From Propioniciclava sinopodophylli (lineage in GTDB: Bacteria > Actinomycetota > Actinomycetes > Propionibacteriales > Propionibacteriaceae): a stretch of DNA of 64,000 bases. Positions 1 to 64,000 of the stretch are shown in pieces; within the stretch, counting starts at the first letter, position 1, and every line of letters starts with the position of its first letter. Where the stretch lies: NCBI RefSeq assembly GCF_004324755.1, contig NZ_SDMQ01000011.1, forward strand, positions 1 through 64,000. Direction: 5' to 3'. Under the pieces are notes generated by a model. That model made no database searches, was not told where the DNA came from, and saw nothing but the letters and a program-made list of their open reading frames with translations. The position numbers and the translations under genes are program-made.

Positions 1-1
1 A

Positions 2-109
2 CAAGTTCGTTCGGTCTCGGTGGAACGCATCGGCCCCGTCACTGGCCGGATTCCCACCCACCTGCTGACCCAACTCGACGACGCCCTGCGCCTGCACCTC
101 CACCTCTGA
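2..109 (+). CDS. C-terminal tail of a MazF/PemK-type toxin (partial)
   Basis: The window opens inside this gene. The readable 35 codons end at TGA 107-109 and contain VRSVSVERIGPVTGRIP followed by a leucine-rich helix. That is the usual end of MazF/PemK mRNA interferases, which cleave single-stranded mRNA and are held in check by a small antitoxin. The catalytic N-terminal part and any antitoxin gene lie before the window. The assignment rests on the tail only; the strand-helix pattern and the accessory neighbourhood support it. Confidence 0.6.
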   Translation, partial: QVRSVSVERIGPVTGRIPTHLLTQLDDALRLHLHL

Positions 110-262
110 CCACACGCTCGCAGCGGCAAGAGCGGATGTTGGTCGCTGCCCGACAGGATGGGGATATTGACCGACCCAGTGAGGCAAGTGACCATGGACA
201 CACTGGGGATGATGCGCGGCGTCGTTGACGCTCTGGCTCGTCTCTGGTCGTGAGGAGAGAAG

Positions 263-520
263 ATGGCACGCGGGGTCGTGGGCGCCTTGATCGGAGCAGG
301 ACTGTTGGCGTTGGTGGGTCTCGTTATTGGGTTGATCACCGGAATCCAGATCGGTGGTAACTACTTCTCGGACTTCGAGTTCGAAGGAGCGCGCGGGTAC
401 ATCGCCACTGGGAACATCGGGGCGAGAGTCGGCGCAGTGATCGGCGGCTTGAGTGGAGCCATCCTCGGGTTCTGGCTGGCGCGCAAGAAGCCAGCCCACC
501 GGGGCCACGTGGAGGCGTAG
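263..520 (+). CDS. small two-helix membrane protein
   Basis: 85 residues, preceded by a clear ribosome site (GAGGAGAGAAG) directly before ATG 263. Residues 4-28 and 54-73 are glycine-rich hydrophobic stretches (LIGAGLLALVGLVIGLITG and a second GAVIGG-type segment), so the product should be an inner-membrane hairpin with a charged, lysine/histidine-bearing C-terminus. The GxxxG spacing suggests helix packing. I do not recognise a family. It lies alone between the toxin tail and the redox locus, in a stretch that looks like accessory DNA. Bases 521-757 after it hold only a weak 7-bp hairpin (685-711) and no gene. Confidence 0.65.
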   Translation: MARGVVGALIGAGLLALVGLVIGLITGIQIGGNYFSDFEFEGARGYIATGNIGARVGAVIGGLSGAILGFWLARKKPAHRGHVEA

Positions 521-757
521 CCCGTGGACGTCGCCCATCGTGCGACGTTCTCCGGCCACAGGGCTGGCGGCAAGAGCGGGTGTGCGCCTTGGGTACCGGA
601 AAGCCGACAGGCTACCCTCGCGCACAGCGGCAATACAGGATGTTCAACGGGAGGATCGAGACGCCGGCCGTGTGTCGCTTCCGACCCAACCGGTTCTCTC
701 CTGTGGTTGGGCTGCCTGGGTCCGAACTTCTCCGCGACCACCAAGGCCTCCTTTAGG

Positions 758-2110
758 TCAGAGGATCGAGCCGACATCTGATCCTACGGTGGGGTAGGCG
801 GCGGTCATCGATTTCAGTTGATGGGTTGTCAGTTCGAGCTTCATGGCGAGGCCGAAGAAGTTGACCAGTTCGCCGTACTCCGGGCCGAGCAGGTGTGCGC
901 CGACGATCCGATCCGTGGATCGGTCGATGAGGATCTTGGTGGCCGCGGTGGTCTCACCGATGCGGTAGTTGGAGTACCAGCCGCTGGTGTCGCGGTAGCG
1001 GACGTCGACGTCGATGCCCTGGTCTCGGGCTTGTTGTTCGAGCATCCCAACTCGAGTGAGTTCGGGGATCGTGAACACCGCTGTGGGGATACCCGTGTAG
1101 TCGGGGACGGTCGTGGTGGCTTTGAGCATGTTGGAGGCCGCGACCTTGGCTTCGATCACTGCGACTGGGGTCAGTGGCATCCCGGGGGTGTAGGCCGCGT
1201 CGCCGGCGGCGTAGACCGCGGCGTTGCTGGTGCTCTGCAGGTGAGCCGCTACCCGCACTCCTTGTTCGTCCCACTCGACTCCGGCGGCGTCGAGGTCGAG
1301 GCCGGACAGTTCGGGGATCCGGCCCGCACCGTGCACGATGAGGTCGAACTCCACGTCCTCGGGTCGGCCGGATCGTGCCAAGCTGACCTGGTAACCGCCA
1401 CCGGACTTCTCGATTGAGGTGATCGTGGTGGAGCGCCACAGCTCGATCCCGGCCTCGGCGCCGCGGTTGATGAGGAGCTCTACGAGGTCGGGGTCGAACG
1501 CCTTGAGCGGCCGCGGCCCGCGGTCGAGGATGACCGGGGTGCTGCCCGCCCGCGCCGCGATGTGAGCGAACTCGAACGAGATGAAGCCACCACCGACGAA
1601 CAAGATCCTACGTGGCAGCGCTGGAAGGTCCATGAAGGCGGTGCTGTCGACCAGATGCTCGTGACCGGGAAAGTCCAGCGGCCGTGGACGGGCGCCCGCG
1701 GCGATCAGGAAGTGAGCTGCGTCGTAGGACCTGCCGTCAATCGCGATGGTGTGCGCGTTCGTGAACCGCGCCTGCCCGTGGAGCGTGTCCACACCGTTGC
1801 CCGAAAGGCTGTCCTCCATGTTTCGCGGGACCGGGTCGGTGAAGCCGTGCTTGTGCTTGATCAGATCGGCCCAGTTCATCGACAAGCCGGCGTCGTCGAT
1901 TCCCTTGCCCCGCATCAGTCGGGCGCTGTCGATGATCTCGGCCCCGCGACGCAGGATCTTCTTCGGGTCGCACCCTCGAAGCGCACAGGTGCCGCCGTAG
2001 GGAAGCGCGTCGACGATCGCGACCCTCCAGCCCGCGGAAGCGCACTTGTTCGCCGCCGCGACGCCGGCCATGCCTGCACCGATCACGATCAAGTCATAGC
2101 TGCGCGTCAT
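758..2110 (-). CDS. MerA-like NAD(P)/FAD pyridine nucleotide-disulfide oxidoreductase
   Basis: 450 residues, normal for the pyridine nucleotide-disulfide reductase family, which passes electrons from NAD(P)H through FAD to an active-site disulfide. Visible are the FAD dinucleotide fold (VIGAGMAG near residue 11), the redox pair C42-x4-C47 in GGTCALRGCDPKK, a second nucleotide fold near residue 170 (FVGGGFISFE) and the FAD motif AAGDAA near 310. The C-terminal His-Glu pair of lipoamide dehydrogenase and glutathione reductase is absent: the matching segment reads AAYPTVGSDV, with Tyr where MerA also has Tyr. However, the C-terminal vicinal Cys-Cys of true mercuric reductase is also missing, so the substrate is open. 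Its start overlaps the stop of the upstream thioredoxin-like gene by one base (TGATG), which implies translational coupling and a joint function. Confidence 0.8.
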   Translation of the reverse strand: MTRSYDLIVIGAGMAGVAAANKCASAGWRVAIVDALPYGGTCALRGCDPKKILRRGAEIIDSARLMRGKGIDDAGLSMNWADLIKHKHGFTDPVPRNMEDSLSGNGVDTLHGQARFTNAHTIAIDGRSYDAAHFLIAAGARPRPLDFPGHEHLVDSTAFMDLPALPRRILFVGGGFISFEFAHIAARAGSTPVILDRGPRPLKAFDPDLVELLINRGAEAGIELWRSTTITSIEKSGGGYQVSLARSGRPEDVEFDLIVHGAGRIPELSGLDLDAAGVEWDEQGVRVAAHLQSTSNAAVYAAGDAAYTPGMPLTPVAVIEAKVAASNMLKATTTVPDYTGIPTAVFTIPELTRVGMLEQQARDQGIDVDVRYRDTSGWYSNYRIGETTAATKILIDRSTDRIVGAHLLGPEYGELVNFFGLAMKLELTTHQLKSMTAAYPTVGSDVGSIL

Positions 2111-2421
2111 CAGGACAGCACCTCGGCCACGCCGAGCGCAGCCCGGAGTTCCTGCATCGTGGGCGCCCCCGCCAGCCCATCGGGTGTGCTGTAGAGCCGA
2201 CAGGACAACCCGACCCCGTCGCCGGGTTTGGCGAAGATGTCGACGCCCTCGACCAGGATGCTCGGCGAGCCGTGGAACCCCAGCCGCTCCGCCTCCTCGA
2301 GCGTTTCGACGCGGAGTCGCGTCACCACGATATCGGGGCGTTCGTTGGCGATCGCTGCAAGTCGCTGGTCGGCGACCTTCCAGTTGGGGCAGTCATCGAA
2401 GTACAACAGAGAGACGTTCAT
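2110..2421 (-). CDS. thioredoxin-like DF-family protein
   Basis: 103 residues opening with a beta strand and YFDDCPNW, with a single reactive Cys at residue 11. This matches the small thioredoxin-fold proteins known as the DF family, whose relatives sometimes carry selenocysteine at that place and which tend to sit beside mercury or other thiophilic-metal genes. A GSPSILVEG segment near residue 50 is the cis-proline loop of the fold. The gene is first in a two-gene operon with the MerA-like flavoprotein, and its ATG (2421) lies 12 bases from the MerR operator. Likely role: thiol or metal handling together with the flavoenzyme; substrate not determined. Confidence 0.7.
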   Translation of the reverse strand: MNVSLLYFDDCPNWKVADQRLAAIANERPDIVVTRLRVETLEEAERLGFHGSPSILVEGVDIFAKPGDGVGLSCRLYSTPDGLAGAPTMQELRAALGVAEVLS

Positions 2422-2433
2422 GGTGCGACGCTA

Positions 2434-2457
2434 GACCTTGTACCGTGGTAGAAGGTC
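2434..2457. promoter_or_regulatory. MerR-type operator between divergent genes
   Basis: A 24-bp dyad: GACCTTGTACC, two central bases, then GGTAGAAGGTC. The two 11-base arms match at 10 of 11 positions. It lies midway between the start of the thioredoxin-like gene (2421, minus) and the MerR gene (2477, plus). MerR-family regulators bind such dyads within promoters that have an over-long spacer and untwist them when the inducer binds, so one site probably serves both directions. Confidence 0.8.
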
Positions 2458-2476
2458 AAGCGTTAAGAGGGATGAC

Positions 2477-2878
2477 ATGTTGATCGGTGAGCTTGCCGAC
2501 ATTGCCGGGGTGACGTGCCAGACCGTGCGGTTCTATGAGCGCAGGGGCCTGTTGCCGGACGCCGAACGAGGCGCCAACGGGTACCGCGTCTACGACGAGG
2601 CCATGCTCGCCCGGTTGCGCTTCATCAACGTGGCCCAGGCCGCCGGGCTGACACTGTCCGAGATTCGCACCATCATCGCCCTTCGCGACGACGGGCACCT
2701 GCCCTGCGCGCACGTGGTTACGCTCATCGACACCAAGCTCGCTGACGTCCGTGCACGGATCAAACAACTTGCCGCGCTGCAAACCGAGCTCGAAGCACTC
2801 CGCGACCACAGTGAGCTGCTCGATCCCGCCGACTGCGAAGACGACGACATCTGCCACATACTCTCCTCAGCGAAGTAG
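2477..2878 (+). CDS. MerR-family metal/thiol-responsive regulator
   Basis: 133 residues from ATG 2477, chosen because AAGAGGGA lies just upstream and MLIGELADIAGV is the canonical MerR opening; a start 39 bases earlier would lie inside the operator. The winged helix-turn-helix (residues 1-70) includes TVRFYERRGLLP and the wing NGYRVYD, followed by a dimerisation helix. Cysteines sit at 77, 120 and 126 (LPCAHV, DCEDDDICHIL). One Cys before the helix and two after it is the general plan of the Hg/Zn/Cd sensors, although the C120-x5-C126 spacing is not the exact MerR or ZntR pattern. It is divergent from the thioredoxin-like/flavoprotein operon and should control it. Confidence 0.85.
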   Translation: MLIGELADIAGVTCQTVRFYERRGLLPDAERGANGYRVYDEAMLARLRFINVAQAAGLTLSEIRTIIALRDDGHLPCAHVVTLIDTKLADVRARIKQLAALQTELEALRDHSELLDPADCEDDDICHILSSAK

Positions 2879-3184
2879 GCCCTCGACGGGGACAAAGCAC
2901 AGACGAGGCTCTCCAGCGAAGCCCAACGCTCGCTACGGCCGGTCCAGACATCCGCCATTCGGCATCAAGCACGTGCGTGCGGTCACGACCGTTGACCTCG
3001 ACGTCCCCACATGGGCAGTTGAGTGAGATCACGACCATGAGGTGAGGGCTGTGGGTCATCGGGCTTCCGGGGGGCGTCCTCGGGACCGCCCGCCAAGCGG
3101 GTTGGTCATCAGCAGGCCCTCCTCACGGATTGTCAGACCAGCGGTGGAGTCTCTCGTCGGTAGGGTGGACTTCGGGAGGGTGAT
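2879..3184. other. gene-free stretch in the island
   Basis: About 300 bases without a convincing gene, promoter or terminator. Short frames on both strands do not resemble proteins I know. A purine-rich GGGAGGG at its end may serve as ribosome site for the methyltransferase stub that follows. Confidence 0.5.
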
Positions 3185-3319
3185 GTGACGATGGAGTTGG
3201 CTGGCGATTCCGCTGAGCTGCGGAAGGCGCGCGGCGCGTGCTTCACCCCCTCCGAGGTCACCCGCTTCCTGTGTGAGTGGGCGATCACGTCCCCCGAGCC
3301 GTCCCGCGGGCCGGAGTAG
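3185..3319 (+). pseudogene. N-terminal stub of an N-6 adenine DNA methyltransferase / restriction enzyme
   Basis: From GTG 3185 (or ATG 3191) the frame reads ELAGDSAELRKARGACFTP then SEVTRFLCEWAI and stops at TAG 3317-3319, only 42-44 residues in. The RKARGxxFTPxEVTRFLxxWAI pattern is how class I / Eco57I-like N-6 adenine methyltransferases begin, just before the SAM-binding motif. The rest of the gene (normally several hundred codons or more) is absent. Its partner would logically be a restriction gene, and a restriction-like gene follows 240 bases downstream, so the pair looks like a decayed defence locus. Confidence 0.65.
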
Positions 3320-3558
3320 GCTTCTCGGACGTGTAAGCCTGCTTCAGCAACCGGGCGGCCTTGAGCACCTCGACCGCCTCCGCGTCCCGGCCGACCACGA
3401 CCCGGCCCCATGAGCCGTCCGGCCTCGACTCCCGGCCGGCCAGGTGTCGACAGCGGGCCTTGACGAGCGCGGCACCGAGTACTGACCGGCCTCGGGGATG
3501 CTCCCTTCGCCTGCCTGCTCCACAGGGCAGGATGAACGAAGATTTCCGGAGGAGTGGC
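3320..3558. other. possible remnant between methyltransferase stub and DUF262 gene
   Basis: No intact gene. On the minus strand a frame reads VLGAALVKARCRHLAGR and continues with GRVVVGRDAEAVEVLKAARLL. Its composition is more like a real protein than like a shadow frame, so a fragment of an older gene may survive here. I cannot assign it. The last bases hold GGAGGAG (3548-3554), the ribosome site of the next gene. Confidence 0.3.
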
Positions 3559-6085
3559 ATGGTGAAGGCGAACGAGACCAACCTCGAGGGCATCCTCGAG
3601 GGGAAGCGGCAGTACCAGGTGCCGCTGTACCAGCGCGTGTACTCGTGGGGGCCCAAGCAGATCGACCAGTTGTGGGACGACCTGATCGAGATTGCCGAGG
3701 CACGTCGGGCCGGGGGGGGCGCCCACCCACTTCATCGGGTCGCTGGTACTGGCGGCCAGCCCCGACAACGGGGTGGTCGGCGTCCACAAGTTCCTGGTCG
3801 TCGACGGTCAGCAGCGGCTCACGACCTTGTCGATCCTGCTGGCCTCGATCCGCGATCATCTGTCAGAGTCCGACGGCCAGGAGCACCGCGACCGGATCGA
3901 TGCCCAGTACCTCGTGAACACGTACGAGGCCGGCAAGCCTCCCAAGCTGGTGCCGACGCAGGCCGACCGATCGGCGTACCTGGCGATCGTGCGTGCGAGC
4001 GCGGAGGCAGGTGGCGAGGACGCCGTGGGTGCGGCGTACCGTCGTTTCCGCGTGAAGCTGGCCGAGATCGACGATCCCGAGGATCCCCACGACATCGCGG
4101 CCATCGAGAACGCCGTGCTCCGTGGACTCGCCCTGGTCGCGGTGACAGCGGAGGCGGGCGACAACGCGCACCGGATCTTCGAGTCGCTCAACAACACCGG
4201 ACTGCGGCTCACCCAGTCGGATCTGCTGAAGAACCACCTGTTCATGCGTCTGGGTGATCGTGCGGAGGAGGTATACGAGGCGCTGTGGCGTCCCTTGGAG
4301 GACAAGCTCGGTTCGGAGAACCTGGAGTTGTTGTTCTGGCTGGATCTGGTGCAGAGCGACGAGAAGGCCAAGCAGTCGGACACCTACGTGGGGCAGCAAC
4401 GCCGATTCGACACGCTGACCACGCCGGCGGAGGTCGAGGCGGAGATCCGGCGAATCGCCAGGCTCGGCGACGTGCTGGCGACCATCCTCAAGCCCGAACG
4501 CGAGCAGAACCAGGCCCTACGGAAGCGGCTCGAACGCATTCGGGCCTGGGGGTCCACGACCGCGTACCCGATTGTGATGCAGGTGCTGGCGCAGCGGGCC
4601 GCTGGGCGCGTCCCGGACGAGAAGGTCATCGCGACGCTCAGCTATCTGGAGTCGTATTTCGTGCGCAGGATCGTGATCGGCCGGGCGACCGCCGGTTTGA
4701 ACCGGACGCTCTTGCAGGCGGTGGGCGCGATCAGCGGCGCGTCCGACGTCGAGGCGGCGTTGCGGGATAACCTGTCGGAGGGGCGCAAGCACTTCGCGAC
4801 GGACGCCCAGGTGCGAGAGTCCGTGACAACCGTTCCGTTCTACTGGCAGGGGCGGGCGTCCCAGAAGAAGCTCATCCTGCTGTGGCTCGAGGAGTCCCTG
4901 CGTCCGAAGGAGCCGGTCGATGCCAGGCAGCTCACCATCGAGCACGTGTTGCCGCAAACCCTGACGGACGCCGTGCGCACCGAGTTCGGCGCAACCTTGC
5001 CAGCAGAAGCGGAGGTGGCGTTCGAGCACGAGCGCCTGGTCCACACGCTGGGGAACCTCACGCTGACCGGGTACAACAGCGAGCTGAGCAACCGGCCGTT
5101 CTCGGACAAGCGCACGATGCTTGCCAAAAGCGGCGTGCGGATGAACCAGACGATCGCGGAGCATCCGACGTGGGGTGCCAGCGAGATCACCGATCGCGGG
5201 CAGGCATTGGCGGAGCGCATCATCGACCTGTGGCCTGGCCCCAACGAAAAGCTCGTTGGGGTCCGTGACCGGGAGACGGAACTGCGTGTGGACGTCGCCA
5301 CTGTGCTGGCGGGGATCCCGTCCGGGCGGTGGACCACCTATGGCGAAGTGGCGGTGGTGGTGGGCAGTCATCCTGTCCCGGTGGGATCCGCGATCGCGAA
5401 CCATCCGATGCCCAATCCGTGGCGAGTGCTGCAGTCGGGAGGAACCGTCTGGGCGCAGTTCCGCTGGACCGACCAGCACCGCACAGATGACCCTCGTGAC
5501 CTGCTCCGTGCGGAGGGGGTCGACGTCGACGTGGCGGGTCGTGCCGACCCGGAGCAGTTCATGGACGCCGTTGAACTGGCGGCCGGGATGGGGCTGGACA
5601 TCGATGCGTCCACCTTGAGGAGGCGCCGCCGTCGGCAGGCACGAAAGACAACCACGGATCCAACAGCTCTGGGCGTCCAGCAGGTCGCGTTCTGGGAGTC
5701 GGTGCAGGAGTGGGGCCGCCAGCATGCCACGCACGCTTCCTTTCACCGATCGCCAGGTCGCCGACACTGGTATCCCGTCCACCCCGCTGTGCTCACCCCG
5801 GGGGTGAACCTCGTCGTCAACACCACGAAGAGCAGGGTGTACGTGGAGGCGTACATCGAAGGAGGCAAGGACCAGTTCCACGCGCTGCACAACCAGAGGC
5901 AGGAAATAGAGCGCGACCTCGGCTACGCCGTGGAGTGGCGGGAGCAACCAGACAAGAAGGCCAGCCGCATCATCCATGAGCGCCCCGGTGACTTCCGGGA
6001 CCCGGAGCAGGCAGACCTGCTGGTGCAATGGCTCGTACGGACGGCCGATGACTTCGTTCGAGTCCTCCACGCACGCCACGCCTGA
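3559..6085 (+). pseudogene. GmrSD-like DUF262-DUF1524-alkyltransferase-like-DUF4268 protein, frameshifted
   Basis: From ATG 3559 (GGAGGAG 4 bases upstream) the frame shows the DUF262 opening QVPLYQRVYSW near residue 20 but breaks at a run of eight G (3712-3719). Removing one G restores a continuous 841-residue protein: THFIGS, the DUF262 core DGQQRLTTL near residue 80, the DUF1524 HNH-like IEHVLPQ near 458, an O6-alkylguanine-transferase-like DNA-binding module (GRWTTYGEVA to NHPMPNPWRVL, about nt 5283-5470), and a DUF4268-type C-terminus (about nt 5690-6075). DUF262/DUF1524 proteins are the GmrSD class of type IV, modification-dependent restriction enzymes. The alkyltransferase-like module lacks the catalytic PCHR cysteine, so it should bind rather than repair DNA. 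As written, translation starting at ATG 3692 would lose only the DUF262 N-terminus. The G tract may be a slippage site, a fixed mutation or a sequencing error. Confidence 0.8.
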
Positions 6086-6105
6086 TCGATGTGTAATTGA
6101 CACAA

Positions 6106-6127
6106 TTGGGCACGTGTTGGGCACGTG
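6106..6127. repeat. tandem 11-bp direct repeat beside tRNA-Ile
   Basis: TTGGGCACGTG occurs twice in tandem and a third partial copy (TTGGG) follows. Just before it is GTGTAATTGACAC, an imperfect dyad. Direct repeats of this size next to a tRNA 3' end resemble recombinase arm sites, but no integrase gene is present in the window. Confidence 0.5.
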
Positions 6128-6161
6128 TTGGGAAACGAAATCCGCGGGAGTGGGCAACCAT

Positions 6162-6191
6162 AACCCCCTGCCCTAGTGGGAGGGGGTTTTT
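6162..6191 (+). terminator. rho-independent terminator after the DUF262 gene
   Basis: Stem AACCCCCT (6162-6169) pairs with AGGGGGTT (6181-6188), with an inner CCC/GGG pair around a TAGT loop, followed by TTTTT. It ends the restriction-like gene before the convergent tRNA gene. Confidence 0.75.
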
Positions 6192-6193
6192 CG

Positions 6194-6270
6194 TGGTGGG
6201 CCTAACTGGACTTGAACCAGTGACCTCTGCCTTATCAGGGCAGCGCTCTAACCGTCTGAGCTATAGGCCC
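6194..6270 (-). tRNA. tRNA-Ile (anticodon GAT)
   Basis: On the minus strand the gene begins GGGCCTATAGCTCAG and ends with TAGGCCC, discriminator A and an encoded CCA (plus bases 6194-6196). The 7-bp acceptor stem pairs fully, the anticodon loop reads CTGATAA, giving GAT, and the T arm contains GGTTCAAGTCC. tRNA-Ile after gyrA and DUF3566 is the usual actinobacterial order. The 3' end points at the accessory island (1-6.1 kb), as expected for a tRNA used as an integration site. Confidence 0.97.
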
Positions 6271-6391
6271 GCTGTGCGGTGCACCGGGGAGACACTCTAG
6301 CGCCCGGGCGGCGGGCTGCTCAAATCGAGTCCCGCAACCCGATCGCCGCACGGAAGCAGGCTGTCGACGCAGCGAACACAGGCTGTCGGCG

Positions 6392-6994
6392 TCAGGCGCG
6401 CAGCGACTGGCGGTGGCGCTGGGCCTTGGTGATGTAGCCCAGCGCCGCGATGACGTGCAGCACCACCCCGACGACCAGGAGCACCTGGCCGATCACGTCC
6501 GCCGCCGGCCACACGGTGGCGCCCATGACGACCAGCAGCACGGCGACGAACAGGACGGCGGTGCGGGACTTGCCGATCCAGCTCACGCCCAGCGCACCGG
6601 CCCGGGCCGCCTTGGCCGCCGAAACAGCAACGATCATGTCGACGACCACGATGATGCCCAGCACCCACCAGCCGATGACACCCGAGATCGACAGCGTCAA
6701 CGCCAGGCCCCAGATGCCGAGGCGGTCGGTGAAGGGGTCGAGCCACTCGCCGAGCTTCGAGCGCTGGTCGAGCAACCGGGCCAGCAGGCCGTCCACCCAG
6801 TCCGTCGAGGCCCACACCGCTAGCAGCACGACCGGGATCCACGAGCCTTGGGCCCCCGTCCAGATGAGCCAGCACACCGGGACGAGCAGCAGCAGGCGCA
6901 GCAGCGTCACCGCGTTCGGGATCGTCCACGGGCGCAACGGCTCGTCGGGCGTCAGTTGGGCCTTGGGCGTCCCGCCTTCGACAGGCTCGGGCAT
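6392..6994 (-). CDS. CDP-alcohol phosphatidyltransferase family membrane protein
   Basis: 200 residues. The signature D-G-x2-A-R-x8-G-x3-D-x3-D is complete in VDGLLARLL...GEWLDPFTD near residue 70, so the active site for transferring a phosphatidyl group from a CDP-linked lipid onto an alcohol is intact. Five to six hydrophobic segments surround it. The family includes PgsA and the phosphatidylinositol-phosphate synthases; the acceptor cannot be read from sequence. The start ATG 6994 and the next codons (PEPVEGG) derive from a short repeat that also occurs at 10304-10326, so the N-terminus may have been rebuilt by repeat insertion. The gene follows DUF3566 by 5 bases, probably in one transcript. 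Confidence 0.85.
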   Translation of the reverse strand: MPEPVEGGTPKAQLTPDEPLRPWTIPNAVTLLRLLLLVPVCWLIWTGAQGSWIPVVLLAVWASTDWVDGLLARLLDQRSKLGEWLDPFTDRLGIWGLALTLSISGVIGWWVLGIIVVVDMIVAVSAAKAARAGALGVSWIGKSRTAVLFVAVLLVVMGATVWPAADVIGQVLLVVGVVLHVIAALGYITKAQRHRQSLRA

Positions 6995-6999
6995 CCGGC

Positions 7000-7468
7000 T
7001 CAGTCCTCGGCGAGGGTGAGCTCCAGACCGCCCAGGATGCCAGCGGACAGGTTGTACAGGAACGCGAAGATCGTGCCCAGCGCGGTGAGGATGACGACGT
7101 TCACCACCGCGAACAGGGTGGTGAAGCCCATCACCTTGTTGGTGTTGACGAAGTCCTCCACGCGGAACGGGCTCTGGTCCTGGTCGTTGCTCAGGAGCGT
7201 GGTGAGCACGCCGTTGATGGCCTCGATCATCCCGGACGCCCCGATGAGCGTCCACAGCACGTAGACCGCGACCCACATCATGATCCCGGCGGCGATCGAG
7301 AACAGGAACGACGTCTTCATCACCGACCACGGGTCGACGCGCGAGATGCGCAGGCGGGCGCGGCGGGTGCGGGTGCTCGTCCGCGGACGCGTGTCACTGA
7401 CCGGCGTACTGTCGGGCGCCGGCCCCAGCCTCATGCCGGACGCCGTCTCCCATTCCTGTCGCTGGGTG

Positions 7469-7476
<8 letters not shown>
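7000..7476 (-). CDS. DUF3566 membrane protein downstream of gyrA
   Basis: 158 residues from GTG 7476, chosen because GAGGAGG lies about 8 bases upstream and the start overlaps the gyrA stop by 8 bases. After about 55 basic, disordered residues comes the DUF3566 domain: an [12 protein letters not shown] segment, one transmembrane helix (residues 69-90), an extracytoplasmic stretch and a second helix near 125-150. This protein accompanies gyrA in most actinobacteria; its function is unknown, and its position suggests a link to the chromosome or envelope. Confidence 0.85.
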
Positions 7477-10288
<2,812 letters not shown>

Positions 10289-10303
10289 GGTTTGTCTCTC
10301 CTT

Positions 10304-10326
10304 GTCCCTTCGACGAGCTCAGGGAC
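10304..10326. repeat. short CCCTTCGAC...GAGCTCAGGG repeat between gyrB and gyrA
   Basis: GTCCCTTCGACGAGC is followed by TCAGGGAC, an imperfect 23-bp dyad. A related copy (GCCTTCGACAGGCTCGGGC, 6974-6992) forms the start of the phosphatidyltransferase gene, where it encodes PEPVEG. Similar dyads are scattered through many actinobacterial genomes. Confidence 0.55.
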
Positions 10327-10333
10327 CCGTTGG

Positions 10334-12379
10334 TCAGATGTCGAGGAACCGGACGTCCTTGGCGTTGCGCTGAATGAAGCTCCTGCGCTGCTCGACGTCC
10401 TCCCCCATCAGGATGCTGAACATGTCGGAGGCCGCCGCGGCGTCCTCGAGGGTCACCTGCGCGAGCGTGCGCTGGCTGGGGTCCATGGTCGTGTTCCACA
10501 GATCCTCGGCGTCCATTTCGCCCAGGCCCTTGTACCGCTGGATCGGGTTCACATTGGGCAGCTTCTTGCCTGCGGCCTGGCCGGCGTCGCGCAGGGCGTC
10601 CCGCTCCTCGTCGGAGTAGGCCAATTCGTGCGGCGCGTTGGTCCACCGGAGGCGGAACAGCGGCGGCTGGGCGAGGTACACGTGGCCCGCCGAGATCAGC
10701 GGTCGCAGGAAGCGGAACAGCAGCGTGAGCAGCAGGGTGCGGATGTGCGCGCCGTCGACGTCGGCGTCCGCCATCAGCACGATCTTGTGGTAGCGCAGGC
10801 GATCGATGTCGAAGTCGTCGGAGAAGCCGGTGCCGAGGGCGTTGAAGATCGCCTCGACCTCCTTGTTGGCCAGGATGCGGTCCAGGCGCGCCTTCTCGAC
10901 GTTGAGGATCTTGCCGCGGATCGGCAGGATCGCCTGGGTGCGCGGGTCGCGCCCACCCTTGGCCGAACCGCCGGCGGAGTCACCCTCGACGATGAAGACC
11001 TCGCACTCGACCGGGTTGCGGCTCGAGCAGTCGGCCAGCTTGCCCGGCAGGGAGGTCGACCCGAGCAGCCCCTTGCGGCTGCGCGCCATGTCGCGCGCCT
11101 TGCGCGCGGCCAGGCGGGCGGCCGAGGCGGCCTGCGCCTTGCGGATGATGTCCTTCCCCTCGGAAGGGTTCTTCTCGAACCAGTCGCCGAGCAGGTCGTT
11201 GACGACCTTCTGCACGAAGCTCTTGGCCTCGGTGTTGCCCAGCTTGGTCTTGGTCTGGCCCTCGAACTGGGGCTCGCCCAGCTTGACCGAGATGATCGCG
11301 GTCAGGCCCTCGCGGATGTCGTCGCCGCTGGGCCGGTCCTCCTTCTTCTTGATCATCCCCCACGTCTCGCCCCACCGGTTCACGGTGTTGGTCAGCGCCG
11401 CACGGAAGCCCTCCTCGTGCGTGCCGCCCTCGTGGGTGTTGATGGTGTTGGCGAACGTGTGGACGCTCTCGGAGTACGAGCTGTTCCACTGCATGGCGAC
11501 CTCGAGCGACAGCTTGTCGGCCGGGTTCTCGGCGTCGATCGCGATCACGGTCGGGTGGATCGTGTCCTTGTTGCCGGTCAGGTACTTCACGTAGTCGATG
11601 AGGCCGTCGTCGTAGTGGAAGACGATCTCCTCGTCGTGGCCGTCCACGTCGTCGACGAAGTCGGCGAGCTCGTCCTCGCCGTCGTTGGTCGGGGTCGGGC
11701 GCGCGTCGATGAGCTTGATGGTGAGGCCCTTGTTGAGGAAGGCCATCTCGCGGAACCGGGTGGCGAGCGTCTGCCAGTTGTAGTGCGTGGTCTCGAAGAT
11801 CGTCGGCGACGCGTGGAACGTGACCGTGGTGCCGACCTCGTCGTCGTCGGCCAGCGGCTCGAGGCGCTGCAGGTCGTAGTCGGGGACGCCGAGGCTGAAC
11901 TCCTGGCGCCAGTGGTAGCCGTCGCGGCGGACGTCGACCTGGAACGTGTCGCTCAGCGCGTTCACCACGGAGGCGCCCACGCCGTGCAGGCCGCCGGAGA
12001 CCTTGTAGCCGCCGTCGCCGAACTTGCCGCCGGCGTGCAGCACGGTCAACGCCAACGTGACGGCCGGGATCTTCTCCTTGGGGTGGATGTCCACCGGGAA
12101 GCCACGGCCGTTGTCGGTGACCCGGACGCCGTCGCCCGGCAACAACTCGACCGTGATGAGGTCCGCGTACCCGGCCAGCGCCTCGTCGACAGAGTTGTCG
12201 ACGATCTCGTAGACGAGGTGGTGCAGGCCGCGCTCACCGGTGGAACCGATGTACATGCCGGGGCGCTTGCGCACCGCCTCGAGGCCCTCGAGCACCGTGA
12301 TGGCACTGGCGTCGTAGACGCCCGCCTCCACCGAGTGCGAGGAACCGTTGCGGGGCGTCGACTGGTTCGTGTCCGTCAC
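10334..12379 (-). CDS. gyrB: DNA gyrase subunit B
   Basis: 681 residues from GTG 12379, chosen because AAGGAG lies 11 bases upstream; longer frames begin in upstream DNA that is not conserved-looking. The GHKL ATPase shows NGRGFPVD and [15 protein letters not shown]. The Toprim domain has EGDSAGGSA and the metal-binding MADADVDG. The C-terminus ends [17 protein letters not shown], as in most GyrB proteins. The subunit hydrolyses ATP to drive supercoiling by GyrA. The usual upstream neighbour, dciA, is not adjacent: an RHS locus and a PEP-synthase regulator lie between (12.6-19.6 kb). The 228 bases upstream hold the gyrBA promoter region but no element I can place with certainty. Confidence 0.98.
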
Positions 12380-12607
12380 AGACTTCACATCTCCTTGCAC
12401 GCGGACGCCGCCCTCGACAGTGAGTGCGGGGCGGCGACCCTTGAACTCCACCATCCTACTAGGAAGGCCCGCAAAACCCGTGCTTCGTGAGCGGAAATTT
12501 GCCCGTGTGCGGCCTAAAACGGCCGTTTGGACGCCTCGGCCCCCCCATTTCCGACCCCCGGTATGGGTCCGGGGGGTCACGGGACGCCAGACGCTTTCCG
12601 CGTCCGG

Positions 12608-13213
12608 TCAGCCCTCCTCGCGCCGTTGCCGCGCCCGCCGGGCGGCGCGGTGGGCCGCGACAGGACGCAGCAGCCAGCCCAGCAGCGCCGCGAAGGCACC
12701 CGCGGCCATGACGCGGAGCCCCACCATGTCCAGGGCCAGGCTCGCCCAGGCCATCGCCACGATGAGGCTGATCGACGTGATGAGGATGATGGCCAGCGGC
12801 AGGCCGGTGTACGCCGGGGGCTGCTCGCGCCGCTCCCGTTCCAGACGGGTGAGGCACTCGACCTCATACGGTGGCAACGACGGCGAGGCCAACAGCTCCT
12901 CCAGCCAGGCCACCTGCTCCGCGATGGGGGGACGGGCCATCCCCAGCACCTCCCCCGTACGGCACGCCTGCCAGACGCCGGCGTCCACGAACACGGGCAT
13001 GCCGGGGGCCCCGAGCGTGACCCCCCACGACAGGCGGTGCGACCAGATGCGCACCTCACCGATGTGCGTGCGGGCGCCGTACAGGCGGTCGCCCCAGCCG
13101 GGTGAGGTCATCTCCACCGGGTACCAGGCGTACCCGCGCTCGACCACCGCGCGGGCCAGGCGCCGCACCGGCTCGGGGGCGCGGGTCAAACCGTCGGGGA
13201 CGCCCGTGGTCAT
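12608..13213 (-). CDS. membrane protein coupled to the RHS gene, possible immunity or accessory factor
   Basis: 201 residues. ATG 13213 overlaps the RHS stop (ATGA), so the two genes are translationally coupled. The first 130 residues are soluble, rich in aromatic and basic residues (GYAWYPVEM, DRLYGARTHIG), with no motif I know. Residues 140-185 form two transmembrane helices (LAIILITSISLIVAMAWAS and a second), and the tail is very basic. In polymorphic-toxin loci the gene right after the RHS gene is commonly the immunity protein, and membrane forms exist. Because the RHS protein lacks an evident toxin domain, a role in anchoring or export is equally possible. Function not assigned. Confidence 0.7.
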   Translation of the reverse strand: MTTGVPDGLTRAPEPVRRLARAVVERGYAWYPVEMTSPGWGDRLYGARTHIGEVRIWSHRLSWGVTLGAPGMPVFVDAGVWQACRTGEVLGMARPPIAEQVAWLEELLASPSLPPYEVECLTRLERERREQPPAYTGLPLAIILITSISLIVAMAWASLALDMVGLRVMAAGAFAALLGWLLRPVAAHRAARRARQRREEG

Positions 13214-16200
13214 CCCGCACTCCCGGCCGGGACGAGCAGGCCACCCGGCGACGTGTCGAACCCCGGCGGGTCGTCGAACACGTAGAGCCCACCCGGCGTC
13301 TGGGACATCCCCGCGGGCGGCTCTGGGACCAGCAGCGACGGGGCGGGCGGCTCCAGCAGCAGCGGCGAGGGGGCCGGCGGCGCGGTCGGTGCCGTCGGGA
13401 CGGCCACGGGGGCCGTCGGGGTGACGGTCGGCGCCGGAGCGGTGACGACGGCCTCCGCGGCCTGGACCGCCGGGATGTCGGGCGCCTCGACCGCGGGAGC
13501 GGGCGCCGTGTTCGGCGTGTCGGGGCCACCGGAGTTGCCGAACACGTTGCTGGCCAGGTGGTCCACCCCACCGAAGACGCCGCCGAAGCCGACGCCCCAG
13601 AGGGCGGAGATGCCGATGTCCTGCCACGACGCCGGATCCCCGGTGATCCACCCGGTCAAGGCCGTCGACCCGGCGTTCGTCACGCCGCCGATGGCCGCAC
13701 CCGAACCCACGCGGGCCCACACGTTCCCGCCGAAAGATCCCGGGATGAGCCCGGTGACGGCGGACAGGCCCAACGACAGCGGGTCGAACGGCTCACCGGA
13801 GAAGGACTGCTGGATGAGGTCCGCGCCCATGCTGCCGACCGAGCCGATCAGCATGGTGGCGACCAGGGGGGCCGCCGGACCGGCGGCGATCGTCAAGGCC
13901 ACTGCTCCGGCCACGAGCAGGGCTCCCCCGACGAACATGGCCACGCTCTGCGCGTGCTGGGCGTCGTACGCCGTGATCCAGTCCGTGAGCTGCTGGTCGG
14001 TCAGCGGCGACAACCCGGTGGGGTCCAGGGCGTGGAGGGGGTTGTTGCCCGCGTAGCTGTACGGGTTTCCGCTCCAGCCGCTGCCGAAGACGGGGTCGAG
14101 CGGATCCCGGCTCAGGAAGCTGCGGGTGGCGGGATCGTGGACCCGCTTGCCCAGCCACTCCAGCCCGCCGAGCACCACCTCGCCAGCGGGACCCAGGGTC
14201 AGGCCGCCACCGAGGGCGTCCGCGCTGCCCGGTTCCCACGGGTCGGGGGCGTCGCCGCGCACGCCGCGCCACCCCGAGGGGAGCCACTGGTCGTGGCCGG
14301 CCACCGAGCCGGCCGCCCGCGTGACCGAATCCGAACCCACCTGGACGGGGGCTCCGGGCTGGCGTGCGGTGTCCCAGAAGACGTCGACGTCGTCGACCCG
14401 GGACAGCTCGCCAAGGGCGTCCACCAGCACCTCGCTGCGGCCCTGGGGGCCAGTGACCGAGGTGAGCCAGCCGAGGTCTCCCCAGGTGAACTCGATGCGC
14501 CCGTCGGGCCCGACCTCGCTGGTGCGGCGTCCGGCCCGGTCGTAGGTGTAGTGGGTGGCCACCCCGTCCGTCTCGCGCGTCGCCAGCTGCCCCGACGGCC
14601 CGTACGTGTAGGTGGTCGTCCGGCCCGCCGCGGTCTCGGCGACCAGGCGCCCCGCGGCGTCCCACGACCAGGTGTGCACGTCGTCGCCACTGCGGGCGGC
14701 GACGAGCTGTCCGGCCGCGTCGTGGGTGTACTCGGTGCGGACGCCGTCGCGCACGACCGCCGCCACCCGGCCGTCCTCGTCACGTTCGACCGTGGTGACG
14801 GCCTCGGCGCCCCTCGCGGTGCCGGTGTGTGAGACGACCAGGTTGCCCGTGTAGGCCCACTGCTGGGTACCGGCGGAGCTGGTCGCGGCGAGGACCCGCC
14901 CGGCGGCGTCCCGGCTGAACTCGAGGCGACCCGCGCCGTCCGCCTCGACCCAGGCCATCCGGCCAGCGGCGTCCCACCCGTAGGTGGTGCGCTCACCGTT
15001 GGGGCGCGTCATCGAGGAGCAGCGGCCGAGCACGTCGTAGGTCCACCGGACCGCGTGGGCGTCGCGGGCGCGCTCGACCAGACGACCCCGGGCGTCCCAC
15101 CGCAGGCGGTGGGTGACCCGGGCGCCCGGATCCTTGTCGTCGAGGACGGTCAGGGTGCGGGACTCCCCGTCGCGCCGGAACGCGGCGACGGTCCGGCCCG
15201 GTGACCCCAGGGTGGCCAGCGTCCCGTCGGGCGCGTACCCGTACTCGACGCGCTCCCCCGTCGCCAGCACGTTGGCGACCACGCGGCCGGCGGCGTCGTA
15301 CTCGGCACTGGCGGTGTTCCCCTCCGGGTCGGTCTGCGAGGTGCAGCGCCCGGCGGCGTTGAACGTGTGTGTCCACGTCGCTCCGTCGGGGTGGGTGATC
15401 CCCACCGTCCGTCCGAGCGCGTCATGGGTGAAGCGGGTGACCCCCCCGAGGGCGTTCGTGGCCGTGGCGACCTGCCCGGCTGCGTCGTAGGTGAAGCGGC
15501 GCAGTCCCCACATCCGGTCGCGCATCGCGACGACGCGCCCCGCGAGGTCATAGGTCCACCGGCGGGCGCCCTCGCCCGGGGCCTGGATGCTGGTCACCCT
15601 GCGGCAGGCGTCGTAGGTGTAGCGCGTCATGGCGCCGATGGGGTCGACCTCTTCGGTGGGGCGCCCGTCCGCGTCGTACACGAAGCGGTGCGTGGCCCCA
15701 TCGGGCAGCGTCGTCGACGCGAGGCGTCCGGCCCCGTCGTAGGTGTAGCGGGTCACGGAGCCGTCCGGACGGCGCAGCGTCGTCGGCCGACCCGCCGCGT
15801 CGCGCTCCAGGGCGGTCAGGGAGCCGTCCGGCCCCAGGAATTCGATCGGGAGTCCGCGCAGGTCGTACCGGGTCAGGTAGGAACCGAAGCCGGCCCTCGA
15901 GAAGGACTCGATGCGCCCGATGCGATCGGTGACCAGCAGGTCGTCCGGCCGGGAACCGCCGGGGTGTGCGGTGGCCAGGGCGCGGCGGTCGACGCTGCGG
16001 TCGAGGCTGGTCGCCACACCGGTGGGGTCCGTCGCCCGGGTCACCTGGCCGTTGACGTCGTGCTCCCACGACCACTGGTGCCCCTCGGGGTCGGTGACGG
16101 CCACGAGCCGCGACAGCGCGTCGTGGGTGTACTGCCAGGTGGATCCGTCCGGAAGGCGCAGGGCGGCGAGGTTGCCGATGTCGTCGACCGCCTGGGTCGT

Positions 16201-18492
16201 GCGGCGGCCCAGCGGGTCGGTCGTGGTGATGGCGCGCGGGTCGTGCTCGATGACCGTGCGGGCACCGTAGGGGTCGATGGAGGCGACCATCCGACCGCCC
16301 ACGCTGTACTCGAACCGCCACACCGCGCCGTCCGGGTCGCGGCGCTCGACCAGGTTCTCCCCCTCGTGGACGAACTCGGTGCGATGCCCCAGGGGCGTGA
16401 CCGTGGCGGTGACCCTTCCCCCGGCGTCCCGCTCGATGACGGACCGGTTCCCCTCGCCGTCGACGAGCGCGACCACGTCGCCGTGATCGTCGTACTCCAG
16501 CGCGATCTCGCGGCCGGTGGGGTCGGTGATGCCCACCACCGACTGGCCGTCCCACCGCAGCTGAGTGACGTTCCCCTCACCGTCCCGGACGGCGGTCGGC
16601 GTCCGGTCGTCCCCCTCGTAGGTGTACTCGACCGTGGCGACGGCCTCGCCGTTCTCGAGGGTGAGCGCGACGAGCCGGTCGTGGGCGTCCCACGTGTGGT
16701 CGGTGCGGGCGCCCGTCGGGGAGACGCGGGCGGTCAGGCGCGAACGCTCGTCGTACCCCAGCAGGGTGGTGGAGCCGTCCCGCTCGGTGAACATCACGGG
16801 GTGGCCGTACTTGTCCCAGGCCGTCGACTGGCGCTCGCCGTGGGCGTCCACCACGCCGACCAGGCGGGCGTGCTGGTCGTGGATCCACGTGTTGGCGCGC
16901 GTGCCGTCGGGATCCTCGACGACCGTCACGCGCCCGGGCAGGTAGCGGTACCGGGATTCGCGACCGTGGGCGGAGACCTGGCTCGTCACCCGGCCGGTCG
17001 CATCGTAGGTGTTGGTGGCCTCATGGACGCCGTCGGCGTCCGTCACCTGGTCGAGCAGGCCCGCGGCGTCCCACCGGTAGCGTCGCGTCCCGGTCCCGGT
17101 CGTCACCGCGACGAGGCGGCCGGACTGGTCGTACGCGTAGCGGACGCCTCGGCCGTCGGAGGCCCGCAGTTCGACCACGCGGTCGGCTTCCCACACCAGC
17201 TCGATGCCCCGGCCGCGCTCGTGCGAGAGCCCCTGGAGGCGCCCGCCGCCCCAGTCGAGACGAACCGTCGTGCCCGCCCCGCGGTGCAGGGCCGTGAGCT
17301 GCCCGGCCGCGTCGAACTCCCAGGTGCCGCCGCCGTTGTCGGTGATGCGGTACCCGTCGCCCTCGCGACCGAGCCAGTACGCCTCGACGGTCGCCCGGTC
17401 CCAGGCCTCGCCCAGGCGGGGGAACACGACCAGGCGGCCGTCCTGCCGCGTCCACCGGGCCTGCTCGTCGGTGAAGGCCAGCCGGGTCTCGGTCCAGGAC
17501 GACCATCCCGGGCCGAAGGCACCCACCCGGTCGTCCAAAGAGTTGTAGAGGCGGGTGAAAGCCAGGGTGGCCGCGCCGCCGGTGAAGCGCAGGTCGATCT
17601 CGGGCTCGACGAAGTTGCCTGTTGCGGCGTTGACGGGGTCGTCGGCGTACCCCGAGTTCGGCACGATGCCGTAGGCCTGCGGCCTCGTGATGACCAGGTC
17701 GTCACGGGTGGCGGCGACCCCGTTGGCCTGGAGGGCCGCCGTGATGCTCGCGTTGGGGATCGTCACGACGCCCTCGCCCCCGGCCTCCTCGAAGGCCGCG
17801 GCGACGGTGTTCGCCCAGAAGACGTCCTGCCCGTTGGCGGTGAGGTAGTTGTCGAAGGCCGTGAAGACGCCGGCGGCGCTGAGGGTTCCCCACCCGCACC
17901 CGCTGACGAAGTCGTCGTAGTGGCCGCGCAGGGTGCCCGGACGCCACGCGAGGGCATCGTTCGCGCCCTCGGAGTTGGAGGCGAAGGTGCGCAGGTGGGC
18001 CGGGCGGGCCGACGAGGTGCCCGATCCGCCCGAGCCGGTGAGAGGGTCGCGCGCCGGGGCAGGCGGGGTCGGGACGGACTGCGGCTCCTCGGGGTCCGGC
18101 GGCCCGAACGGCGGGCGCTCGCCGCCGGTGAAGAAGTCGACGATGTGCTCGCCCAGGTGGCGGTCCTCCTGGCGCTGCTTCCACTCGCGCGCGACCACCC
18201 GCCGCTCCTGCTCCTTGGTGGCGCACTCGGCCATGTAGTCGACCTTGGTGGCGACCTCGCGCAGGGCCGTGGCCAGGCGCTCGGCGTCCCCCGCCTGCGT
18301 CGTCCCATTCTGCTGGAACAGCTGGGAGTAGTAGCCGACGAAGTCGACCATGCCGTGGCTCACCCACGACGACCGAGACCCCGCCTGGCCATCGATCGCG
18401 TCGGCGGCGTTGCGACAGGAACGTGCGAGCGACTGCGCCGCCGAGTGGTCGAAGCGAACATCCGACTCGATGCCGTGCAGGGGGTCGACCAT
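13210..18492 (-). CDS. very large RHS/YD-repeat protein with WXG100-like N-terminus
   Basis: 1760 residues from ATG 18492 (AGAGGA upstream). Residues 1-120 form a helical WXG100-like region with an SWVSHGM turn, as in actinobacterial type VII substrates. A proline-rich linker (about 155-180) leads to a DUF6531-type start near residue 310 (DPVNAATGNF, then FTRLYNS and FGPGW). From about 400 to 1500 there are dozens of YD/RHS repeats (YTYDGAGRL, WDAAGRL, YAPDG), followed by the RHS core end NPYSYAGNNPLHALDPTG. After the core come glycine/alanine-rich hydrophobic helices of the pretoxin type, then about 110 proline/alanine-rich residues ending LLVPAGSAG. No nuclease, deaminase or other toxin fold is recognisable at the C-terminus, which is unusual. 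RHS shells normally enclose a cleaved toxin. The locus splits the conserved gyrB-dciA neighbourhood. Confidence 0.92.
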   Translation of the reverse strand: MVDPLHGIESDVRFDHSAAQSLARSCRNAADAIDGQAGSRSSWVSHGMVDFVGYYSQLFQQNGTTQAGDAERLATALREVATKVDYMAECATKEQERRVVAREWKQRQEDRHLGEHIVDFFTGGERPPFGPPDPEEPQSVPTPPAPARDPLTGSGGSGTSSARPAHLRTFASNSEGANDALAWRPGTLRGHYDDFVSGCGWGTLSAAGVFTAFDNYLTANGQDVFWANTVAAAFEEAGGEGVVTIPNASITAALQANGVAATRDDLVITRPQAYGIVPNSGYADDPVNAATGNFVEPEIDLRFTGGAATLAFTRLYNSLDDRVGAFGPGWSSWTETRLAFTDEQARWTRQDGRLVVFPRLGEAWDRATVEAYWLGREGDGYRITDNGGGTWEFDAAGQLTALHRGAGTTVRLDWGGGRLQGLSHERGRGIELVWEADRVVELRASDGRGVRYAYDQSGRLVAVTTGTGTRRYRWDAAGLLDQVTDADGVHEATNTYDATGRVTSQVSAHGRESRYRYLPGRVTVVEDPDGTRANTWIHDQHARLVGVVDAHGERQSTAWDKYGHPVMFTERDGSTTLLGYDERSRLTARVSPTGARTDHTWDAHDRLVALTLENGEAVATVEYTYEGDDRTPTAVRDGEGNVTQLRWDGQSVVGITDPTGREIALEYDDHGDVVALVDGEGNRSVIERDAGGRVTATVTPLGHRTEFVHEGENLVERRDPDGAVWRFEYSVGGRMVASIDPYGARTVIEHDPRAITTTDPLGRRTTQAVDDIGNLAALRLPDGSTWQYTHDALSRLVAVTDPEGHQWSWEHDVNGQVTRATDPTGVATSLDRSVDRRALATAHPGGSRPDDLLVTDRIGRIESFSRAGFGSYLTRYDLRGLPIEFLGPDGSLTALERDAAGRPTTLRRPDGSVTRYTYDGAGRLASTTLPDGATHRFVYDADGRPTEEVDPIGAMTRYTYDACRRVTSIQAPGEGARRWTYDLAGRVVAMRDRMWGLRRFTYDAAGQVATATNALGGVTRFTHDALGRTVGITHPDGATWTHTFNAAGRCTSQTDPEGNTASAEYDAAGRVVANVLATGERVEYGYAPDGTLATLGSPGRTVAAFRRDGESRTLTVLDDKDPGARVTHRLRWDARGRLVERARDAHAVRWTYDVLGRCSSMTRPNGERTTYGWDAAGRMAWVEADGAGRLEFSRDAAGRVLAATSSAGTQQWAYTGNLVVSHTGTARGAEAVTTVERDEDGRVAAVVRDGVRTEYTHDAAGQLVAARSGDDVHTWSWDAAGRLVAETAAGRTTTYTYGPSGQLATRETDGVATHYTYDRAGRRTSEVGPDGRIEFTWGDLGWLTSVTGPQGRSEVLVDALGELSRVDDVDVFWDTARQPGAPVQVGSDSVTRAAGSVAGHDQWLPSGWRGVRGDAPDPWEPGSADALGGGLTLGPAGEVVLGGLEWLGKRVHDPATRSFLSRDPLDPVFGSGWSGNPYSYAGNNPLHALDPTGLSPLTDQQLTDWITAYDAQHAQSVAMFVGGALLVAGAVALTIAAGPAAPLVATMLIGSVGSMGADLIQQSFSGEPFDPLSLGLSAVTGLIPGSFGGNVWARVGSGAAIGGVTNAGSTALTGWITGDPASWQDIGISALWGVGFGGVFGGVDHLASNVFGNSGGPDTPNTAPAPAVEAPDIPAVQAAEAVVTAPAPTVTPTAPVAVPTAPTAPPAPSPLLLEPPAPSLLVPEPPAGMSQTPGGLYVFDDPPGFDTSPGGLLVPAGSAG

Positions 18493-18671
18493 CGTGATGA
18501 GGTCCTCTCGGGGGTGGGACTCCGACGCTAGCAGCCGAGGTGTCGATCCTCCTTGTCGGGAGGTGGGGAGCACTCCCCGCACGGCAGAAGGGGCACACCG
18601 CAGGCCGCGACGCTGGGCAACATGACCGATTCTTGAGCGCACCTGCTGATGGGCGTGCAAGGGTCGGGGGC

Positions 18672-19556
18672 ATGACGGACGACGACCTCGAGATCCACCT
18701 CATCGCGGATTCCACCGGCGAGACCGCGGCCCGCATCGCCCGGGCGGCGGTCGCCCAGTTCCCCTCTCGTGACTTCACCCTCGTCCGGCACCGCCGGGTG
18801 ACCACCCCCGAGGCGCTCGTCACCGCGCTGGACGCCGTCCGCGCCCGGGAGGGGCGTCCCACCGCCGTCCTGTTCACCTTCGTGAGCGCCGACCGGGCCA
18901 AGGTCGCCGCGCAGGCGTGCGCGGAGATGGGCGTCCCGTACGCCGACCTGATGACGGACGCCGTGGCCGCCCTGCGCACCATCAGCGGCACCGAGCCGGA
19001 CCGCGTCCCACTGCGACCCGTCGGCGTCGAGGTCGACTACTTCACGCGGATCGCGGCCATCGACTTCGCCGTCCGCAACGACGACGGCGTCGCGCCCTCG
19101 GCGCTGCACGAGGGCGACATCTGCCTCGTCGGGCCGTCGCGCTCGGGCAAGACGCCCCTGTCGATCTTCCTGGGCTACCTCGGCTACAAGGTCGTGAACG
19201 TTCCGATCGTGCCCGGCATCGACCCGCCGCCGGAGCTGTTCGGCGTCGACCGCTGGCGCCTGGTCGGCCTCACGATGGACGCCGAGAAGCTCCAGCAAGT
19301 CCGCGCCGAGCGGGTCAAGGGTCAGGGCTACGCCCGCATGAAGGACGGCTACACCAACCTGCTCGCCATCTACGACGAGCTGGACGCCATGAAGGCCCTG
19401 CACCGGAAGCTCGGCTGCGCGGTGCTGAACACCACCGACATGGCGTTGGAGGAATCCGCCGCGCGCGTGATCGACATCGTCACCGAACGCGCCAAGCGCT
19501 TCGGGTCCACCCTGCGGCGGCCGGCCAACATCACCAGCGAGCTGCCCGGCGAGTGA
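18672..19556 (+). CDS. ppsR: PEP synthase / pyruvate phosphate dikinase regulatory protein (DUF299)
   Basis: 294 residues, standard for this family of bifunctional ADP/phosphate-dependent kinase-pyrophosphorylases. They switch PEP synthase or pyruvate phosphate dikinase off by threonine phosphorylation and on by phosphorolysis. Visible are the opening IHLIADSTGETA, the P-loop GPSRSGKTPLSIFLG near residue 153, and PIVPGIDPP. The target enzyme is not in the window. The start ATG 18672 has GGGTCGGGGG upstream, a weak ribosome site. It is divergent from the RHS gene and convergent with dciA. Pyruvate carboxylase at 60 kb acts at the same metabolic node. Confidence 0.93.
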   Translation: MTDDDLEIHLIADSTGETAARIARAAVAQFPSRDFTLVRHRRVTTPEALVTALDAVRAREGRPTAVLFTFVSADRAKVAAQACAEMGVPYADLMTDAVAALRTISGTEPDRVPLRPVGVEVDYFTRIAAIDFAVRNDDGVAPSALHEGDICLVGPSRSGKTPLSIFLGYLGYKVVNVPIVPGIDPPPELFGVDRWRLVGLTMDAEKLQQVRAERVKGQGYARMKDGYTNLLAIYDELDAMKALHRKLGCAVLNTTDMALEESAARVIDIVTERAKRFGSTLRRPANITSELPGE

Positions 19557-19618
19557 TGCCGGGTCACTGAGGGGCGAGCGCCGGCGGGCCTCGATGGCCC
19601 ACCCCCACCACACATGCT

Positions 19619-19670
19619 CCTCCAAAGTGAATCTGCACCCGCTCCAGCAGGTGCAGATTCACTTTCGAGG
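19619..19670. repeat. 52-bp palindromic element, copy 1
   Basis: Left arm AAAGTGAATCTGCACC, a CGCTCCAGCA loop, right arm GGTGCAGATTCACTTT: a perfect 16-bp stem bounded by CCTC and GAGG. It lies between the convergent ends of ppsR and dciA, where it could act as a two-way terminator, although no T run follows. The reverse complement closely matches a second copy at 63481-63532, which has the same length. Confidence 0.85.
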
Positions 19671-19743
19671 TGCAACTGTCGGACCTGCCGTTCCTGGTGG
19701 TCATGCTGGGCATGTGCGTCGGCGTCGGAGGGCCGGTGAAGCC

Positions 19744-20265
19744 TCAGCCGTAGGTGTCCCGCGGCCCGCGTCCCTTCACGGTGCGCGGGCCGTGGCGCCA
19801 GCTGGGCGCCTCCGGGCCGAGGATGCGCACGGCCTTCACTGTGCCGTCGCCCAGCGTGGCGTTCATCTTCGCGACGATCTGGGGAGCCATCAGCCGCAGC
19901 TGCGCCGCCCAGTTCGTCGAGGACGTCCGCACCACCACGACCCGGTCGACGTACGCCTCCGGCTTCGAGTGCTGTGCCACCGCGTCGCCGACGAGCTCGG
20001 GCCAGCGCCCCAGCAGCAGGTGCACGTTCACCTGGGTGCCCCAGCCGCGATTCTCGATCACGCTCTCCAGGGCCTCGCCCAGGCTGAGCGGATCCCCCTT
20101 CTCCTTGCCGGACGCCGTACGCCGCGGCGCCGGCCTCTTCCGCGGGGCCGGCTTCTGCGCCGGCGCGATCGAACGTCCGGCCGCCGCCGCGATCTGGCGG
20201 GCCAGGTCCAGCCCCGTCGGGTCGAACGGGACCTCGTCGGTCACCTCGTCGTCGGGATCACTCAT
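19744..20265 (-). CDS. dciA: DciA-like helicase-loading protein (DUF721)
   Basis: 173 residues. The C-terminal half is a DUF721 domain (LESVIENRGWG near residue 67, NWAAQLRLMAPQIVAKMN near 115). DUF721 is the core of DciA, which loads the replicative helicase in bacteria lacking DnaC or DnaI. The N-terminal 60 residues are a basic, proline/alanine-rich linker. The start overlaps the recF stop by 8 bases, so recF and dciA are co-translated, as in other actinobacteria. Here the gene is separated from gyrB by about 7 kb. Confidence 0.9.
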   Translation of the reverse strand: MSDPDDEVTDEVPFDPTGLDLARQIAAAAGRSIAPAQKPAPRKRPAPRRTASGKEKGDPLSLGEALESVIENRGWGTQVNVHLLLGRWPELVGDAVAQHSKPEAYVDRVVVVRTSSTNWAAQLRLMAPQIVAKMNATLGDGTVKAVRILGPEAPSWRHGPRTVKGRGPRDTYG

Positions 20266-21433
20266 CGTCGTCCAGCCTGACAGTCCCGGCGTCGATGAGC
20301 CAGCGCCTGCCGGCGAGCGAGGCCGGCACGTCCGAGGGGACGGCGGCGGTGATGATCACCTGCTCGGCACCGGCGATGCGCTCGGCCAAACGCTCGCGGC
20401 GTATCTCGTCCAGCTCGGCGAACACGTCGTCGAGGATCAGCACCGGCTCCACCCCGTCGCTGCGCAGCAGCGCGTAGGCGCCCAGCCGCAGCGACAGGGC
20501 GAACGACCACGACTCCCCGTGGCTGGCGTACCCCTTGGCGGGCAGCTGACCCAACGACAACAACAGGTCGTCGCGGTGCGGCCCCACCAGCGTGACGCCG
20601 CGGGCGATCTCCTCGTGGCGACGCTCCAGCATCCGCTGCTTCAGGTGCGTGGCGATCTCCTCGGGTGAGGCCTGCAGGATCGGGTGCTCCTCGGTCCCCC
20701 CCGGCGCCGGGTCCAACCCGAGCGAGCTCGACCGGTAGGACACGACGGCGTCGTTGTTGCTGGGCGCGATCGCGAGGTACGCCTCGGCGACGTGGGGCGC
20801 CATCTCGGCCAGCGTCTGCAGGCGGGCGGCGACGATCTCCCCGCCGAGGGCGGCGAGCTGGTCGTCCCAGACCTCCAGCGTCGCGGCGGCATCCGCGGAG
20901 GCCGACCCACGGCGTCCGGACAAGGACTTCAGCAGCATCGACCGCTGCCGCAACACGCGCTCGTAGTCGGAGCGGACGCCCACCAGGCGCGGCCAGCGCT
21001 GGGTCAGCAGGTCGTCGATGAAGCGCCGCCGGTCGGAGGGGTCTCCCTTGACGAGCGCGAGGTCCTCGGGCGAGAAGAGCACGACGCGCAGGGCGCCCAG
21101 GATGTCCCGGACGCGGCGCAGCGGGCCACGGTTGAGCGAGGCCTTGTTCGGACGCCCCGCGTGCAGCTCGACCTCGAGGGCGAGGGAGCGGGGGTCGTCG
21201 GCGCCGGCCTGGACGCGGGCCCGGACAATCGCGCGCGGCGCCCCGAACCGGATCAGCGGCGCCTCGGACGCCACCCGGTGCGACCCGAGGGTGGCCAGGT
21301 ACTCGACGGCCTCGACCAGGTTGGTCTTGCCCTGCCCGTTGCGCCCGGTCAGCGTGGTGACGCCGGGTGCGAGCGTGAGTTCGGCGAACTCCCAGGAGCG
21401 GAAGTCCGCCAGGCTCAGGTGCGTGACGAACAA
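20258..21433 (-). CDS. recF: RecF, gap-repair ATPase
   Basis: 391 residues. The P-loop GRNGQGKTNLVE is at residues 34-45. The ABC-type signature region is near 280-310 (LSLGQLPAKGYASHGESWSFALSLRLGA) and Walker B is LILDDVFAELD near residue 335. RecF binds DNA at single-strand gaps and helps RecOR load RecA. It starts 2 bases from the dnaN stop, consistent with one dnaN-recF-dciA transcript. Confidence 0.97.
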   Translation of the reverse strand: MFVTHLSLADFRSWEFAELTLAPGVTTLTGRNGQGKTNLVEAVEYLATLGSHRVASEAPLIRFGAPRAIVRARVQAGADDPRSLALEVELHAGRPNKASLNRGPLRRVRDILGALRVVLFSPEDLALVKGDPSDRRRFIDDLLTQRWPRLVGVRSDYERVLRQRSMLLKSLSGRRGSASADAAATLEVWDDQLAALGGEIVAARLQTLAEMAPHVAEAYLAIAPSNNDAVVSYRSSSLGLDPAPGGTEEHPILQASPEEIATHLKQRMLERRHEEIARGVTLVGPHRDDLLLSLGQLPAKGYASHGESWSFALSLRLGAYALLRSDGVEPVLILDDVFAELDEIRRERLAERIAGAEQVIITAAVPSDVPASLAGRRWLIDAGTVRLDDDE

Positions 21434-21434
21434 G

Positions 21435-22595
21435 TCACTGCGGCAGGCGCATCAGCATGATGACGTGCTTGTAGTCGGGCAACGGCTCTCCGTCGATCTC
21501 GACCAGCGGCGTCAGCAGGCAGGGCTTGCCGGGCGCGGTGAACGCGAAGTTCACGTAGGGGGTGTCGAGGGCGTTCAGGGCGTCCAGCAGGTAGTGGGGG
21601 TTGAAGCCGGCCGCGGTCATCGACAGGCCGTTGCCGGTCTCGTCCACGACGGTCGCCTCCACGGCCTCGACGGCCTGGGCCTGGTCGCCGGTGGCGGCCT
21701 CGAGCGTGATGTGGTCGTCGGCGATCACCATGCGCAGGGACGTGTTGCGCTCGGCGACCAGCGCAACGCGCTTCACGGCGGCGACGATCTCGCCCGTGTT
21801 TGCGCGGACGGTCACGCTCGGCTGCACGTTCATCAGGTGGCGCACCTTCGGGAACTCCCCGTCCAGCAGGCGGGTCGTGATCTGGCGGACGCCGTTGGTG
21901 CCCTCGCCCTCGAAGCCGATGAGGCCGTCGCCCCCGTCGCCTGCTGACAGGCTGAGGGAGATCTTCTCGCCGGCCGTCATGGACTTGGACGACTCGGCGA
22001 GCACCTTGGCGGGCACGAGCGCGGCGGCCTCGGTGTTGCGTGAGGTCGGGCTCCAGGGGAGCTCTTTGAGCGCCATGCGGTAGCGGTCGGTGGCCAGTAG
22101 CGAGAGGGTGTCGCCCTCGATCTCGAGGCGGACGCCGGTGAACACGGGCAGCAGCTCGTCGCGTCCGGCCGCCACGACCACCTGCGAGACGGCCTGAGCG
22201 AACGTCTCGGGGGTGATCGTGCCGGTGGAGACGGGCATCTCGGGCAGGTCGGGGTACTCACCCACCGGCAGGAGCTGCAGGGTGAAGCGCGCGGAGCCGC
22301 AGGTGATCTCCATCTTGGAGTTGTCGGCGACCAGGTCGACCGGCTTGGCGGGGAGGCTGCGGGCGATGTCGGCCAGCAGGCGGCCCGACACGAGCGCCAC
22401 GCCCTCGTCGTGGACGTCGGCGGTCACGGCCACCTTCGCGGAGGTCTCGTAGTCAAAGCTCGACAGCAGCACCTGGTTGCCGGACGCCGCGATCCGAAGG
22501 CCCGCCAGGATCGGGACGCTCGGCCGGTTCGGCAGGCTGCGCGCCACCCACTGGACGGCGTCGGCCAGGACGTCACGCTCGACACGAATCTTCAC
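21435..22595 (-). CDS. dnaN: DNA polymerase III sliding clamp (beta subunit)
   Basis: 386 residues, typical length. It begins MKIRVERDVLADAVQWVAR and shows the three-domain clamp pattern, with ITPETFAQAVSQVVVAA in the middle domain and a C-terminal LTPLVEIDGE...YKHVIMLMRLPQ, the conserved end that forms part of the protein-binding pocket. The ring-shaped dimer tethers polymerase and partners to DNA. It lies next to the origin, 484 bases after dnaA. Confidence 0.98.
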   Translation of the reverse strand: MKIRVERDVLADAVQWVARSLPNRPSVPILAGLRIAASGNQVLLSSFDYETSAKVAVTADVHDEGVALVSGRLLADIARSLPAKPVDLVADNSKMEITCGSARFTLQLLPVGEYPDLPEMPVSTGTITPETFAQAVSQVVVAAGRDELLPVFTGVRLEIEGDTLSLLATDRYRMALKELPWSPTSRNTEAAALVPAKVLAESSKSMTAGEKISLSLSAGDGGDGLIGFEGEGTNGVRQITTRLLDGEFPKVRHLMNVQPSVTVRANTGEIVAAVKRVALVAERNTSLRMVIADDHITLEAATGDQAQAVEAVEATVVDETGNGLSMTAAGFNPHYLLDALNALDTPYVNFAFTAPGKPCLLTPLVEIDGEPLPDYKHVIMLMRLPQ

Positions 22596-23079
22596 TGATG
22601 CTCCCAGGTCGTTACGGCACGCACCCGTGGGTGCGCAGGCGGCTGCTGTCCGATCCTATCGTGATGGCCGACCGGCTTCCGGTTGCCCACACCCGGGCTG
22701 GTTCGTGAGGTTTAGGAGAAGGAGATGTCTAACTACTCTTCATCGTCATCACGGATGTGGATCAGGTGGACAACCACCATCCCCCGCTGTCACCTCGGCG
22801 TTTCGCCTCGGACGGGTGTGTGGGCAAGTCGAAACTACACGGGGAGGATTTGTGGAGCCCGATCCGGCCCGTTCTCCCTGTCCACACCTGACCCAACTTG
22901 TCCACAGGTTTGTTGGGGAGAACTTCCCCAGCCCCCCATCCGCCGAGAGCCCCGGCCTCACGCGCCGAGGGCCCCGGTTCCGTCCGCCCACAGCCCCTGA
23001 CGGGGGCTGTCGACGCGCGAAGCAGGGGCCCTCGGCAGGAAGGACCGGGGCTGTCGGCGGAGAAGGTGGGGTAGGGCTA
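22596..23079. other. replication origin region (oriC) between dnaA and dnaN
   Basis: The 484-bp dnaA-dnaN spacer carries one perfect actinobacterial DnaA box, TTGTCCACA (22898-22906), and near matches TTGCCCACA (22683), CTGTCCACA (22878) and, reversed, TGTGGATCA (22756), GGTGGACAA (22765) and TGTGGGCAA (22819). Bases 22705-22755 are the least GC-rich part and a plausible unwinding zone. The half nearest dnaA is filled by an inverted 22-bp repeat array (22942-23058). Gene orientation diverges around this area and parS sites lie within 7 kb, which supports the assignment. Confidence 0.85.
22942..23058. repeat. 22-bp array 1: three direct plus three inverted units beside dnaA
   Basis: Direct units begin at 22942 (GCCGAGAGCCCCGG), 22964 (GCCGAGGGCCCCGG) and 22986 (GCCCACAGCCCC). 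Inverted units end at 23014 (CTGTCGAC), 23036 (CCCTCGGC) and 23058 (CTGTCGGC). Both halves keep an exact 22-bp step, and the units nest (first with last, second with fifth, third with fourth). The stretch could therefore form one long stepped hairpin with a tight ACAGCCCC/GGGGCTGT centre. It starts 22 bases past the dnaA stop and may end the dnaA transcript or organise the origin. Confidence 0.85.
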
Positions 23080-24465
23080 TCAGCGGGCGGAGGCGGCCTG
23101 CTTGATGCGGTTGGTGAGCTCGGTGACCTGGTTGTAGATCGTGCGGCGCTCGGCCATCAGCTGGCGGATCTTCTTGTTCGCGTGCATGACCGTCGTGTGG
23201 TCGCGGCCGCCGAAGAGGCGTCCGATGGCGGGCAGCGAGAAGTCGGTGAGCTCGCGGCACAGGTACATCGCGATCTGTCGGGCCGTGACCAGGACGTGCG
23301 TGCGGGCCGGGCCGCACAGGTCGTCCACGGTGATGTTGAAGTAGTTCGCCGTCTGGCTCATGATCAGCGGCGGCGTGATCTGGGCCTCGACCCCCTCGGG
23401 GATGAGGTCCTTCAGCACTTCCTCGGCCAGGCGCATGTCGACCGGCTGGTGGTTCAGCGACGCGAACGCCGTGACACGGATCAACGCGCCCTCGAGCTCG
23501 CGGATGTTCGTCGCGATCTTGCCGGCGATGAACTCCAGCACCTCGGGCGTGGCCGACAGGTGCTCCGACGTCGCCTTCTTCCGCAGGATCGCGATGCGCG
23601 TCTCCAGGTCGGGCGGCTGGATGTCGGTGAGCAGGCCCCACTCGAACCGGCTCCGCAGGCGGGGCTCCAGGGCCTCCAGCGCCTTCGGCGGGCGGTCGGA
23701 CGTCATCACGATCTGCTTCTGCGCGTTGTGCAGCGTGTTGAACGTGTGGAAGAACTCCTCCTGCGTCTGGATCTTGCTCTCCAGGAACTGGATGTCGTCG
23801 ATCAGCAGGACGTCTATGTCGCGATACGTCTTCCGGAACTCCACCGTCCGGTTCTCCGAGATCGCGTTGATGAAGTCGTTCGTGAGCTCCTCGGTGGAGA
23901 CGTACTTCACCCGCACCTGCGGGAAGTACTGGCGCACGTAGTGGCCGATGCCGTGCAGCAGGTGGGTCTTGCCCAACCCCGAGGGGCCGTAGATCATCAG
24001 CGGGTTGTAAGACTTGCCCGGCGCCTCCGCCACGGCCACCGCGGCCGCGTGGGCGAACCGGTTCGACGACCCGATGACGAAGTTCTCGAACGTGTACTTC
24101 GGGTTCAGCCGGTCGCCGTTCGAAGCGCCCGGCACGGGTGCGGCACCCATGCCGAGCGTGGGGGCGTCCAGCGGCAGCTCGGGGGACGCCGTGGCGTCCT
24201 CCAGGTCAGTCTCCAGCGACGGGTCGACGGAGACGGCGAGGTGGATCGGACGCCCGAAGTGGCCGGCCAGCGTCGACTCGATCCAGTCGCGGTGCCTGAC
24301 GGCGACGCGCTCGCGGGAGAAGTCGTTCGGGACGGCGATCACCAGGGTCGACTCGTGCAGGGCCAGGGGCTTGGCGGCCTTCACCCAGGGCTTGATGGGA
24401 GTGCCGGCCAGCTCACACACCTGGTGCCATGCCCCCGTGAGGGCACCGGTGCCGTCCTGGGTCAT
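23080..24465 (-). CDS. dnaA: chromosomal replication initiator DnaA
   Basis: 461 residues. Domain I covers residues 1-80, with a short variable linker (85-115). The AAA+ domain opens at LNPKYTFENFVIG, with Walker A GPSGLGKT at 160-167, Walker B DVLLIDDIQFL near 220 and a sensor with arginine finger near 280. The DNA-binding domain carries the DnaA signature GGRDHTTVMHANKKI near 425. DnaA-ATP binds the boxes in the adjacent spacer and melts the origin. Boxes in its own upstream region suggest autoregulation. Confidence 0.99.
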   Translation of the reverse strand: MTQDGTGALTGAWHQVCELAGTPIKPWVKAAKPLALHESTLVIAVPNDFSRERVAVRHRDWIESTLAGHFGRPIHLAVSVDPSLETDLEDATASPELPLDAPTLGMGAAPVPGASNGDRLNPKYTFENFVIGSSNRFAHAAAVAVAEAPGKSYNPLMIYGPSGLGKTHLLHGIGHYVRQYFPQVRVKYVSTEELTNDFINAISENRTVEFRKTYRDIDVLLIDDIQFLESKIQTQEEFFHTFNTLHNAQKQIVMTSDRPPKALEALEPRLRSRFEWGLLTDIQPPDLETRIAILRKKATSEHLSATPEVLEFIAGKIATNIRELEGALIRVTAFASLNHQPVDMRLAEEVLKDLIPEGVEAQITPPLIMSQTANYFNITVDDLCGPARTHVLVTARQIAMYLCRELTDFSLPAIGRLFGGRDHTTVMHANKKIRQLMAERRTIYNQVTELTNRIKQAASAR

Positions 24466-24485
24466 GAATCACTTCCCTTGGTCGT

Positions 24486-24518
24486 TCGTCCACATCACTG
24501 TCCACACGGTGTGGACAA
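24486..24518 (-). promoter_or_regulatory. DnaA boxes upstream of dnaA
   Basis: Three box-like nonamers within 33 bases: TCGTCCACA (24486-24494), CTGTCCACA (24498-24506) and, reversed, TGTGGACAA (24510-24518). The last two face each other and form the near-palindrome GTCCACACGGTGTGGAC. They begin 21 bases upstream of the dnaA start, an arrangement known for DnaA autoregulation. The rest of the 325-bp gap to rpmH (to 24790) holds the divergent promoters but nothing else I can name. Confidence 0.75.
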
Positions 24519-24790
24519 CTATGCACGATGTGCGACGCGCCCCGACAGCGGGGGTGCACTGCGTCGGCCGTGGAGAGCCACGCTAGCCGCAAGCGGAGGG
24601 GCCCGGCAAATGCCCCGGCTCACGTCTTGGGAGTCATCGGCGTGTCGGCTCGACTCGGACGCCCCGAGGCGTCAGCTTGCCCCGATCCGGGTTCGCCGCG
24701 TATCGTTGGACAGTCGCCGCCCAGGGCGACGCCTGTGTCCACGTGGGCACAGCCGATCCGCACCCGTGGTCACAGAATGAGGAGATTGGC

Positions 24791-24928
24791 GTGAGCAAGC
24801 GCACTTTCCAGCCGAGCAACCGGCGTCGCAGCCGCACCCATGGTTTCCGCCTCCGCATGCGCACCCGCGCCGGTCGCGCGATCCTGGCGGCTCGCCGCCG
24901 CAAGGGTCGCGTCGAGCTCGCAGGCTGA
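24791..24928 (+). CDS. rpmH: 50S ribosomal protein L34
   Basis: 45 residues from GTG 24791, with GGAG eight bases upstream. The sequence [21 protein letters not shown] and the C-terminal ARRRKGR are diagnostic of L34, a small rRNA-binding protein of the large subunit. It is first in the rpmH-rnpA-yidD-yidC-khpB-rsmG cluster that points away from dnaA. Confidence 0.98.
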
Positions 24929-24944
24929 CTGACCCGCGATCGCG

Positions 24945-25286
24945 GTGTTGCCCGCCCCGCACCGACTGCGCGCCTCGGACGAGTTCCGCTCCGTGGTGCG
25001 CAGTGGCATCCGGGTGGGCAGGCCGACGCTCGTGCTGCACGCACGCACCAAGCAGGGCCCGCCGTCACGGGCGGGCTTTGTCGTGTCCAAGGCCGTCGGC
25101 AACGCCGTGACCCGCAACCGGGTCAAACGGCGCCTCCGGCACCTGGTCGCCGGCTCGCTCCCCTCGACCCCCGTCCCCCTGGACGTGGTCGTGCGCGCGC
25201 TCGCACCCGCGGCGTCCGGCCCCCTGGCCGACGACTTCGCCTCGGCGTGGGCGTCCGCGGTGGCCAAGCTCGGCCGCGCGTCGTGA
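24945..25286 (+). CDS. rnpA: ribonuclease P protein component
   Basis: 113 residues from GTG 24945. It shows RLRASDEFRSVVRSG at the N-terminus and the RNR signature in AVGNAVTRNRVKRRLRHL near residue 50. It assists the RNase P ribozyme in removing tRNA 5' leaders. It lies 16 bases after rpmH and 10 before yidD, in the standard order. The catalytic RNA gene is not in the window. Confidence 0.97.
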   Translation: MLPAPHRLRASDEFRSVVRSGIRVGRPTLVLHARTKQGPPSRAGFVVSKAVGNAVTRNRVKRRLRHLVAGSLPSTPVPLDVVVRALAPAASGPLADDFASAWASAVAKLGRAS

Positions 25287-25296
25287 GGGCGGCGGC

Positions 25297-25536
25297 ATGA
25301 AACACGTGCTCATCGGCCTGCTGAAGATCTACCGCGCGGTCATCAGCCCCCTGTACGGCGACGTGTGCAAGTTCCACCCCACGTGCTCGGCCTACTCGCT
25401 GGACGCCATCCGCGCCCACGGGTCCATCAAGGGCACCTGGCTCACCCTGAGGCGCCTCGTGCGCTGCCATCCCTGGTCGCTCGGCGGTTACGACCCCGTG
25501 CCGGCCACCGACGCACAGAAGGTGCATCGTGCTTGA
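25297..25536 (+). CDS. yidD: membrane protein insertion efficiency factor YidD
   Basis: 79 residues. The family pattern is complete: LLKIYRAVISPLYG, FHPTCSAYSLDAI and the C-terminal RCHPWSLGGYDPVP. YidD is a small peripheral membrane protein that helps YidC-dependent insertion. It overlaps the yidC start by 8 bases. Confidence 0.96.
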   Translation: MKHVLIGLLKIYRAVISPLYGDVCKFHPTCSAYSLDAIRAHGSIKGTWLTLRRLVRCHPWSLGGYDPVPATDAQKVHRA

Positions 25537-26611
25537 ATTCCTCGACACGCTCATGCAGCCCATCTACTGGGTCATGTCGGGCATCCTCGTCGGCGCCCAC
25601 CAGCTGTGGAGCCTCGTTCTCGACCCGAACTCGGGGTGGACGTGGGTCCTGTCGATCGTCTCGCTGACCGTCCTGGTGCGGACGCTGATGATCCCGCTGT
25701 TCGTGCGGCAGATCAACAGCTCCCGGGCCATGCAGCTGGTCGCCCCCAAGGCGCGCGCCCTCCAGGAGAAGTACGGCTCCGACCGCGAGCGGTACGGCCA
25801 GGAGGTCATGAAGCTGTACAAGGAGGAGGGGGTCAACCCCGCCGCGTCCTGCTTGCCGCTGCTGCTGCAGATGCCCGTCTTCCTCGGCCTGTTCTACGTG
25901 CTGAACGGCGCGGCGACCGGCTTGCCGAAGGGCCACTGGTTCGTGACGCGGCCCGACCTGGTCGATTCGCTGCGCGAGTCGACGATCTTCGGGGCCAAGA
26001 TCTCGGCCACGCTGAGCCAGAACGGCTTCGTGATCGGCCCGACGCTGTTCGTCGCCGTGTTCCTCATCATCACCATGACCGCCTCGCTGTTCTTCATGCA
26101 GCTCATGCTGATGCGCAAGAACATGCCGCCGGAGGCGCTCGAGGGCCCCTTCGCCCAGCAGCAGAAGATGATGCTGTACCTCTTCCCGGCGATCTACCTG
26201 TTCACCGGTGTCGCGTTCCCCATCGGCGTGATGATCTACTGGCTCGCCTCGAACCTGTGGACGATCGGACAGCAGTACCTGCTCATCCACAACAACCCGA
26301 CCCCGAACACCCCGGCCTTCATCGACTGGGAGGAGCGGATGCGCGCCAAGGGCAAGGACCCGGCCGAGATCATCCGTCAGCGCACCGCCAAGGTGCGCCG
26401 CAAGCGCACCGGCCCCGTGGCCGCCGGCGACCCGACCCAGGTCGCGCGCCAGGGCACCGGCGGCAGCACCGCCGCCCCCGCGTCCACCGAGAAGGCGGAC
26501 GCCGACGGCTCGACCAACCAGCGCGTGAGGCGGCAGCAGCCCAACCGCCAGACGCGCGCCAACCGTAAGCAGGCCCGCCCCCGCCCGTCGGGGGAGCCCA
26601 CGAAGGAGTGA
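25529..26611 (+). CDS. yidC: YidC/Oxa1 membrane protein insertase
   Basis: 360 residues from GTG 25529. The conserved core starts at the helix WVLSIVSLTVLVRTLMIPLFVRQI, whose Arg is the hydrophilic-groove residue, followed by the cytoplasmic hairpin KYGSDRERYGQEVMKLYKEEGVNP and three more helices. This is the short Gram-positive type, without the large periplasmic domain. The 80-residue C-terminal tail is very basic and disordered, as expected for ribosome contact. It inserts membrane proteins alone or with Sec. Confidence 0.97.
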   Translation: MLEFLDTLMQPIYWVMSGILVGAHQLWSLVLDPNSGWTWVLSIVSLTVLVRTLMIPLFVRQINSSRAMQLVAPKARALQEKYGSDRERYGQEVMKLYKEEGVNPAASCLPLLLQMPVFLGLFYVLNGAATGLPKGHWFVTRPDLVDSLRESTIFGAKISATLSQNGFVIGPTLFVAVFLIITMTASLFFMQLMLMRKNMPPEALEGPFAQQQKMMLYLFPAIYLFTGVAFPIGVMIYWLASNLWTIGQQYLLIHNNPTPNTPAFIDWEERMRAKGKDPAEIIRQRTAKVRRKRTGPVAAGDPTQVARQGTGGSTAAPASTEKADADGSTNQRVRRQQPNRQTRANRKQARPRPSGEPTKE

Positions 26612-26616
26612 AACCC

Positions 26617-27204
26617 ATGAGCGAGGACACCCACGTCATCACGGCCGAGGCCACCGACGGCGTCGAGTCGAGCGAGCCCATCGTGGCCGCCGACGCCGCC
26701 GAGGAGCCGGCCGACGAGGCGACGGACGCCCCCCGCGTCAGCAAGCGCGAGGAGGCCCTGAACAACGAGGGCGAGATCGCCGCCGACTACCTCGAGGAGC
26801 TGCTCGACATCGCCGACCTCGACGGCGACATCGACACCTTCAACGAGGGCGGTCGTGCCCACGTCTCGATCATCACCGACTCGGATGCGCTGGTCGGCAA
26901 GGACGGCGAGGTGCTGGACGCCCTCCAGGAGCTCGCCCGCCTCGCCGTCATGACCGAGACCGGCCACCGCTCCCGGCTGATGCTGGACGTCGCCGGCTAT
27001 CGCGACCGCCAGCGGGCCACCCTCCAGGACCTCGCCGGCGACGCCATCGCCGAGGTGCAGGAGAGCGGCGAGTCCGTCCGCCTCGCCCCCATGAACCCGT
27101 ACCAGCGCAAGATCGTCCACGACGCGGTCGCCGCCGCCGGCCTCGCCAGCGAGTCGGAGGGCGAGGAGCCCAACCGCCGCGTGGTCGTCCTGCCCAAGGG
27201 CTGA
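26617..27204 (+). CDS. khpB: Jag/KhpB-type KH-R3H RNA-binding protein
   Basis: 195 residues from ATG 26617, preferred over GTG 26608 because AAGGAG lies 8 bases upstream. About 45 acidic residues are followed by a KH domain (residues 50-125, with LVGKDGEVLDALQELARLAV) and an R3H domain (130-190, with LAPMNPYQRKIVHDAV). The family (SpoIIIJ-associated Jag/KhpB) binds RNA and affects cell division and elongation in Gram-positive bacteria. It lies directly after yidC, as usual. Confidence 0.95.
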   Translation: MSEDTHVITAEATDGVESSEPIVAADAAEEPADEATDAPRVSKREEALNNEGEIAADYLEELLDIADLDGDIDTFNEGGRAHVSIITDSDALVGKDGEVLDALQELARLAVMTETGHRSRLMLDVAGYRDRQRATLQDLAGDAIAEVQESGESVRLAPMNPYQRKIVHDAVAAAGLASESEGEEPNRRVVVLPKG

Positions 27205-27209
27205 CACCC

Positions 27210-27872
27210 ATGGGTCTTTCAGGGCCCGACGCACCTGACGCCGCGGCCCATCCGGCCGCGGCGTCCGTGTTCGGGGACGAGGCCGGCCGCGCGGACGTCT
27301 ACGCGCGGCTGTTGGCGACCAAGGGCACCGAGTGGGGCCTGATGGGGCCCCGCGAGGTGGACCGCATCTGGGATCGCCACGTGCTCAACAGCGTCGCCGT
27401 CGGCGAGGCCATCCCGGCGTCGGCGCGCGTCGTGGACGTCGGCAGCGGCGCCGGCCTGCCGGGCATCCCGCTGGCGCTGGCCCGCCCGGACCTCCACGTG
27501 AGCCTGCTCGAACCGCTGCTGCGCCGGGCGACCTTCCTCACCGAGGTCGTCGCCGAACTGGGCCTGGGCGACCGGGTCGTCGTGGTGCGCGGACGCGCCG
27601 TCCCCGCCGGTGACAACGACCCGCTCGGCCACCACGACCGCTACGACGCCGTGACGAGCCGGGCGGTGGCCCCGCTCCCCCGCCTCCTGGGCTGGAGCGC
27701 GCCGTTGCTCCGCGAGCACGGCACCATCGTCGCGCTGAAGGGAGCCTCGGCTCCCGACGAGGTGGCGGCAGCCGCTGCCGACCTCAAGCGGCATCGGCTC
27801 ACGGCGTCCGTGGCGTCGGTGACGACGCACGAGGGCGCCGACCCCACCTGGCTGGTCGTCGCGTCCCGCTGA
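27210..27872 (+). CDS. rsmG: 16S rRNA (guanine527-N7)-methyltransferase
   Basis: 220 residues. The SAM-binding motif is VVDVGSGAGLPGIPLALARPDL near residue 72. WDRHVLNSVAV upstream and DAVTSRAVAPLPRLL near 145 are family marks. RsmG methylates G527 in the decoding site. It starts 5 bases after khpB. It lacks the parS-derived VSRET peptide sometimes found in rsmG; the parS sites lie in parA here. Confidence 0.96.
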   Translation: MGLSGPDAPDAAAHPAAASVFGDEAGRADVYARLLATKGTEWGLMGPREVDRIWDRHVLNSVAVGEAIPASARVVDVGSGAGLPGIPLALARPDLHVSLLEPLLRRATFLTEVVAELGLGDRVVVVRGRAVPAGDNDPLGHHDRYDAVTSRAVAPLPRLLGWSAPLLREHGTIVALKGASAPDEVAAAAADLKRHRLTASVASVTTHEGADPTWLVVASR

Positions 27873-27894
27873 CCGGTGGCCTAGGGTCGGGGGC

Positions 27895-28548
27895 ATGCCT
27901 TCTGTCGACCATGTCCTCCGCGTCTTCACCGATCCCGACGGCCGCTTCGGGGACTTCCTCGGCGTCTACCTCGACACCGCCGACTGGTCCGACGAGCTCT
28001 GCCAGGAGCGGGCCCGGGACCGCGGTTTCAGCGAGACCGTCTTCATCGACGACGTCGCTACCGGCCGCATCCGCATCTTCACCCCCGCCATGAAGGTGCG
28101 CTTCGCCGGCCACCCCGCCGTGGGGGCTGCGTGGCTGTTGGACGCGCTGGGCCACGAGGTGCACTCGCTGACCTGCGACGCGGGCACCATCCACGTCGTC
28201 GCGACCAGGCAGGGCGCCACCGTGCTGGGAGACCCGGCTTGGATTCCGGGCGTGGAACTGCGCCAGGTGGGCTCCCCTGCTGAGGTGGACGCCTATGCGC
28301 CCTGGGCGGACTCCCACCACTACGTCTGGGCGTGGCTGGACGAGGCCTCGGGCGTCGTCCGCGCCCGGGCCTTTTTGCAGGCGGCCGGCATCACCGAGGA
28401 CGAGGCCACCGGGGGCGCGGCCATGCTGCTCGCCGCTGAGCTGAACCGCCCGGTGCGCATTCACCAGGGGGCAGGCTCCCGCCTCGCGGCGGGACCGACC
28501 CATCTCGGCAAGGCCGCTTTGAGTGGCGACGTAGTGATGGACCGATAA
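27895..28548 (+). CDS. PhzF-family isomerase-like protein, short form
   Basis: 217 residues; most PhzF-family enzymes have 270-300. The N-terminal half carries the family marks: the catalytic-type Glu in GFSETVFI near residue 46 and FAGHPAVGAAWLL near 70. The second-half GEDPxTGSA segment appears as TEDEATGGAAMLLA near 170. PhzF relatives catalyse proton-shift isomerisations of varied small molecules. The shortening falls mainly between the two halves. The gene lies 22 bases after rsmG and may be read from the same transcript. Substrate unknown. Confidence 0.8.
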   Translation: MPSVDHVLRVFTDPDGRFGDFLGVYLDTADWSDELCQERARDRGFSETVFIDDVATGRIRIFTPAMKVRFAGHPAVGAAWLLDALGHEVHSLTCDAGTIHVVATRQGATVLGDPAWIPGVELRQVGSPAEVDAYAPWADSHHYVWAWLDEASGVVRARAFLQAAGITEDEATGGAAMLLAAELNRPVRIHQGAGSRLAAGPTHLGKAALSGDVVMDR

Positions 28549-28938
28549 AGCGGCGAACACCTATATCGACAAACCGAGGAATAGCTAGATAGCTATATTC
28601 ACCGTCGAGGGCTTGCCTACACAGCGCCGAGGGCTTGCCTACACAGCGCCGAGGGTTTGGGTTGGGTGCGCCGAGGTCACCGCTCCGGCGGCCGGGACGC
28701 TCAAGCTCCTGGTGTGCGGCGAGGGCTGGGTACAGCCTTGTGGCGGCCAGGTCGGCCACGATCGCGTCTCGCCTGCGGTGGAGTTGATCGCGCGCGCTCC
28801 AAGTCAGCACCCAGTGGCTTCGACCCAAGGACTCCCGCCGTCATTTGTTGCGGCTCTCGCAGGCGGGGCTCGCACTTTAGTCAGAACGACTCCGGTAGAT
28901 TGAACGGGTTCGCGTGCGTCTCGGAAGGATGTTGTCTT
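28549..28938. other. intergenic region upstream of parA
   Basis: 390 bases without a gene. It begins with a noticeably AT-rich part (28549-28600) containing AATAGCTAGATAGCTATATTC-like dyad sequence, passes through a four-unit 22-bp array (28604-28675) and ends with the parA ribosome site GGAAGGA (28923-28929). The parAB promoter should lie in the last 200 bases; I cannot place its hexamers. Confidence 0.6.
28604..28675. repeat. 22-bp array 2: four direct units before parA
   Basis: Units begin at 28604 (GTCGAGGGCTTGCC), 28626 (GCCGAGGGCTTGCC), 28648 (GCCGAGGGTTTGGG) and 28670 (GCCGAGG), each exactly 22 bases apart. The 8-base spacer TACACAGC follows the first two. No inverted half is visible, so this is the only one-sided array in the window. 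Confidence 0.85.
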
Positions 28939-29853
28939 GTGACCCACTCCCCCACGGCCCCGCGCCGGGCGGCCTTCGCTGTGCCAGAGCACGATGCCGG
29001 CGGGCCGGAGGCACCAGATGATCTCGCGGTTGGTGTTTCACGTGAAACACCCTCACTCCCCCAGCCAGGCTCACCGCGCATCATGGTCGTCGCCAACCAA
29101 AAGGGTGGCGTCGGCAAGACGACCACAGCGGTCAACATCGCGGCCGGACTCGCCCAGGGCGGCCTCAAGGTCATGGTGATCGACATCGACCCGCAAGGCA
29201 ATGCCTCCACCGCGCTGGGCGTCGAGCACAGCGAAGGGACGGTCGGGACCTATGAGGTATTGGTCGACCAGCACCCCCTGATCGACGCGCTTGCCCGGTG
29301 CCCGGACCTCCCTGGGGTTTGGGTGCTTCCTGCCACGATCGATCTTGCAGGGGCCGAGATCGGCCTTGTCGCGACCGTTTCACGTGAAACCCGCCTCAAG
29401 ACCGCGCTGGATGGGTTCTTTGACCACTACTACGTGGACTACGTCATCATCGACTGCCCGCCCTCGCTCGGCCTCCTCACCCTCAACGCCCTCGTAGCGG
29501 CGCATGAAATCATGATCCCGATCCAGTGCGAGTACTACGCGCTTGAGGGCGTCACCCAACTGCTCAAGACGATCAATTTGGTCAAAGGACGCCTGAACGA
29601 CACCCTGGTGCTGTCCACCGTGCTCCTCACGATGTACGACGGACGCACCAACCTGTCCGCGCAGGTTGCCGACGAGGTCCGCAAGCACTTCGAGCGGGAG
29701 ACGCTGAGGACGGTGATCCCGCGTTCCGTGCGTGTGGCCGAGGCGCCGTCCTACGGGCAGACCGTCGTCACCTATCAACTCAACTCCGTGGGCGCGCAGG
29801 CGTACGTCTCCGCCGCCCAGGAGATCGCCGAACGCGGCGCAACCGGCTTCTGA
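28939..29853 (+). CDS. parA: chromosome partitioning ATPase ParA
   Basis: 304 residues from GTG 28939 (GGAAGGA about 9 bases upstream). The deviant Walker A KGGVGKTT is at residues 55-62, and Walker A' and B are [10 protein letters not shown] and [11 protein letters not shown]. ParA-ATP coats the nucleoid, and ParB-stimulated hydrolysis moves origins apart. The N-terminal 45 residues are low-complexity and contain the VSRET peptide encoded by a parS site; a second VSRET at residues 147-151 is encoded by another. It forms an operon with parB, 14 bases downstream. Confidence 0.97.
29033..29050. promoter_or_regulatory. parS site 1 inside parA
   Basis: GTGTTTCACGTGAAACAC is a perfect 18-bp palindrome that contains the full 16-bp parS consensus. 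It lies in the coding sequence for the disordered N-terminus of ParA (residues 32-37). ParB nucleates here and spreads along the origin region. Confidence 0.97.
29377..29390. promoter_or_regulatory. parS site 2 inside parA
   Basis: GTTTCACGTGAAAC, the 14-bp parS core, sits in the middle of the ParA ATPase domain (codons 147-151, VSRET), 344 bases from site 1. The outer bases (CC and CC) break the full 16-mer, so binding may be weaker. Confidence 0.9.
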
Positions 29854-29867
29854 CCGAGAGGAACACC

Positions 29868-30812
29868 ATGGCAGCACCACGTCAGCGCAGCGGGCTGGGA
29901 CGCGGGTTGGGCGACCTGATCCGCCCGACGACCCCCGAATCGACGCCGGACGACCCGGGGACGCCCACCGCGGCGGCGCACCAGAACAAGGAACTCGTCG
30001 AGGCACCCGCCGGAGCGGCCTTCGCGGAGATCGCCGTCGACCGCATCACAGCGAACCCGCGCCAGCCACGTCAGGTCTTCGACGAGGAAGACCTGCACGA
30101 GCTGGTTGAGTCCATCCGCGAGGTGGGGCTCCTGCAGCCGGTGGTCGTGCGTCGCGTGGGGAACGACTACGAGCTCGTGATGGGTGAGCGCCGCCTCCGG
30201 GCGACCCGCAAAGCAGGTTTGTCGACAATTCCCGCGATCATCCGCGACACCGCCGAGCACGACCTCCTCCGTGACGCCCTCCTGGAGAACCTCCACCGCG
30301 TGCAGCTCAACCCGCTCGAGGAGGCCGCGGCCTACCAGCAGATGCTCGATGACTTCGGCTGCACACAGGAGGAGTTGGCGTCCCGCATCAAGCGCTCCCG
30401 CCCGCAGATCTCCAACACCATCCGCCTTCTGCGCCTGCCGGCGCCCGTCCAGCGGAGGGTGGCGGCCGGCGTCCTCTCCGCGGGTCACGCCCGCGCGCTC
30501 CTCATGGTGCACGACCCTGTCCAGCAGGAGCGGCTGGCCCAGCGCATCGTGGCGGAGGGGCTCAGCGTCCGCAGCGTCGAGGAGATCGTGGCGATGGGGG
30601 AGCGGCCCGAGAAGGCGCGGCGCAGCCCCACCGTCCGGACGCCGTCCCCGCGGGCCAGCCAGCTGTCCGAAGTGCTCACCGACACCCTGGACACCCGGGT
30701 CAACGTGCAGATCGGGCGCAACAAGGGCCGCATCACCATCGAGTTCGCCGGCGAGGACGACCTCGAGCGGATTCTCACCGTCCTCAGGGACGGGGTGTCC
30801 ACTGAGGTATAA
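29868..30812 (+). CDS. parB: chromosome partitioning protein ParB
   Basis: 314 residues. The N-terminal ParA-interacting peptide [12 protein letters not shown] is present. The CTPase domain has [24 protein letters not shown] and [19 protein letters not shown]. The helix-turn-helix ([16 protein letters not shown]) recognises parS, and a C-terminal dimerisation domain is [17 protein letters not shown]. ParB loads at the parS sites inside parA and slides outward as a CTP clamp. Confidence 0.98.
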
Positions 30813-30833
30813 ATCGACAAATAGTCATACGGA

Positions 30834-30867
30834 GGAGTGGCCCCGGCGCACCGCGCGGGGCCACTCC
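30834..30867 (+). terminator. terminator after parB
   Basis: A perfect 11-bp stem, GGAGTGGCCCC (30834-30844) with GGGGCCACTCC (30857-30867), closes a 12-base GC-rich loop. It lies between parB and the convergent DUF3817 gene and would serve both. T-rich tails are weak, as is common at high GC. Confidence 0.75.
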
Positions 30868-30873
30868 GCCTTG

Positions 30874-31254
30874 TCAGGACGCGGCTGACGTCTCCCGGAC
30901 GGTCCCGATCCGGGCGCGGACGTCCTGGGTGGCGTAGTGCTCGGCCACGAACGACAGGAACGGCACGGTGCCCGCGGCGGCGATCAGGATCAGCCGTAGC
31001 CAGGGCCACCGCACGCGCCGTCCGAGGTCGTAGGCAGTGATCAGCAGGACCATGTAGAGCCAGCCGTGGGGCACTCCGGTGGCGATCACCACGGCGTCGT
31101 TGCCGCCGAGGTACTTCAGGGGCATGCCGACCACGACCAGCACGACCAGAAGGACGCCAACCACCCACGCCATCACGCGGTAGCGCAGGAGCGCGCCGCG
31201 GATGCCGGGCAACTCCTCGACGTCGATGGGGCTGTCGTCGAGCGACATGCTCAT
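30874..31254 (-). CDS. DUF3817 integral membrane protein
   Basis: 126 residues from ATG 31254, which overlaps the SURF1 stop (ATGA). Three transmembrane helices are visible (WVVGVLLVVLVVVGMPL, WLYMVLLITAYDLG, LILIAAAGTVPFLSFVAE), with the family tail PFLSFVAEHYA. DUF3817 proteins are widespread in actinobacteria beside SURF1 and cytochrome-related genes; function unknown. The coupled translation points to a link with SURF1 and hence respiratory oxidase biogenesis, which is inference. Confidence 0.85.
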   Translation of the reverse strand: MSMSLDDSPIDVEELPGIRGALLRYRVMAWVVGVLLVVLVVVGMPLKYLGGNDAVVIATGVPHGWLYMVLLITAYDLGRRVRWPWLRLILIAAAGTVPFLSFVAEHYATQDVRARIGTVRETSAAS

Positions 31255-31991
31255 GCGTGGTCCTTCCTGGTTTCCTTGAGCGCCGCCTCCGCGGCCTTGC
31301 GTTCCTTGACGCCCATCGCGTGGGCGATCTTGATGGCCATGCCCATCCCGAAGGCGGCGAACACCCACCATTGCAGGGCATAGCCACTGTTCTGGGCCGA
31401 TCCTTCGCCGGTCGGCAAGCTGACGGGCGCCTGGGTGAGCCCTTGGGCGGCCGCGTCGGGGGCGTCCAGCGTCACGAAGCCGGGCACGAGCTGCTGCGGC
31501 CACAGTTGGGCCAGCGACGGCATGCGCACCGACGCCAGCTGGCCGTCCGGGGCGTCGACAAGGATGTTGCGCTCGTCCTTCACGTCACCCTCGCCGGGCA
31601 GGAACAGGCCGGTCTCGGTGACCTGGCCGCTGGGCGGGGGAGTGATGGACGCCTCGTCCGCGGCCACGCCACGCACCACGGGCAGGATCCGCCCGTCGTG
31701 CACCTCGAACGCCGCCAGGACGCGGTACCCGCCCTCAGCGGGGATCAAGACCTGCTGGTCGGGCACGTATTCGCCGGAGAAGGTCACCTTCTTGCCGTAG
31801 ATGTCGCCCACGGCACCGGCCGAACCGAGGTGGTCCTCCAGCGGCACGGGGGCCTGGGCCGCCCGGTCCTGGACGGTCTTGTTGCCCTTGTCGACGAACA
31901 CCTGCATCTGCCACAGGCCCAAGAAGACCATCCCGAGGGCCACGATCGCGGCGCCGACGATGATCAGGATCTGCTTCAGGCGCGTGCTCAT
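31251..31991 (-). CDS. SURF1-family protein, cytochrome oxidase biogenesis
   Basis: 246 residues from ATG 31991. Two terminal transmembrane helices (residues 9-28, LIIVGAAIVALGMVFLGLWQM, and about 205-222, YALQWWVFAAFGMGMAIK) enclose an extracytoplasmic domain with GEYVPDQQVLIPA and LPVVRG. The NSGYALQWWVFA segment is the typical C-terminal mark. SURF1 proteins help insert haem a or copper into aa3-type oxidases. ATGA overlaps on both sides make a ddl-like - SURF1 - DUF3817 operon. Confidence 0.9.
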   Translation of the reverse strand: MSTRLKQILIIVGAAIVALGMVFLGLWQMQVFVDKGNKTVQDRAAQAPVPLEDHLGSAGAVGDIYGKKVTFSGEYVPDQQVLIPAEGGYRVLAAFEVHDGRILPVVRGVAADEASITPPPSGQVTETGLFLPGEGDVKDERNILVDAPDGQLASVRMPSLAQLWPQQLVPGFVTLDAPDAAAQGLTQAPVSLPTGEGSAQNSGYALQWWVFAAFGMGMAIKIAHAMGVKERKAAEAALKETRKDHA

Positions 31992-32953
31992 GGCAGGTCG
32001 GTATCCCCCGAGCGCTGCCTGGCCACCCGGACCAAGGCAGCGCACACCTCGGCGAACGAGGCGTCCGAGGCCTCGATGGCGAGCGGCAGCAGCGATGTCT
32101 CCGTCATGCCGGGGGCAACGTTCACCTCGATGAACACGGGCTCGCCGTCGCGGACGATCAGGTCGGTGCGCGAGAGGTCGCGCAGGCCGAGGGCCTCGTG
32201 GGCCGCGAGGGCAAGCTCGGCGCAGCGGGCGGCCTCGGCGTCCGACAGGTCGGCCGGCGTGACGAAGCGGGTCTCGCCGGCGGTGTAGCGGGCCGTGTAG
32301 TCGTAGACCCCCGAGCGCGGGCGGATCTCGACCGCGGGCAGCGCGCGGGGGCCCCCGCCGGTGTCGATGACCGACACGGCCACCTCGACGCCTTCGATGA
32401 ACTCCTCCACGATCGCGATGTCACCGTAGGCGAACGCGGCCACGATGGCGGCCGGCAGCTCGGACGCCTGCGTCACCTTCGTGCATCCCAGGGCCGACCC
32501 GCTGCGGGCGGGTTTGACCATCATCGGGAAGCCGATCTGCTCGCCGAGCGCGGCGATCAGGTTGGCGGCGCCCAGCTCGCGGAACATGTCGTGGGGCAGG
32601 GACGACTGCCGCGGCGTCCGGAAGCCGGCGGCGCGGGCGGCGACGACCGGCGTGCTCACGGCCTTGTCGAACGCGATGCGGGACGCCGGCCCGGTCGACC
32701 CCACATAACGGATGTCGAGCAGGTCGAACACCGAGCGGAGGGCGCCGTCCTCGCCGGCCCCGCCGTGGAGGACGGGGAAGACCACCGGGTCCGCCACGGC
32801 GGCGATGGTGTCCAGCAGGGAGGCGTTCACGTCAGCCTCGAGGACGGTGTGGCCGGTGTCGCGCAGGGCCTGGGCCACGCGGCGCCCGGAGCGCAGCGAG
32901 ACGTCGCGCTCGTGGGAGAGCCCACCGGCGAGGACGATGACGTTGTCGGTCAC
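31988..32953 (-). CDS. D-alanine-D-alanine ligase-like ATP-grasp enzyme
   Basis: 321 residues. It opens with NVIVLAGGLSHERDVSLRSG and FPVLHGGAGEDGALRSVFDL, the ligase N-terminal marks. The ATP-grasp core has GSALGCTKV near residue 160 and the metal-binding EVNVAPGMTETSLLP near 275. The family joins two D-alanines for peptidoglycan precursors; atypical paralogues use other substrates, and the HGGAGEDG variant of the usual HGxxGEDG leaves that possible. It overlaps the SURF1 start and lies 9 bases downstream of an aminotransferase gene, so the four genes are probably co-transcribed. Confidence 0.85.
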   Translation of the reverse strand: MTDNVIVLAGGLSHERDVSLRSGRRVAQALRDTGHTVLEADVNASLLDTIAAVADPVVFPVLHGGAGEDGALRSVFDLLDIRYVGSTGPASRIAFDKAVSTPVVAARAAGFRTPRQSSLPHDMFRELGAANLIAALGEQIGFPMMVKPARSGSALGCTKVTQASELPAAIVAAFAYGDIAIVEEFIEGVEVAVSVIDTGGGPRALPAVEIRPRSGVYDYTARYTAGETRFVTPADLSDAEAARCAELALAAHEALGLRDLSRTDLIVRDGEPVFIEVNVAPGMTETSLLPLAIEASDASFAEVCAALVRVARQRSGDTDLP

Positions 32954-32962
32954 GTGTGTTCC

Positions 32963-34276
32963 TTACGAGACGTCCGGCGCGGGGCCGAGGTTGCGGTCGG
33001 TGTGGCGATGCTCGCCGGTGTCGAGGCCGAAGGTGGCGTGCATCTCAAGCTCGTCGGCGATCGCCTTGCCGAGCCGGCGGGTGCCCTCGTAGATGCGCTC
33101 CGGTGTCGGGAAGCAGTACGACAGGCGCATGTTCCGGCTGCCGAACCCGTCGGCGTAGAACGCCGTGCCGGGGACGTACGCGACGCGCTCGTTGACCGCG
33201 CGGGGCAGCAGCGCCTGCGAGTCGAGCCCCTCGGGCAGGGTGACCCAGACGAAGAAGCCGCCGTTGGGGCTGGTCCACGTCGTGCCGGTGGGCATGTGGG
33301 CGCTGAGGCCGTCGAGCATGGCGTCGCGTCTTGCTTGGTACATGCTGCGGAACGTGGCGATCTGGCCGCGCCAGTCGAAGTTGTCGAGGTAGTTCGCGAT
33401 GGCGAACTGGCTGAACACCGGCGGGGAGAGGACGGCTGCCTCCTGCGCGATGGTGAGGCGCTCGCGGACGGCGTGGGGCGCCAGCACCCAGCCCACCCGG
33501 AAGCCCGGCGCGAACGTCTTGGAGAAGGATCCGAGGTAGATGACCTCGGGATCCATCGAGCGCATCGCATCGATCGGCTCGCCCTCGATGGTCAGAAGGC
33601 CGTACGGGTTGTCCTCGACGACCAGGACGCCGAGCTCGCGGGCCACCGCCAGCACCTCGCGGCGCCGCTCCAGGGGCTGCGTGATGCCCGTGGGGTTGTT
33701 GAAGTTCGGGATCGTGTAGAGGAACTTCACCGCCTTGCCCGCGGCGCGCAGGGCGACCACGGCTTGGCGCAGGGCGTCCGGCAGGAGGCCGTCCTCGTCC
33801 ATCTCCACGTGGTGGATCTGCGCCTGGTAGGCGTTGAACGTGCCCATGGCGCCGACGTAGCTGGGCGCCTCGGCGAGGATGACGTCGCCCGGGTCGATGA
33901 AGATGCGGGTGACCAGGTCGAGGGCCTGCTGCGAGCCGCACGTGATCACGACGTCGTCCGGGTTGGCGGTGATCGCCTCCTCGGCCATCACCTCGACGAT
34001 CTTCTCGCGCATGAACAGCTCGCCCTGGCCCGAGCCGTACTGCATGGCCTGGACGCCCTTGGTCTGGATCAGCTGGTCGAAGGACGCTCCGAGGTCCGCG
34101 AGCGGCAGGTCGGCGATGTTGGGCATGCCGCCGGCCAGCGACACCACCTCGGGGCGGTTGGCGACGGCGAAGAGAGCTCGTACCGCCGACACCGTCATGG
34201 AACCGGTGCGATCTGCATACTGGTCGATGTAGGGATCCAGCCGCGTGTCGCGGCGGGACGGTTCGAGAGAGCTCAC
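32963..34276 (-). CDS. PLP-dependent aminotransferase, fold type I (class I/II)
   Basis: 437 residues from GTG 34276 (GGGAG about 10 bases upstream). The PLP lysine is in GSFSKTFAPGFRVGW near residue 240. NFNNPTG near 195, EDNPYGLL and the C-terminal RLSYCF are conserved. It resembles the 2-aminoadipate/aromatic aminotransferase group related to MocR regulators, but without a DNA-binding domain. The donor and acceptor cannot be set from sequence. The neighbouring D-Ala ligase-like gene hints at amino-acid or cell-wall precursor metabolism. Confidence 0.88.
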   Translation of the reverse strand: MSSLEPSRRDTRLDPYIDQYADRTGSMTVSAVRALFAVANRPEVVSLAGGMPNIADLPLADLGASFDQLIQTKGVQAMQYGSGQGELFMREKIVEVMAEEAITANPDDVVITCGSQQALDLVTRIFIDPGDVILAEAPSYVGAMGTFNAYQAQIHHVEMDEDGLLPDALRQAVVALRAAGKAVKFLYTIPNFNNPTGITQPLERRREVLAVARELGVLVVEDNPYGLLTIEGEPIDAMRSMDPEVIYLGSFSKTFAPGFRVGWVLAPHAVRERLTIAQEAAVLSPPVFSQFAIANYLDNFDWRGQIATFRSMYQARRDAMLDGLSAHMPTGTTWTSPNGGFFVWVTLPEGLDSQALLPRAVNERVAYVPGTAFYADGFGSRNMRLSYCFPTPERIYEGTRRLGKAIADELEMHATFGLDTGEHRHTDRNLGPAPDVS

Positions 34277-34324
34277 CCGGCCATTCTCCCACCTCGCGGG
34301 TGAAGCTCCCAAAGGAGGCGAACG

Positions 34325-34837
34325 GTGCGTTCACTGGTGGCACTCGACAGCGTCGACCTGCGCACCCTCGCCTGCCCGTGGTGCGGGCGCGTGCCGCAGG
34401 GCGCGACCTTCGGCTGGAAGGCGGTCCGCGACGGTGCGGTCGTGGGGGTGCTGGCCGCGGCGTCGGCGTCCGAGCTCGGTGGGCCCTACCCGCAGGGGGC
34501 CGTGGTGGTCGTCCAGGCCTGGGTGCGCCGCGAGGACGTGCGCGAGCTCATCGGCACCCAGCTCGTGCACCGCGCGGCCGCCGCGCTGACCACCCGCCGG
34601 GTGTCGTGCCTGGTCGCGCCCGGCACGTTCGGCGTCCCCGACTGCCGGCACCTGCCCGGTGCGTTCCTGGACAAGCTCGGCTTCACCGAGTCGGTCGCCG
34701 GGCGCCAGTGGCGCATGGACCTGCGCCGCACGCTCCGCGTGCCCGAGGCGGTCCGCGGCGTCGCCGACCTGGTGGGGCGATTGGTGCGGCCGGCCCGTCC
34801 GGCCCCGGCCAATCGTTCCGGACGCCCCGGGTCCTGA
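34325..34837 (+). CDS. GNAT-like protein with N-terminal CxxC motif
   Basis: 170 residues from GTG 34325 (AAAGGAGG upstream). It begins LRTLACPWCGRVPQ with a CPWC pair, then a VVGVLAAA strand and VVVQAWVRREDVRELIGTQLV. A CLVAPGTFGVPDCRHLPGAFLDKLGF segment follows, like the acetyl-CoA half of small GNAT acetyltransferases, where the protein-substrate C-terminus ends LGFTE. The canonical acetyl-CoA loop is not clear, so the enzyme class is tentative. It is divergent from the aminotransferase operon. Confidence 0.6.
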   Translation: MRSLVALDSVDLRTLACPWCGRVPQGATFGWKAVRDGAVVGVLAAASASELGGPYPQGAVVVVQAWVRREDVRELIGTQLVHRAAAALTTRRVSCLVAPGTFGVPDCRHLPGAFLDKLGFTESVAGRQWRMDLRRTLRVPEAVRGVADLVGRLVRPARPAPANRSGRPGS

Positions 34838-34862
34838 CCGCTTCCACCCTGCTCCACAGAAG

Positions 34863-34899
34863 CTCGACGCCCCGCCCGACCATCTCCGGGGGCGTCGAG
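34863..34899 (+). terminator. hairpin after the GNAT-like gene
   Basis: CTCGACGCCCC (34863-34873) pairs perfectly with GGGGCGTCGAG (34889-34899). It lies 26 bases past the stop and separates this gene from the CPBP/TetR unit. Confidence 0.7.
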
Positions 34900-34953
34900 T
34901 GTCGTCCCTGCGGGTGCCCACAGGGTTGGCCGAGGGGGAACCCGCATGCAAGG

Positions 34954-34966
34954 TCTACAGTGTAGA
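34954..34966. promoter_or_regulatory. probable TetR operator over the CPBP promoter
   Basis: TCTACAGTGTAGA is a 13-bp dyad with one central mismatch. TAGAAAT, a reasonable -10 box, overlaps its right arm, so transcription would begin at about 34975-34982. A TetR gene lies second in the operon, which suggests self-repression. Confidence 0.6.
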
Positions 34967-34981
34967 AATACCGTGGTGCCC

Positions 34982-35863
34982 ATGCTCAACGACGCTGTCT
35001 CCCACCCCGCCGCGCCCGTGGCGCCCACCCACGTCGCCCCGGTCGTCGGCCGCTACCGTCGCCCGTGGCTGTTCTTCGCCCTGGCCACTGCCATCCCGTG
35101 GGCGTTGTGGCTGCTCGCCGGCGCCCTCTCCCGGCAGGGCGATCACCCGGTGCTCGTCGCGCTGCTCGCCCTGGCCGGGCTGTGCGCGCCGATCGCCGTC
35201 GCGTTCGCGATGGTGTGGCCGGACGCCGTGCTGCGCGCCGACGTCTGGCGCCGGCTGACCAATGTGGGGGAGGTGCGCTGGTGGGCGTGGGCGGTCGCGG
35301 TCCTGGTGCTCCCGGGCGCGCTGCTGCTGGGCACCGGGATCTCGCTGCTGTTCGGGTACTCACCCGACCAGTTCCTGTTCCGCGACGGGTACAGCTTCAC
35401 CGGCGGCGGCCTGGTCCCCGCGTGGCTGACGCTTGCGCTCGCCCCCGTCCTGGAGGAACTGGCCTGGCACTCGTACGGCACCGATGCACTGGCGTCCCGC
35501 TGGACGGTGCTGCGCAGCTCGCTGGTGTTCGGCGTCATCTGGTTCCTCTGGCACGTGCCGTTGGCGACGATCGAGGGCCTCTACCAGGCCGAGGTCGTCG
35601 AGACCGGCTGGCTGGCGTCGCTGAACTTCGGGCTGTCGGTGTTCCCGTTCGTCATCCTGATGAACTGGGTCTACTACCGCAGCGGGCGCAACATCCCGCT
35701 CACGATCCTGTTCCACCTGGTCGCGAACTTCGGCAACGAGCTGTGGCAGACGCACCCCGACACCAAGGTGATCCAGACGGCGATCCTGCTGGTAGTTTGC
35801 GTGGTCGTGGTGTGGCGCGACCGTGAGCTGTTCCTCACCCGCCCGGGGCGGGCGATCGGATGA
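34982..35863 (+). CDS. CPBP-family intramembrane protease-like protein
   Basis: 293 residues from ATG 34982; GTG 34973 and 34976 are alternatives, and a leaderless message is likely because no ribosome site is seen. Eight hydrophobic segments are present. Of the CPBP (Abi/CaaX protease) motifs, motif 1 appears as LEELAWHSYG, where the usual Arg of EExxxR is replaced; motif 2 is FLWHVPL and motif 3 LFHLVAN. The glutamates and histidines needed for metal binding remain. Members cleave prenylated or membrane proteins or confer bacteriocin self-immunity. Its stop overlaps the tetR start (ATGA). Confidence 0.8.
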   Translation: MLNDAVSHPAAPVAPTHVAPVVGRYRRPWLFFALATAIPWALWLLAGALSRQGDHPVLVALLALAGLCAPIAVAFAMVWPDAVLRADVWRRLTNVGEVRWWAWAVAVLVLPGALLLGTGISLLFGYSPDQFLFRDGYSFTGGGLVPAWLTLALAPVLEELAWHSYGTDALASRWTVLRSSLVFGVIWFLWHVPLATIEGLYQAEVVETGWLASLNFGLSVFPFVILMNWVYYRSGRNIPLTILFHLVANFGNELWQTHPDTKVIQTAILLVVCVVVVWRDRELFLTRPGRAIG

Positions 35864-36498
35864 GCCCTGCGCGTCCGCTGCTCTCGCGGGAGCAGATCGT
35901 GGCCGCCGCGATCGACCTGCTCGACCGCGACGGCCCGGACGCCTTCTCCATGCGCCGCCTCGGCGCCGCCCTCAAGGTCGACCCGATGGCCGTCTACCAC
36001 CACCTGCCCAACAAGGCCGCCCTGTTCGACGCGGTGGTGGACACCGTCTGGGCGCGCACCGTCCTGGAGGAGCCGGACGCCGACGCCACCTGGCAGCAGG
36101 TCGTGACCTCGATCTTCCACGCGCTGCGGGGCGAGCTGCTGGCCCACCCGAAGCTCGTCTCCATCGTCGCCACGCGTCCGGTGGCGACGCCCCACATGCT
36201 GACGCTCGTCGAGCGGGCGCTCGGCTGGCTGGATTCCGCCGGCCTGCCGCCCGCCGAGGCCATGAAGCTGCTTGACTGCCTCGTCGGCTACACCGTCGGC
36301 AAGGTGGCCGGCGAGGTGCGCGAACCCGTGGGCGGCCCGGGCGTCCCGCCGGAACAGGTCCACGGGGCGCTCACGCCCGAGACGCATCCTCACGTGGTGA
36401 CGGCGATGACGTCCGGGTACGGCTGGCAGCCCGACGAGGAGTTCACCCGCGGCCTGGACGCCATGGTCGCGGGATGGCGTGTCGGCCCGCTCAGCTGA
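35860..36498 (+). CDS. TetR-family repressor
   Basis: 212 residues. The N-terminal helix-turn-helix (residues 10-55) reads REQIVAAAIDLLDRDG and FSMRRLGAALKVDPMAVYHHLPNKAAL. The C-terminal domain, with a helical ligand pocket, resembles the TetR_C group. It is co-translated with the CPBP protein and probably acts at the dyad in front of that operon. Ligand unknown. Confidence 0.9.
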   Translation: MSPARPLLSREQIVAAAIDLLDRDGPDAFSMRRLGAALKVDPMAVYHHLPNKAALFDAVVDTVWARTVLEEPDADATWQQVVTSIFHALRGELLAHPKLVSIVATRPVATPHMLTLVERALGWLDSAGLPPAEAMKLLDCLVGYTVGKVAGEVREPVGGPGVPPEQVHGALTPETHPHVVTAMTSGYGWQPDEEFTRGLDAMVAGWRVGPLS

Positions 36499-36565
36499 AC
36501 GCCCGGAGTGGGGCCAACCGGAACGCCAAGTGGCGCTTCAGGGGAACCCGCCCGGGAAAGCCGAA

Positions 36566-36591
36566 GGGGGCCGGCCTTGCGGCCAGCCCCC
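36566..36591. terminator. two-way terminator between tetR and gltA
   Basis: GGGGGC (36566-36571) pairs with GCCCCC (36586-36591), and an inner GGCC/GGCC pair closes a TTGC loop, with one C-A mismatch. It lies between two convergent genes. No strong T run is present on either side. Confidence 0.65.
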
Positions 36592-36606
36592 TCGCGGGTT
36601 CGTTGA

Positions 36607-37893
<1,287 letters not shown>

Positions 37894-37982
37894 TGAACTC
37901 CTCCTTGAGGCAGTCTCGTAGCTCAGGCGCCACACTACAGGGAGGGTCTGAGGCGAAGCCAAAATAGGATGTGGGCAAGTAG

Positions 37983-38012
37983 TTGACACTTCAAGCATCA
38001 GGTGGGTATGGT
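37983..38012 (+). promoter_or_regulatory. yceI promoter with TTGA-N4-TCAA operator
   Basis: TTGACA (37983-37988) and TATGGT (38007-38012) are spaced by 18 bases. TTGACACTTCAA (37983-37994) overlaps the -35 box and has TTGA/TCAA arms, the pattern bound by many MarR-type regulators. No marR gene lies nearby. Confidence 0.65.
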
Positions 38013-38044
38013 TGATCCTGCAAGCAAACGAGAGGACAAACATC

Positions 38045-38590
38045 ATGTCGCAGCTCACCGAGCTCCAGGGGACCTACGTCCTCGACCCGTCGCACACCGC
38101 CATCGGCTTCGTGACCCGCCACGCGATGGTCACCAAGGTCCGCGGCTCCTTCGAGGAGTACACCGGCACCGCGACCATCGACGGCGCCAACCCGTCCGCG
38201 TCGACCCTGAACGTCGACATCAAGGCCGGCTCCATCAACACCCGCAACGCCGACCGCGACGCCCACGTCCGCTCCGGCGACTTCCTCGATGTCGAGACCT
38301 ACCCGGAGATCACCTTCCGCGGCACGGACTTCGCCGTCAAGGGCGACGTCGTCGACGTGACCGGTGACCTCACCATCCGTGGCACCACCAAGTCCGTCAC
38401 GATCCCGTTCGAGTTCCAGGGCGCCGCCAAGGATCCCTTCGGAAACGAGCGCATCGGCTTCGAGGGCTCCGCGGACATCTCCCGCGCCGACTTCGGCCTG
38501 ACCTGGAACGCCGCGCTCGAGACCGGCGGCTTCCTGGTCGCCGACAAGGTCACCCTCGAGTTCGAGGTGTCGGCCATCAAGCAGGCCTGA
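38045..38590 (+). CDS. YceI-family lipid-binding protein
   Basis: 181 residues from ATG 38045 (GAGAGGA upstream). It shows the YceI pattern: YVLDPSHTAIGFVTRHAMVTKVRGSF, GDFLDVETYPEITF near residue 80, GDLTIRGTTKSV near 110 and a C-terminal DKVTLEFEVSA. YceI proteins are lipocalin-like beta barrels that bind isoprenoids. No signal peptide is present, so this is the cytoplasmic actinobacterial type. It is often induced by stress through MarR regulators, which fits the operator seen. Confidence 0.92.
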   Translation: MSQLTELQGTYVLDPSHTAIGFVTRHAMVTKVRGSFEEYTGTATIDGANPSASTLNVDIKAGSINTRNADRDAHVRSGDFLDVETYPEITFRGTDFAVKGDVVDVTGDLTIRGTTKSVTIPFEFQGAAKDPFGNERIGFEGSADISRADFGLTWNAALETGGFLVADKVTLEFEVSAIKQA

Positions 38591-38650
38591 CCTGCCGTTC
38601 TGAGCCTCCGATCCGCGGCCCTGGGGGTGGGTGCCCCGATCGGACGCCTC

Positions 38651-38676
38651 GAGCCCCGTCCTTCTGGACGGGGCTC
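38651..38676 (+). terminator. terminator after yceI
   Basis: GAGCCCCGTCC (38651-38661), a TTCT loop, then GGACGGGGCTC (38666-38676): a perfect 11-bp stem with a tetraloop, 60 bases past the stop. It can also serve the convergent gntR gene. Confidence 0.85.
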
Positions 38677-38787
38677 GCGTGCGTCCAGAGGTTGTCCACA
38701 GCGTTTCCCACATCTGGGGACAAATCACAGGGGTGTCATTCGGGCGCGCGATGGATGGTCGCAACCGCCACCGTGACCCAATCGGCG

Positions 38788-39495
38788 TTACGACCGTCTG
38801 GTTCTTGCCTGATCCATGGCCTCGGCCAGGCGGGCGAGCAAGTCGTCGCGCGCCTCCTCCAGGTACCGTCGGAGTTCTTCCGCCGCCGCGCCGCGGTCTC
38901 CGGCCTCAAGCGATTCGAGGATTCCTCGATTGCGGGCCACGTACGGAAGGTGGAAGTCGCGTTGCTCACCGATGGCATTGAACGCCAGCCACATCTCCGC
39001 CAAGCGTGTAGCGAACCAGCGTTGCGTGCGGGGGCTCTCCGTGAGCCCAACGATTTCGCGATGGAAGTCCTGATTCGCACTTCGCATGGCCCTGATATCA
39101 CCCGCCTCGGCGGCAGCGCTGGCACGTTCACTGGCCCGCCGCATCCGCCCGAGACGTTCAGGCGTGAGCGTGCCCCAGAGCACGGCTGCTGGCTCGGTGA
39201 ACAGACGAACCGCGTAGAGATCACGGACGAGTTCAGCGGTGGCCTCGGCGACGAACACGCCGCGATTGGCCCGGCGGACGACCAGCCCCTCCGATGCGAG
39301 GATCAAGAAGGCCTCTCGCACTGTGTTGCGCGACACGTCCAAGCGCTCCGCGACGAGTTCCTCGGTGAGCCGCACGCCCGAGGACAGGGCACCCTCGATG
39401 ATCTGGTCCCGGAGCGCGTCCGCCACCCGCTCGGCGGCCGGCAAGGGGAGTTCGGTGTGGGCGGACGCCGAGTTGGTGAGAGTAGCCGTGGACAT
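38788..39495 (-). CDS. GntR-family (FCD) regulator of the 5-oxoproline operon
   Basis: 235 residues. The winged helix (residues 18-85) contains VAERLDVSRNTVREAFLILASEGLV and NRGVFVAE. The FCD effector domain follows, with the metal/ligand histidines in DFHREIV near 145 and LPYVARNRGILESLEAGD near 190. It is divergent from ycsG-pxpA-pxpBC and is the likely local regulator, probably sensing an organic acid such as 5-oxoproline or glutamate. In Bacillus the corresponding gene cluster is controlled by the IclR-type KipR, so the regulator has been exchanged here. Confidence 0.88.
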   Translation of the reverse strand: MSTATLTNSASAHTELPLPAAERVADALRDQIIEGALSSGVRLTEELVAERLDVSRNTVREAFLILASEGLVVRRANRGVFVAEATAELVRDLYAVRLFTEPAAVLWGTLTPERLGRMRRASERASAAAEAGDIRAMRSANQDFHREIVGLTESPRTQRWFATRLAEMWLAFNAIGEQRDFHLPYVARNRGILESLEAGDRGAAAEELRRYLEEARDDLLARLAEAMDQARTRRS

Positions 39496-39525
39496 CGGTC
39501 CAGCCTAGCAATCAACCCTTGTCAA

Positions 39526-39538
39526 ATTGTTCAACAAT
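39526..39538. promoter_or_regulatory. GntR operator between gntR and ycsG
   Basis: ATTGTTCAACAAT is a perfect 13-bp palindrome about a central C. It stands out in an AT-rich 40-bp patch in the 104-bp divergent spacer. TTGTCAAATTGTT next to it may supply the -35 region. Confidence 0.7.
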
Positions 39539-39599
39539 CCCCTAATGTCCAGGCATCGAAGCGCGACGGCGTCTTCGGCGACGGAATCGAGGGGAGCAC

Positions 39600-40817
39600 A
39601 TGGCTGGCGAAGTGTCGACTGGCTCAGCAACACGCAAGCCGCGCTCGGCCCTGTTGGGGGCAATGTTCCTGATGGCCACCAGCGCCATCGGCCCCGGGTT
39701 CATCACCCAGACGACTGCCTTCACGGCGCGGCTGGGTGCGGCGTTCGCGTTCGCGATTCTGGTGTCGATCCTGGTGGACATCGCGATCCAACAGAACGTG
39801 TGGCGCGTCTTGGGGGTGTCGGGCCTGCGCGCGAACGAACTGGGGAACGCGACTGCCAAGGGGTTGGGATGGGTCCTTTCCGTGCTCGTCGTGGTGGGCG
39901 GAATGGTCTTCAACATCGGGAACATCTCAGGAACCGGCTTGGGTGTTCAGGCGATGCTGGGGGGCCTTGATCCGCGGATCGGCGCCACCGTCTCTGCAGT
40001 GCTGGCGATTGTGCTCTTCATGATGAAGTCTGCGGGGCCGATGCTGGACCGGATCGTGGTCTTTCTCGGCATCGTGATGATCGTCATGACCGCGTGGATT
40101 GCGATCACCACGGCTCCACCGGTGGGGGAGGTTCTCATCAATTCGGTTGCGCCGAGCCAGATCGATGTCTTGGTCATCACCACCCTGATTGGAGGCACGG
40201 TCGGCGGCTACATCACCTACGCCGGCGCGCACCGACTCATTGACTCCGGTACAACAGGACCCTCCAACGCGCTAGCGATCGGGCGAAGCTCGATCACCGG
40301 GATCATCGTGACCGGGGTGATGCGGGTTGTGCTCTTCCTGGCAATCTTCGGCGTCGTCGCTTCCGGGGCTCAGCTGGATCCGAAGAACCCGGCTGCCTCA
40401 GCCTTCCAGCACGCGGCCGGCGACTTCGGGCAGGTGGTGTTCGGCGTCATCTTCTGGGCTGCGGCCATCACCTCTGTGATCGGGGCCTCGTACACGTCGG
40501 TCACCTTCCTCACCACCCAACGGACGCCCGAACGTACGCGCAACTTGCTGGTGGTCGCCTTCATCGCGCTTGGAACGATCCTCTATCTGGTTCTGGGACA
40601 GGCGCCTGTGCAGTTGCTGATCTTTGCCGGCGCGTTCAACGGCCTGATCCTGCCCATCGGCTTCACTGTGATCCTCTGGGTCGCCTGGCGGCGGCGCGAC
40701 CTGCTTCAGGGTTACGTCTACCCCAAGTGGCTGCTGGTGGTCGGGGTGATCGCCTGGCTGTTGACGCTGTGGCTCGGGATCCAGTCCCTCTCGGGTCTGG
40801 CAGGTCTGTGGTCATGA
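39600..40817 (+). CDS. NRAMP-family permease of the 5-oxoproline operon (YcsG-like)
   Basis: 405 residues with about eleven transmembrane helices and the NRAMP opening GPGFITQTTAFTA in the first helix, where classical metal carriers have DPGN. The metal-binding Asp-Pro-Gly-Asn and Met-Pro-His motifs are not kept, so the substrate is probably not a divalent metal. Homologues named YcsG sit in the 5-oxoprolinase cluster of Bacillus, where uptake of an organic substrate is suspected. Its stop overlaps the pxpA start (ATGA). This operon is visibly less GC-rich than its neighbours, consistent with transfer. Confidence 0.85.
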   Translation: MAGEVSTGSATRKPRSALLGAMFLMATSAIGPGFITQTTAFTARLGAAFAFAILVSILVDIAIQQNVWRVLGVSGLRANELGNATAKGLGWVLSVLVVVGGMVFNIGNISGTGLGVQAMLGGLDPRIGATVSAVLAIVLFMMKSAGPMLDRIVVFLGIVMIVMTAWIAITTAPPVGEVLINSVAPSQIDVLVITTLIGGTVGGYITYAGAHRLIDSGTTGPSNALAIGRSSITGIIVTGVMRVVLFLAIFGVVASGAQLDPKNPAASAFQHAAGDFGQVVFGVIFWAAAITSVIGASYTSVTFLTTQRTPERTRNLLVVAFIALGTILYLVLGQAPVQLLIFAGAFNGLILPIGFTVILWVAWRRRDLLQGYVYPKWLLVVGVIAWLLTLWLGIQSLSGLAGLWS

Positions 40818-41575
40818 TGGCGATTGACCTCAACGCCGATCTCGGTGAGTCCCTGGGCGTTTGGACCATGGGTGATGACGACGCGATGTTGAGCCTCGTG
40901 ACTTCCGCAAACGTGGCCTGCGGGTTCCACGCGGGAGATCCGTTGACCACGCAGGCGACCGTGGCGACCGCTGCCCGGCGGAATGTCGTGGTGGGTGCCC
41001 ACCCCTCATACCGAGACCTCATTGGCTTTGGACGTCGCTTCATGGATGTTTCGCCTGCCGAGCTCACGGCCGACGTCGTGTATCAACTGGGTGCCCTTGA
41101 CGCCCTTTGTCGGACAGCGGGCACGCGACTGGCTTACGTCAAGCCTCACGGGGCGCTCTACAACACGATCGTGCACCATGAGGAGCAGGCCAAGGCTGTG
41201 GTCGACGCCGTCCGAGCGTTCGACGACCGCCTCCCTGTGTTGGGCTTGCCGGGCTCTGTGTTTCTTGCGCTGGCCGACGCGGCGGGCTTGCCCACCAAGG
41301 AGGAGGCATTTGCCGATCGGGCTTACAACGCGGATGGCACCTTGGTCTCGCGGCGCCACCCGGGTGCGGTCCTCCATGATCCGGCAGTCGTGGCGGCCCG
41401 CATGGTCCGCCTGGTCGTGGAGGGACGGGTCGCTGCGATCGACGGTACGGACATCGAACTCCGCGCCGACTCCATTTGCATCCACGGCGACACACCGGGT
41501 GCGGTGAACGCTGCAGCCCAGGTGAGGTCAGCACTCCTGGCTGCGGGCGTCACCCTCGCCCCGTTCGCACCGTGA
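40814..41575 (+). CDS. pxpA: 5-oxoprolinase subunit A (LamB/YcsF family)
   Basis: 253 residues from ATG 40814 (ATG 40817 is possible). It opens IDLNADLGESLG and has NVACGFHAGDP near residue 37 and YVKPHGALYN near 112, the family marks. With PxpB and PxpC it cleaves 5-oxoproline (pyroglutamate) to glutamate using ATP. It overlaps both neighbours, by 4 bases each. Confidence 0.95.
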   Translation: MMAIDLNADLGESLGVWTMGDDDAMLSLVTSANVACGFHAGDPLTTQATVATAARRNVVVGAHPSYRDLIGFGRRFMDVSPAELTADVVYQLGALDALCRTAGTRLAYVKPHGALYNTIVHHEEQAKAVVDAVRAFDDRLPVLGLPGSVFLALADAAGLPTKEEAFADRAYNADGTLVSRRHPGAVLHDPAVVAARMVRLVVEGRVAAIDGTDIELRADSICIHGDTPGAVNAAAQVRSALLAAGVTLAPFAP

Positions 41576-43161
41576 CCACCTTTCGGGTGCTGGCCTGCGG
41601 GGAACGCGCGCTCCTCGTGGAGTTGGGCGACCTGGATGAAGTGTTGGCCCTGGACGCCAAGGTACGCACCCATGTGTTCGACTCCGACCTTCAGATCGAG
41701 GACGTCGTCCCAGCCGCACAGACGCTCCTTGTCGCAACGCGATCGCCCAAGACGCTGGCAGCCGTTCGACACCTTGTGGAGCGCCTTGTGACGACCCTGT
41801 CGGTGCCCGCTCCGGGCGATACGGCAGCCACCGCGGCCCCCATGATTGACATCGGTGTGCACTACGACGGGCCTGACCTCGAGGAGGTTGCACGTCTGGT
41901 GGGCCTCAGTTCGGCCGAAGTGATTGCCGCTCATACCGGCACACCCTGGCGTGTCGGGTTCGGAGGCTTTGCGCCCGGGTTCGCCTACCTGGTGGACGGA
42001 GATCCTCGACTGGACGTCCCGCGGCGCGACATCCCCCGCACGTCGGTGCCGGCGGGGGCCGTGGGACTGGCCGGATCGTTCTCCGGCATTTATCCACGCT
42101 CCTCCCCGGGTGGCTGGCAGATCCTGGGCCACACCACGGAAAGCCTGTGGGATATCAACCGCACCCCACCCGCCTTGCTCCAACCAGGAGCCACAGTTCG
42201 CTTCTTCGACGCAGGGCCGGCCATCCGGACCGAACGTCCGGGAGCAACGACTGAGGTCGACCTTGCTGAGGTTGACGAGCTCGATCCGGAGCGCTCGGTG
42301 ACGGTTCTCGCAATCGGTGCTCTCACGCTCATTGAGGACTCCGGCCGGAGTGGATGGAAGCACGTCGGCGTCGGACGAGCAGGGGCAGCGGACCGCGCAT
42401 CCGCGGCAATGGCCAACCGTCTGGTGGGAAACGAGCCTGAGGCGGCGCTGTTCGAGGTGGTGATGGGCGGCCTGAAGCTGCGACTCAACGCCCCTTCGGT
42501 CGTGGCAACGACCGGTGCGCTCGCACCCCTGACAGTGAACGGCAAGGTGGCAGCCCATGGACAGCGCCTGTACCTCTCGCCGGGAGACGAACTCGCCCTG
42601 GGCACACCGCTTGCGGGTTTGCGGACCTACGTCGCGATCTCCGGTGGGCTAACAGTCCCGCCCATCCTTGGTTCGCGCTCGGCGGACACTCTCGCGAAGA
42701 TCGGCACCGGCAAGGTTACGGTCGGAGCCTGCCTCCCCTTGGGGCCTACCCCTCCACATCCCGAGGTACGGGGCGATCACCCCATCGTCACCCCGAGTTC
42801 GTCGGAGTTGACACTCGAAGTCATCCCTGGCCCGCGGGCCGACTGGTTCGGTGGGACCGAACAACTCCTCGCCAGCACCTGGCACGTCAGCGCCCAGTGT
42901 GACCGGATCGGTGTGCGGTTGGAGGGGCTGCCGCTCAGCCGAGCGCAAGGTTTCGAAGGGGTTGAACTGCCTAGCGAAGGCGTGATGCGCGGTTCCATCC
43001 AGATACCTCCCAGTGGTCAGCCCGTGGTGTTCGGAAGCGACCATCCCGTCACGGGTGGCTACCCAGTCATCGGGGTGCTCACCGAGACTGCCTCGGACCG
43101 CCTCGCCCAAGCTCGACCGGGCCAGGTCGTGCGATTCGTCCTGAAACGGAGAACCCCATGA
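41572..43161 (+). CDS. 5-oxoprolinase subunits B and C, fused
   Basis: 529 residues from GTG 41572. Residues 1-210 are PxpB/KipI-like ([35 protein letters not shown]). Residues 235-529 are PxpC/KipA-like ([53 protein letters not shown]). In Bacillus and E. coli these are two genes; natural fusions occur in actinobacteria. The linker between domains has no stop or frameshift. It supplies the ATP-dependent half of the 5-oxoprolinase complex. It overlaps pxpA by 4 bases and the DUF1445 gene by 4. Confidence 0.93.
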
Positions 43162-43964
43162 CGCAGAACTCGCCTGTGGCCCCGGCCAACCCGGGAGAAC
43201 TGGCTCCTGCCCAGGCCCGACTCATGTTCCGAGGGGGTCTCCAAGTGCCCACGACCGGATGGGCAGCCGGATTCACCCAAGCCAATCTTCTGTGTGTCCC
43301 CAAGGACGACGCGTTCGATTTTCTCCTCTACGCGCAGCGCAATCCCAAGCCTTGCCCTGTACTGGATGTCCTGGAGCCAGGACAGTTCGACGGCCCCATC
43401 CTGGATGGCGACGTTCGCACCGACGCTCCCCAGTATCGCGTCTACCGAGAGGGCCGCCTGGTTGCCGAAGTTCCCGACGCGACCCCGTACTGGCGCGACG
43501 ACCTGGTGTCCTTCCTGATCGGGTGCAGCTTCACGTTCGAGCACCCACTCGCGGCTGCGGGCGTCCCACTTCGCCACGCGGAAGCAAACCGGAACGTCCC
43601 GATGTACGTCACGTCAACGCGCTGCCGACCCGCCGGACGCTTCAGTGGCCCCCTGGTCGTGTCCATGCGCCCCATTCCGGCGAACAGGGTCGCCGATGCA
43701 GTTCGAATCACGTCCAGGTACCCGGCCGTGCATGGCGCCCCCGTCCACATCGGCAACCCCGCCGCTCTCGGCATCCGCCGGCTTGAGGAACCCGACTACG
43801 GCGACCCGCCCGTCATCCTCCCCGGCGACGTTCCGGTCTTTTGGGCGTGTGGGGTCACCCCCCAAGCCATGGTCATGGAGACGCGCCCTGAGCTCGCCAT
43901 CACCCATGCGCCCGGTTTCATGCTCATCACCGATGCCCGGGACGACGAGTACCAGATCCCCTGA
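43158..43964 (+). CDS. DUF1445 family protein (YcsI-like, putative hydro-lyase)
   Basis: 268 residues. Family marks are [30 protein letters not shown] near residue 47, [13 protein letters not shown] near 120, [11 protein letters not shown] near 150 and CGVTPQAMV near 235. Relatives include the mitochondrial D-glutamate cyclase, which turns D-glutamate into 5-oxoproline, a good metabolic match for an oxoprolinase operon. Last gene of the unit, starting in the pxpBC stop. Confidence 0.9.
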
Positions 43965-44079
43965 CCAGTAACCAACGACTTCAGGGGGTCGAGCTCATCT
44001 GCCGGGTCCTGTGAGCGGCACCCCGGGGGTTCCTCACCTCCGGCGTCGGTCACCGCGCCGCCTCATCCGTGTGGATGTC

Positions 44080-45318
44080 TCAGACGTGACCCGCAGCGTC
44101 CGCGAAGGCGGCCAGGGTGTGCTCGATGACGGCGTCCAGGTCGGACAAGCTGATGACCAGCGGGGGTGCGAAGCGGATGGTGTGGCCGTGGGTGTCCTTG
44201 GCGAGCACCTCCTTCCCCAGCAGGCGGTAGCAGATGTCCTTGGCGGTGCCGAGGTCGGGGTTCACGTCGACGCCCAGCCACAGGCCGGCCTGGCGGACGG
44301 CGGTGGCCCAGCCCTTGTCGAGCAGCGGCTGCAGGCCGGCGCGGAACCTCTCGCCAAGCACGCAGGAGCGCTCCTGCATCTCGCCCGTGGCGAGCAGGTC
44401 GACCACGGCGGAGCCGATCGCGCAGGCCAGCGGGTTCCCGCCGAACGTGGAGCCGTGCTGGCCGGGCCGGAACAGCCCCAAGATGTCGCGGTTCGCCACG
44501 ACCGCTGACAGCGGCATGATGCCGCCGCCCAGCGCCTTCCCGAGGACGTAGATGTCGGGGATGACCCCCTCGCGGTCGCAGGCGAACGTCGCGCCCGCAC
44601 GGCCGAGGCCTGACTGGATCTCGTCGGCGATCATCAGGACGCCGTGGCGCGAGGTCACCTCGCGCACCTCGGTCAGGAAGCCCAGCGGCGGCACGATGAC
44701 GCCGGCCTCGCCCTGGACCGGCTCGAGCAGCACGGCCACCGTGTCGTCGTCGGTGGCGGCCTCGATGGCGCCGGCGTCCCCGAAGGGCACGTGCACGAAG
44801 CCCGGGGTGTAGGGGGAGAAGGAGCGGCGGGCCTCCTCGTCGTTGCTGAAGGAGATCACGGTGGTCGTCCGGCCGTGGAAGTTACCCTCCATGACGATGA
44901 TCTTCGCCCGGCCCTCGGGCACCCCCTTGGTCTCGTAGCCCCACTTGCGCGCGGTCTTGATGGCGGTCTCCACGGCCTCGACGCCGGTGTTCATCGGCAG
45001 CACCATGTCCTTGCCGCACAGCTCCGCGAGCGCCTTCACGAACGGGCCGAACGGCTCGGAGTAGAAGGCCCGCGACGTCAGGGTCACCTTGCCGAGCTGG
45101 GCCTGCGCGGCCGCCAGCAGGGCGGGGTGGCCGTGGCCGAAGTTCACCGCCGAGTACGCCGACAGGCAGTCGATGTAGCGGTTGCCGTCCACGTCGGTGA
45201 CGTGCGCTCCCTCGGCCGAGGCGATCACGACGGGCAGCGGGGCGTAGTTGTGCGCGCTGAAGGTCTCGATCTCGTCGATGGCGGCGCGCTGGCGCTCGCT
45301 TCGCGGCTCAAGGGCCAT
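44080..45318 (-). CDS. rocD: ornithine aminotransferase
   Basis: 412 residues from ATG 45318 (GGGGGAG upstream). The PLP lysine is in LGKALGGGIMPLSAV near residue 260. NTGVEAVETAIKTARKWGY near 110 and LLEPVQGEAGVIVPP near 200 are typical of ornithine 5-aminotransferase rather than acetylornithine aminotransferase. It converts ornithine plus 2-oxoglutarate to glutamate semialdehyde plus glutamate. It lies alone, convergent with the oxoproline operon; both feed glutamate. Confidence 0.93.
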   Translation of the reverse strand: MALEPRSERQRAAIDEIETFSAHNYAPLPVVIASAEGAHVTDVDGNRYIDCLSAYSAVNFGHGHPALLAAAQAQLGKVTLTSRAFYSEPFGPFVKALAELCGKDMVLPMNTGVEAVETAIKTARKWGYETKGVPEGRAKIIVMEGNFHGRTTTVISFSNDEEARRSFSPYTPGFVHVPFGDAGAIEAATDDDTVAVLLEPVQGEAGVIVPPLGFLTEVREVTSRHGVLMIADEIQSGLGRAGATFACDREGVIPDIYVLGKALGGGIMPLSAVVANRDILGLFRPGQHGSTFGGNPLACAIGSAVVDLLATGEMQERSCVLGERFRAGLQPLLDKGWATAVRQAGLWLGVDVNPDLGTAKDICYRLLGKEVLAKDTHGHTIRFAPPLVISLSDLDAVIEHTLAAFADAAGHV

Positions 45319-45400
45319 GGGCTCCCCCTTGTCGGACGGCGGGCCGGCGGCCCGGCGGACAGTTGAGCATATCAATTGCGGAAATCTCGGCGGTGACCCG

Positions 45401-46678
45401 TCAAGATCCTGGCCGACTGCGCGATGCGCGCAAAGCCTTACCGATGGAGAGCCGCTTGTCGTAGGAGATCGAGCCCTGCCGGAACAGCCGGACGCCGAGC
45501 CACACCAAGGCGCTCGCGAACGCGAACAGGACCAGGGCGACGGCGACCCCCTGCCAGACCGGCAGCAAACCCAGGGCGTTGCGCAGCAGCGCCGTCACGG
45601 GCGCGGTGAGCGGGAACCAGGTCAGGAACTCCGAGACCACGCTGGTGGGGTCGTTGATCACCATCGTCGCGGTGTAGAGCGGCAGGAACATTGCCAGGAT
45701 GACGGCGCCGAACGCCGAACCGGCGTCCTTGGCCGTTGGCATGATCGAGCCGATCGCCACCAGCAGGCCGGTGAACATCAGGAAACCTCCGGTGAAGATG
45801 AGGGCCGCGAGGACGATGCGCACCGGGTCGATGAGCACCTCGCCTCCCAGAGCCAGCGGCGGCATCTCGTCCGCGGGGAGGGTGTTGCCCGGCCCCGCGG
45901 TGGCGGCCCCCAACAGGCCGGGGAACAGCACCCCCACCAGCACCGCCGGCACGAGCAGCACCATCGCCTGCACGATGCCCACGGCGAAGACCGCGAGCAC
46001 CTTGCCGACGATCAGCACCCGTGGGTCGAGGGTGGTCAGGATCATCTCCGTGACCCGGTTCTCCTTCTCCTCGACCGTGATGTTCAGCATCTGCTGGCCC
46101 AGCATCAGGACGCCCATGTACAGCAGCACCAGGAACAGGCCCGGCACCACCGCAGCCGCGAGGCCGGGGCTGCGGTGGCCGTCCTTCCACAGCTCGGCGT
46201 CGGTGCTGACACCCGTGAGCACGCCGACGAGCCGCGAGTCGCCGATGCGCTCGGACGCCGAGCGTTCCAGCAGGTCGCGGGCCAGGGCGTGCCACTGCCC
46301 GGACTGGATGAGCCCGACGTCCTCCGCGACGATGTGCACCGCCTCGCGCGTGGGGTCGGCGGGAATGTCGAGGTGCACCTCTGCGCGCCCCTCGCGCACC
46401 GCCTGGGCCGCGGCCGTGGCGTCCGCTGCCCGGGTGCCGCCCATCTCGGCGGCCACGGTAGGGGAGACCAGGCCCGAGGAGTCTGCGTACGTGAACGCCT
46501 GCTTCTCGCCGCGCTGGGTGTCGACCGAGGAGAGGGCCGACGAGTTCGACCAGAACATGAGCGCGAAGATCACGACCATGAGCAGCGGGATGCTCAGCGA
46601 CGTCAGCCAGAAGGACGGCTTGGTCAGGGTGCGGCGCACCTCGAAGCCCAGCACCGTCCCGAGGTTGTGGAGCTTCAT
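45401..46678 (-). CDS. ABC-2 type exporter permease (NatB-like)
   Basis: 425 residues. One transmembrane helix near the N-terminus (PSFWLTSLSIPLLMVVIFALMFW) is followed by a large extracytoplasmic domain (residues 45-180) and five or six helices from residue 185 on. MLGQQMLNITVEEKENRVTEMILTTLDPRVLIVGKV near 200 is the cytoplasmic coupling segment of the NatB/ABC-2 group. With the ATPase gene, which it overlaps, it should export sodium, a drug or a peptide; the substrate cannot be read. Confidence 0.9.
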   Translation of the reverse strand: MKLHNLGTVLGFEVRRTLTKPSFWLTSLSIPLLMVVIFALMFWSNSSALSSVDTQRGEKQAFTYADSSGLVSPTVAAEMGGTRAADATAAAQAVREGRAEVHLDIPADPTREAVHIVAEDVGLIQSGQWHALARDLLERSASERIGDSRLVGVLTGVSTDAELWKDGHRSPGLAAAVVPGLFLVLLYMGVLMLGQQMLNITVEEKENRVTEMILTTLDPRVLIVGKVLAVFAVGIVQAMVLLVPAVLVGVLFPGLLGAATAGPGNTLPADEMPPLALGGEVLIDPVRIVLAALIFTGGFLMFTGLLVAIGSIMPTAKDAGSAFGAVILAMFLPLYTATMVINDPTSVVSEFLTWFPLTAPVTALLRNALGLLPVWQGVAVALVLFAFASALVWLGVRLFRQGSISYDKRLSIGKALRASRSRPGS

Positions 46679-47595
46679 GCCGCCCCCTCACCGGGCTGGT
46701 GCCCGTAGATCTTGAGGAACACCTGCTCCATCGACGTCCGTGCGGCGTCGAAGCTGCGGACCGTCACGCCGGCGTCCACCAACTGCCGGAGCAGTGCTTG
46801 GGCGTCGGTGCCCTCGGCGAGTTCGATCTCGGCGTAGTTGCGCTCCAAGGTGAGCGGACGCCAACCCCGCGGCTCGGGCAGGGTGCCGGTGAAGTGCAGC
46901 CGGACGAGGCCGGCGCCGTAGGAGTCCTGCACCTCGGCGACGGTGCCGTACGCCTCGGCGCGGCCGTCCTTGAGGAGGAGCACGCGGTCACACAGCCGCT
47001 CCACCTCGTCCATCTGGTGGGTGATGATGACGACCGTCGCGCCCGCCGCGCGCTGGGCCTCGACGAGGTCGAGCAGCAGGCGCCGGTTGACGGGGTCGAA
47101 CCCCTTGGTCGGCTCGTCGAGGATGAGGAGCGAGGGGTTGTCCATGATCGTGACGCCGAGCTGGACCTTCTGCTGCTGGCCGCCGGACAGGGTGGTCAGC
47201 TTGGCGTTGCCCTTGTCGCCGAGGCCGACGCGCTCGAGATAGTGCTGGCTCCACAGCGCGGCCCGCGACCGCTCCATGCCCTTGAGCTGCCCGAAGTACG
47301 TCATGACGTCGAGGACCTTCTCCTTGCGGTAGAGGCCGCGCTCCTCGGGCAGGTAGCCGAGGGAGTAGTCGCCGGCGGGATCGAACGGACGCCCGTGCAC
47401 CAGCAGTTCGCCGGCGGTGGGGGTGTAGATGCCGAGCAGCGCCCGGACGGTGGTGGTCTTGCCCGAGCCGTTCGCGCCGAGCAGCCCGAACGTCTCGCCG
47501 GGGCGGACCTCGAAACCCAGGCCGTCCACGACGCGCTTGTCGCCGAACTCCATGGTGAAGTCCCGCACCTCCATGACGGGAGTGGTGTCACTCAT
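46675..47595 (-). CDS. ABC exporter ATPase (NatA-like)
   Basis: 306 residues from ATG 47595. Walker A GANGSGKTTTVRALLG is near residue 44, the Q-loop follows, signature LSGGQQQKVQLG is near 135, Walker B LLILDEPTKGFD near 155 and the switch HQMDEVERL near 190. The C-terminal 80 residues form the DUF4162-type domain of single-gene ABC-2 ATPases. Paired with the permease by an ATGA overlap. Confidence 0.95.
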   Translation of the reverse strand: MSDTTPVMEVRDFTMEFGDKRVVDGLGFEVRPGETFGLLGANGSGKTTTVRALLGIYTPTAGELLVHGRPFDPAGDYSLGYLPEERGLYRKEKVLDVMTYFGQLKGMERSRAALWSQHYLERVGLGDKGNAKLTTLSGGQQQKVQLGVTIMDNPSLLILDEPTKGFDPVNRRLLLDLVEAQRAAGATVVIITHQMDEVERLCDRVLLLKDGRAEAYGTVAEVQDSYGAGLVRLHFTGTLPEPRGWRPLTLERNYAEIELAEGTDAQALLRQLVDAGVTVRSFDAARTSMEQVFLKIYGHQPGEGAA

Positions 47596-47616
47596 GGATC
47601 CATCCCACCACGTCCG

Positions 47617-47703
47617 GCCGACAGAAGCCCCATTGATCAAGGTCGGTGGGGCTGTCGGCGGACGGGAGCGGGGCTGTCGGCGGAGAAGACCGGGGCTGTC
47701 GGC
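47617..47703. repeat. 22-bp array 3: one direct, three inverted units
   Basis: A direct unit at 47617 (GCCGACAG, then AAGCCCCA) faces three inverted units GGGGCTGTCGGCGG at 47648, 47670 and 47692, each exactly 22 bases apart (CTGTCGGC ends at 47659, 47681 and 47703). The direct unit can fold on the first inverted one. It fills the spacer between the sugar-permease stop (47714) and the ABC ATPase start (47595). Confidence 0.85.
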
Positions 47704-47713
47704 GGGTGGGGGA

Positions 47714-48541
47714 CTACTTGAGGCCCGAACGTTCCACGCCCTGGACGAGCCAGCGCTGCAGGAAGAGGAAAACGACCAGGGCCGGCACGGTGGCGATGAG
47801 GGCGCCGGTGAACATCTCCGGGTACCGGATCCCCTGGCTGGTCATGAACTGGCTCAGCACCACCTGCACGGTGCGCATCGAGGGGTCCTGGGCGATGAGC
47901 AGCGGCCAGAGGAAGGCGTTCCAGGCCCCGATGAACGTGATGGTGCCGACCGCGGCGACGGTGCCCAGGGCGTTGGGCACGACGATGCGCCAGAAGGTCG
48001 CCCAGACGCTCGCGCCGTCGAGGGCGGCCGACTCCTCGAGCTCGCGGGGGAACTCCAGGAACTGCTGGCGGAACAGGAACGTGGCGAACGCCGAGAAGAT
48101 CACCGGGATGATCAGGCCCCGGTACGTCGAGATCCAGCCCAGCGTGCTGACCATCACGAACGTCGGCACGAAGGTCACCATCGCGGGCACCATCAGCGTG
48201 AACACCGTCATCCCCAGGATCACCTTCGACGCCGGCGTCCGCCACCGCGACAGCGCGTAGCCGGCCATCAGCGAGATGACGACGGTCAGCACCGTCTGCG
48301 TGACGGCCACCACCGCGGACGTCCCCAGCGCTGGCAGGATGCCAAAGCCCGGGTTGGTCAGCACGTCGGTGAAGGTGCTGCCGCCCACGGCGTCCGGCAG
48401 CCAGTTCCACTGCGGGGAGACCAGGTGGCGCTGCGTGGAGAACGCGTTGCGGAAGATCACGTAGAACGGCAGCAGGAAGAAGACCGCCAACACGGACGCC
48501 ACCACGTACGCGAGCGTCGTGCCCGGCTTCGAACGCCTCAC
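47714..48541 (-). CDS. carbohydrate ABC transporter permease (MalG type)
   Basis: 275 residues from GTG 48541, overlapping the stop of the first permease. Six transmembrane helices are visible. The EAA motif that docks the ATPase is EESAALDGASVWATFWRIVVPNA near residue 180. With the MalF-type partner it forms the channel for a sugar or oligosaccharide. No ATPase gene accompanies the operon; a shared MsiK-like ATPase encoded elsewhere is the usual solution in actinobacteria. Confidence 0.93.
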   Translation of the reverse strand: MRRSKPGTTLAYVVASVLAVFFLLPFYVIFRNAFSTQRHLVSPQWNWLPDAVGGSTFTDVLTNPGFGILPALGTSAVVAVTQTVLTVVISLMAGYALSRWRTPASKVILGMTVFTLMVPAMVTFVPTFVMVSTLGWISTYRGLIIPVIFSAFATFLFRQQFLEFPRELEESAALDGASVWATFWRIVVPNALGTVAAVGTITFIGAWNAFLWPLLIAQDPSMRTVQVVLSQFMTSQGIRYPEMFTGALIATVPALVVFLFLQRWLVQGVERSGLK

Positions 48542-49485
48542 CGGTCCGCCCCGATCGAGAGCAGGCGGTTCTGCAGGAACGAGAACACCAGGATCACCAG
48601 CGTCAGGATCATCGTGCCGGCCGAGCCGATGCCCAGGTCCTGCAGGCCGCCGCCGAAGGAGATCAGGTACAGGTAGACCAGGGGCGGCCGCGCGTACGGC
48701 GGGTAGCCGCCCACGGTGTTGAGCATGTTGTAGAACTCGTCGAACGCCTGGAACGCGTTGAACAGCAGCAGCATCGAGACCGCGACCGACGTCGGGCGCA
48801 GCAGCGGGAAGGTGATCGACCAGAACCGCCGCCACGCGCCCGCGCCGTCGAGCGAGGCCGCCTCGTACAGCTGCGGGTCGATCTGGTTCAGTCCGGCGAT
48901 GAACAGGATCATGTAGAACCCGACCTGCAGCCACAGCCGCAGGCTGACCAGCGCCAGCCAGTACCAGGAGTTCTCCCCGCCCAGCCAGTTGATGGGCTCC
49001 AGCCCCAGCGAGGTCAGCAGCGTGTTGGCCAGGCCGAAGCGGGCGCCGTTGAAGAAGGTCATCCGCCAGACCATCGCGGCGATGACATAGCTGACCGCCG
49101 TCGGCAGGAAGAACGCCGAGCGGAAGAACGCGCGCAGCACCGTGATGCGCTGCAGCAGCAGCGCCAGGCCCAGCGAGCACGCGAACGTGAGCGGCACGAT
49201 GAAGACCGCGAACGCGATGAACGTCACCATCGAGTCGACGAACAGGCGGTCGGCGAGCAGGTAGGTGTAGTTGCCCAACCCGACGAAGCGGTTCGGCGTC
49301 ACCGTGTTCCGGGCGTCGAAGAACGACAGGCACAGGCTCCACAGCAGCGGCGCGTACACGAACACGAGCAGCCCCGCGAGGAACGGCGTGACGAACAGCC
49401 AGAACCAACGCCGGTTGCTCCGCGCCAACGTCGCCCCGGACCGGTGGGTGGCCCCCTCCGGCCGGGCCACCGGGCCCGGCGTCAT
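48538..49485 (-). CDS. carbohydrate ABC transporter permease (MalF type)
   Basis: 315 residues with six helices after a short cytoplasmic N-terminus. FARNTVTPNRFVGLGNY-like sequence near 55 and the EAA motif EAASLDGAGAWRRFWSITFPLL near 215 place it in the MalF/UgpA group. Second gene of the importer operon, 1 base after the binding-protein stop and overlapping the MalG-type gene. Confidence 0.93.
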   Translation of the reverse strand: MTPGPVARPEGATHRSGATLARSNRRWFWLFVTPFLAGLLVFVYAPLLWSLCLSFFDARNTVTPNRFVGLGNYTYLLADRLFVDSMVTFIAFAVFIVPLTFACSLGLALLLQRITVLRAFFRSAFFLPTAVSYVIAAMVWRMTFFNGARFGLANTLLTSLGLEPINWLGGENSWYWLALVSLRLWLQVGFYMILFIAGLNQIDPQLYEAASLDGAGAWRRFWSITFPLLRPTSVAVSMLLLFNAFQAFDEFYNMLNTVGGYPPYARPPLVYLYLISFGGGLQDLGIGSAGTMILTLVILVFSFLQNRLLSIGADR

Positions 49486-49486
49486 G

Positions 49487-50788
49487 TCAGCCGGCGACGC
49501 GCTGCAGCTCGGCGGTCACCTTCTCGGCCGCCGAACCGAACTCGGCGGCGGCGTCCGCCCCGCTCTTGATGACGTTCGACACGGCCGTCGAGTACGCCTC
49601 GCTGGACGCGGGCGTCCAGTGCAGGGCGTTCGAGCGGCCGTGGTCGGTGACGAACTGCGCCGCGCTCGCGCCCGGCCCGTCCGCCACCTTGGTCGCCTGC
49701 GGGAACAGCTTCGGCTTGGCCGGGATGTGAGTGCCGAACGCGTTGCTGAACTCGACCTGCTTGTCCTCGGAGTCGATCCACAGCCACTTCACGAAGTTCT
49801 TCGCGGCGGTGACGTTGGCCGACTTCGACGACACGCAGGCGCTGAACGCGCCGAACGGCACGACCTGACGCCCGGAGCCGCCGATCGCGGGGAACGGCAA
49901 CACGTCGAACGCGTCGCCGTGGGCCTCGATGACCTTCGGCAGGTCCCACATGCCGCCCCACTGCATGGCGGTCTCGCCGTTGATGAAGGGGGAGGCGTCC
50001 GACCAGTCGGCGGAGGCCGACTTGACCATGCCGGGGGAGTCGAACAGCTCCTTGTAGCCGCTGAGCGCGTCGTACAGGGCCGAGGTGTTGAACGCGGCCT
50101 GCGTCCTGGCCTCGTTCATCTCCTCGACGCCGGCGGCCCACATGAGCAGGAGTCCGAGGACGCCCACGCCACCGTCGTTGCCGGCGAAGAAGCCGCCGAT
50201 GCTGCCGTCCGCGACCGTGTTCGCGGCGTGCGTGAGCTCGGCCAGCGTCTTCGGGGCGGTGAGGCCCTTCGCGTCGAAGAGGTCCTTGCGGTAGTAGAGC
50301 AGCTGCATGTCGACGGTCTGCGGGATGGCGTAGACCTTGTCCTGGTAGGTGACGCGCTCCAGCACCGACGGCGTGAAGTCGTCGCGCGCCCCACCGAGGG
50401 TGTCGGTCAGGTCCTCGACCTGGCCGGCCTTGATCATGTCGAGCGTGGGGCCGTTCGCGTACTCGAAGACGTCGGGGGCTGTGGGGGTCAGCAGGGCGGC
50501 CGAGAGGGTCTTCTCGTAGTCGGCCAGCACCCAGTTCACCGACACGTCGGCGCCGGGGTACTCGGCGGCCCACTTCTTGACGGCCTGCTCCACGCCGTCC
50601 TCGCCGTACTTGTGGTACCACTGCGCGAGTTCCGGACGCCCCGCGCTCGGGTCGGCGCTCGCGACGGGCGTGCCGGGGGCGGTGGACGGGGCGGGCGTGC
50701 GCCCGGTGTTGGAGCCACACGCGGCGAGGGCGGTCGTCGCGGCCAGTCCACCACTGAGGGTGAGGAGGGTGCGTCGTGTCAGGGCCAT
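49487..50788 (-). CDS. sugar ABC transporter substrate-binding lipoprotein
   Basis: 433 residues. The N-terminus TRRTLLTLSGGLAATTALAAC has twin arginines and a lipobox with Cys24, so export by Tat or Sec and lipid anchoring are expected. The body is a family-1 extracellular binding protein (QWGGMWDLPKVIEAHG near 255, AAKNFVKWLW near 320). It captures the sugar for the MalFG-type permeases. First gene of the operon. Confidence 0.93.
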   Translation of the reverse strand: MALTRRTLLTLSGGLAATTALAACGSNTGRTPAPSTAPGTPVASADPSAGRPELAQWYHKYGEDGVEQAVKKWAAEYPGADVSVNWVLADYEKTLSAALLTPTAPDVFEYANGPTLDMIKAGQVEDLTDTLGGARDDFTPSVLERVTYQDKVYAIPQTVDMQLLYYRKDLFDAKGLTAPKTLAELTHAANTVADGSIGGFFAGNDGGVGVLGLLLMWAAGVEEMNEARTQAAFNTSALYDALSGYKELFDSPGMVKSASADWSDASPFINGETAMQWGGMWDLPKVIEAHGDAFDVLPFPAIGGSGRQVVPFGAFSACVSSKSANVTAAKNFVKWLWIDSEDKQVEFSNAFGTHIPAKPKLFPQATKVADGPGASAAQFVTDHGRSNALHWTPASSEAYSTAVSNVIKSGADAAAEFGSAAEKVTAELQRVAG

Positions 50789-50860
50789 GTGTGGATCTTA
50801 TGGAAAGTAGCGCTAATTCGACCCGGTGCCACGGTCACGCGCAGGTCACGGTTCCCCGGA

Positions 50861-50942
50861 GGCAAGCCCTCGGCGGTACGAAGGCAAGCCCTCGGCGGTA
50901 CGAAGGCAAGCCCTCGGCGGGGTGGACTGCGCCGAGGGCTTG
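50861..50942. repeat. 22-bp array 4: three inverted, one direct unit
   Basis: GGCAAGCCCTCGGCGG begins at 50861, 50883 and 50905, exactly 22 bases apart, with TACGAA between copies. A direct GCCGAGGGCTTG begins at 50931. The core equals that of the array before parA (GCCGAGGGCTTGCC), though the spacer differs. It occupies the divergent spacer between the binding-protein gene and the acetyltransferase-like gene, so it overlaps or borders both promoters. Confidence 0.88.
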
Positions 50943-50989
50943 TGTTCATTCCCTTGGTGGGCGGGGGGCGTGCGGCTAGGTTGGACGCC

Positions 50990-51355
50990 ATGGCAGACGT
51001 CACCAAGAACATCGAGGACCACCGCTTCGAGATCCGCGTCGGCGACGAGCTGGCGGGCTATCTCGACTACAACATCGGCGAGGGCGAGGCGATCACGCTC
51101 CCGCACACGTTCGTCGAGGAGAAGTTCGAGGGGCAGGGCCTGGCGGGCCAACTGGTGCGCGCCGCGCTGGACGACATCCGGTCCGAGGGCTACCTGGTGA
51201 ACCCGGTCTGCCCGTACGTGAAGAACTGGATCGGCAAGAACCCCGAGTACGCCGACCTGGTGAGCGCTCCGGACGCCGACGCCGACGCCGACGACGCGGC
51301 CGAGGGCATGGAAGAGGTCACCGGCGTCGATCCGAGCAGCGACCCGCGCATCTGA
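50990..51355 (+). CDS. GNAT-like N-acetyltransferase of the YjdJ type
   Basis: 121 residues from ATG 50990. The compact fold is clear: FEIRVGDELAGYLDYNIGEG, the acetyl-CoA loop FEGQGLAGQLVRAALDDIRSEG near 40-60 and VNPVCPYVKNWIGKNPEY near 70. The last 35 residues are an acidic tail rich in Asp-Ala repeats, which is unusual for this small family. Substrate unknown. Confidence 0.88.
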   Translation: MADVTKNIEDHRFEIRVGDELAGYLDYNIGEGEAITLPHTFVEEKFEGQGLAGQLVRAALDDIRSEGYLVNPVCPYVKNWIGKNPEYADLVSAPDADADADDAAEGMEEVTGVDPSSDPRI

Positions 51356-51377
51356 CCCTTCGCGGCAGGATGGGGGC

Positions 51378-51887
51378 ATGATCCGTCCCGCCGAGCCCCG
51401 CGACGTCGCGGCGATCCACCAGTTCATCGTCGATCTCGCGGTCTACGAACGCGAGCCGGACGCCGTGACCGCCACGGCGTCCGACCTCGAGCGCGCCCTC
51501 TTCGCGGACAGCCCGGCCCTGTTCGCCGACGTCGCCGAGGTGGACGACCGGGTCGTGGGCATGGCGATCTGGTTCCTGAACTACTCCACGTGGGACGGCC
51601 GCCACGGTATCTACCTCGAGGACCTCTACGTCGACCCCGCCCACCGTGGGTCGGGGCTCGGCCGCGACCTGCTGATCACGCTCGCCCGCCGCTGCGTCGA
51701 GCGCGGCTACAGCCGGTTCCAGTGGTGGGTGCTCGACTGGAACGAGCCCTCGATCGAGTTCTACACGGCCATGGGCGCGGTCGCGATGGACGACTGGACG
51801 GTTTATCGCACCTCCGGTGAGGCGCTGCGCGCACTGGCGGCGCTCCCGCTGCGGACGGCCGGTGTGTCGGGCGGAGCCCAGCACTAG
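51378..51887 (+). CDS. GNAT N-acetyltransferase (diamine/thialysine type)
   Basis: 169 residues. IRPAEPRDVAAIHQFIVDLAVYEREPDAV at the start, YLEDLYVDPAHRGSGLGRDLL (acetyl-CoA loop, near residue 95) and FQWWVLDWNEPSIEFYTAMGA near 125 match the spermidine/spermine and thialysine acetyltransferase subgroup. It lies 22 bases after the YjdJ-type gene. Confidence 0.9.
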   Translation: MIRPAEPRDVAAIHQFIVDLAVYEREPDAVTATASDLERALFADSPALFADVAEVDDRVVGMAIWFLNYSTWDGRHGIYLEDLYVDPAHRGSGLGRDLLITLARRCVERGYSRFQWWVLDWNEPSIEFYTAMGAVAMDDWTVYRTSGEALRALAALPLRTAGVSGGAQH

Positions 51888-51917
51888 GGTGGTTCCCGCG
51901 CACGAAAGGTGGACCCC

Positions 51918-53114
51918 ATGTCCTTGTTCTCCGATGTCCAGCAGGCACCCCCGGACGCCATCCTCGGCCTCACCGAGCAGTTCAAGGCCGACACCAACCC
52001 GCAGAAGGTGAACCTCGGCGTGGGCGTGTACCAGGACGCCTCCGGCAAGCTCCCCCTTCTGCGCTGCGTCGAGGCCGCGGAGAAGAAGCTCGCAGAGGCG
52101 GCCGCCGCGAAGGGCTACCTCCCCATCGACGGCCTGGCGACCTACGACGCCGACGTGAAGGACCTCGTCTTCGGCGAGGGTTCCGCAGTGCACGACCGGG
52201 TCGTCACCGTGCAGGCGCTGGGTGGCACCGGTGCGCTGAGGGTGGGTGCCGACTTCCTGCGCCAGGTCAATCCCGACGCGAAGGTGCTCATCTCGAACCC
52301 GAGCTGGGAGAACCACCAGGCGCTGTTCACGCGCGCCGGGTTCACCGTCGAGAAGTACGCCTACTACGACGCCGAGGCCAAGGGCGTCGACTTCGACGGC
52401 ATGATCGCCGACCTCACGGCCGCCGCGCCGGGCACCGTGGTCGTGCTGCACGCGTGCTGCCACAACCCGACCGGCTACGACCTGACCGCCGACCAGTGGG
52501 ACCAAGTGATCGAGACCGTCCTGGCCGGCGACCTCGTCGCGTTCCTCGACATGGCCTACCAGGGCTTCAGCGAGGGCCTGGAGGAGGACGGGGCGACCGT
52601 GCGGAAGTTCGCCGAGCGCGTCCCGTCGTTCTTCGTGTCGACCTCGTTCTCCAAGAGCCTGTCGCTGTACGGCGAGCGCGTCGGCGCCCTGTCGATCGTG
52701 TGCGCCGACGCCGAGGAGGCCAGGCGCGTCCTGTCGCAGGTCAAGATCGTGATCCGCACCAACTACTCCAACCCGCCGACCCACGGCGCCCAGCTCGCCG
52801 CGACCGTGCTGTCGGACGCCGACCTGCGGGCCCAGTGGGTGGCCGAACTCGGCGAGATGCGCGACCGCATCAAGGCGATGCGGGGCGCGCTCGTGGACGG
52901 TCTGAAGGCGGCGGGCGTCGACGGCGACTTCAGCTACATCACCGACCAGGTCGGCATGTTCTCCTTCTCGGGCCTGACCAAGGACCAGATGGTGCGCCTG
53001 CGCAACGAGTTCGGCGTCTACGGCACCGACACCGGCCGCATCTGCGTCGCCGCGCTCAACGACGACAACGTCGGCTACGTGAGCGAGTCCATCGCGGCGG
53101 TGCTCAAGGGCTGA
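51918..53114 (+). CDS. aromatic/aspartate aminotransferase (TyrB/AspC type)
   Basis: 398 residues from ATG 51918 (AAAGGTGG upstream; GTG 51909 is less likely). It shows VNLGVGVYQDASGKLPLLRCV near residue 35, NPSWENH near 125, the NPTGYDLT loop near 185 and the PLP lysine in STSFSKSLSLYGERVGAL near 245; the end (GRICVAALND) carries the substrate-binding Arg. It transfers amino groups between aspartate or aromatic amino acids and 2-oxo acids. Confidence 0.92.
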   Translation: MSLFSDVQQAPPDAILGLTEQFKADTNPQKVNLGVGVYQDASGKLPLLRCVEAAEKKLAEAAAAKGYLPIDGLATYDADVKDLVFGEGSAVHDRVVTVQALGGTGALRVGADFLRQVNPDAKVLISNPSWENHQALFTRAGFTVEKYAYYDAEAKGVDFDGMIADLTAAAPGTVVVLHACCHNPTGYDLTADQWDQVIETVLAGDLVAFLDMAYQGFSEGLEEDGATVRKFAERVPSFFVSTSFSKSLSLYGERVGALSIVCADAEEARRVLSQVKIVIRTNYSNPPTHGAQLAATVLSDADLRAQWVAELGEMRDRIKAMRGALVDGLKAAGVDGDFSYITDQVGMFSFSGLTKDQMVRLRNEFGVYGTDTGRICVAALNDDNVGYVSESIAAVLKG

Positions 53115-53134
53115 CGACGTGGGAGGCTGGGCGC

Positions 53135-53542
53135 ATGACGCGTGAACCCGGTTCCCCGCTGACCCGTCCCTCGGCCGTCATGGTGGCGGAGGCGCGGGCA
53201 TCCATCGAGAACATCACGGTGGCGGACGCCGCCGCGCTGCTCGAGCGTGACGACGTCCTCTTCGTCGACATCCGTGACCCGCGCGAGCTGGCGCGCCTCG
53301 GCACCATCCCCGGCTCGTTCCGCGCGCCGCGCGGCATGCTCGAGTTCTGGGTCGACCCCGCCAGCCCGTACTACAAGCCAGCGCTGGATTCGGGCCAGAA
53401 GCTCGTGCTGTTCTGCGGCTCGGGGTGGCGCTCGGCGCTCACGGCGAAGACGCTGCAGGAGATGGGCCTGGACAACGTCGCCCACCTCGACGGCGGCTTC
53501 ACCGCGTGGCAGGAGGCCGGCCAGCCGGTGGAGACGGTCTGA
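53135..53542 (+). CDS. rhodanese-domain sulfurtransferase
   Basis: 135 residues with one rhodanese domain: VLFVDIRDPRELARLGTIPGS near residue 45, the active-site Cys in VLFCGSGWRSALTAKTL near 95 and HLDGGFTAWQEAG at the end. Such proteins move sulfane sulfur between thiols. It lies 20 bases after the aminotransferase gene. Confidence 0.92.
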   Translation: MTREPGSPLTRPSAVMVAEARASIENITVADAAALLERDDVLFVDIRDPRELARLGTIPGSFRAPRGMLEFWVDPASPYYKPALDSGQKLVLFCGSGWRSALTAKTLQEMGLDNVAHLDGGFTAWQEAGQPVETV

Positions 53543-53548
53543 GGACAG

Positions 53549-53619
53549 GGCCCTTCGCGGGTTCCAGCCCTTCGAGGATCGCTGGCGCTCCCACCTTGGG
53601 GACCTGGTGGCGAAGGGCC
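53549..53619. terminator. branched hairpin between convergent genes
   Basis: GGCCCTTCGC (53549-53558) pairs perfectly with GCGAAGGGCC (53610-53619) around a 51-base loop that contains a second stem (CCAGC/GCTGG). It fills the gap between the rhodanese stop and the hydrolase stop and probably ends both transcripts. Confidence 0.6.
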
Positions 53620-53625
53620 GCCCGA

Positions 53626-54354
53626 TCAGACCGGGTGGTGCTGGGCGAGCCAGTCGACCGTGACCTCCCACGCCACCCGCGAGGCGCGCGGGTTGTGGAA
53701 ACCCAGCTCGGGGGCCGGGTTGTCGAAGGCGTGGTTCGCGCCTTCCCACACGTGGAACTCGGCGCCGTCGCGCTCCACGACCTCGCGGATGTGTGCGACC
53801 TGGCCGGCGTCGATGAAGGCGTCCGAGTCGCCGAAGTGGTGGAGGCTCTCCACGTGCACGGGCGGGCCGTCGACGAGGCCGGGCAGGGCCGAGCCGTAGT
53901 AGCTCACGAGGGCGTCCGCCATGAACTCGCGCGGGCAGTCCTGCGAGGCGGCGTAGGCCAGGCCGCCACCGAAGCAGAACCCGACGAGGGCGACCGCCTC
54001 GTCGGAGTCCTCGTCGGCGCGCAGCCACGCCACGGCGTCCCGGACGTCGGCGATTGCCAGGTCCCAGTCGAGGCGCCCGGTGACGTCCATGGCCACCTGC
54101 AGGGCGTCCGGGCTGCCCTCGTCGATGACGTCCTCGCCGACCCGCCAGAACAACTGCGGCAGGACGACCGTGTAGCCGAGGTCGCACAGGTCGCGGGCCC
54201 GCGAGCGCATGTAGTCGCTGCGCCCGAAGATCTCCTGGACCAGGACGATGCCGCCGCCGGTGCCCGACTCGGGGCGCATCAGCGTCACGGGCATCTGCGA
54301 CCCCTGGGCGCCGGGGTTGCGGACTTCGATGGTGGTTTCGGTGATCTCGGGCAT
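53626..54354 (-). CDS. dienelactone hydrolase family protein
   Basis: 242 residues. The nucleophile is Cys in LVGFCFGGGLAYA near residue 120, followed by an Asp region (HFGDSDAFID near 173) and the catalytic His in GANHAFDNP near 205, so the Cys-Asp-His triad is complete. It has the alpha/beta-hydrolase length of the family, which opens lactones or acts on esters. It is monocistronic, with a weak purine-rich leader. Confidence 0.92.
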   Translation of the reverse strand: MPEITETTIEVRNPGAQGSQMPVTLMRPESGTGGGIVLVQEIFGRSDYMRSRARDLCDLGYTVVLPQLFWRVGEDVIDEGSPDALQVAMDVTGRLDWDLAIADVRDAVAWLRADEDSDEAVALVGFCFGGGLAYAASQDCPREFMADALVSYYGSALPGLVDGPPVHVESLHHFGDSDAFIDAGQVAHIREVVERDGAEFHVWEGANHAFDNPAPELGFHNPRASRVAWEVTVDWLAQHHPV

Positions 54355-54417
54355 GCGTGGCCTTCCTTGCCGGGGTCGGAGGATCCTACCGCCCCGGTGA
54401 TTCGGGGATCCGGGGCG

Positions 54418-54840
54418 TCAGGCGGCAGGCTGCACCCGGAGCCAGCGGAACCCGTAGCCCTCCAGCGCGAGGTCGAGCGTGCCGTCGTGGGGGAGCACCG
54501 CGTCGCCGTTGAGGAGGTCCACGAGGGTGTCGCCGTCCGACAGCACGTCGGTCAACGTGATGCTGATCGGGTTCGCCCCGAGGTTGTGGGCCGCGATCAC
54601 GCACGAGTCGTCGAGGGTGATCCGGTGAGCGAGCACGGCCCTCTCGGGCTGGTCGAGCACCTCGAACGCACCCCAGCCGAACTCGGGCCGCTGGCGGCGG
54701 ACGCCGATCAGCTCGCGGATGAACGACCACAGCGAGTCGGGGTCGTGTTGCTGGTCGGCGAGGTTGATGTGCTCGGGGCCGTAGCCGTCCGGCGTCACGC
54801 GCCCGGCGCCCACGACGACGATGTCGGTGGTGGCGGCCAT
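54418..54840 (-). pseudogene. C-terminal fragment of a trehalose-synthase-like alpha-amylase family enzyme
   Basis: About 140 codons. GPEHINLADQQHDPDSLW, then RELIGVRRQRPEFGWGAFEVL and a beta-sandwich end (AHRITLDDSCVIAAHNLG, DGTLDLALEGYGFRWLRV) match the last part of the GH13 barrel plus the C-terminal domain of trehalose synthase and related glucosidases. The catalytic Asp-Glu-Asp part, about 400 residues, is missing. The first residues (MAATTDIVVVGAGRV) look unrelated, so the fragment has either been capped by chance or is untranslated. It is next to the VanY gene with no sign of the lost 5' half. Confidence 0.7.
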
Positions 54841-54856
54841 GCGGCAGGCTGGCACG

Positions 54857-55678
54857 TCAAGCGAGCCCGAGGTACTCCTCGAGGGTCAGGTTCGAGCCGG
54901 GCGCGAAGTGCTGCGACACCTCGGTGCCGACCCAGCGCAGGTGCCAGGACTCCCAGGCGTAGCCGGTGATGTGCGTCTTGTCCTGCGGGTAGCGGACGAT
55001 GAAGCCGAACTCGTGGGCGTGCTGGGCCAGCCACGTCGCGTGCGGGGTGCGGGCGAAGGCGGTGCCGCGGTTCTTGCCGTCCCAGGCGTCGAGGGCGAGG
55101 CCTAGCTGGTGCTCGGACGCCCCGGCCTCGGCGAAGTAGAGGCGCGCGGTCTTCTCGTCGTACTGCTGGCGCGCGTTGGCGAAGCTGGCCTTCTGGGCGG
55201 CGAAGCTGCGGTACCCCGAGCGGATGCTGAAGCGCAGGCCGTCCGCCCTGGCAGCCGCCTGGAGCTTGGCGAAACCGGCGGTGGCGTCGGGGTGGAGGCC
55301 GTTCGGCTTGCCCGCCCACGGGGGCACGTAGGACGCCGAGAGCCGGTGGTCCTTGCTGACGACCGGGATGCCGTCGACCTCGAACGGGGTGTCCGTGATC
55401 GGGCCGGTGGCCTTGCCGGCCTTGGGGGAGTCGGTCGGTTTGATCGACGGGCTCGGGCTGGCGGTCGGGCTGGGGATGGGGGTCGGGGTCGGGGTAGCGC
55501 CGGGGCTGGGTGAGCCCGACAGCACCGGGCGGGGCGACTCGGCGGCGCGTCCGGCCGGGAGCTGGACGGTGGGGGCTGGGGTGCTGGACGCCGGCGTCCC
55601 GGCCCCGGGCGCGGTGCATCCCGCGACCACCACGGCGGCGGCCACGACGCCGACCAGGCCGCGGATCACATGCTTCAT
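54857..55678 (-). CDS. D-Ala-D-Ala carboxypeptidase lipoprotein (VanY, M15B)
   Basis: 273 residues from ATG 55678. Lipobox AAAVVVAGC gives Cys21, then a 90-residue Thr/Pro/Ser linker crosses the wall. The M15 domain has SIRSGYRSFAAQ near 165, SEHQLGLALDAWD near 200 (zinc His and Asp) and YAWESWHLRWVG near 248 (Glu and zinc His). It trims the terminal D-alanine of peptidoglycan stems. A 22-bp array lies between its start and the divergent radical SAM gene. Confidence 0.93.
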   Translation of the reverse strand: MKHVIRGLVGVVAAAVVVAGCTAPGAGTPASSTPAPTVQLPAGRAAESPRPVLSGSPSPGATPTPTPIPSPTASPSPSIKPTDSPKAGKATGPITDTPFEVDGIPVVSKDHRLSASYVPPWAGKPNGLHPDATAGFAKLQAAARADGLRFSIRSGYRSFAAQKASFANARQQYDEKTARLYFAEAGASEHQLGLALDAWDGKNRGTAFARTPHATWLAQHAHEFGFIVRYPQDKTHITGYAWESWHLRWVGTEVSQHFAPGSNLTLEEYLGLA

Positions 55679-55718
55679 CACGTCCCAGCGTAAGCCGCAG
55701 GGCCGGATCCACCGAACC

Positions 55719-55812
55719 GCCGACAGCCCCGGTCTTGCGTGCCGACAGCCCCGGTGTTGCGTGCCGAAAGCCCCCGAGCGGGGCTCTCGACCCACAACAC
55801 CGGGGCTGTCGG
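55719..55812. repeat. 22-bp array 5 between vanY and the radical SAM gene
   Basis: Direct units begin at 55719 (GCCGACAGCCCCGG), 55741 (GCCGACAGCCCCGG) and 55763 (GCCGAAAGCCCCCG). Inverted units end at 55791 (CTCTCGAC, one base off register) and 55812 (CCGGGGCTGTCGGC). AAAGCCCC/GGGGCTCT forms the tight centre. The spacers TCTTGCGT and TGTTGCGT differ by one base. It fills most of the divergent spacer, ending 50 bases before ATG 55862. Confidence 0.88.
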
Positions 55813-55861
55813 CGGGCGGGCCGGCAGGTGTCCTACGTCACGTCGTAGTACTCTCGGGCGC

Positions 55862-57067
55862 ATGACTGACCTCGCAGCTCCGCCGCGTCACCCGGGTGGT
55901 CACCCCGGCGGCCACCCCCACGGCGCGCACCCGCACAGCGCCCCGTCGCGCCGGAACCTGGACTTCGACTCCGCCCCGTTCATCGCCATCTGGGAGACCA
56001 CCCAGGCCTGCGACCTGGCCTGCCAGCACTGCCGGGCCATGGCCCAGCCCCTGCGCAACCCCGGCGAGCTGACCACCGACGAGGCGAAGGCGATGATGCG
56101 CCGCCTGCGCGAGTTCGGGCCCATCGTGTTCGTGTTCTCCGGGGGCGACTGCTTCAAGCGCCCCGACATCGTCGAGTTGGTCGAGTACGGCGCCAAGCTG
56201 GGCATGCGTATGGGCATCACGCCCGCGACGACCAGCCTGGCCACCAAGGAGTTGCTCCAGCACCTCAAGGACGTCGGCCTCACCCGCCTGGCCATCTCGC
56301 TGGACGGCTCCAACGCCGACATCCACGACGAGTTCCGCCGCGTGAACGGCTCGTTCGACCACGGGCTGCGCATCCTGCGCGAGGCACAGGAGGTCGGGCT
56401 GTCGACGCAGGTCAACACGGTGATCCGCAAGGCGAACATCGACGACATGGACGCCATGACCGAGCTCATGACCACGCTCGGCGTCGTGTTCTGGGAGGTC
56501 TTCTTCCTGGTCCCCATGGGTCGCGCCAAGGCCGACGACGTGGCGTCCGCCGAGGAGTTCGAGTCGGTGTTCCACCAGCTCTACGACCTGTCCAAGACCT
56601 CGCCCTTCGACATCAAGGCGACCGCCGCCCCGCAGTACTCGCGCGTCGTCATGCAGCGCAAGCGCGCCGAGGTGCGCGCGGGGGCGGACGAGGACGTGCA
56701 CGAGGTGATGACCCGGGGCATGCACTACTCGCAGAGCGACGGCATCGGGCGGGCCCGCAACGTCAACGACGGCGACGGGTTCATCTTCATCAGCCACACC
56801 GGCGACGTGTACCCCTCCGGCTTCCTCCCCGTGAAGGCCGGCAACATCCGCGACGACGACATCATCGAGATCTACCGCAACGCGCCCGTCTTCAAGCAAC
56901 TGCGCGACCGCACCCTGCTCAAGGGCAAGTGCGGCCTGTGCGGCTACCGGGACGCCTGCGGCGGCAGCCGGGCGCGCGCCTACGCCATGACGGGCGACTA
57001 CCTCGCCGAAGAGCCGTTCTGCGCCCACGAGGTCACGCGTCGGGTGCCGTCGCGAGGATCCCGCTGA
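55862..57067 (+). CDS. radical SAM protein with SPASM-like C-terminus and His-rich N-terminus
   Basis: 401 residues. The SAM cluster motif C50-x3-C54-x2-C57 lies in TTQACDLACQHCRA. GGDCFKRPD near 98 is the SAM-binding GGE-like loop. The C-terminal KCGLCGYRDACGGSRARAYA with a later Cys forms a SPASM/twitch-type auxiliary cluster site. The nearest characterised relatives are the AhbD/NirJ haem-decarboxylation type and peptide-modifying enzymes; I recall an actinobacterial family (TIGR04053-like) with this end. Residues 10-27 hold five histidines and seven glycines/prolines in HPGGHPGGHPHGAHPHS, a likely metal-binding or flexible arm. Neither haem genes nor a precursor peptide are adjacent. Its 3' end overlaps the convergent lipoprotein gene by 35 bases. 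Confidence 0.88.
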   Translation: MTDLAAPPRHPGGHPGGHPHGAHPHSAPSRRNLDFDSAPFIAIWETTQACDLACQHCRAMAQPLRNPGELTTDEAKAMMRRLREFGPIVFVFSGGDCFKRPDIVELVEYGAKLGMRMGITPATTSLATKELLQHLKDVGLTRLAISLDGSNADIHDEFRRVNGSFDHGLRILREAQEVGLSTQVNTVIRKANIDDMDAMTELMTTLGVVFWEVFFLVPMGRAKADDVASAEEFESVFHQLYDLSKTSPFDIKATAAPQYSRVVMQRKRAEVRAGADEDVHEVMTRGMHYSQSDGIGRARNVNDGDGFIFISHTGDVYPSGFLPVKAGNIRDDDIIEIYRNAPVFKQLRDRTLLKGKCGLCGYRDACGGSRARAYAMTGDYLAEEPFCAHEVTRRVPSRGSR

Positions 57068-58148
57068 GGTAGTGCTGGCCCCCGGCCGGGGGTGCGACCT
57101 CGACGCGCGAGAGTTCGCGCAGATCCGACAGTGCGTAGCGGGTCAACGTGGCGGCAGCGTCGCCGGGCTGCGTGAGAACCAGCAACGCGTCGCCGGCCAC
57201 CACGATCTGCCGCAGGGCGGGTCCGGCGTCGAGGGTGGTCCGCTCCCGGGTGGCCGGGTCGAAGAGCGTGACGTACCGGTACGCGTCCATGCTGCGGAAC
57301 GTCGGATTCATGGACGTGTGGGCGAACACCAGGCCCCGCTCGGAGTCGGCGACGAGGCAGGGCGAGGCCGTGCCCAGGTCGAGCGTCTCCGGGGTGCCGG
57401 TGTCCAGGTCCACCACCTGCAGGGTGGACACCTCGCGCTCGTTGCCGTTCGCGTCGCCGACGGCCCCGGCCGGCAGGTACAGCTTGCCCGCGTGCACGAG
57501 TGTCGACACGGCGAGGCTGCGCGGCCCGAGCTCGAGGCGGCGCTGCTCAGCCAGGGTGGTGGCATCGAAGGTGACGAGGACGGTCTGCTCGTCGCCCGGG
57601 TCCCCGGTGGCTCCGACCGCATGCAGGCGATCCCCGTCCAGGGCGAGGCTGGAGAACACGGTGGCCGGCACGGCCACCTCGGCGGTGAGGGTGCCGTCCA
57701 TGGTGCGGCGATGCACCTGGGCCTCGCCGTTGAGTGTGTTGGTCGTGTAGAACGCCTCATCGCTGGCCACCACGCTCCAGATGACCTGCTCCTGGACGGC
57801 GAAGGCCTGGGTGGAACAGTCGGCCTGCGACCAGCGCAGCACGTGCGTGGTGTCCCGGGTGGTATTGCCGTTGGCGGCCAGCCATGCCGTCTCCCCGGAA
57901 CGGAAGGGCGCTTGGGCCGGGGCGGCGCGCAGGCCCTGGTGGGGCAGGGATCGGCTCGCCACGACCGCATCACCGCTGACGTAGTCCAACTGGCTCTGCG
58001 GTGCGGTCTCGGTCGACCAGACGATGGCCGCATCCCAGTCCGAGGGGCAGCCGGCCGACCCGACCGGGACGGGGCTGGGTGAAGGAGTGCCGCACCCGAC
58101 GAGCAACAGGCAGGACACGAGGGACAGTCGACGGCGTGTGCTCGACAT
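57033..58148 (-). CDS. lipoprotein with propeller-like repeats
   Basis: 371 residues from ATG 58148, chosen because AAGGAG lies 8 bases upstream. RRRLSLVSCLLLVGC is a lipoprotein signal with Cys19. The rest consists of about seven beta-rich segments with recurring LALDGDRLHAVG, GKLYLPAGAV, LVVDLDTGTPETLDLG and GDALLVLTQPGD patterns, as in seven-bladed propellers. No enzyme motif is seen. The last 11 codons overlap the end of the radical SAM gene on the opposite strand. Confidence 0.8.
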   Translation of the reverse strand: MSSTRRRLSLVSCLLLVGCGTPSPSPVPVGSAGCPSDWDAAIVWSTETAPQSQLDYVSGDAVVASRSLPHQGLRAAPAQAPFRSGETAWLAANGNTTRDTTHVLRWSQADCSTQAFAVQEQVIWSVVASDEAFYTTNTLNGEAQVHRRTMDGTLTAEVAVPATVFSSLALDGDRLHAVGATGDPGDEQTVLVTFDATTLAEQRRLELGPRSLAVSTLVHAGKLYLPAGAVGDANGNEREVSTLQVVDLDTGTPETLDLGTASPCLVADSERGLVFAHTSMNPTFRSMDAYRYVTLFDPATRERTTLDAGPALRQIVVAGDALLVLTQPGDAAATLTRYALSDLRELSRVEVAPPAGGQHYLSGILATAPDA

Positions 58149-58178
58149 GGTGGGCACTCCTTCTTGGGGGTGTTCGGG

Positions 58179-58274
58179 TCAGGCCTTGCGCCAGATCAGG
58201 TAGGTCTTGTCGGTGCCGACGAGCTCCACCGGGAGACCCACCCGATCGGGCGACCGATATGACCGATCGGGCAT
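58179..58274 (-). pseudogene. 31-residue remnant ending VELVGTDKTYLIWRKA
   Basis: From ATG 58274 the frame reads PDRSYRSPDRVGLPVELVGT and ends KTYLIWRKA. The last half looks like the true C-terminus of a larger enzyme (methyltransferases often end YLLWRK), while the first residues come from a CGATCGG-rich dyad (58249-58272). I read it as the 3' end of a lost gene or a spurious short frame. Confidence 0.3.
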
Positions 58275-58284
58275 CGAGCCCGCG

Positions 58285-58722
58285 TCAGGCCTGGGCGTCC
58301 GCCTTCTTGACTGCCTTCTTGAGGGTCTTCAGGGCCTTGGCCGCCTTCTTGTCGGACGCCACCACGTCGGCCAGGGTCTCGGCCGGGGCGACCGTCCCGG
58401 TGAGGGCGTCCACGGCGTCGTTGCGGGTCGCCTTCGCGGCCTTCTTCGGCTTGGTCGCGACCCGCTGCTTGAGCGATGCGCCGGGGCGGAAGGCCGGCAC
58501 GTCGCGCGCCTGGGTGAGCATGGACTCACCGGTCTGTGGGTTGCGGACGGTACGGGCCGGGCGGTGCCGGCGCTCGAACGTGCCGAAGCCGACCAGCGTG
58601 ACGTTCTCGCCGGCGGCCAGGGCGTCCTCGATGGCCCCGGTCACGGCGTCGAGGGCCCGCGCCGCGTCGGCACGGCTGGCGAAACGGGGGGCGATCGCGT
58701 CGATGAGTTGCGCCTTGTTCAT
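58285..58722 (-). CDS. HU-family histone-like DNA-binding protein with Lys/Ala tail
   Basis: 145 residues from ATG 58722. Residues 1-90 are an HU domain: MNKAQLIDAIAPRF, VTLVGFGTFERRHRPARTVRNPQTGE and PAFRPGASLKQRV. The final 55 residues have Lys/Ala runs (KPKKAAKATRN, DKKAAKALKTLKKAVKKADAQA), a shortened version of the actinobacterial HupB tail that resembles eukaryotic H1. The DNA arm RNPQTGE is intact. It bends and compacts DNA. It lies far from the usual hupB neighbours (leuCD or ndk), so it may be a second, specialised copy. Confidence 0.9.
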   Translation of the reverse strand: MNKAQLIDAIAPRFASRADAARALDAVTGAIEDALAAGENVTLVGFGTFERRHRPARTVRNPQTGESMLTQARDVPAFRPGASLKQRVATKPKKAAKATRNDAVDALTGTVAPAETLADVVASDKKAAKALKTLKKAVKKADAQA

Positions 58723-58785
58723 TTCCGCAGGATAGGCGAATGCCCTTGCCATGGATACCCTGCGCCGGATGGAGCCCTCGGCGGA

Positions 58786-59048
58786 TCAGCCGCAGGAGTA
58801 GCCCGCGGACATGCTGGAGACCCGCTCGTCGGCGTCCAGGTCGAAGGTGGCGCCGGTGGTGTCGCCGGCGAAGATCTCGAAGCGGCCCTCGAAGACGCCA
58901 GCGGAATCCCACTCGTCCTGGGTGAAGGTCGTCTCCAGCGTCGAGAGCGGCGTCCCGATCGTGATGCCCTTCGGGCCGGTGAACGGGGCGTCCACCCCCG
59001 GGCGTCCGTCGAGGGTCGGGTCGAACCGACGAAAGGTTCCACTCGCCA
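58786..59048 (-). pseudogene. C-terminal fragment of a secreted/lipoprotein gene truncated by a 22-bp array
   Basis: About 85 codons read GVDAPFTGPKGITIGTPL, then STLETTFTQDEWD and a beta-strand end (FDLDADERVSSMSAGYSCG). This is the C-terminal module of actinobacterial lipoproteins in which GI-x-IGTPLSxLE opens a structural repeat. Upstream the frame runs straight into the GCCGAGG units beginning at 59050, and no start codon with a ribosome site or signal peptide exists. The array thus marks the break point of the gene. Confidence 0.6.
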
Positions 59049-59049
59049 C

Positions 59050-59132
59050 GCCGAGGATTGGTTGCCACTCCGCCGAGGACTCGTGCAACTACCGCCGAGG
59101 ACTCATGGTCAGACCGACCACGAGTCCTCGGC
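59050..59132. repeat. 22-bp array 6: three direct, one inverted unit
   Basis: Units begin at 59050 (GCCGAGGATTGG), 59072 (GCCGAGGACTCGTG) and 59094 (GCCGAGGACTCATG), exactly 22 bases apart. The inverted GAGTCCTCGGC ends at 59132. The 22 bases from 59072 recur without mismatch, inverted, at 59862-59883, about 790 bases away on the other side of the next gene. Confidence 0.9.
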
Positions 59133-59155
59133 GGGAAGCGGAGGGCAGTGGGGCG

Positions 59156-59737
59156 TCAGGGGATGGTGACGACGTCGGTGGGGGCCGAGAACGGGAACGG
59201 CGCCGACTTCGGGAAGCGGGCGCGAGCATCCTGGAGGTAGGGCACGAGGCCGGGGTTCGCGGCGAGGGCGTCCGACAGCACCGTCCACTTGCGCTGCTGC
59301 ACCCCCAGGGTCGGGATGCCCATGATCGCCAGCGCGACGCCGACCGCCACGAGCGCGATCGGCCCGACGAAGCTGCCCCCGGGGTTGCCGACGTACATTG
59401 TGATGCCCATGATCGCGCCGAACAGCACGAGGCCGGCCGCGACGCCGAACACGGTGCCGGGGGTGACCAGTCCGCGGCTCGGGGCGGGCTCGAAGGCCAG
59501 GTCGAGAGGGGCCTTGCGGATCTCGCGGGTCGTGACGACGACGTCGCGGGCCAGCACGATCGCGAAGCCCAGCAGGACCACGCCGGAGATCAGCGCGACG
59601 GGGCGGAAGTTCATCAGCACCATCAGCGCGACCGCGCCCACGACCACGGCGACCAGGAGGAGGCGGGTCATCGTCGAGATCACGCCCCGCATGGTCGTGC
59701 GGTTGGCGATGTTCTCGACGTAGCTGCGGGCCTCCAT
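59156..59737 (-). CDS. four-helix membrane protein (intact copy of a local paralogue pair)
   Basis: 193 residues. It begins MEARSYVENIANRT, then two helices (residues 25-45 and 48-66), a conserved cytoplasmic-like stretch FEPAPSRGLVTPGTVFGVAAG near 83, and two more helices (about 95-140). I do not recognise a named family. A frameshifted and truncated copy with the same start (MEAGSYLENIANR) and the same FEPAPSRGL segment lies at 63533-63860, beyond pyruvate carboxylase. It is bracketed by two 22-bp arrays of identical flavour. Confidence 0.75.
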   Translation of the reverse strand: MEARSYVENIANRTTMRGVISTMTRLLLVAVVVGAVALMVLMNFRPVALISGVVLLGFAIVLARDVVVTTREIRKAPLDLAFEPAPSRGLVTPGTVFGVAAGLVLFGAIMGITMYVGNPGGSFVGPIALVAVGVALAIMGIPTLGVQQRKWTVLSDALAANPGLVPYLQDARARFPKSAPFPFSAPTDVVTIP

Positions 59738-59820
59738 GAGCCGGAGCCTAGCGCTGTCCAGTACGCGGGTGGGCCCGGGGCCTCACGGTGCGCGGGGTGC
59801 GGGGCGGAAGGTCCGGCCCC

Positions 59821-59883
59821 GCCGAGGACTCGGCTGGTGGTGACGACTACGAGTCCTCGGCGGTAGTTGCACGAGTCCTCGGC
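59821..59883. repeat. 22-bp array 7: one direct, two inverted units before pyc
   Basis: A direct GCCGAGGACTCG at 59821 faces inverted GAGTCCTCGGC units ending at 59861 and 59883, 22 bases apart. It lies in the divergent spacer between the membrane-protein gene (59737) and pyruvate carboxylase (59965). Confidence 0.88.
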
Positions 59884-59964
59884 GGAGTGGGGTAGCTGAC
59901 ACCCTCCCCGCGAAGAGCACACAGGGGATGGGCGGCGGGTTGCCACGCTCATTAGTGTTGCTCC

Positions 59965-62900
59965 ATGTTCGCCAAGATCCTGGTCGCCAACCGTGGCGAG
60001 ATCGCCGTGCGCGCGTTCCGCGCCGCCACCGAACTCGGAGTGAAGACGGTCGCCGTGTTCCCGTACGAGGATCGCCTTGCCGAGTACCGGCTGAAGGCGG
60101 ACGAGAGCTACGAGATCGGCGAGCGCGGCCACCCGGTGCGCGCCTACCTCGACATCGAGGGGATCGTGCGCGCGGCCAAGGAGGCCAACGCCGACGCGAT
60201 CTACCCCGGCTACGGCTTCCTGAGCGAGAACGCCGGCCTGGCGCGCCGCTGCCGCGAGGAGGGCATCACCTTCATCGGCCCGGCCGCCGAGGTGCTCGAC
60301 CTGACCGGCAACAAGGCCACCGCCATCGCGGCCGCCCGCGAGGCCGGCCTGCCCGTGCTGCGCGGCGCCGAGCCGTCCGACGACGTCGACACGCTCGTGG
60401 CCGCGGCGTCCGACATCGGCTACCCGGTGTTCGTGAAGGCCGTCGCGGGCGGCGGCGGGCGTGGCATGCGGCGCGTGGACGACGCCGAGCGCCTTCCGTC
60501 CGCGCTCGAGGAGGCCATGCGCGAGGCGGACGCCGCGTTCGGCGACGCGCGGGTCTACCTGGAGGAGGCCGTCGACCAGCCCCGCCACATCGAGGTGCAG
60601 ATCCTCGCCGACGCGAGCGGGGAGGTCATCCACCTCTACGAGCGCGACTGCTCGGTGCAGCGCCGCCACCAGAAGGTCATCGAGCTGGCCCCGGCGCCCA
60701 ACCTCGACCCCGACCTCCGCGACCGGATCTGTGCGGACGCCGTCCGCTTCGCCCGCCACATCAATTACGTGAACGCCGGAACCGTCGAGTTCCTGCTCGG
60801 CCAGGACGGCCGCTACGTGTTCATCGAGATGAACCCTCGCATCCAGGTGGAGCACACGGTCACCGAGGAGGTCACCGACGTCGACCTGGTCTCCTCGCAG
60901 ATCCGCATCGCCGCCGGCGAGATGCTGGCCGACCTCGGCCTGGACCAGGACGCCATCCAGCTGCGCGGCGCCGCCCTGCAATGCCGCGTCACCACCGAGG
61001 ACCCGGCCAACGGGTTCCGCCCCGACACTGGCAAGGTGAGCGTGTACCGGACGCCGGGCGGCTCGGGCATCCGGCTGGACGGCGGCACCGTGTTCGCCGG
61101 CGCCGAGATCGGCGCGCACTTCGACTCGATGATGGTGAAGCTGACCTGCCGCGGCCGCGACTTCGCCACGGCCGTCCGCCGCGCCCAGCGCGCGCTGGCC
61201 GAGTTCCGCATCCGGGGCGTGTCGACGAACATCGGGTTCCTGCGCGGCGTGCTCGCCGACCCGGACTTCCTCGCCGGGCGGGCCACCACGTCCTTCATCG
61301 ACGAGCGCCCCGAGCTGCTGCGCCCCCACGAGTCGGCCGACCGCGCCACCAAGCTGCTGCAGTTCCTCGCCGAGCGGACCATCAACAAGCCGCACGGCCT
61401 GCCCCGGACGCCCGTGGTCGCCCGCACCAAGCTGCCGACCGTCGACCTCGCCGCCGAGCCGCCCGCCGGGTCGCGCCAGCGCCTGCTCGAACTCGGGCCG
61501 GCAGGCTTCGCCCGGGCGCTGCGCGAGCAGAAGGCCGTGGCCGTCACCGACACCACCTTCCGGGACGCCCACCAGTCGCTGCTGGCCACCCGCGTCCGCA
61601 CCCGCGACCTGTCGAACGTCGCGCCCACCGTCGCCCGGACGCTGCCGCAACTGTTCTCGGTCGAGGCGTGGGGCGGCGCCACCTACGACGTGGCCCTCCG
61701 CTTCCTCAAGGAGGACCCGTGGGCCCGGCTCGCGACCCTGCATGAGCTGATGCCCAACCTGCCGATCCAGATGCTGCTGCGCGGACGGAACACCGTCGGC
61801 TACACGCCCTACCCGCTGGCCGTGACGGACGCCTTCGTCACCGAGGCGGCCCGCACCGGCGTCGACGTCTTCCGGATCTTCGACGCCCTCAACAATGTCG
61901 AGCAGATCCGCCCGGCCATCGAGGCCGTGCTGAAGACCGACCACGGCGTCGCCGAGGCCGCGCTCTGCTACACGGGCAACATGACCTCGCCGGGCGAGAA
62001 GCTCTACACGCTCGACTACTACCTGCGTCTGGCCGAGCAACTGGTCGAGGCGGGCGCGCACATCCTCGCCATCAAGGACATGGCGGGCCTGCTGCGGGCC
62101 CCGGCGGCGGCGAAGCTCGTCACCGCCTTGCGGGAGAACTTCGACCTGCCCGTCCACCTGCACACCCACGACACCGCCGGCGGACAGCTCGGCACCCTGC
62201 TCGCCGCCATCGACGCGGGCGTGGACGCCGTCGACGTCGCCAACGCCGCTTGGGCGGGCACGACCTCGCAGGTGTCGATGTCGGCCCTCATCGCGGCTAC
62301 CGACGACACGGAACGCGCCACCGGGCTGAGCCTGCAGGCGGCTTCCGACCTCGAGCCCTACTTCGAGGCCGTCCGCGTGCTGTACGGCGAGTTCGAGTCG
62401 GGCCTGCCCGGGCCGACGGGGCGCGTGTATCACCACGAGATCCCCGGCGGGCAGCTGTCGAACCTGAGGCAGCAGGCGATGGCGCTCGGCCTGGGCGACC
62501 GGTTCGAGGCCATCGAGGACATGTACGCCGCCGCCAACACCATGCTCGGCAACATCGTGAAGGTGACGCCGTCGTCCAAGGTGGTCGGCGACCTGGCGCT
62601 GGCGCTCGTGGGCCAGAACATCGACCCGGTGGCGTTCGAGGCCGACCCGCAGAAGTACGACATCCCCGACTCGGTGATCGGCTTCCTCAACGGCGACCTC
62701 GGTGACCCGCCGGGCGGGTGGCCGGAGCCGTTCCGCACCAAGGCGCTGGCGGGCCGCCGGGTCCGTCCCGTCGAGACCGACCTGCCGGACGCCGACGCCG
62801 CGGCCCTGGCGTCCGACCCGCGCCGGACGCTCAACCGCCTGCTGTTCCCCGGCCCGACGAAGGACTTCGAGGAGGCCACCGAGCGGTACTCGGACCTCTC

Positions 62901-63348
62901 GGTGCTGACCACGCGCCAGTTCCTGCACGGGCTGGAGCCCGGCATCGAGCACGAGGTGCCCATCGAGCGCGGCAAGACGCTGCTGATGAGCCTGCAGGCC
63001 ATCGGCGAGGCCGACGAGCGCGGCCTGCGGCCGGTGATGGCGACGGTCAACGGGCAGGTTCGGCAGGTGCTGGTGCGCGACCTGGGCGTGCAGTCGTCGG
63101 TCGTGGCCGCCGAGCGCGCCAACCCGGACGACCCCGGGCAGGTGCCGGCGCCGTTCTCGGGCGTGGTCACGCTGACCGTCGCGGCGGGTGACACCGTTGC
63201 GGTCGGCGACCAGGTGGCGACCATCGAGGCGATGAAGATGGAGGCGTCCATCACCTCGCCGGTCGCGGGCACGGTGCAGCGGGTGGCGCTGCAGCAGTCC
63301 CAGACGGTGGAAGGTGGCGACCTGCTGCTGGTGGTCACGCCGTCGTGA
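59965..63348 (+). CDS. pyc: pyruvate carboxylase
   Basis: 1127 residues, full length for the single-chain enzyme. The biotin carboxylase domain (1-455) has FAKILVANRGEIAVRAFRA, the ATP-grasp GGGGRGMR near 170 and RDCSVQRRHQKVIE near 230. The carboxyltransferase domain (about 525-1000) opens DTTFRDAHQSLLATRVRT and has FRIFDALNNVEQ and LHTHDTAGG. The biotinyl domain ends with EAMKME, with the biotin lysine at 1091. It makes oxaloacetate from pyruvate and bicarbonate, replenishing the TCA cycle and feeding gluconeogenesis and any propionate-type fermentation. Confidence 0.98.
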   Translation: MFAKILVANRGEIAVRAFRAATELGVKTVAVFPYEDRLAEYRLKADESYEIGERGHPVRAYLDIEGIVRAAKEANADAIYPGYGFLSENAGLARRCREEGITFIGPAAEVLDLTGNKATAIAAAREAGLPVLRGAEPSDDVDTLVAAASDIGYPVFVKAVAGGGGRGMRRVDDAERLPSALEEAMREADAAFGDARVYLEEAVDQPRHIEVQILADASGEVIHLYERDCSVQRRHQKVIELAPAPNLDPDLRDRICADAVRFARHINYVNAGTVEFLLGQDGRYVFIEMNPRIQVEHTVTEEVTDVDLVSSQIRIAAGEMLADLGLDQDAIQLRGAALQCRVTTEDPANGFRPDTGKVSVYRTPGGSGIRLDGGTVFAGAEIGAHFDSMMVKLTCRGRDFATAVRRAQRALAEFRIRGVSTNIGFLRGVLADPDFLAGRATTSFIDERPELLRPHESADRATKLLQFLAERTINKPHGLPRTPVVARTKLPTVDLAAEPPAGSRQRLLELGPAGFARALREQKAVAVTDTTFRDAHQSLLATRVRTRDLSNVAPTVARTLPQLFSVEAWGGATYDVALRFLKEDPWARLATLHELMPNLPIQMLLRGRNTVGYTPYPLAVTDAFVTEAARTGVDVFRIFDALNNVEQIRPAIEAVLKTDHGVAEAALCYTGNMTSPGEKLYTLDYYLRLAEQLVEAGAHILAIKDMAGLLRAPAAAKLVTALRENFDLPVHLHTHDTAGGQLGTLLAAIDAGVDAVDVANAAWAGTTSQVSMSALIAATDDTERATGLSLQAASDLEPYFEAVRVLYGEFESGLPGPTGRVYHHEIPGGQLSNLRQQAMALGLGDRFEAIEDMYAAANTMLGNIVKVTPSSKVVGDLALALVGQNIDPVAFEADPQKYDIPDSVIGFLNGDLGDPPGGWPEPFRTKALAGRRVRPVETDLPDADAAALASDPRRTLNRLLFPGPTKDFEEATERYSDLSVLTTRQFLHGLEPGIEHEVPIERGKTLLMSLQAIGEADERGLRPVMATVNGQVRQVLVRDLGVQSSVVAAERANPDDPGQVPAPFSGVVTLTVAAGDTVAVGDQVATIEAMKMEASITSPVAGTVQRVALQQSQTVEGGDLLLVVTPS

Positions 63349-63355
63349 TGACCTG

Positions 63356-63493
63356 ATGGCGTCCGTACTGGAGTCGGTGTCGGTGGATCAGGTGGTCGGG
63401 CTCGGCTGCCCGGTGACGGTCGTGAACGGCCAGTACGACCAGATGCGGCTGGACGCCGTGGCCGAGGCGAGCCAGATGCACCTCGAAACGTGA
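63356..63493 (+). pseudogene. alpha/beta-hydrolase C-terminal fragment cut by the 52-bp element
   Basis: 45 codons from ATG 63356: LESVSVDQVVGLGCPVTVVN and GQYDQMRLDAVAEASQMHLET. This is the strand-loop that carries the catalytic Asp in alpha/beta hydrolases (CPVTVVNGQYD). The gene body before it is missing, and the frame ends inside the palindromic element at 63481. Confidence 0.5.
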
Positions 63494-63532
63494 TTCGCAC
63501 CTGCTGGAGGGGGCGCAGATTCACTTTCGAGG
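63481..63532. repeat. 52-bp palindromic element, copy 2
   Basis: It opens CCTCGAAACGTGATTC, passes CACCTGCTGGAGG and ends CGCAGATTCACTTTCGAGG, 52 bases in all. The inverse of copy 1 (19619-19670) matches it apart from a small cluster of changes in the left arm and a few single bases. It joins two gene fragments with no sequence to spare on either side. Confidence 0.85.
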
Positions 63533-63860
63533 AGCGTTTGCGGGGCGCGTCCCGACGCCGCCAGCCAAGCCGAACACGGTGCCGGGGGAGAGGAGCCCGC
63601 GGCTGGGGGCGGGCTCGAACGCGAAGTCCAGCGGCTCACGGCGCAGATCGCGGCCCAGCACGACGGCGTCCCGAATGAGGACGAGGGAGGCGACCACGAG
63701 GACGCTGCCGATGATGAGCGCCGCCGGATAAGCCGCTGACGACGGCCAGCGTGACCCCACCCACCAGGGGGGCTCCACCCAAGAGGCGCGTCATGGTGAC
63801 GACCACCCGGCGGGTCCCCGGGCGGTTGGCGATGTTCTCCAGGTAGCTGCCGGCCTCCAT
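63533..63860 (-). pseudogene. frameshifted, truncated copy of the 59156-59737 membrane protein
   Basis: From ATG 63860 the frame reads MEAGSYLENIANRPGTRRVV then VTMTRLLGG, aligning with residues 1-40 of the intact copy. After a frame change near 63735-63745 a second frame reads IGSVLVVASLVLIRDAVVLG and FEPAPSRGLLSPGTVFGLAGG, aligning with residues 50-100. The remainder is replaced by the 52-bp element. The last two helices are missing, so no product is expected. The final 140 bases of the window (63861-64000) hold TTGCGCAAC-type dyads but no gene. Confidence 0.8.
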
Positions 63861-64000
63861 GAATGCCGAGCCCAGGTGATGAGCGACTCTCGACGCCCTG
63901 GTGAGAATTGTCGTTCCTGACCGTTGCACAGACTCCCGATGGGGTGCCATGCTGCGCAACGGGATACCTTGGTGCCGGCAGCCAACGCGGGTTGCGCAAC

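Follow-up and report, generated by a model that had tools for sequence, protein, structure and literature searches.

The GmrSD-type gene at positions 3559-6085 of the window, i.e., of the 64,000-nucleotide stretch of Propioniciclava sinopodophylli DNA that was analyzed, probably specifies a single-chain modification-dependent restriction enzyme of the GmrSD family with a DNA-reader module of the alkyltransferase (AGT) fold. Judged from alignments and a tree, the module appears to belong to a distinct Cys-less subfamily of that fold, and not to the alkyltransferase-like proteins (ATLs). The fusion is real and more general than the sequence-only reading of the window could see, and it is probably best read as a DNA-reading module exchanged among type IV enzymes.

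The gene does not lie in a single open reading frame, a point that the sequence-only reading overlooked. It occupies two frames, frame 1 up to position 3720 and frame 2 over 3692-6085, and the break falls in a run of eight G residues (Table 1), with the continuation starting at about 3720. Because the frame is uninterrupted at this site in the orthologues of genome G001 (94%) and of Propioniciclava soli (89%, L034), the window copy carries either a frameshift, which would be recent, or a homopolymer sequencing error. GmrSD_N and GmrSD_C are found in one protein, divided over two frames in the window and contained in one frame in L034; the names given to its DGQQR and HNH-type motifs are our assumption. 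The domain order that had been read from the letters, with a module between DUF1524 and DUF4268, is borne out by Pfam, which gives GmrSD_N, GmrSD_C, DNA_binding_1 and DUF4268 in series. Likewise, the two motifs that had been singled out, GRWTTYGEVA (from residue 545 of the window protein, P0001) and NHPMPNPWRVL, are both in the protein, and the acceptor cysteine is missing as claimed, with proline P576 where the genome's own Ogt (PCHR, L002) has Cys. The best PADLOC match of the protein was Orf5 PDLC02693 (392 bits); the DUF4268 part of the protein matched PDC-S11, and NCBIfam gave no match for the protein.

Table 1. Features of the GmrSD-type gene in the window and the evidence for each.
Feature	Position	Strand	Evidence
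Gene start, first ~54 codons, beginning of GmrSD_N	3559..3720	+	PF03235 positions 1-36, E 2.3e-9
G8 run, frame break, open in orthologues	3712..3719	+	Open reading frames and orthologue comparison
Remainder of GmrSD_N (DUF262), DGQQR motif	3725..4243	+	PF03235 positions 40-199, E 7.1e-21
GmrSD_C (former DUF1524, HNH-type), EHVLPQ and GNLTLT..N motifs	4799..5215	+	PF07510, E 4.1e-23; same place in the PF07510 search of class genomes
Predicted Cys-less AGT-fold module, restriction-associated type (GRWTTYGEVA ... NPWRVL ... FRWTD ... EGV)	5273..5587	+	PF01035 and profile A2
DNA_binding_1 (PF01035) match in module	5288-5521	+	E 2.3e-7, 31.0 bits (cut-off 27)
Family profile A2 match (A2 includes the window sequence)	5273-5578	+	Profile search
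Codon at the AGT catalytic cysteine position, Pro (P576 of P0001)	5417..5419	+	Alignment, position checked
DUF4268, C-terminal domain	5681..6067	+	PF14088, E 1.7e-14; model resembles YbjN/type III chaperones

To characterize the fold, a profile of 21 modules, the window's included (profile A2), was compared with the PDB. The best matches were Atl1 (3gva, E 6.9e-11) and 2kif (E 3.4e-10), followed by AGTs at 1.7e-6 and weaker, and each of the 21 distinct sequences matched at E values up to 0.01 is named as an AGT/methyltransferase or an ATL. The PDB name of 2kif is O6-methylguanine-DNA methyltransferase; we take it to be the Vibrio ATL. On its own, the window protein matched 2kif at 4.8e-4 and 3gva at 0.0093, and hhalign of the module gave 99.0% against an AGT and 99.1% against an ATL alignment (five rows each). 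The P. soli orthologue, whose module spans about residues 839-960 of the L034 open frame, scores 33.2 bits with PF01035, and a chance match to this family is ruled out by a score above the curated cut-off together with conservation in orthologues. Among 13 of the 30 strong family matches described below, on which Pfam was run, PF01035 was over its cut-off in three, at it in one (L142), and under it or unmatched in nine; the module of L119 has no Pfam match at 0.001. AlphaFold2, given the module alone with a two-sequence alignment, returned a mean pLDDT of 39.6; block means on the module were 23-53, and 23-45 in the run of module plus DUF4268, with two sequences each. As predicted by these profile comparisons, assignment of the module to the MGMT/Atl1 (AGT) fold is well supported.

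The position of the family was assessed with a tree of 80 rows and 106 columns, which has many unresolved forks and a long-branch warning (L127 with the McrB rows), and which includes the 94% orthologue (L084) while the rows of the window and of P. soli stand outside it. The AGT and ATL rows form one group (100/99) without any GxW module inside, and the ATL rows form one group as well (97/79). The split that separates the fused modules is weak (81/91) and leaves one GmrSD protein (L074), together with six small ones, on the side of the AGTs and ATLs; for this reason a single origin of the fused modules is not established. Four small proteins (L050, L069, L071, L119), with FPNPHRV-like motifs and GxW, form a branch of their own (100/97); in two of them a TrmB or IclR winged helix is matched weakly at the N-terminus, with scores below cut-off.

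The compared rows comprise 12 AGT, 15 ATL, 44 fused and 9 small free proteins, and the independent rows are fewer than these 80 because L083_19260 repeats L084, L083_2328 is a broken G001 copy, and L145 is nearly identical to L140. Tree and residue counts leave out L001, L003-L017, L024-L045 (that of P. soli, L034, too), L086-L115 and pieces shorter than 75 residues; the omitted loci were chosen by the analyst, and later loci duplicate most of them. Domain content, and not a motif, decided which rows count as fused. For AGT and ATL rows the criterion was a CHR or W[H/W/Q]R motif, so the Cys or Trp at their acceptor column is there by construction, as is the fact that none of the 9 small free rows has Cys. 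The column of the AGT cysteine is occupied in the fused rows by Ala (31), Trp (5), Pro (3), His (2), Arg (2) or Ser (1), and in no case by Cys; across all 53 relatives the counts are Ala 36, Pro 7, Trp 5, His 2, Arg 2 and Ser 1. An active alkyltransferase is ruled out by the lack of Cys, the window having Pro and the fused relatives 0/44. A gapped hhalign alignment in which the window Trp falls on the ATL Trp was not accepted, since the NAWRV and NPHRV relatives align ungapped.

Other columns also set the modules apart. The arginine finger is Arg in 27/27 AGT/ATL rows (15/15 ATL), in only 2 of the 44 fused rows and in 4 of the 9 small ones; across the 53 relatives this column holds Gln in 22, Val in 14 and Arg in 6, and the window has Val. 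The Trp of the GxW motif is found in 43/43 ungapped fused rows and 9/9 small rows versus 0/27 AGT/ATL rows, in all 27 of which the residue after G-x is Val or Thr. The base-flipping Tyr (Y550 of P0001 in the window) is retained in 36 of 43 ungapped fused rows and lost in seven, and the Arg of xRV is present in 44/44. The motif F-x-W occurs in 33/44 fused rows and F-x-W-x-D in 27/44, with only 4/12 McrB rows; the window has F-x-W, and none of the 27 AGT/ATL rows has F-x-W-x-D. Loops of the fused modules are variable in the alignment. The five fused rows with Trp at the cysteine column are all McrB: L123, L124, L125, L126 and L137 form a divergent branch in which this Trp (EGWHRV, EGWFRV) is as in ATLs and in which the Tyr and the arginine finger are both gone. 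As for the window module itself, it shares with ATLs the absence of Cys and the presence of the Tyr, but it does not share their arginine finger, and its 94% orthologue L084 stands outside their group in the tree.

The distribution of the family was examined with profiles A1 and A2, which were built from GxW modules and therefore favor GxW relatives, in searches covering Actinomycetota genomes. Among 394 Actinomycetes genomes, A2 found matches of at least 68 bits in at least 30, the window's included, the next match being at 54.6; 30/394 is a lower bound because the 12 best first-look candidates were scored in most genomes. The 30 strong matches comprise 19 GmrSD proteins (three with RAMA, and two with DUF4268, of which the window's is one), five with a probable PD-(D/E)XK N-terminus, two McrB, one possible Mrr_N protein, and three small or broken ones, chassis being assigned by Pfam for 13 of the 30 and by home-made profiles for the others. 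The Mrr_N-like start of the possible Mrr_N protein (L138) was matched by a home-made profile only, with none by Pfam at 0.01. Nine A2 matches below 55 bits, picked for their long open frames, were six McrB, one GmrSD and two ordinary ATLs. In 396 genomes of the phylum, A1 gave 12 matches above 50 bits in 11 genomes, among the best first-look candidates scored: six GmrSD (three with RAMA) and six small, cut or doubtful frames in which no chassis was found. PF07510 matched 323 of the 394 class genomes, many of the matches lying in short frames, and we therefore give no share of GmrSD proteins carrying the module.

Across all searches, six GmrSD proteins have both the module and RAMA (L065, L066, L067, L076 and L077 by Pfam; L130 by a home-made profile), and in McrB the module co-occurs with Mrr_N; RAMA and Mrr_N are themselves suspected readers. 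The fused McrB proteins have Mrr_N and AAA_5, with the Cys-less module between Mrr_N and the rest, and McrC (PF10117) adjoins them in 3/3 loci tested. The module stands at two kinds of chain position across the chassis. The probable PD-(D/E)XK proteins (L131, L134, L135, L139, L141) are 450-520 aa long with a Cys-less AGT-like C-terminus. All five keep an RLD...LVVxELKR pattern, three have weak NucS_C matches (E 3e-4 to 5e-3, all below cut-off), and PDB searches gave weak matches to helicase-nucleases and NucS/EndoMS (E 0.001 to 0.05). The family looks like a compact modification-dependent nuclease.

By tblastn (E 0.01), a method weak for short divergent domains, none of 50,697 phage records yielded the module; among 72,556 plasmids, searched by the same method, a single one did, from Streptomyces. 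Three profile scans of viral contigs gave 23, 21 and 88 pattern matches and no module relative, and a DNA pattern scan of viral contigs gave no AGT-like open frame (E 1e-3, home-made profile) among the 120 matches listed. A GmrSD fusion that can be named is the plasmid protein WP_331726105.1 of Streptomyces sp. NBC_01012 (L085), whose stretch also carries a Cse1/CasA gene, an integrase and Tn3 genes, its other neighbors being without a telling family. The genomic context of the fused genes is mixed. L076 has an MTES_1575 helicase-nuclease gene and an HNH gene as neighbors; L142 has a ResIII/PLD helicase but also a histidine kinase, and L066 a NERD gene but also an ABC transporter; next to L065 is a formaldehyde-activating enzyme.

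The window gene itself is flanked by MerR and pyridine-nucleotide oxidoreductase genes on one side and, on the other, by a CDP-alcohol phosphatidyltransferase gene and then what we take to be gyrA; no defense genes were found among the four neighbors scanned. Beyond the gyrase genes, at 13210-18660 on the minus strand, lies the gene of a 1816-aa protein, presumably of the RHS/YD-repeat type. The P. soli orthologue is preceded by genes that are HsdR-like (EcoEI_R_C, 4.3e-15), HsdM-like (N6_Mtase, 1.7e-60) and, by a weak match, HsdS-like (Methylase_S, 4.9e-5); on its opposite side lies the gene of a phage integrase (2.8e-15). In G001 the gene is present twice, the copies being about 15 kb from each other (L083, G001:C1:26001-46000). 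The second copy, whose downstream flank matches the gyrA flank of the window, is missing the start of the gene and is split within a few codons of the module start by an insert of ~950 bases (L083, about 3132-4081), which has transposase-like open frames and which we label a transposase by assumption. The window genome also encodes an ordinary Ogt (PCHR; G000:C40:94803-95042, L002) and a separate ATL-like gene (PWWR; G000:C11:398220-398393, L003), and the fused module is therefore a third paralogue. All parts of the gene are under purifying selection: among the window, G001 and P. soli, dN/dS, by simple counting on few changes, was 0.09-0.14 for the module, 0.05-0.07 for GmrSD_N, 0.06-0.09 for GmrSD_C and 0.16-0.19 for DUF4268.

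Concerning DUF4268, its half of the AlphaFold2 model has block pLDDT values of 63-89 over the last 89 residues and is similar to YbjN and to chaperones of type III secretion (Foldseek 2.3e-4; best Z 8.4, rmsd 3.5, 126 aligned); lower down is the T4 MotA DNA-binding domain (Z 6.3, rmsd 3.4, 102 aligned), and Z scores of 7-8 can be background in such matches. The Foldseek and VIA-align lists for this model (m3cbb43ff2946) concern the DUF4268 half, and the lack of an AGT chain among the rows listed there has no bearing on the module. As far as this predicted likeness to YbjN and type III chaperones goes, DUF4268 is ruled out as a nuclease.

In the mechanism that we propose, GmrSD_N and the HNH-type GmrSD_C would form an NTPase/nuclease chassis, and DUF4268 is perhaps a protein-interaction domain. 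The module, whose missing cysteine precludes alkyl transfer, would dock on DNA via its AGT-type helix-turn-helix and probe a base or lesion with a remodeled pocket. We infer that this pocket contains the GxW Trp, the mostly conserved Tyr and the Arg of xRV, and, in the window and in most fused relatives outside McrB, the F-x-W motif as well. Reading by the module would then license cleavage by the nuclease. On this view the locus encodes, or in the window strain once encoded, such an enzyme.

For a reader role speak the different nuclease systems and chain positions in which the module is found, the adjoining RAMA and Mrr_N, and conserved residues of its own. Against it, the arginine finger is lost in 42/44 fused rows and the Tyr in 7/43, as might be expected of a domain that has given up base flipping; half of the stronger phylum-sample matches (6/12) came without a restriction chassis found; the window copy is frameshifted, and the second G001 copy truncated and interrupted; some neighbors are ordinary, those in the window included; and many relatives fall under the PF01035 cut-off, with a low pLDDT for the module.

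Three other explanations must be weighed against a reader of its own kind. A true ATL-type domain would flip O6-alkylguanine into its pocket and make the GmrSD enzyme cut alkylated DNA. Atl1 is the best PDB match of the family profile at 6.9e-11, the window protein alone matches 2kif (4.8e-4) and 3gva (0.0093), the Tyr is kept with no Cys, and five McrB rows have the ATL-like Trp; yet zero fused modules fall within the ATL+AGT group (100/99), Ala or Pro stands at the Cys position in 34/44 fused rows, and the arginine finger is Val in the window and Arg in 2/44 fused versus 27/27 AGT/ATL rows. This explanation therefore seems to us quite improbable, and the claim of the sequence-only reading that the module is an ATL binding altered guanine is not supported as it stands, given the same grouping and the same Val. 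What stands of that reading is a Cys-less AGT-family module inside a GmrSD-type enzyme, ATL membership being too specific. Its suggestion of a modified-base reader likewise remains plausible, given that enzymes of the McrBC type and probable PD-(D/E)XK enzymes have related modules too.

It is also conceivable, though unlikely in our view, that a worn-down AGT domain was kept only for unspecific DNA docking, with specificity residing in GmrSD itself. Loss of the Cys and the arginine finger, variable loops, and the non-specific contacts of the AGT helix-turn-helix (PMC10779285) are consistent with this, but the GxW Trp, present in 43/43 ungapped fused rows and absent from AGT/ATL rows, argues for a specific role, as do F-x-W-x-D (27/44 fused versus 0/27) and a module dN/dS of 0.09-0.14. 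ATLs bind UvrA/UvrC (PMC10779285), DUF4268 with its chaperone-like model adjoins the module, and small free-standing relatives exist, all of which would suit a module for protein-protein docking (as ATL on UvrA), or a switch against self-damage, instead of a base reader. However, the recurrence of the module in several chassis that have different partners, and its two kinds of chain position, fit DNA better than one protein partner, and we give this last explanation little credence.

As to what a DNA reader would recognize, O6-alkylguanine is a repair lesion, and we know of no phage that has it as a regular base; it is not a favored ligand. Actinophages do contain modified guanines, an example being mycobacteriophage Rosebush, with dPreQ0 in place of about 28% of G (PMC6884629). 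A modified guanine of the 7-deazaguanine type is accordingly named here as a candidate ligand, not as a result. Going further, we tentatively entertain, as a possibility we would not bet on, that an unnamed family of Cys-less AGT-fold readers, with a Trp/F-x-W pocket of its own and in most cases lacking the arginine finger, has moved between three unrelated actinobacterial type IV chassis (GmrSD, McrBC and PD-(D/E)XK) and recognizes a phage DNA modification, perhaps a 7-deazaguanine-like purine, by base probing unlike that of AGTs and ATLs. To our knowledge, the GmrSD enzyme BrxU does not carry an AGT-fold module; should this hold, the main reading need not fall to the module. Cleavage by BrxU extends to a wide variety of cytosine modifications (PMC12409352).

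What largely defines a type IV restriction enzyme is the modified base that it reads, and the readers of these enzymes are poorly known. If the proposal is true, a repair-protein fold serving as a portable reader in unrelated chassis would add a class of reader, would exemplify the recruitment of repair domains into defense, and would point to a small set of candidate enzymes for those modifications, modified guanines among them, that have few known restriction readers. Surprise is limited, as the bare fusion of GmrSD with DNA_binding_1 has been in print since 2015 (PMC4619093). What appears to be new, from the sequence comparisons, is that the fused module belongs to a distinct Cys-less subfamily that recurs in several restriction chassis. 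Among open-licence papers, none was found on the wider family, and none that links alkyltransferase-like proteins with DUF262, or McrBC with an MGMT domain. AGT terms are absent from the main text of the CoCoNuTs paper, a census of McrBC (PMC11090510), the searched terms are absent from the main texts of PMC7641849 and PMC12373910, and 'restriction' is absent from that of a 2023 review of AGTs and ATLs (PMC10779285).

Compared with known systems, the window protein has in common with GmrSD, Eco94GmrSD and BrxU the GmrSD_N and GmrSD_C domains with their DGQQR and HNH-type motifs, and differs from them in its extra C-terminal AGT-fold module and DUF4268. Machnicka et al. (2015) describe PF01035, DUF4268 and DUF4357 as added domains of GmrSD, with PF01035 in several homologues, mainly from Streptomyces (PMC4619093). 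Those fusions are of the same kind as that in the window, and the consulted sections of that paper do not mention the loss of Cys, the GxW motif, or occurrence in McrB and PD-(D/E)XK proteins. ATLs such as Atl1 and E. coli ATL, the closest PDB profile match, have a Cys-less AGT DNA-binding domain like the window module; the arginine finger is conserved in AGTs and ATLs, and most ATLs combine it with Trp at the Cys position (PMC10779285), whereas the window module has Pro and Val. The archaeal AGT-EndoV and ATL-EndoV proteins join an AGT-fold domain to an endonuclease (PMC10779285), as here, but EndoV is a repair nuclease and the nuclease here is of restriction type. Finally, the fused McrB loci share Mrr_N, AAA_5 and a neighboring McrC with McrBC systems, and it is the Cys-less module that distinguishes them.
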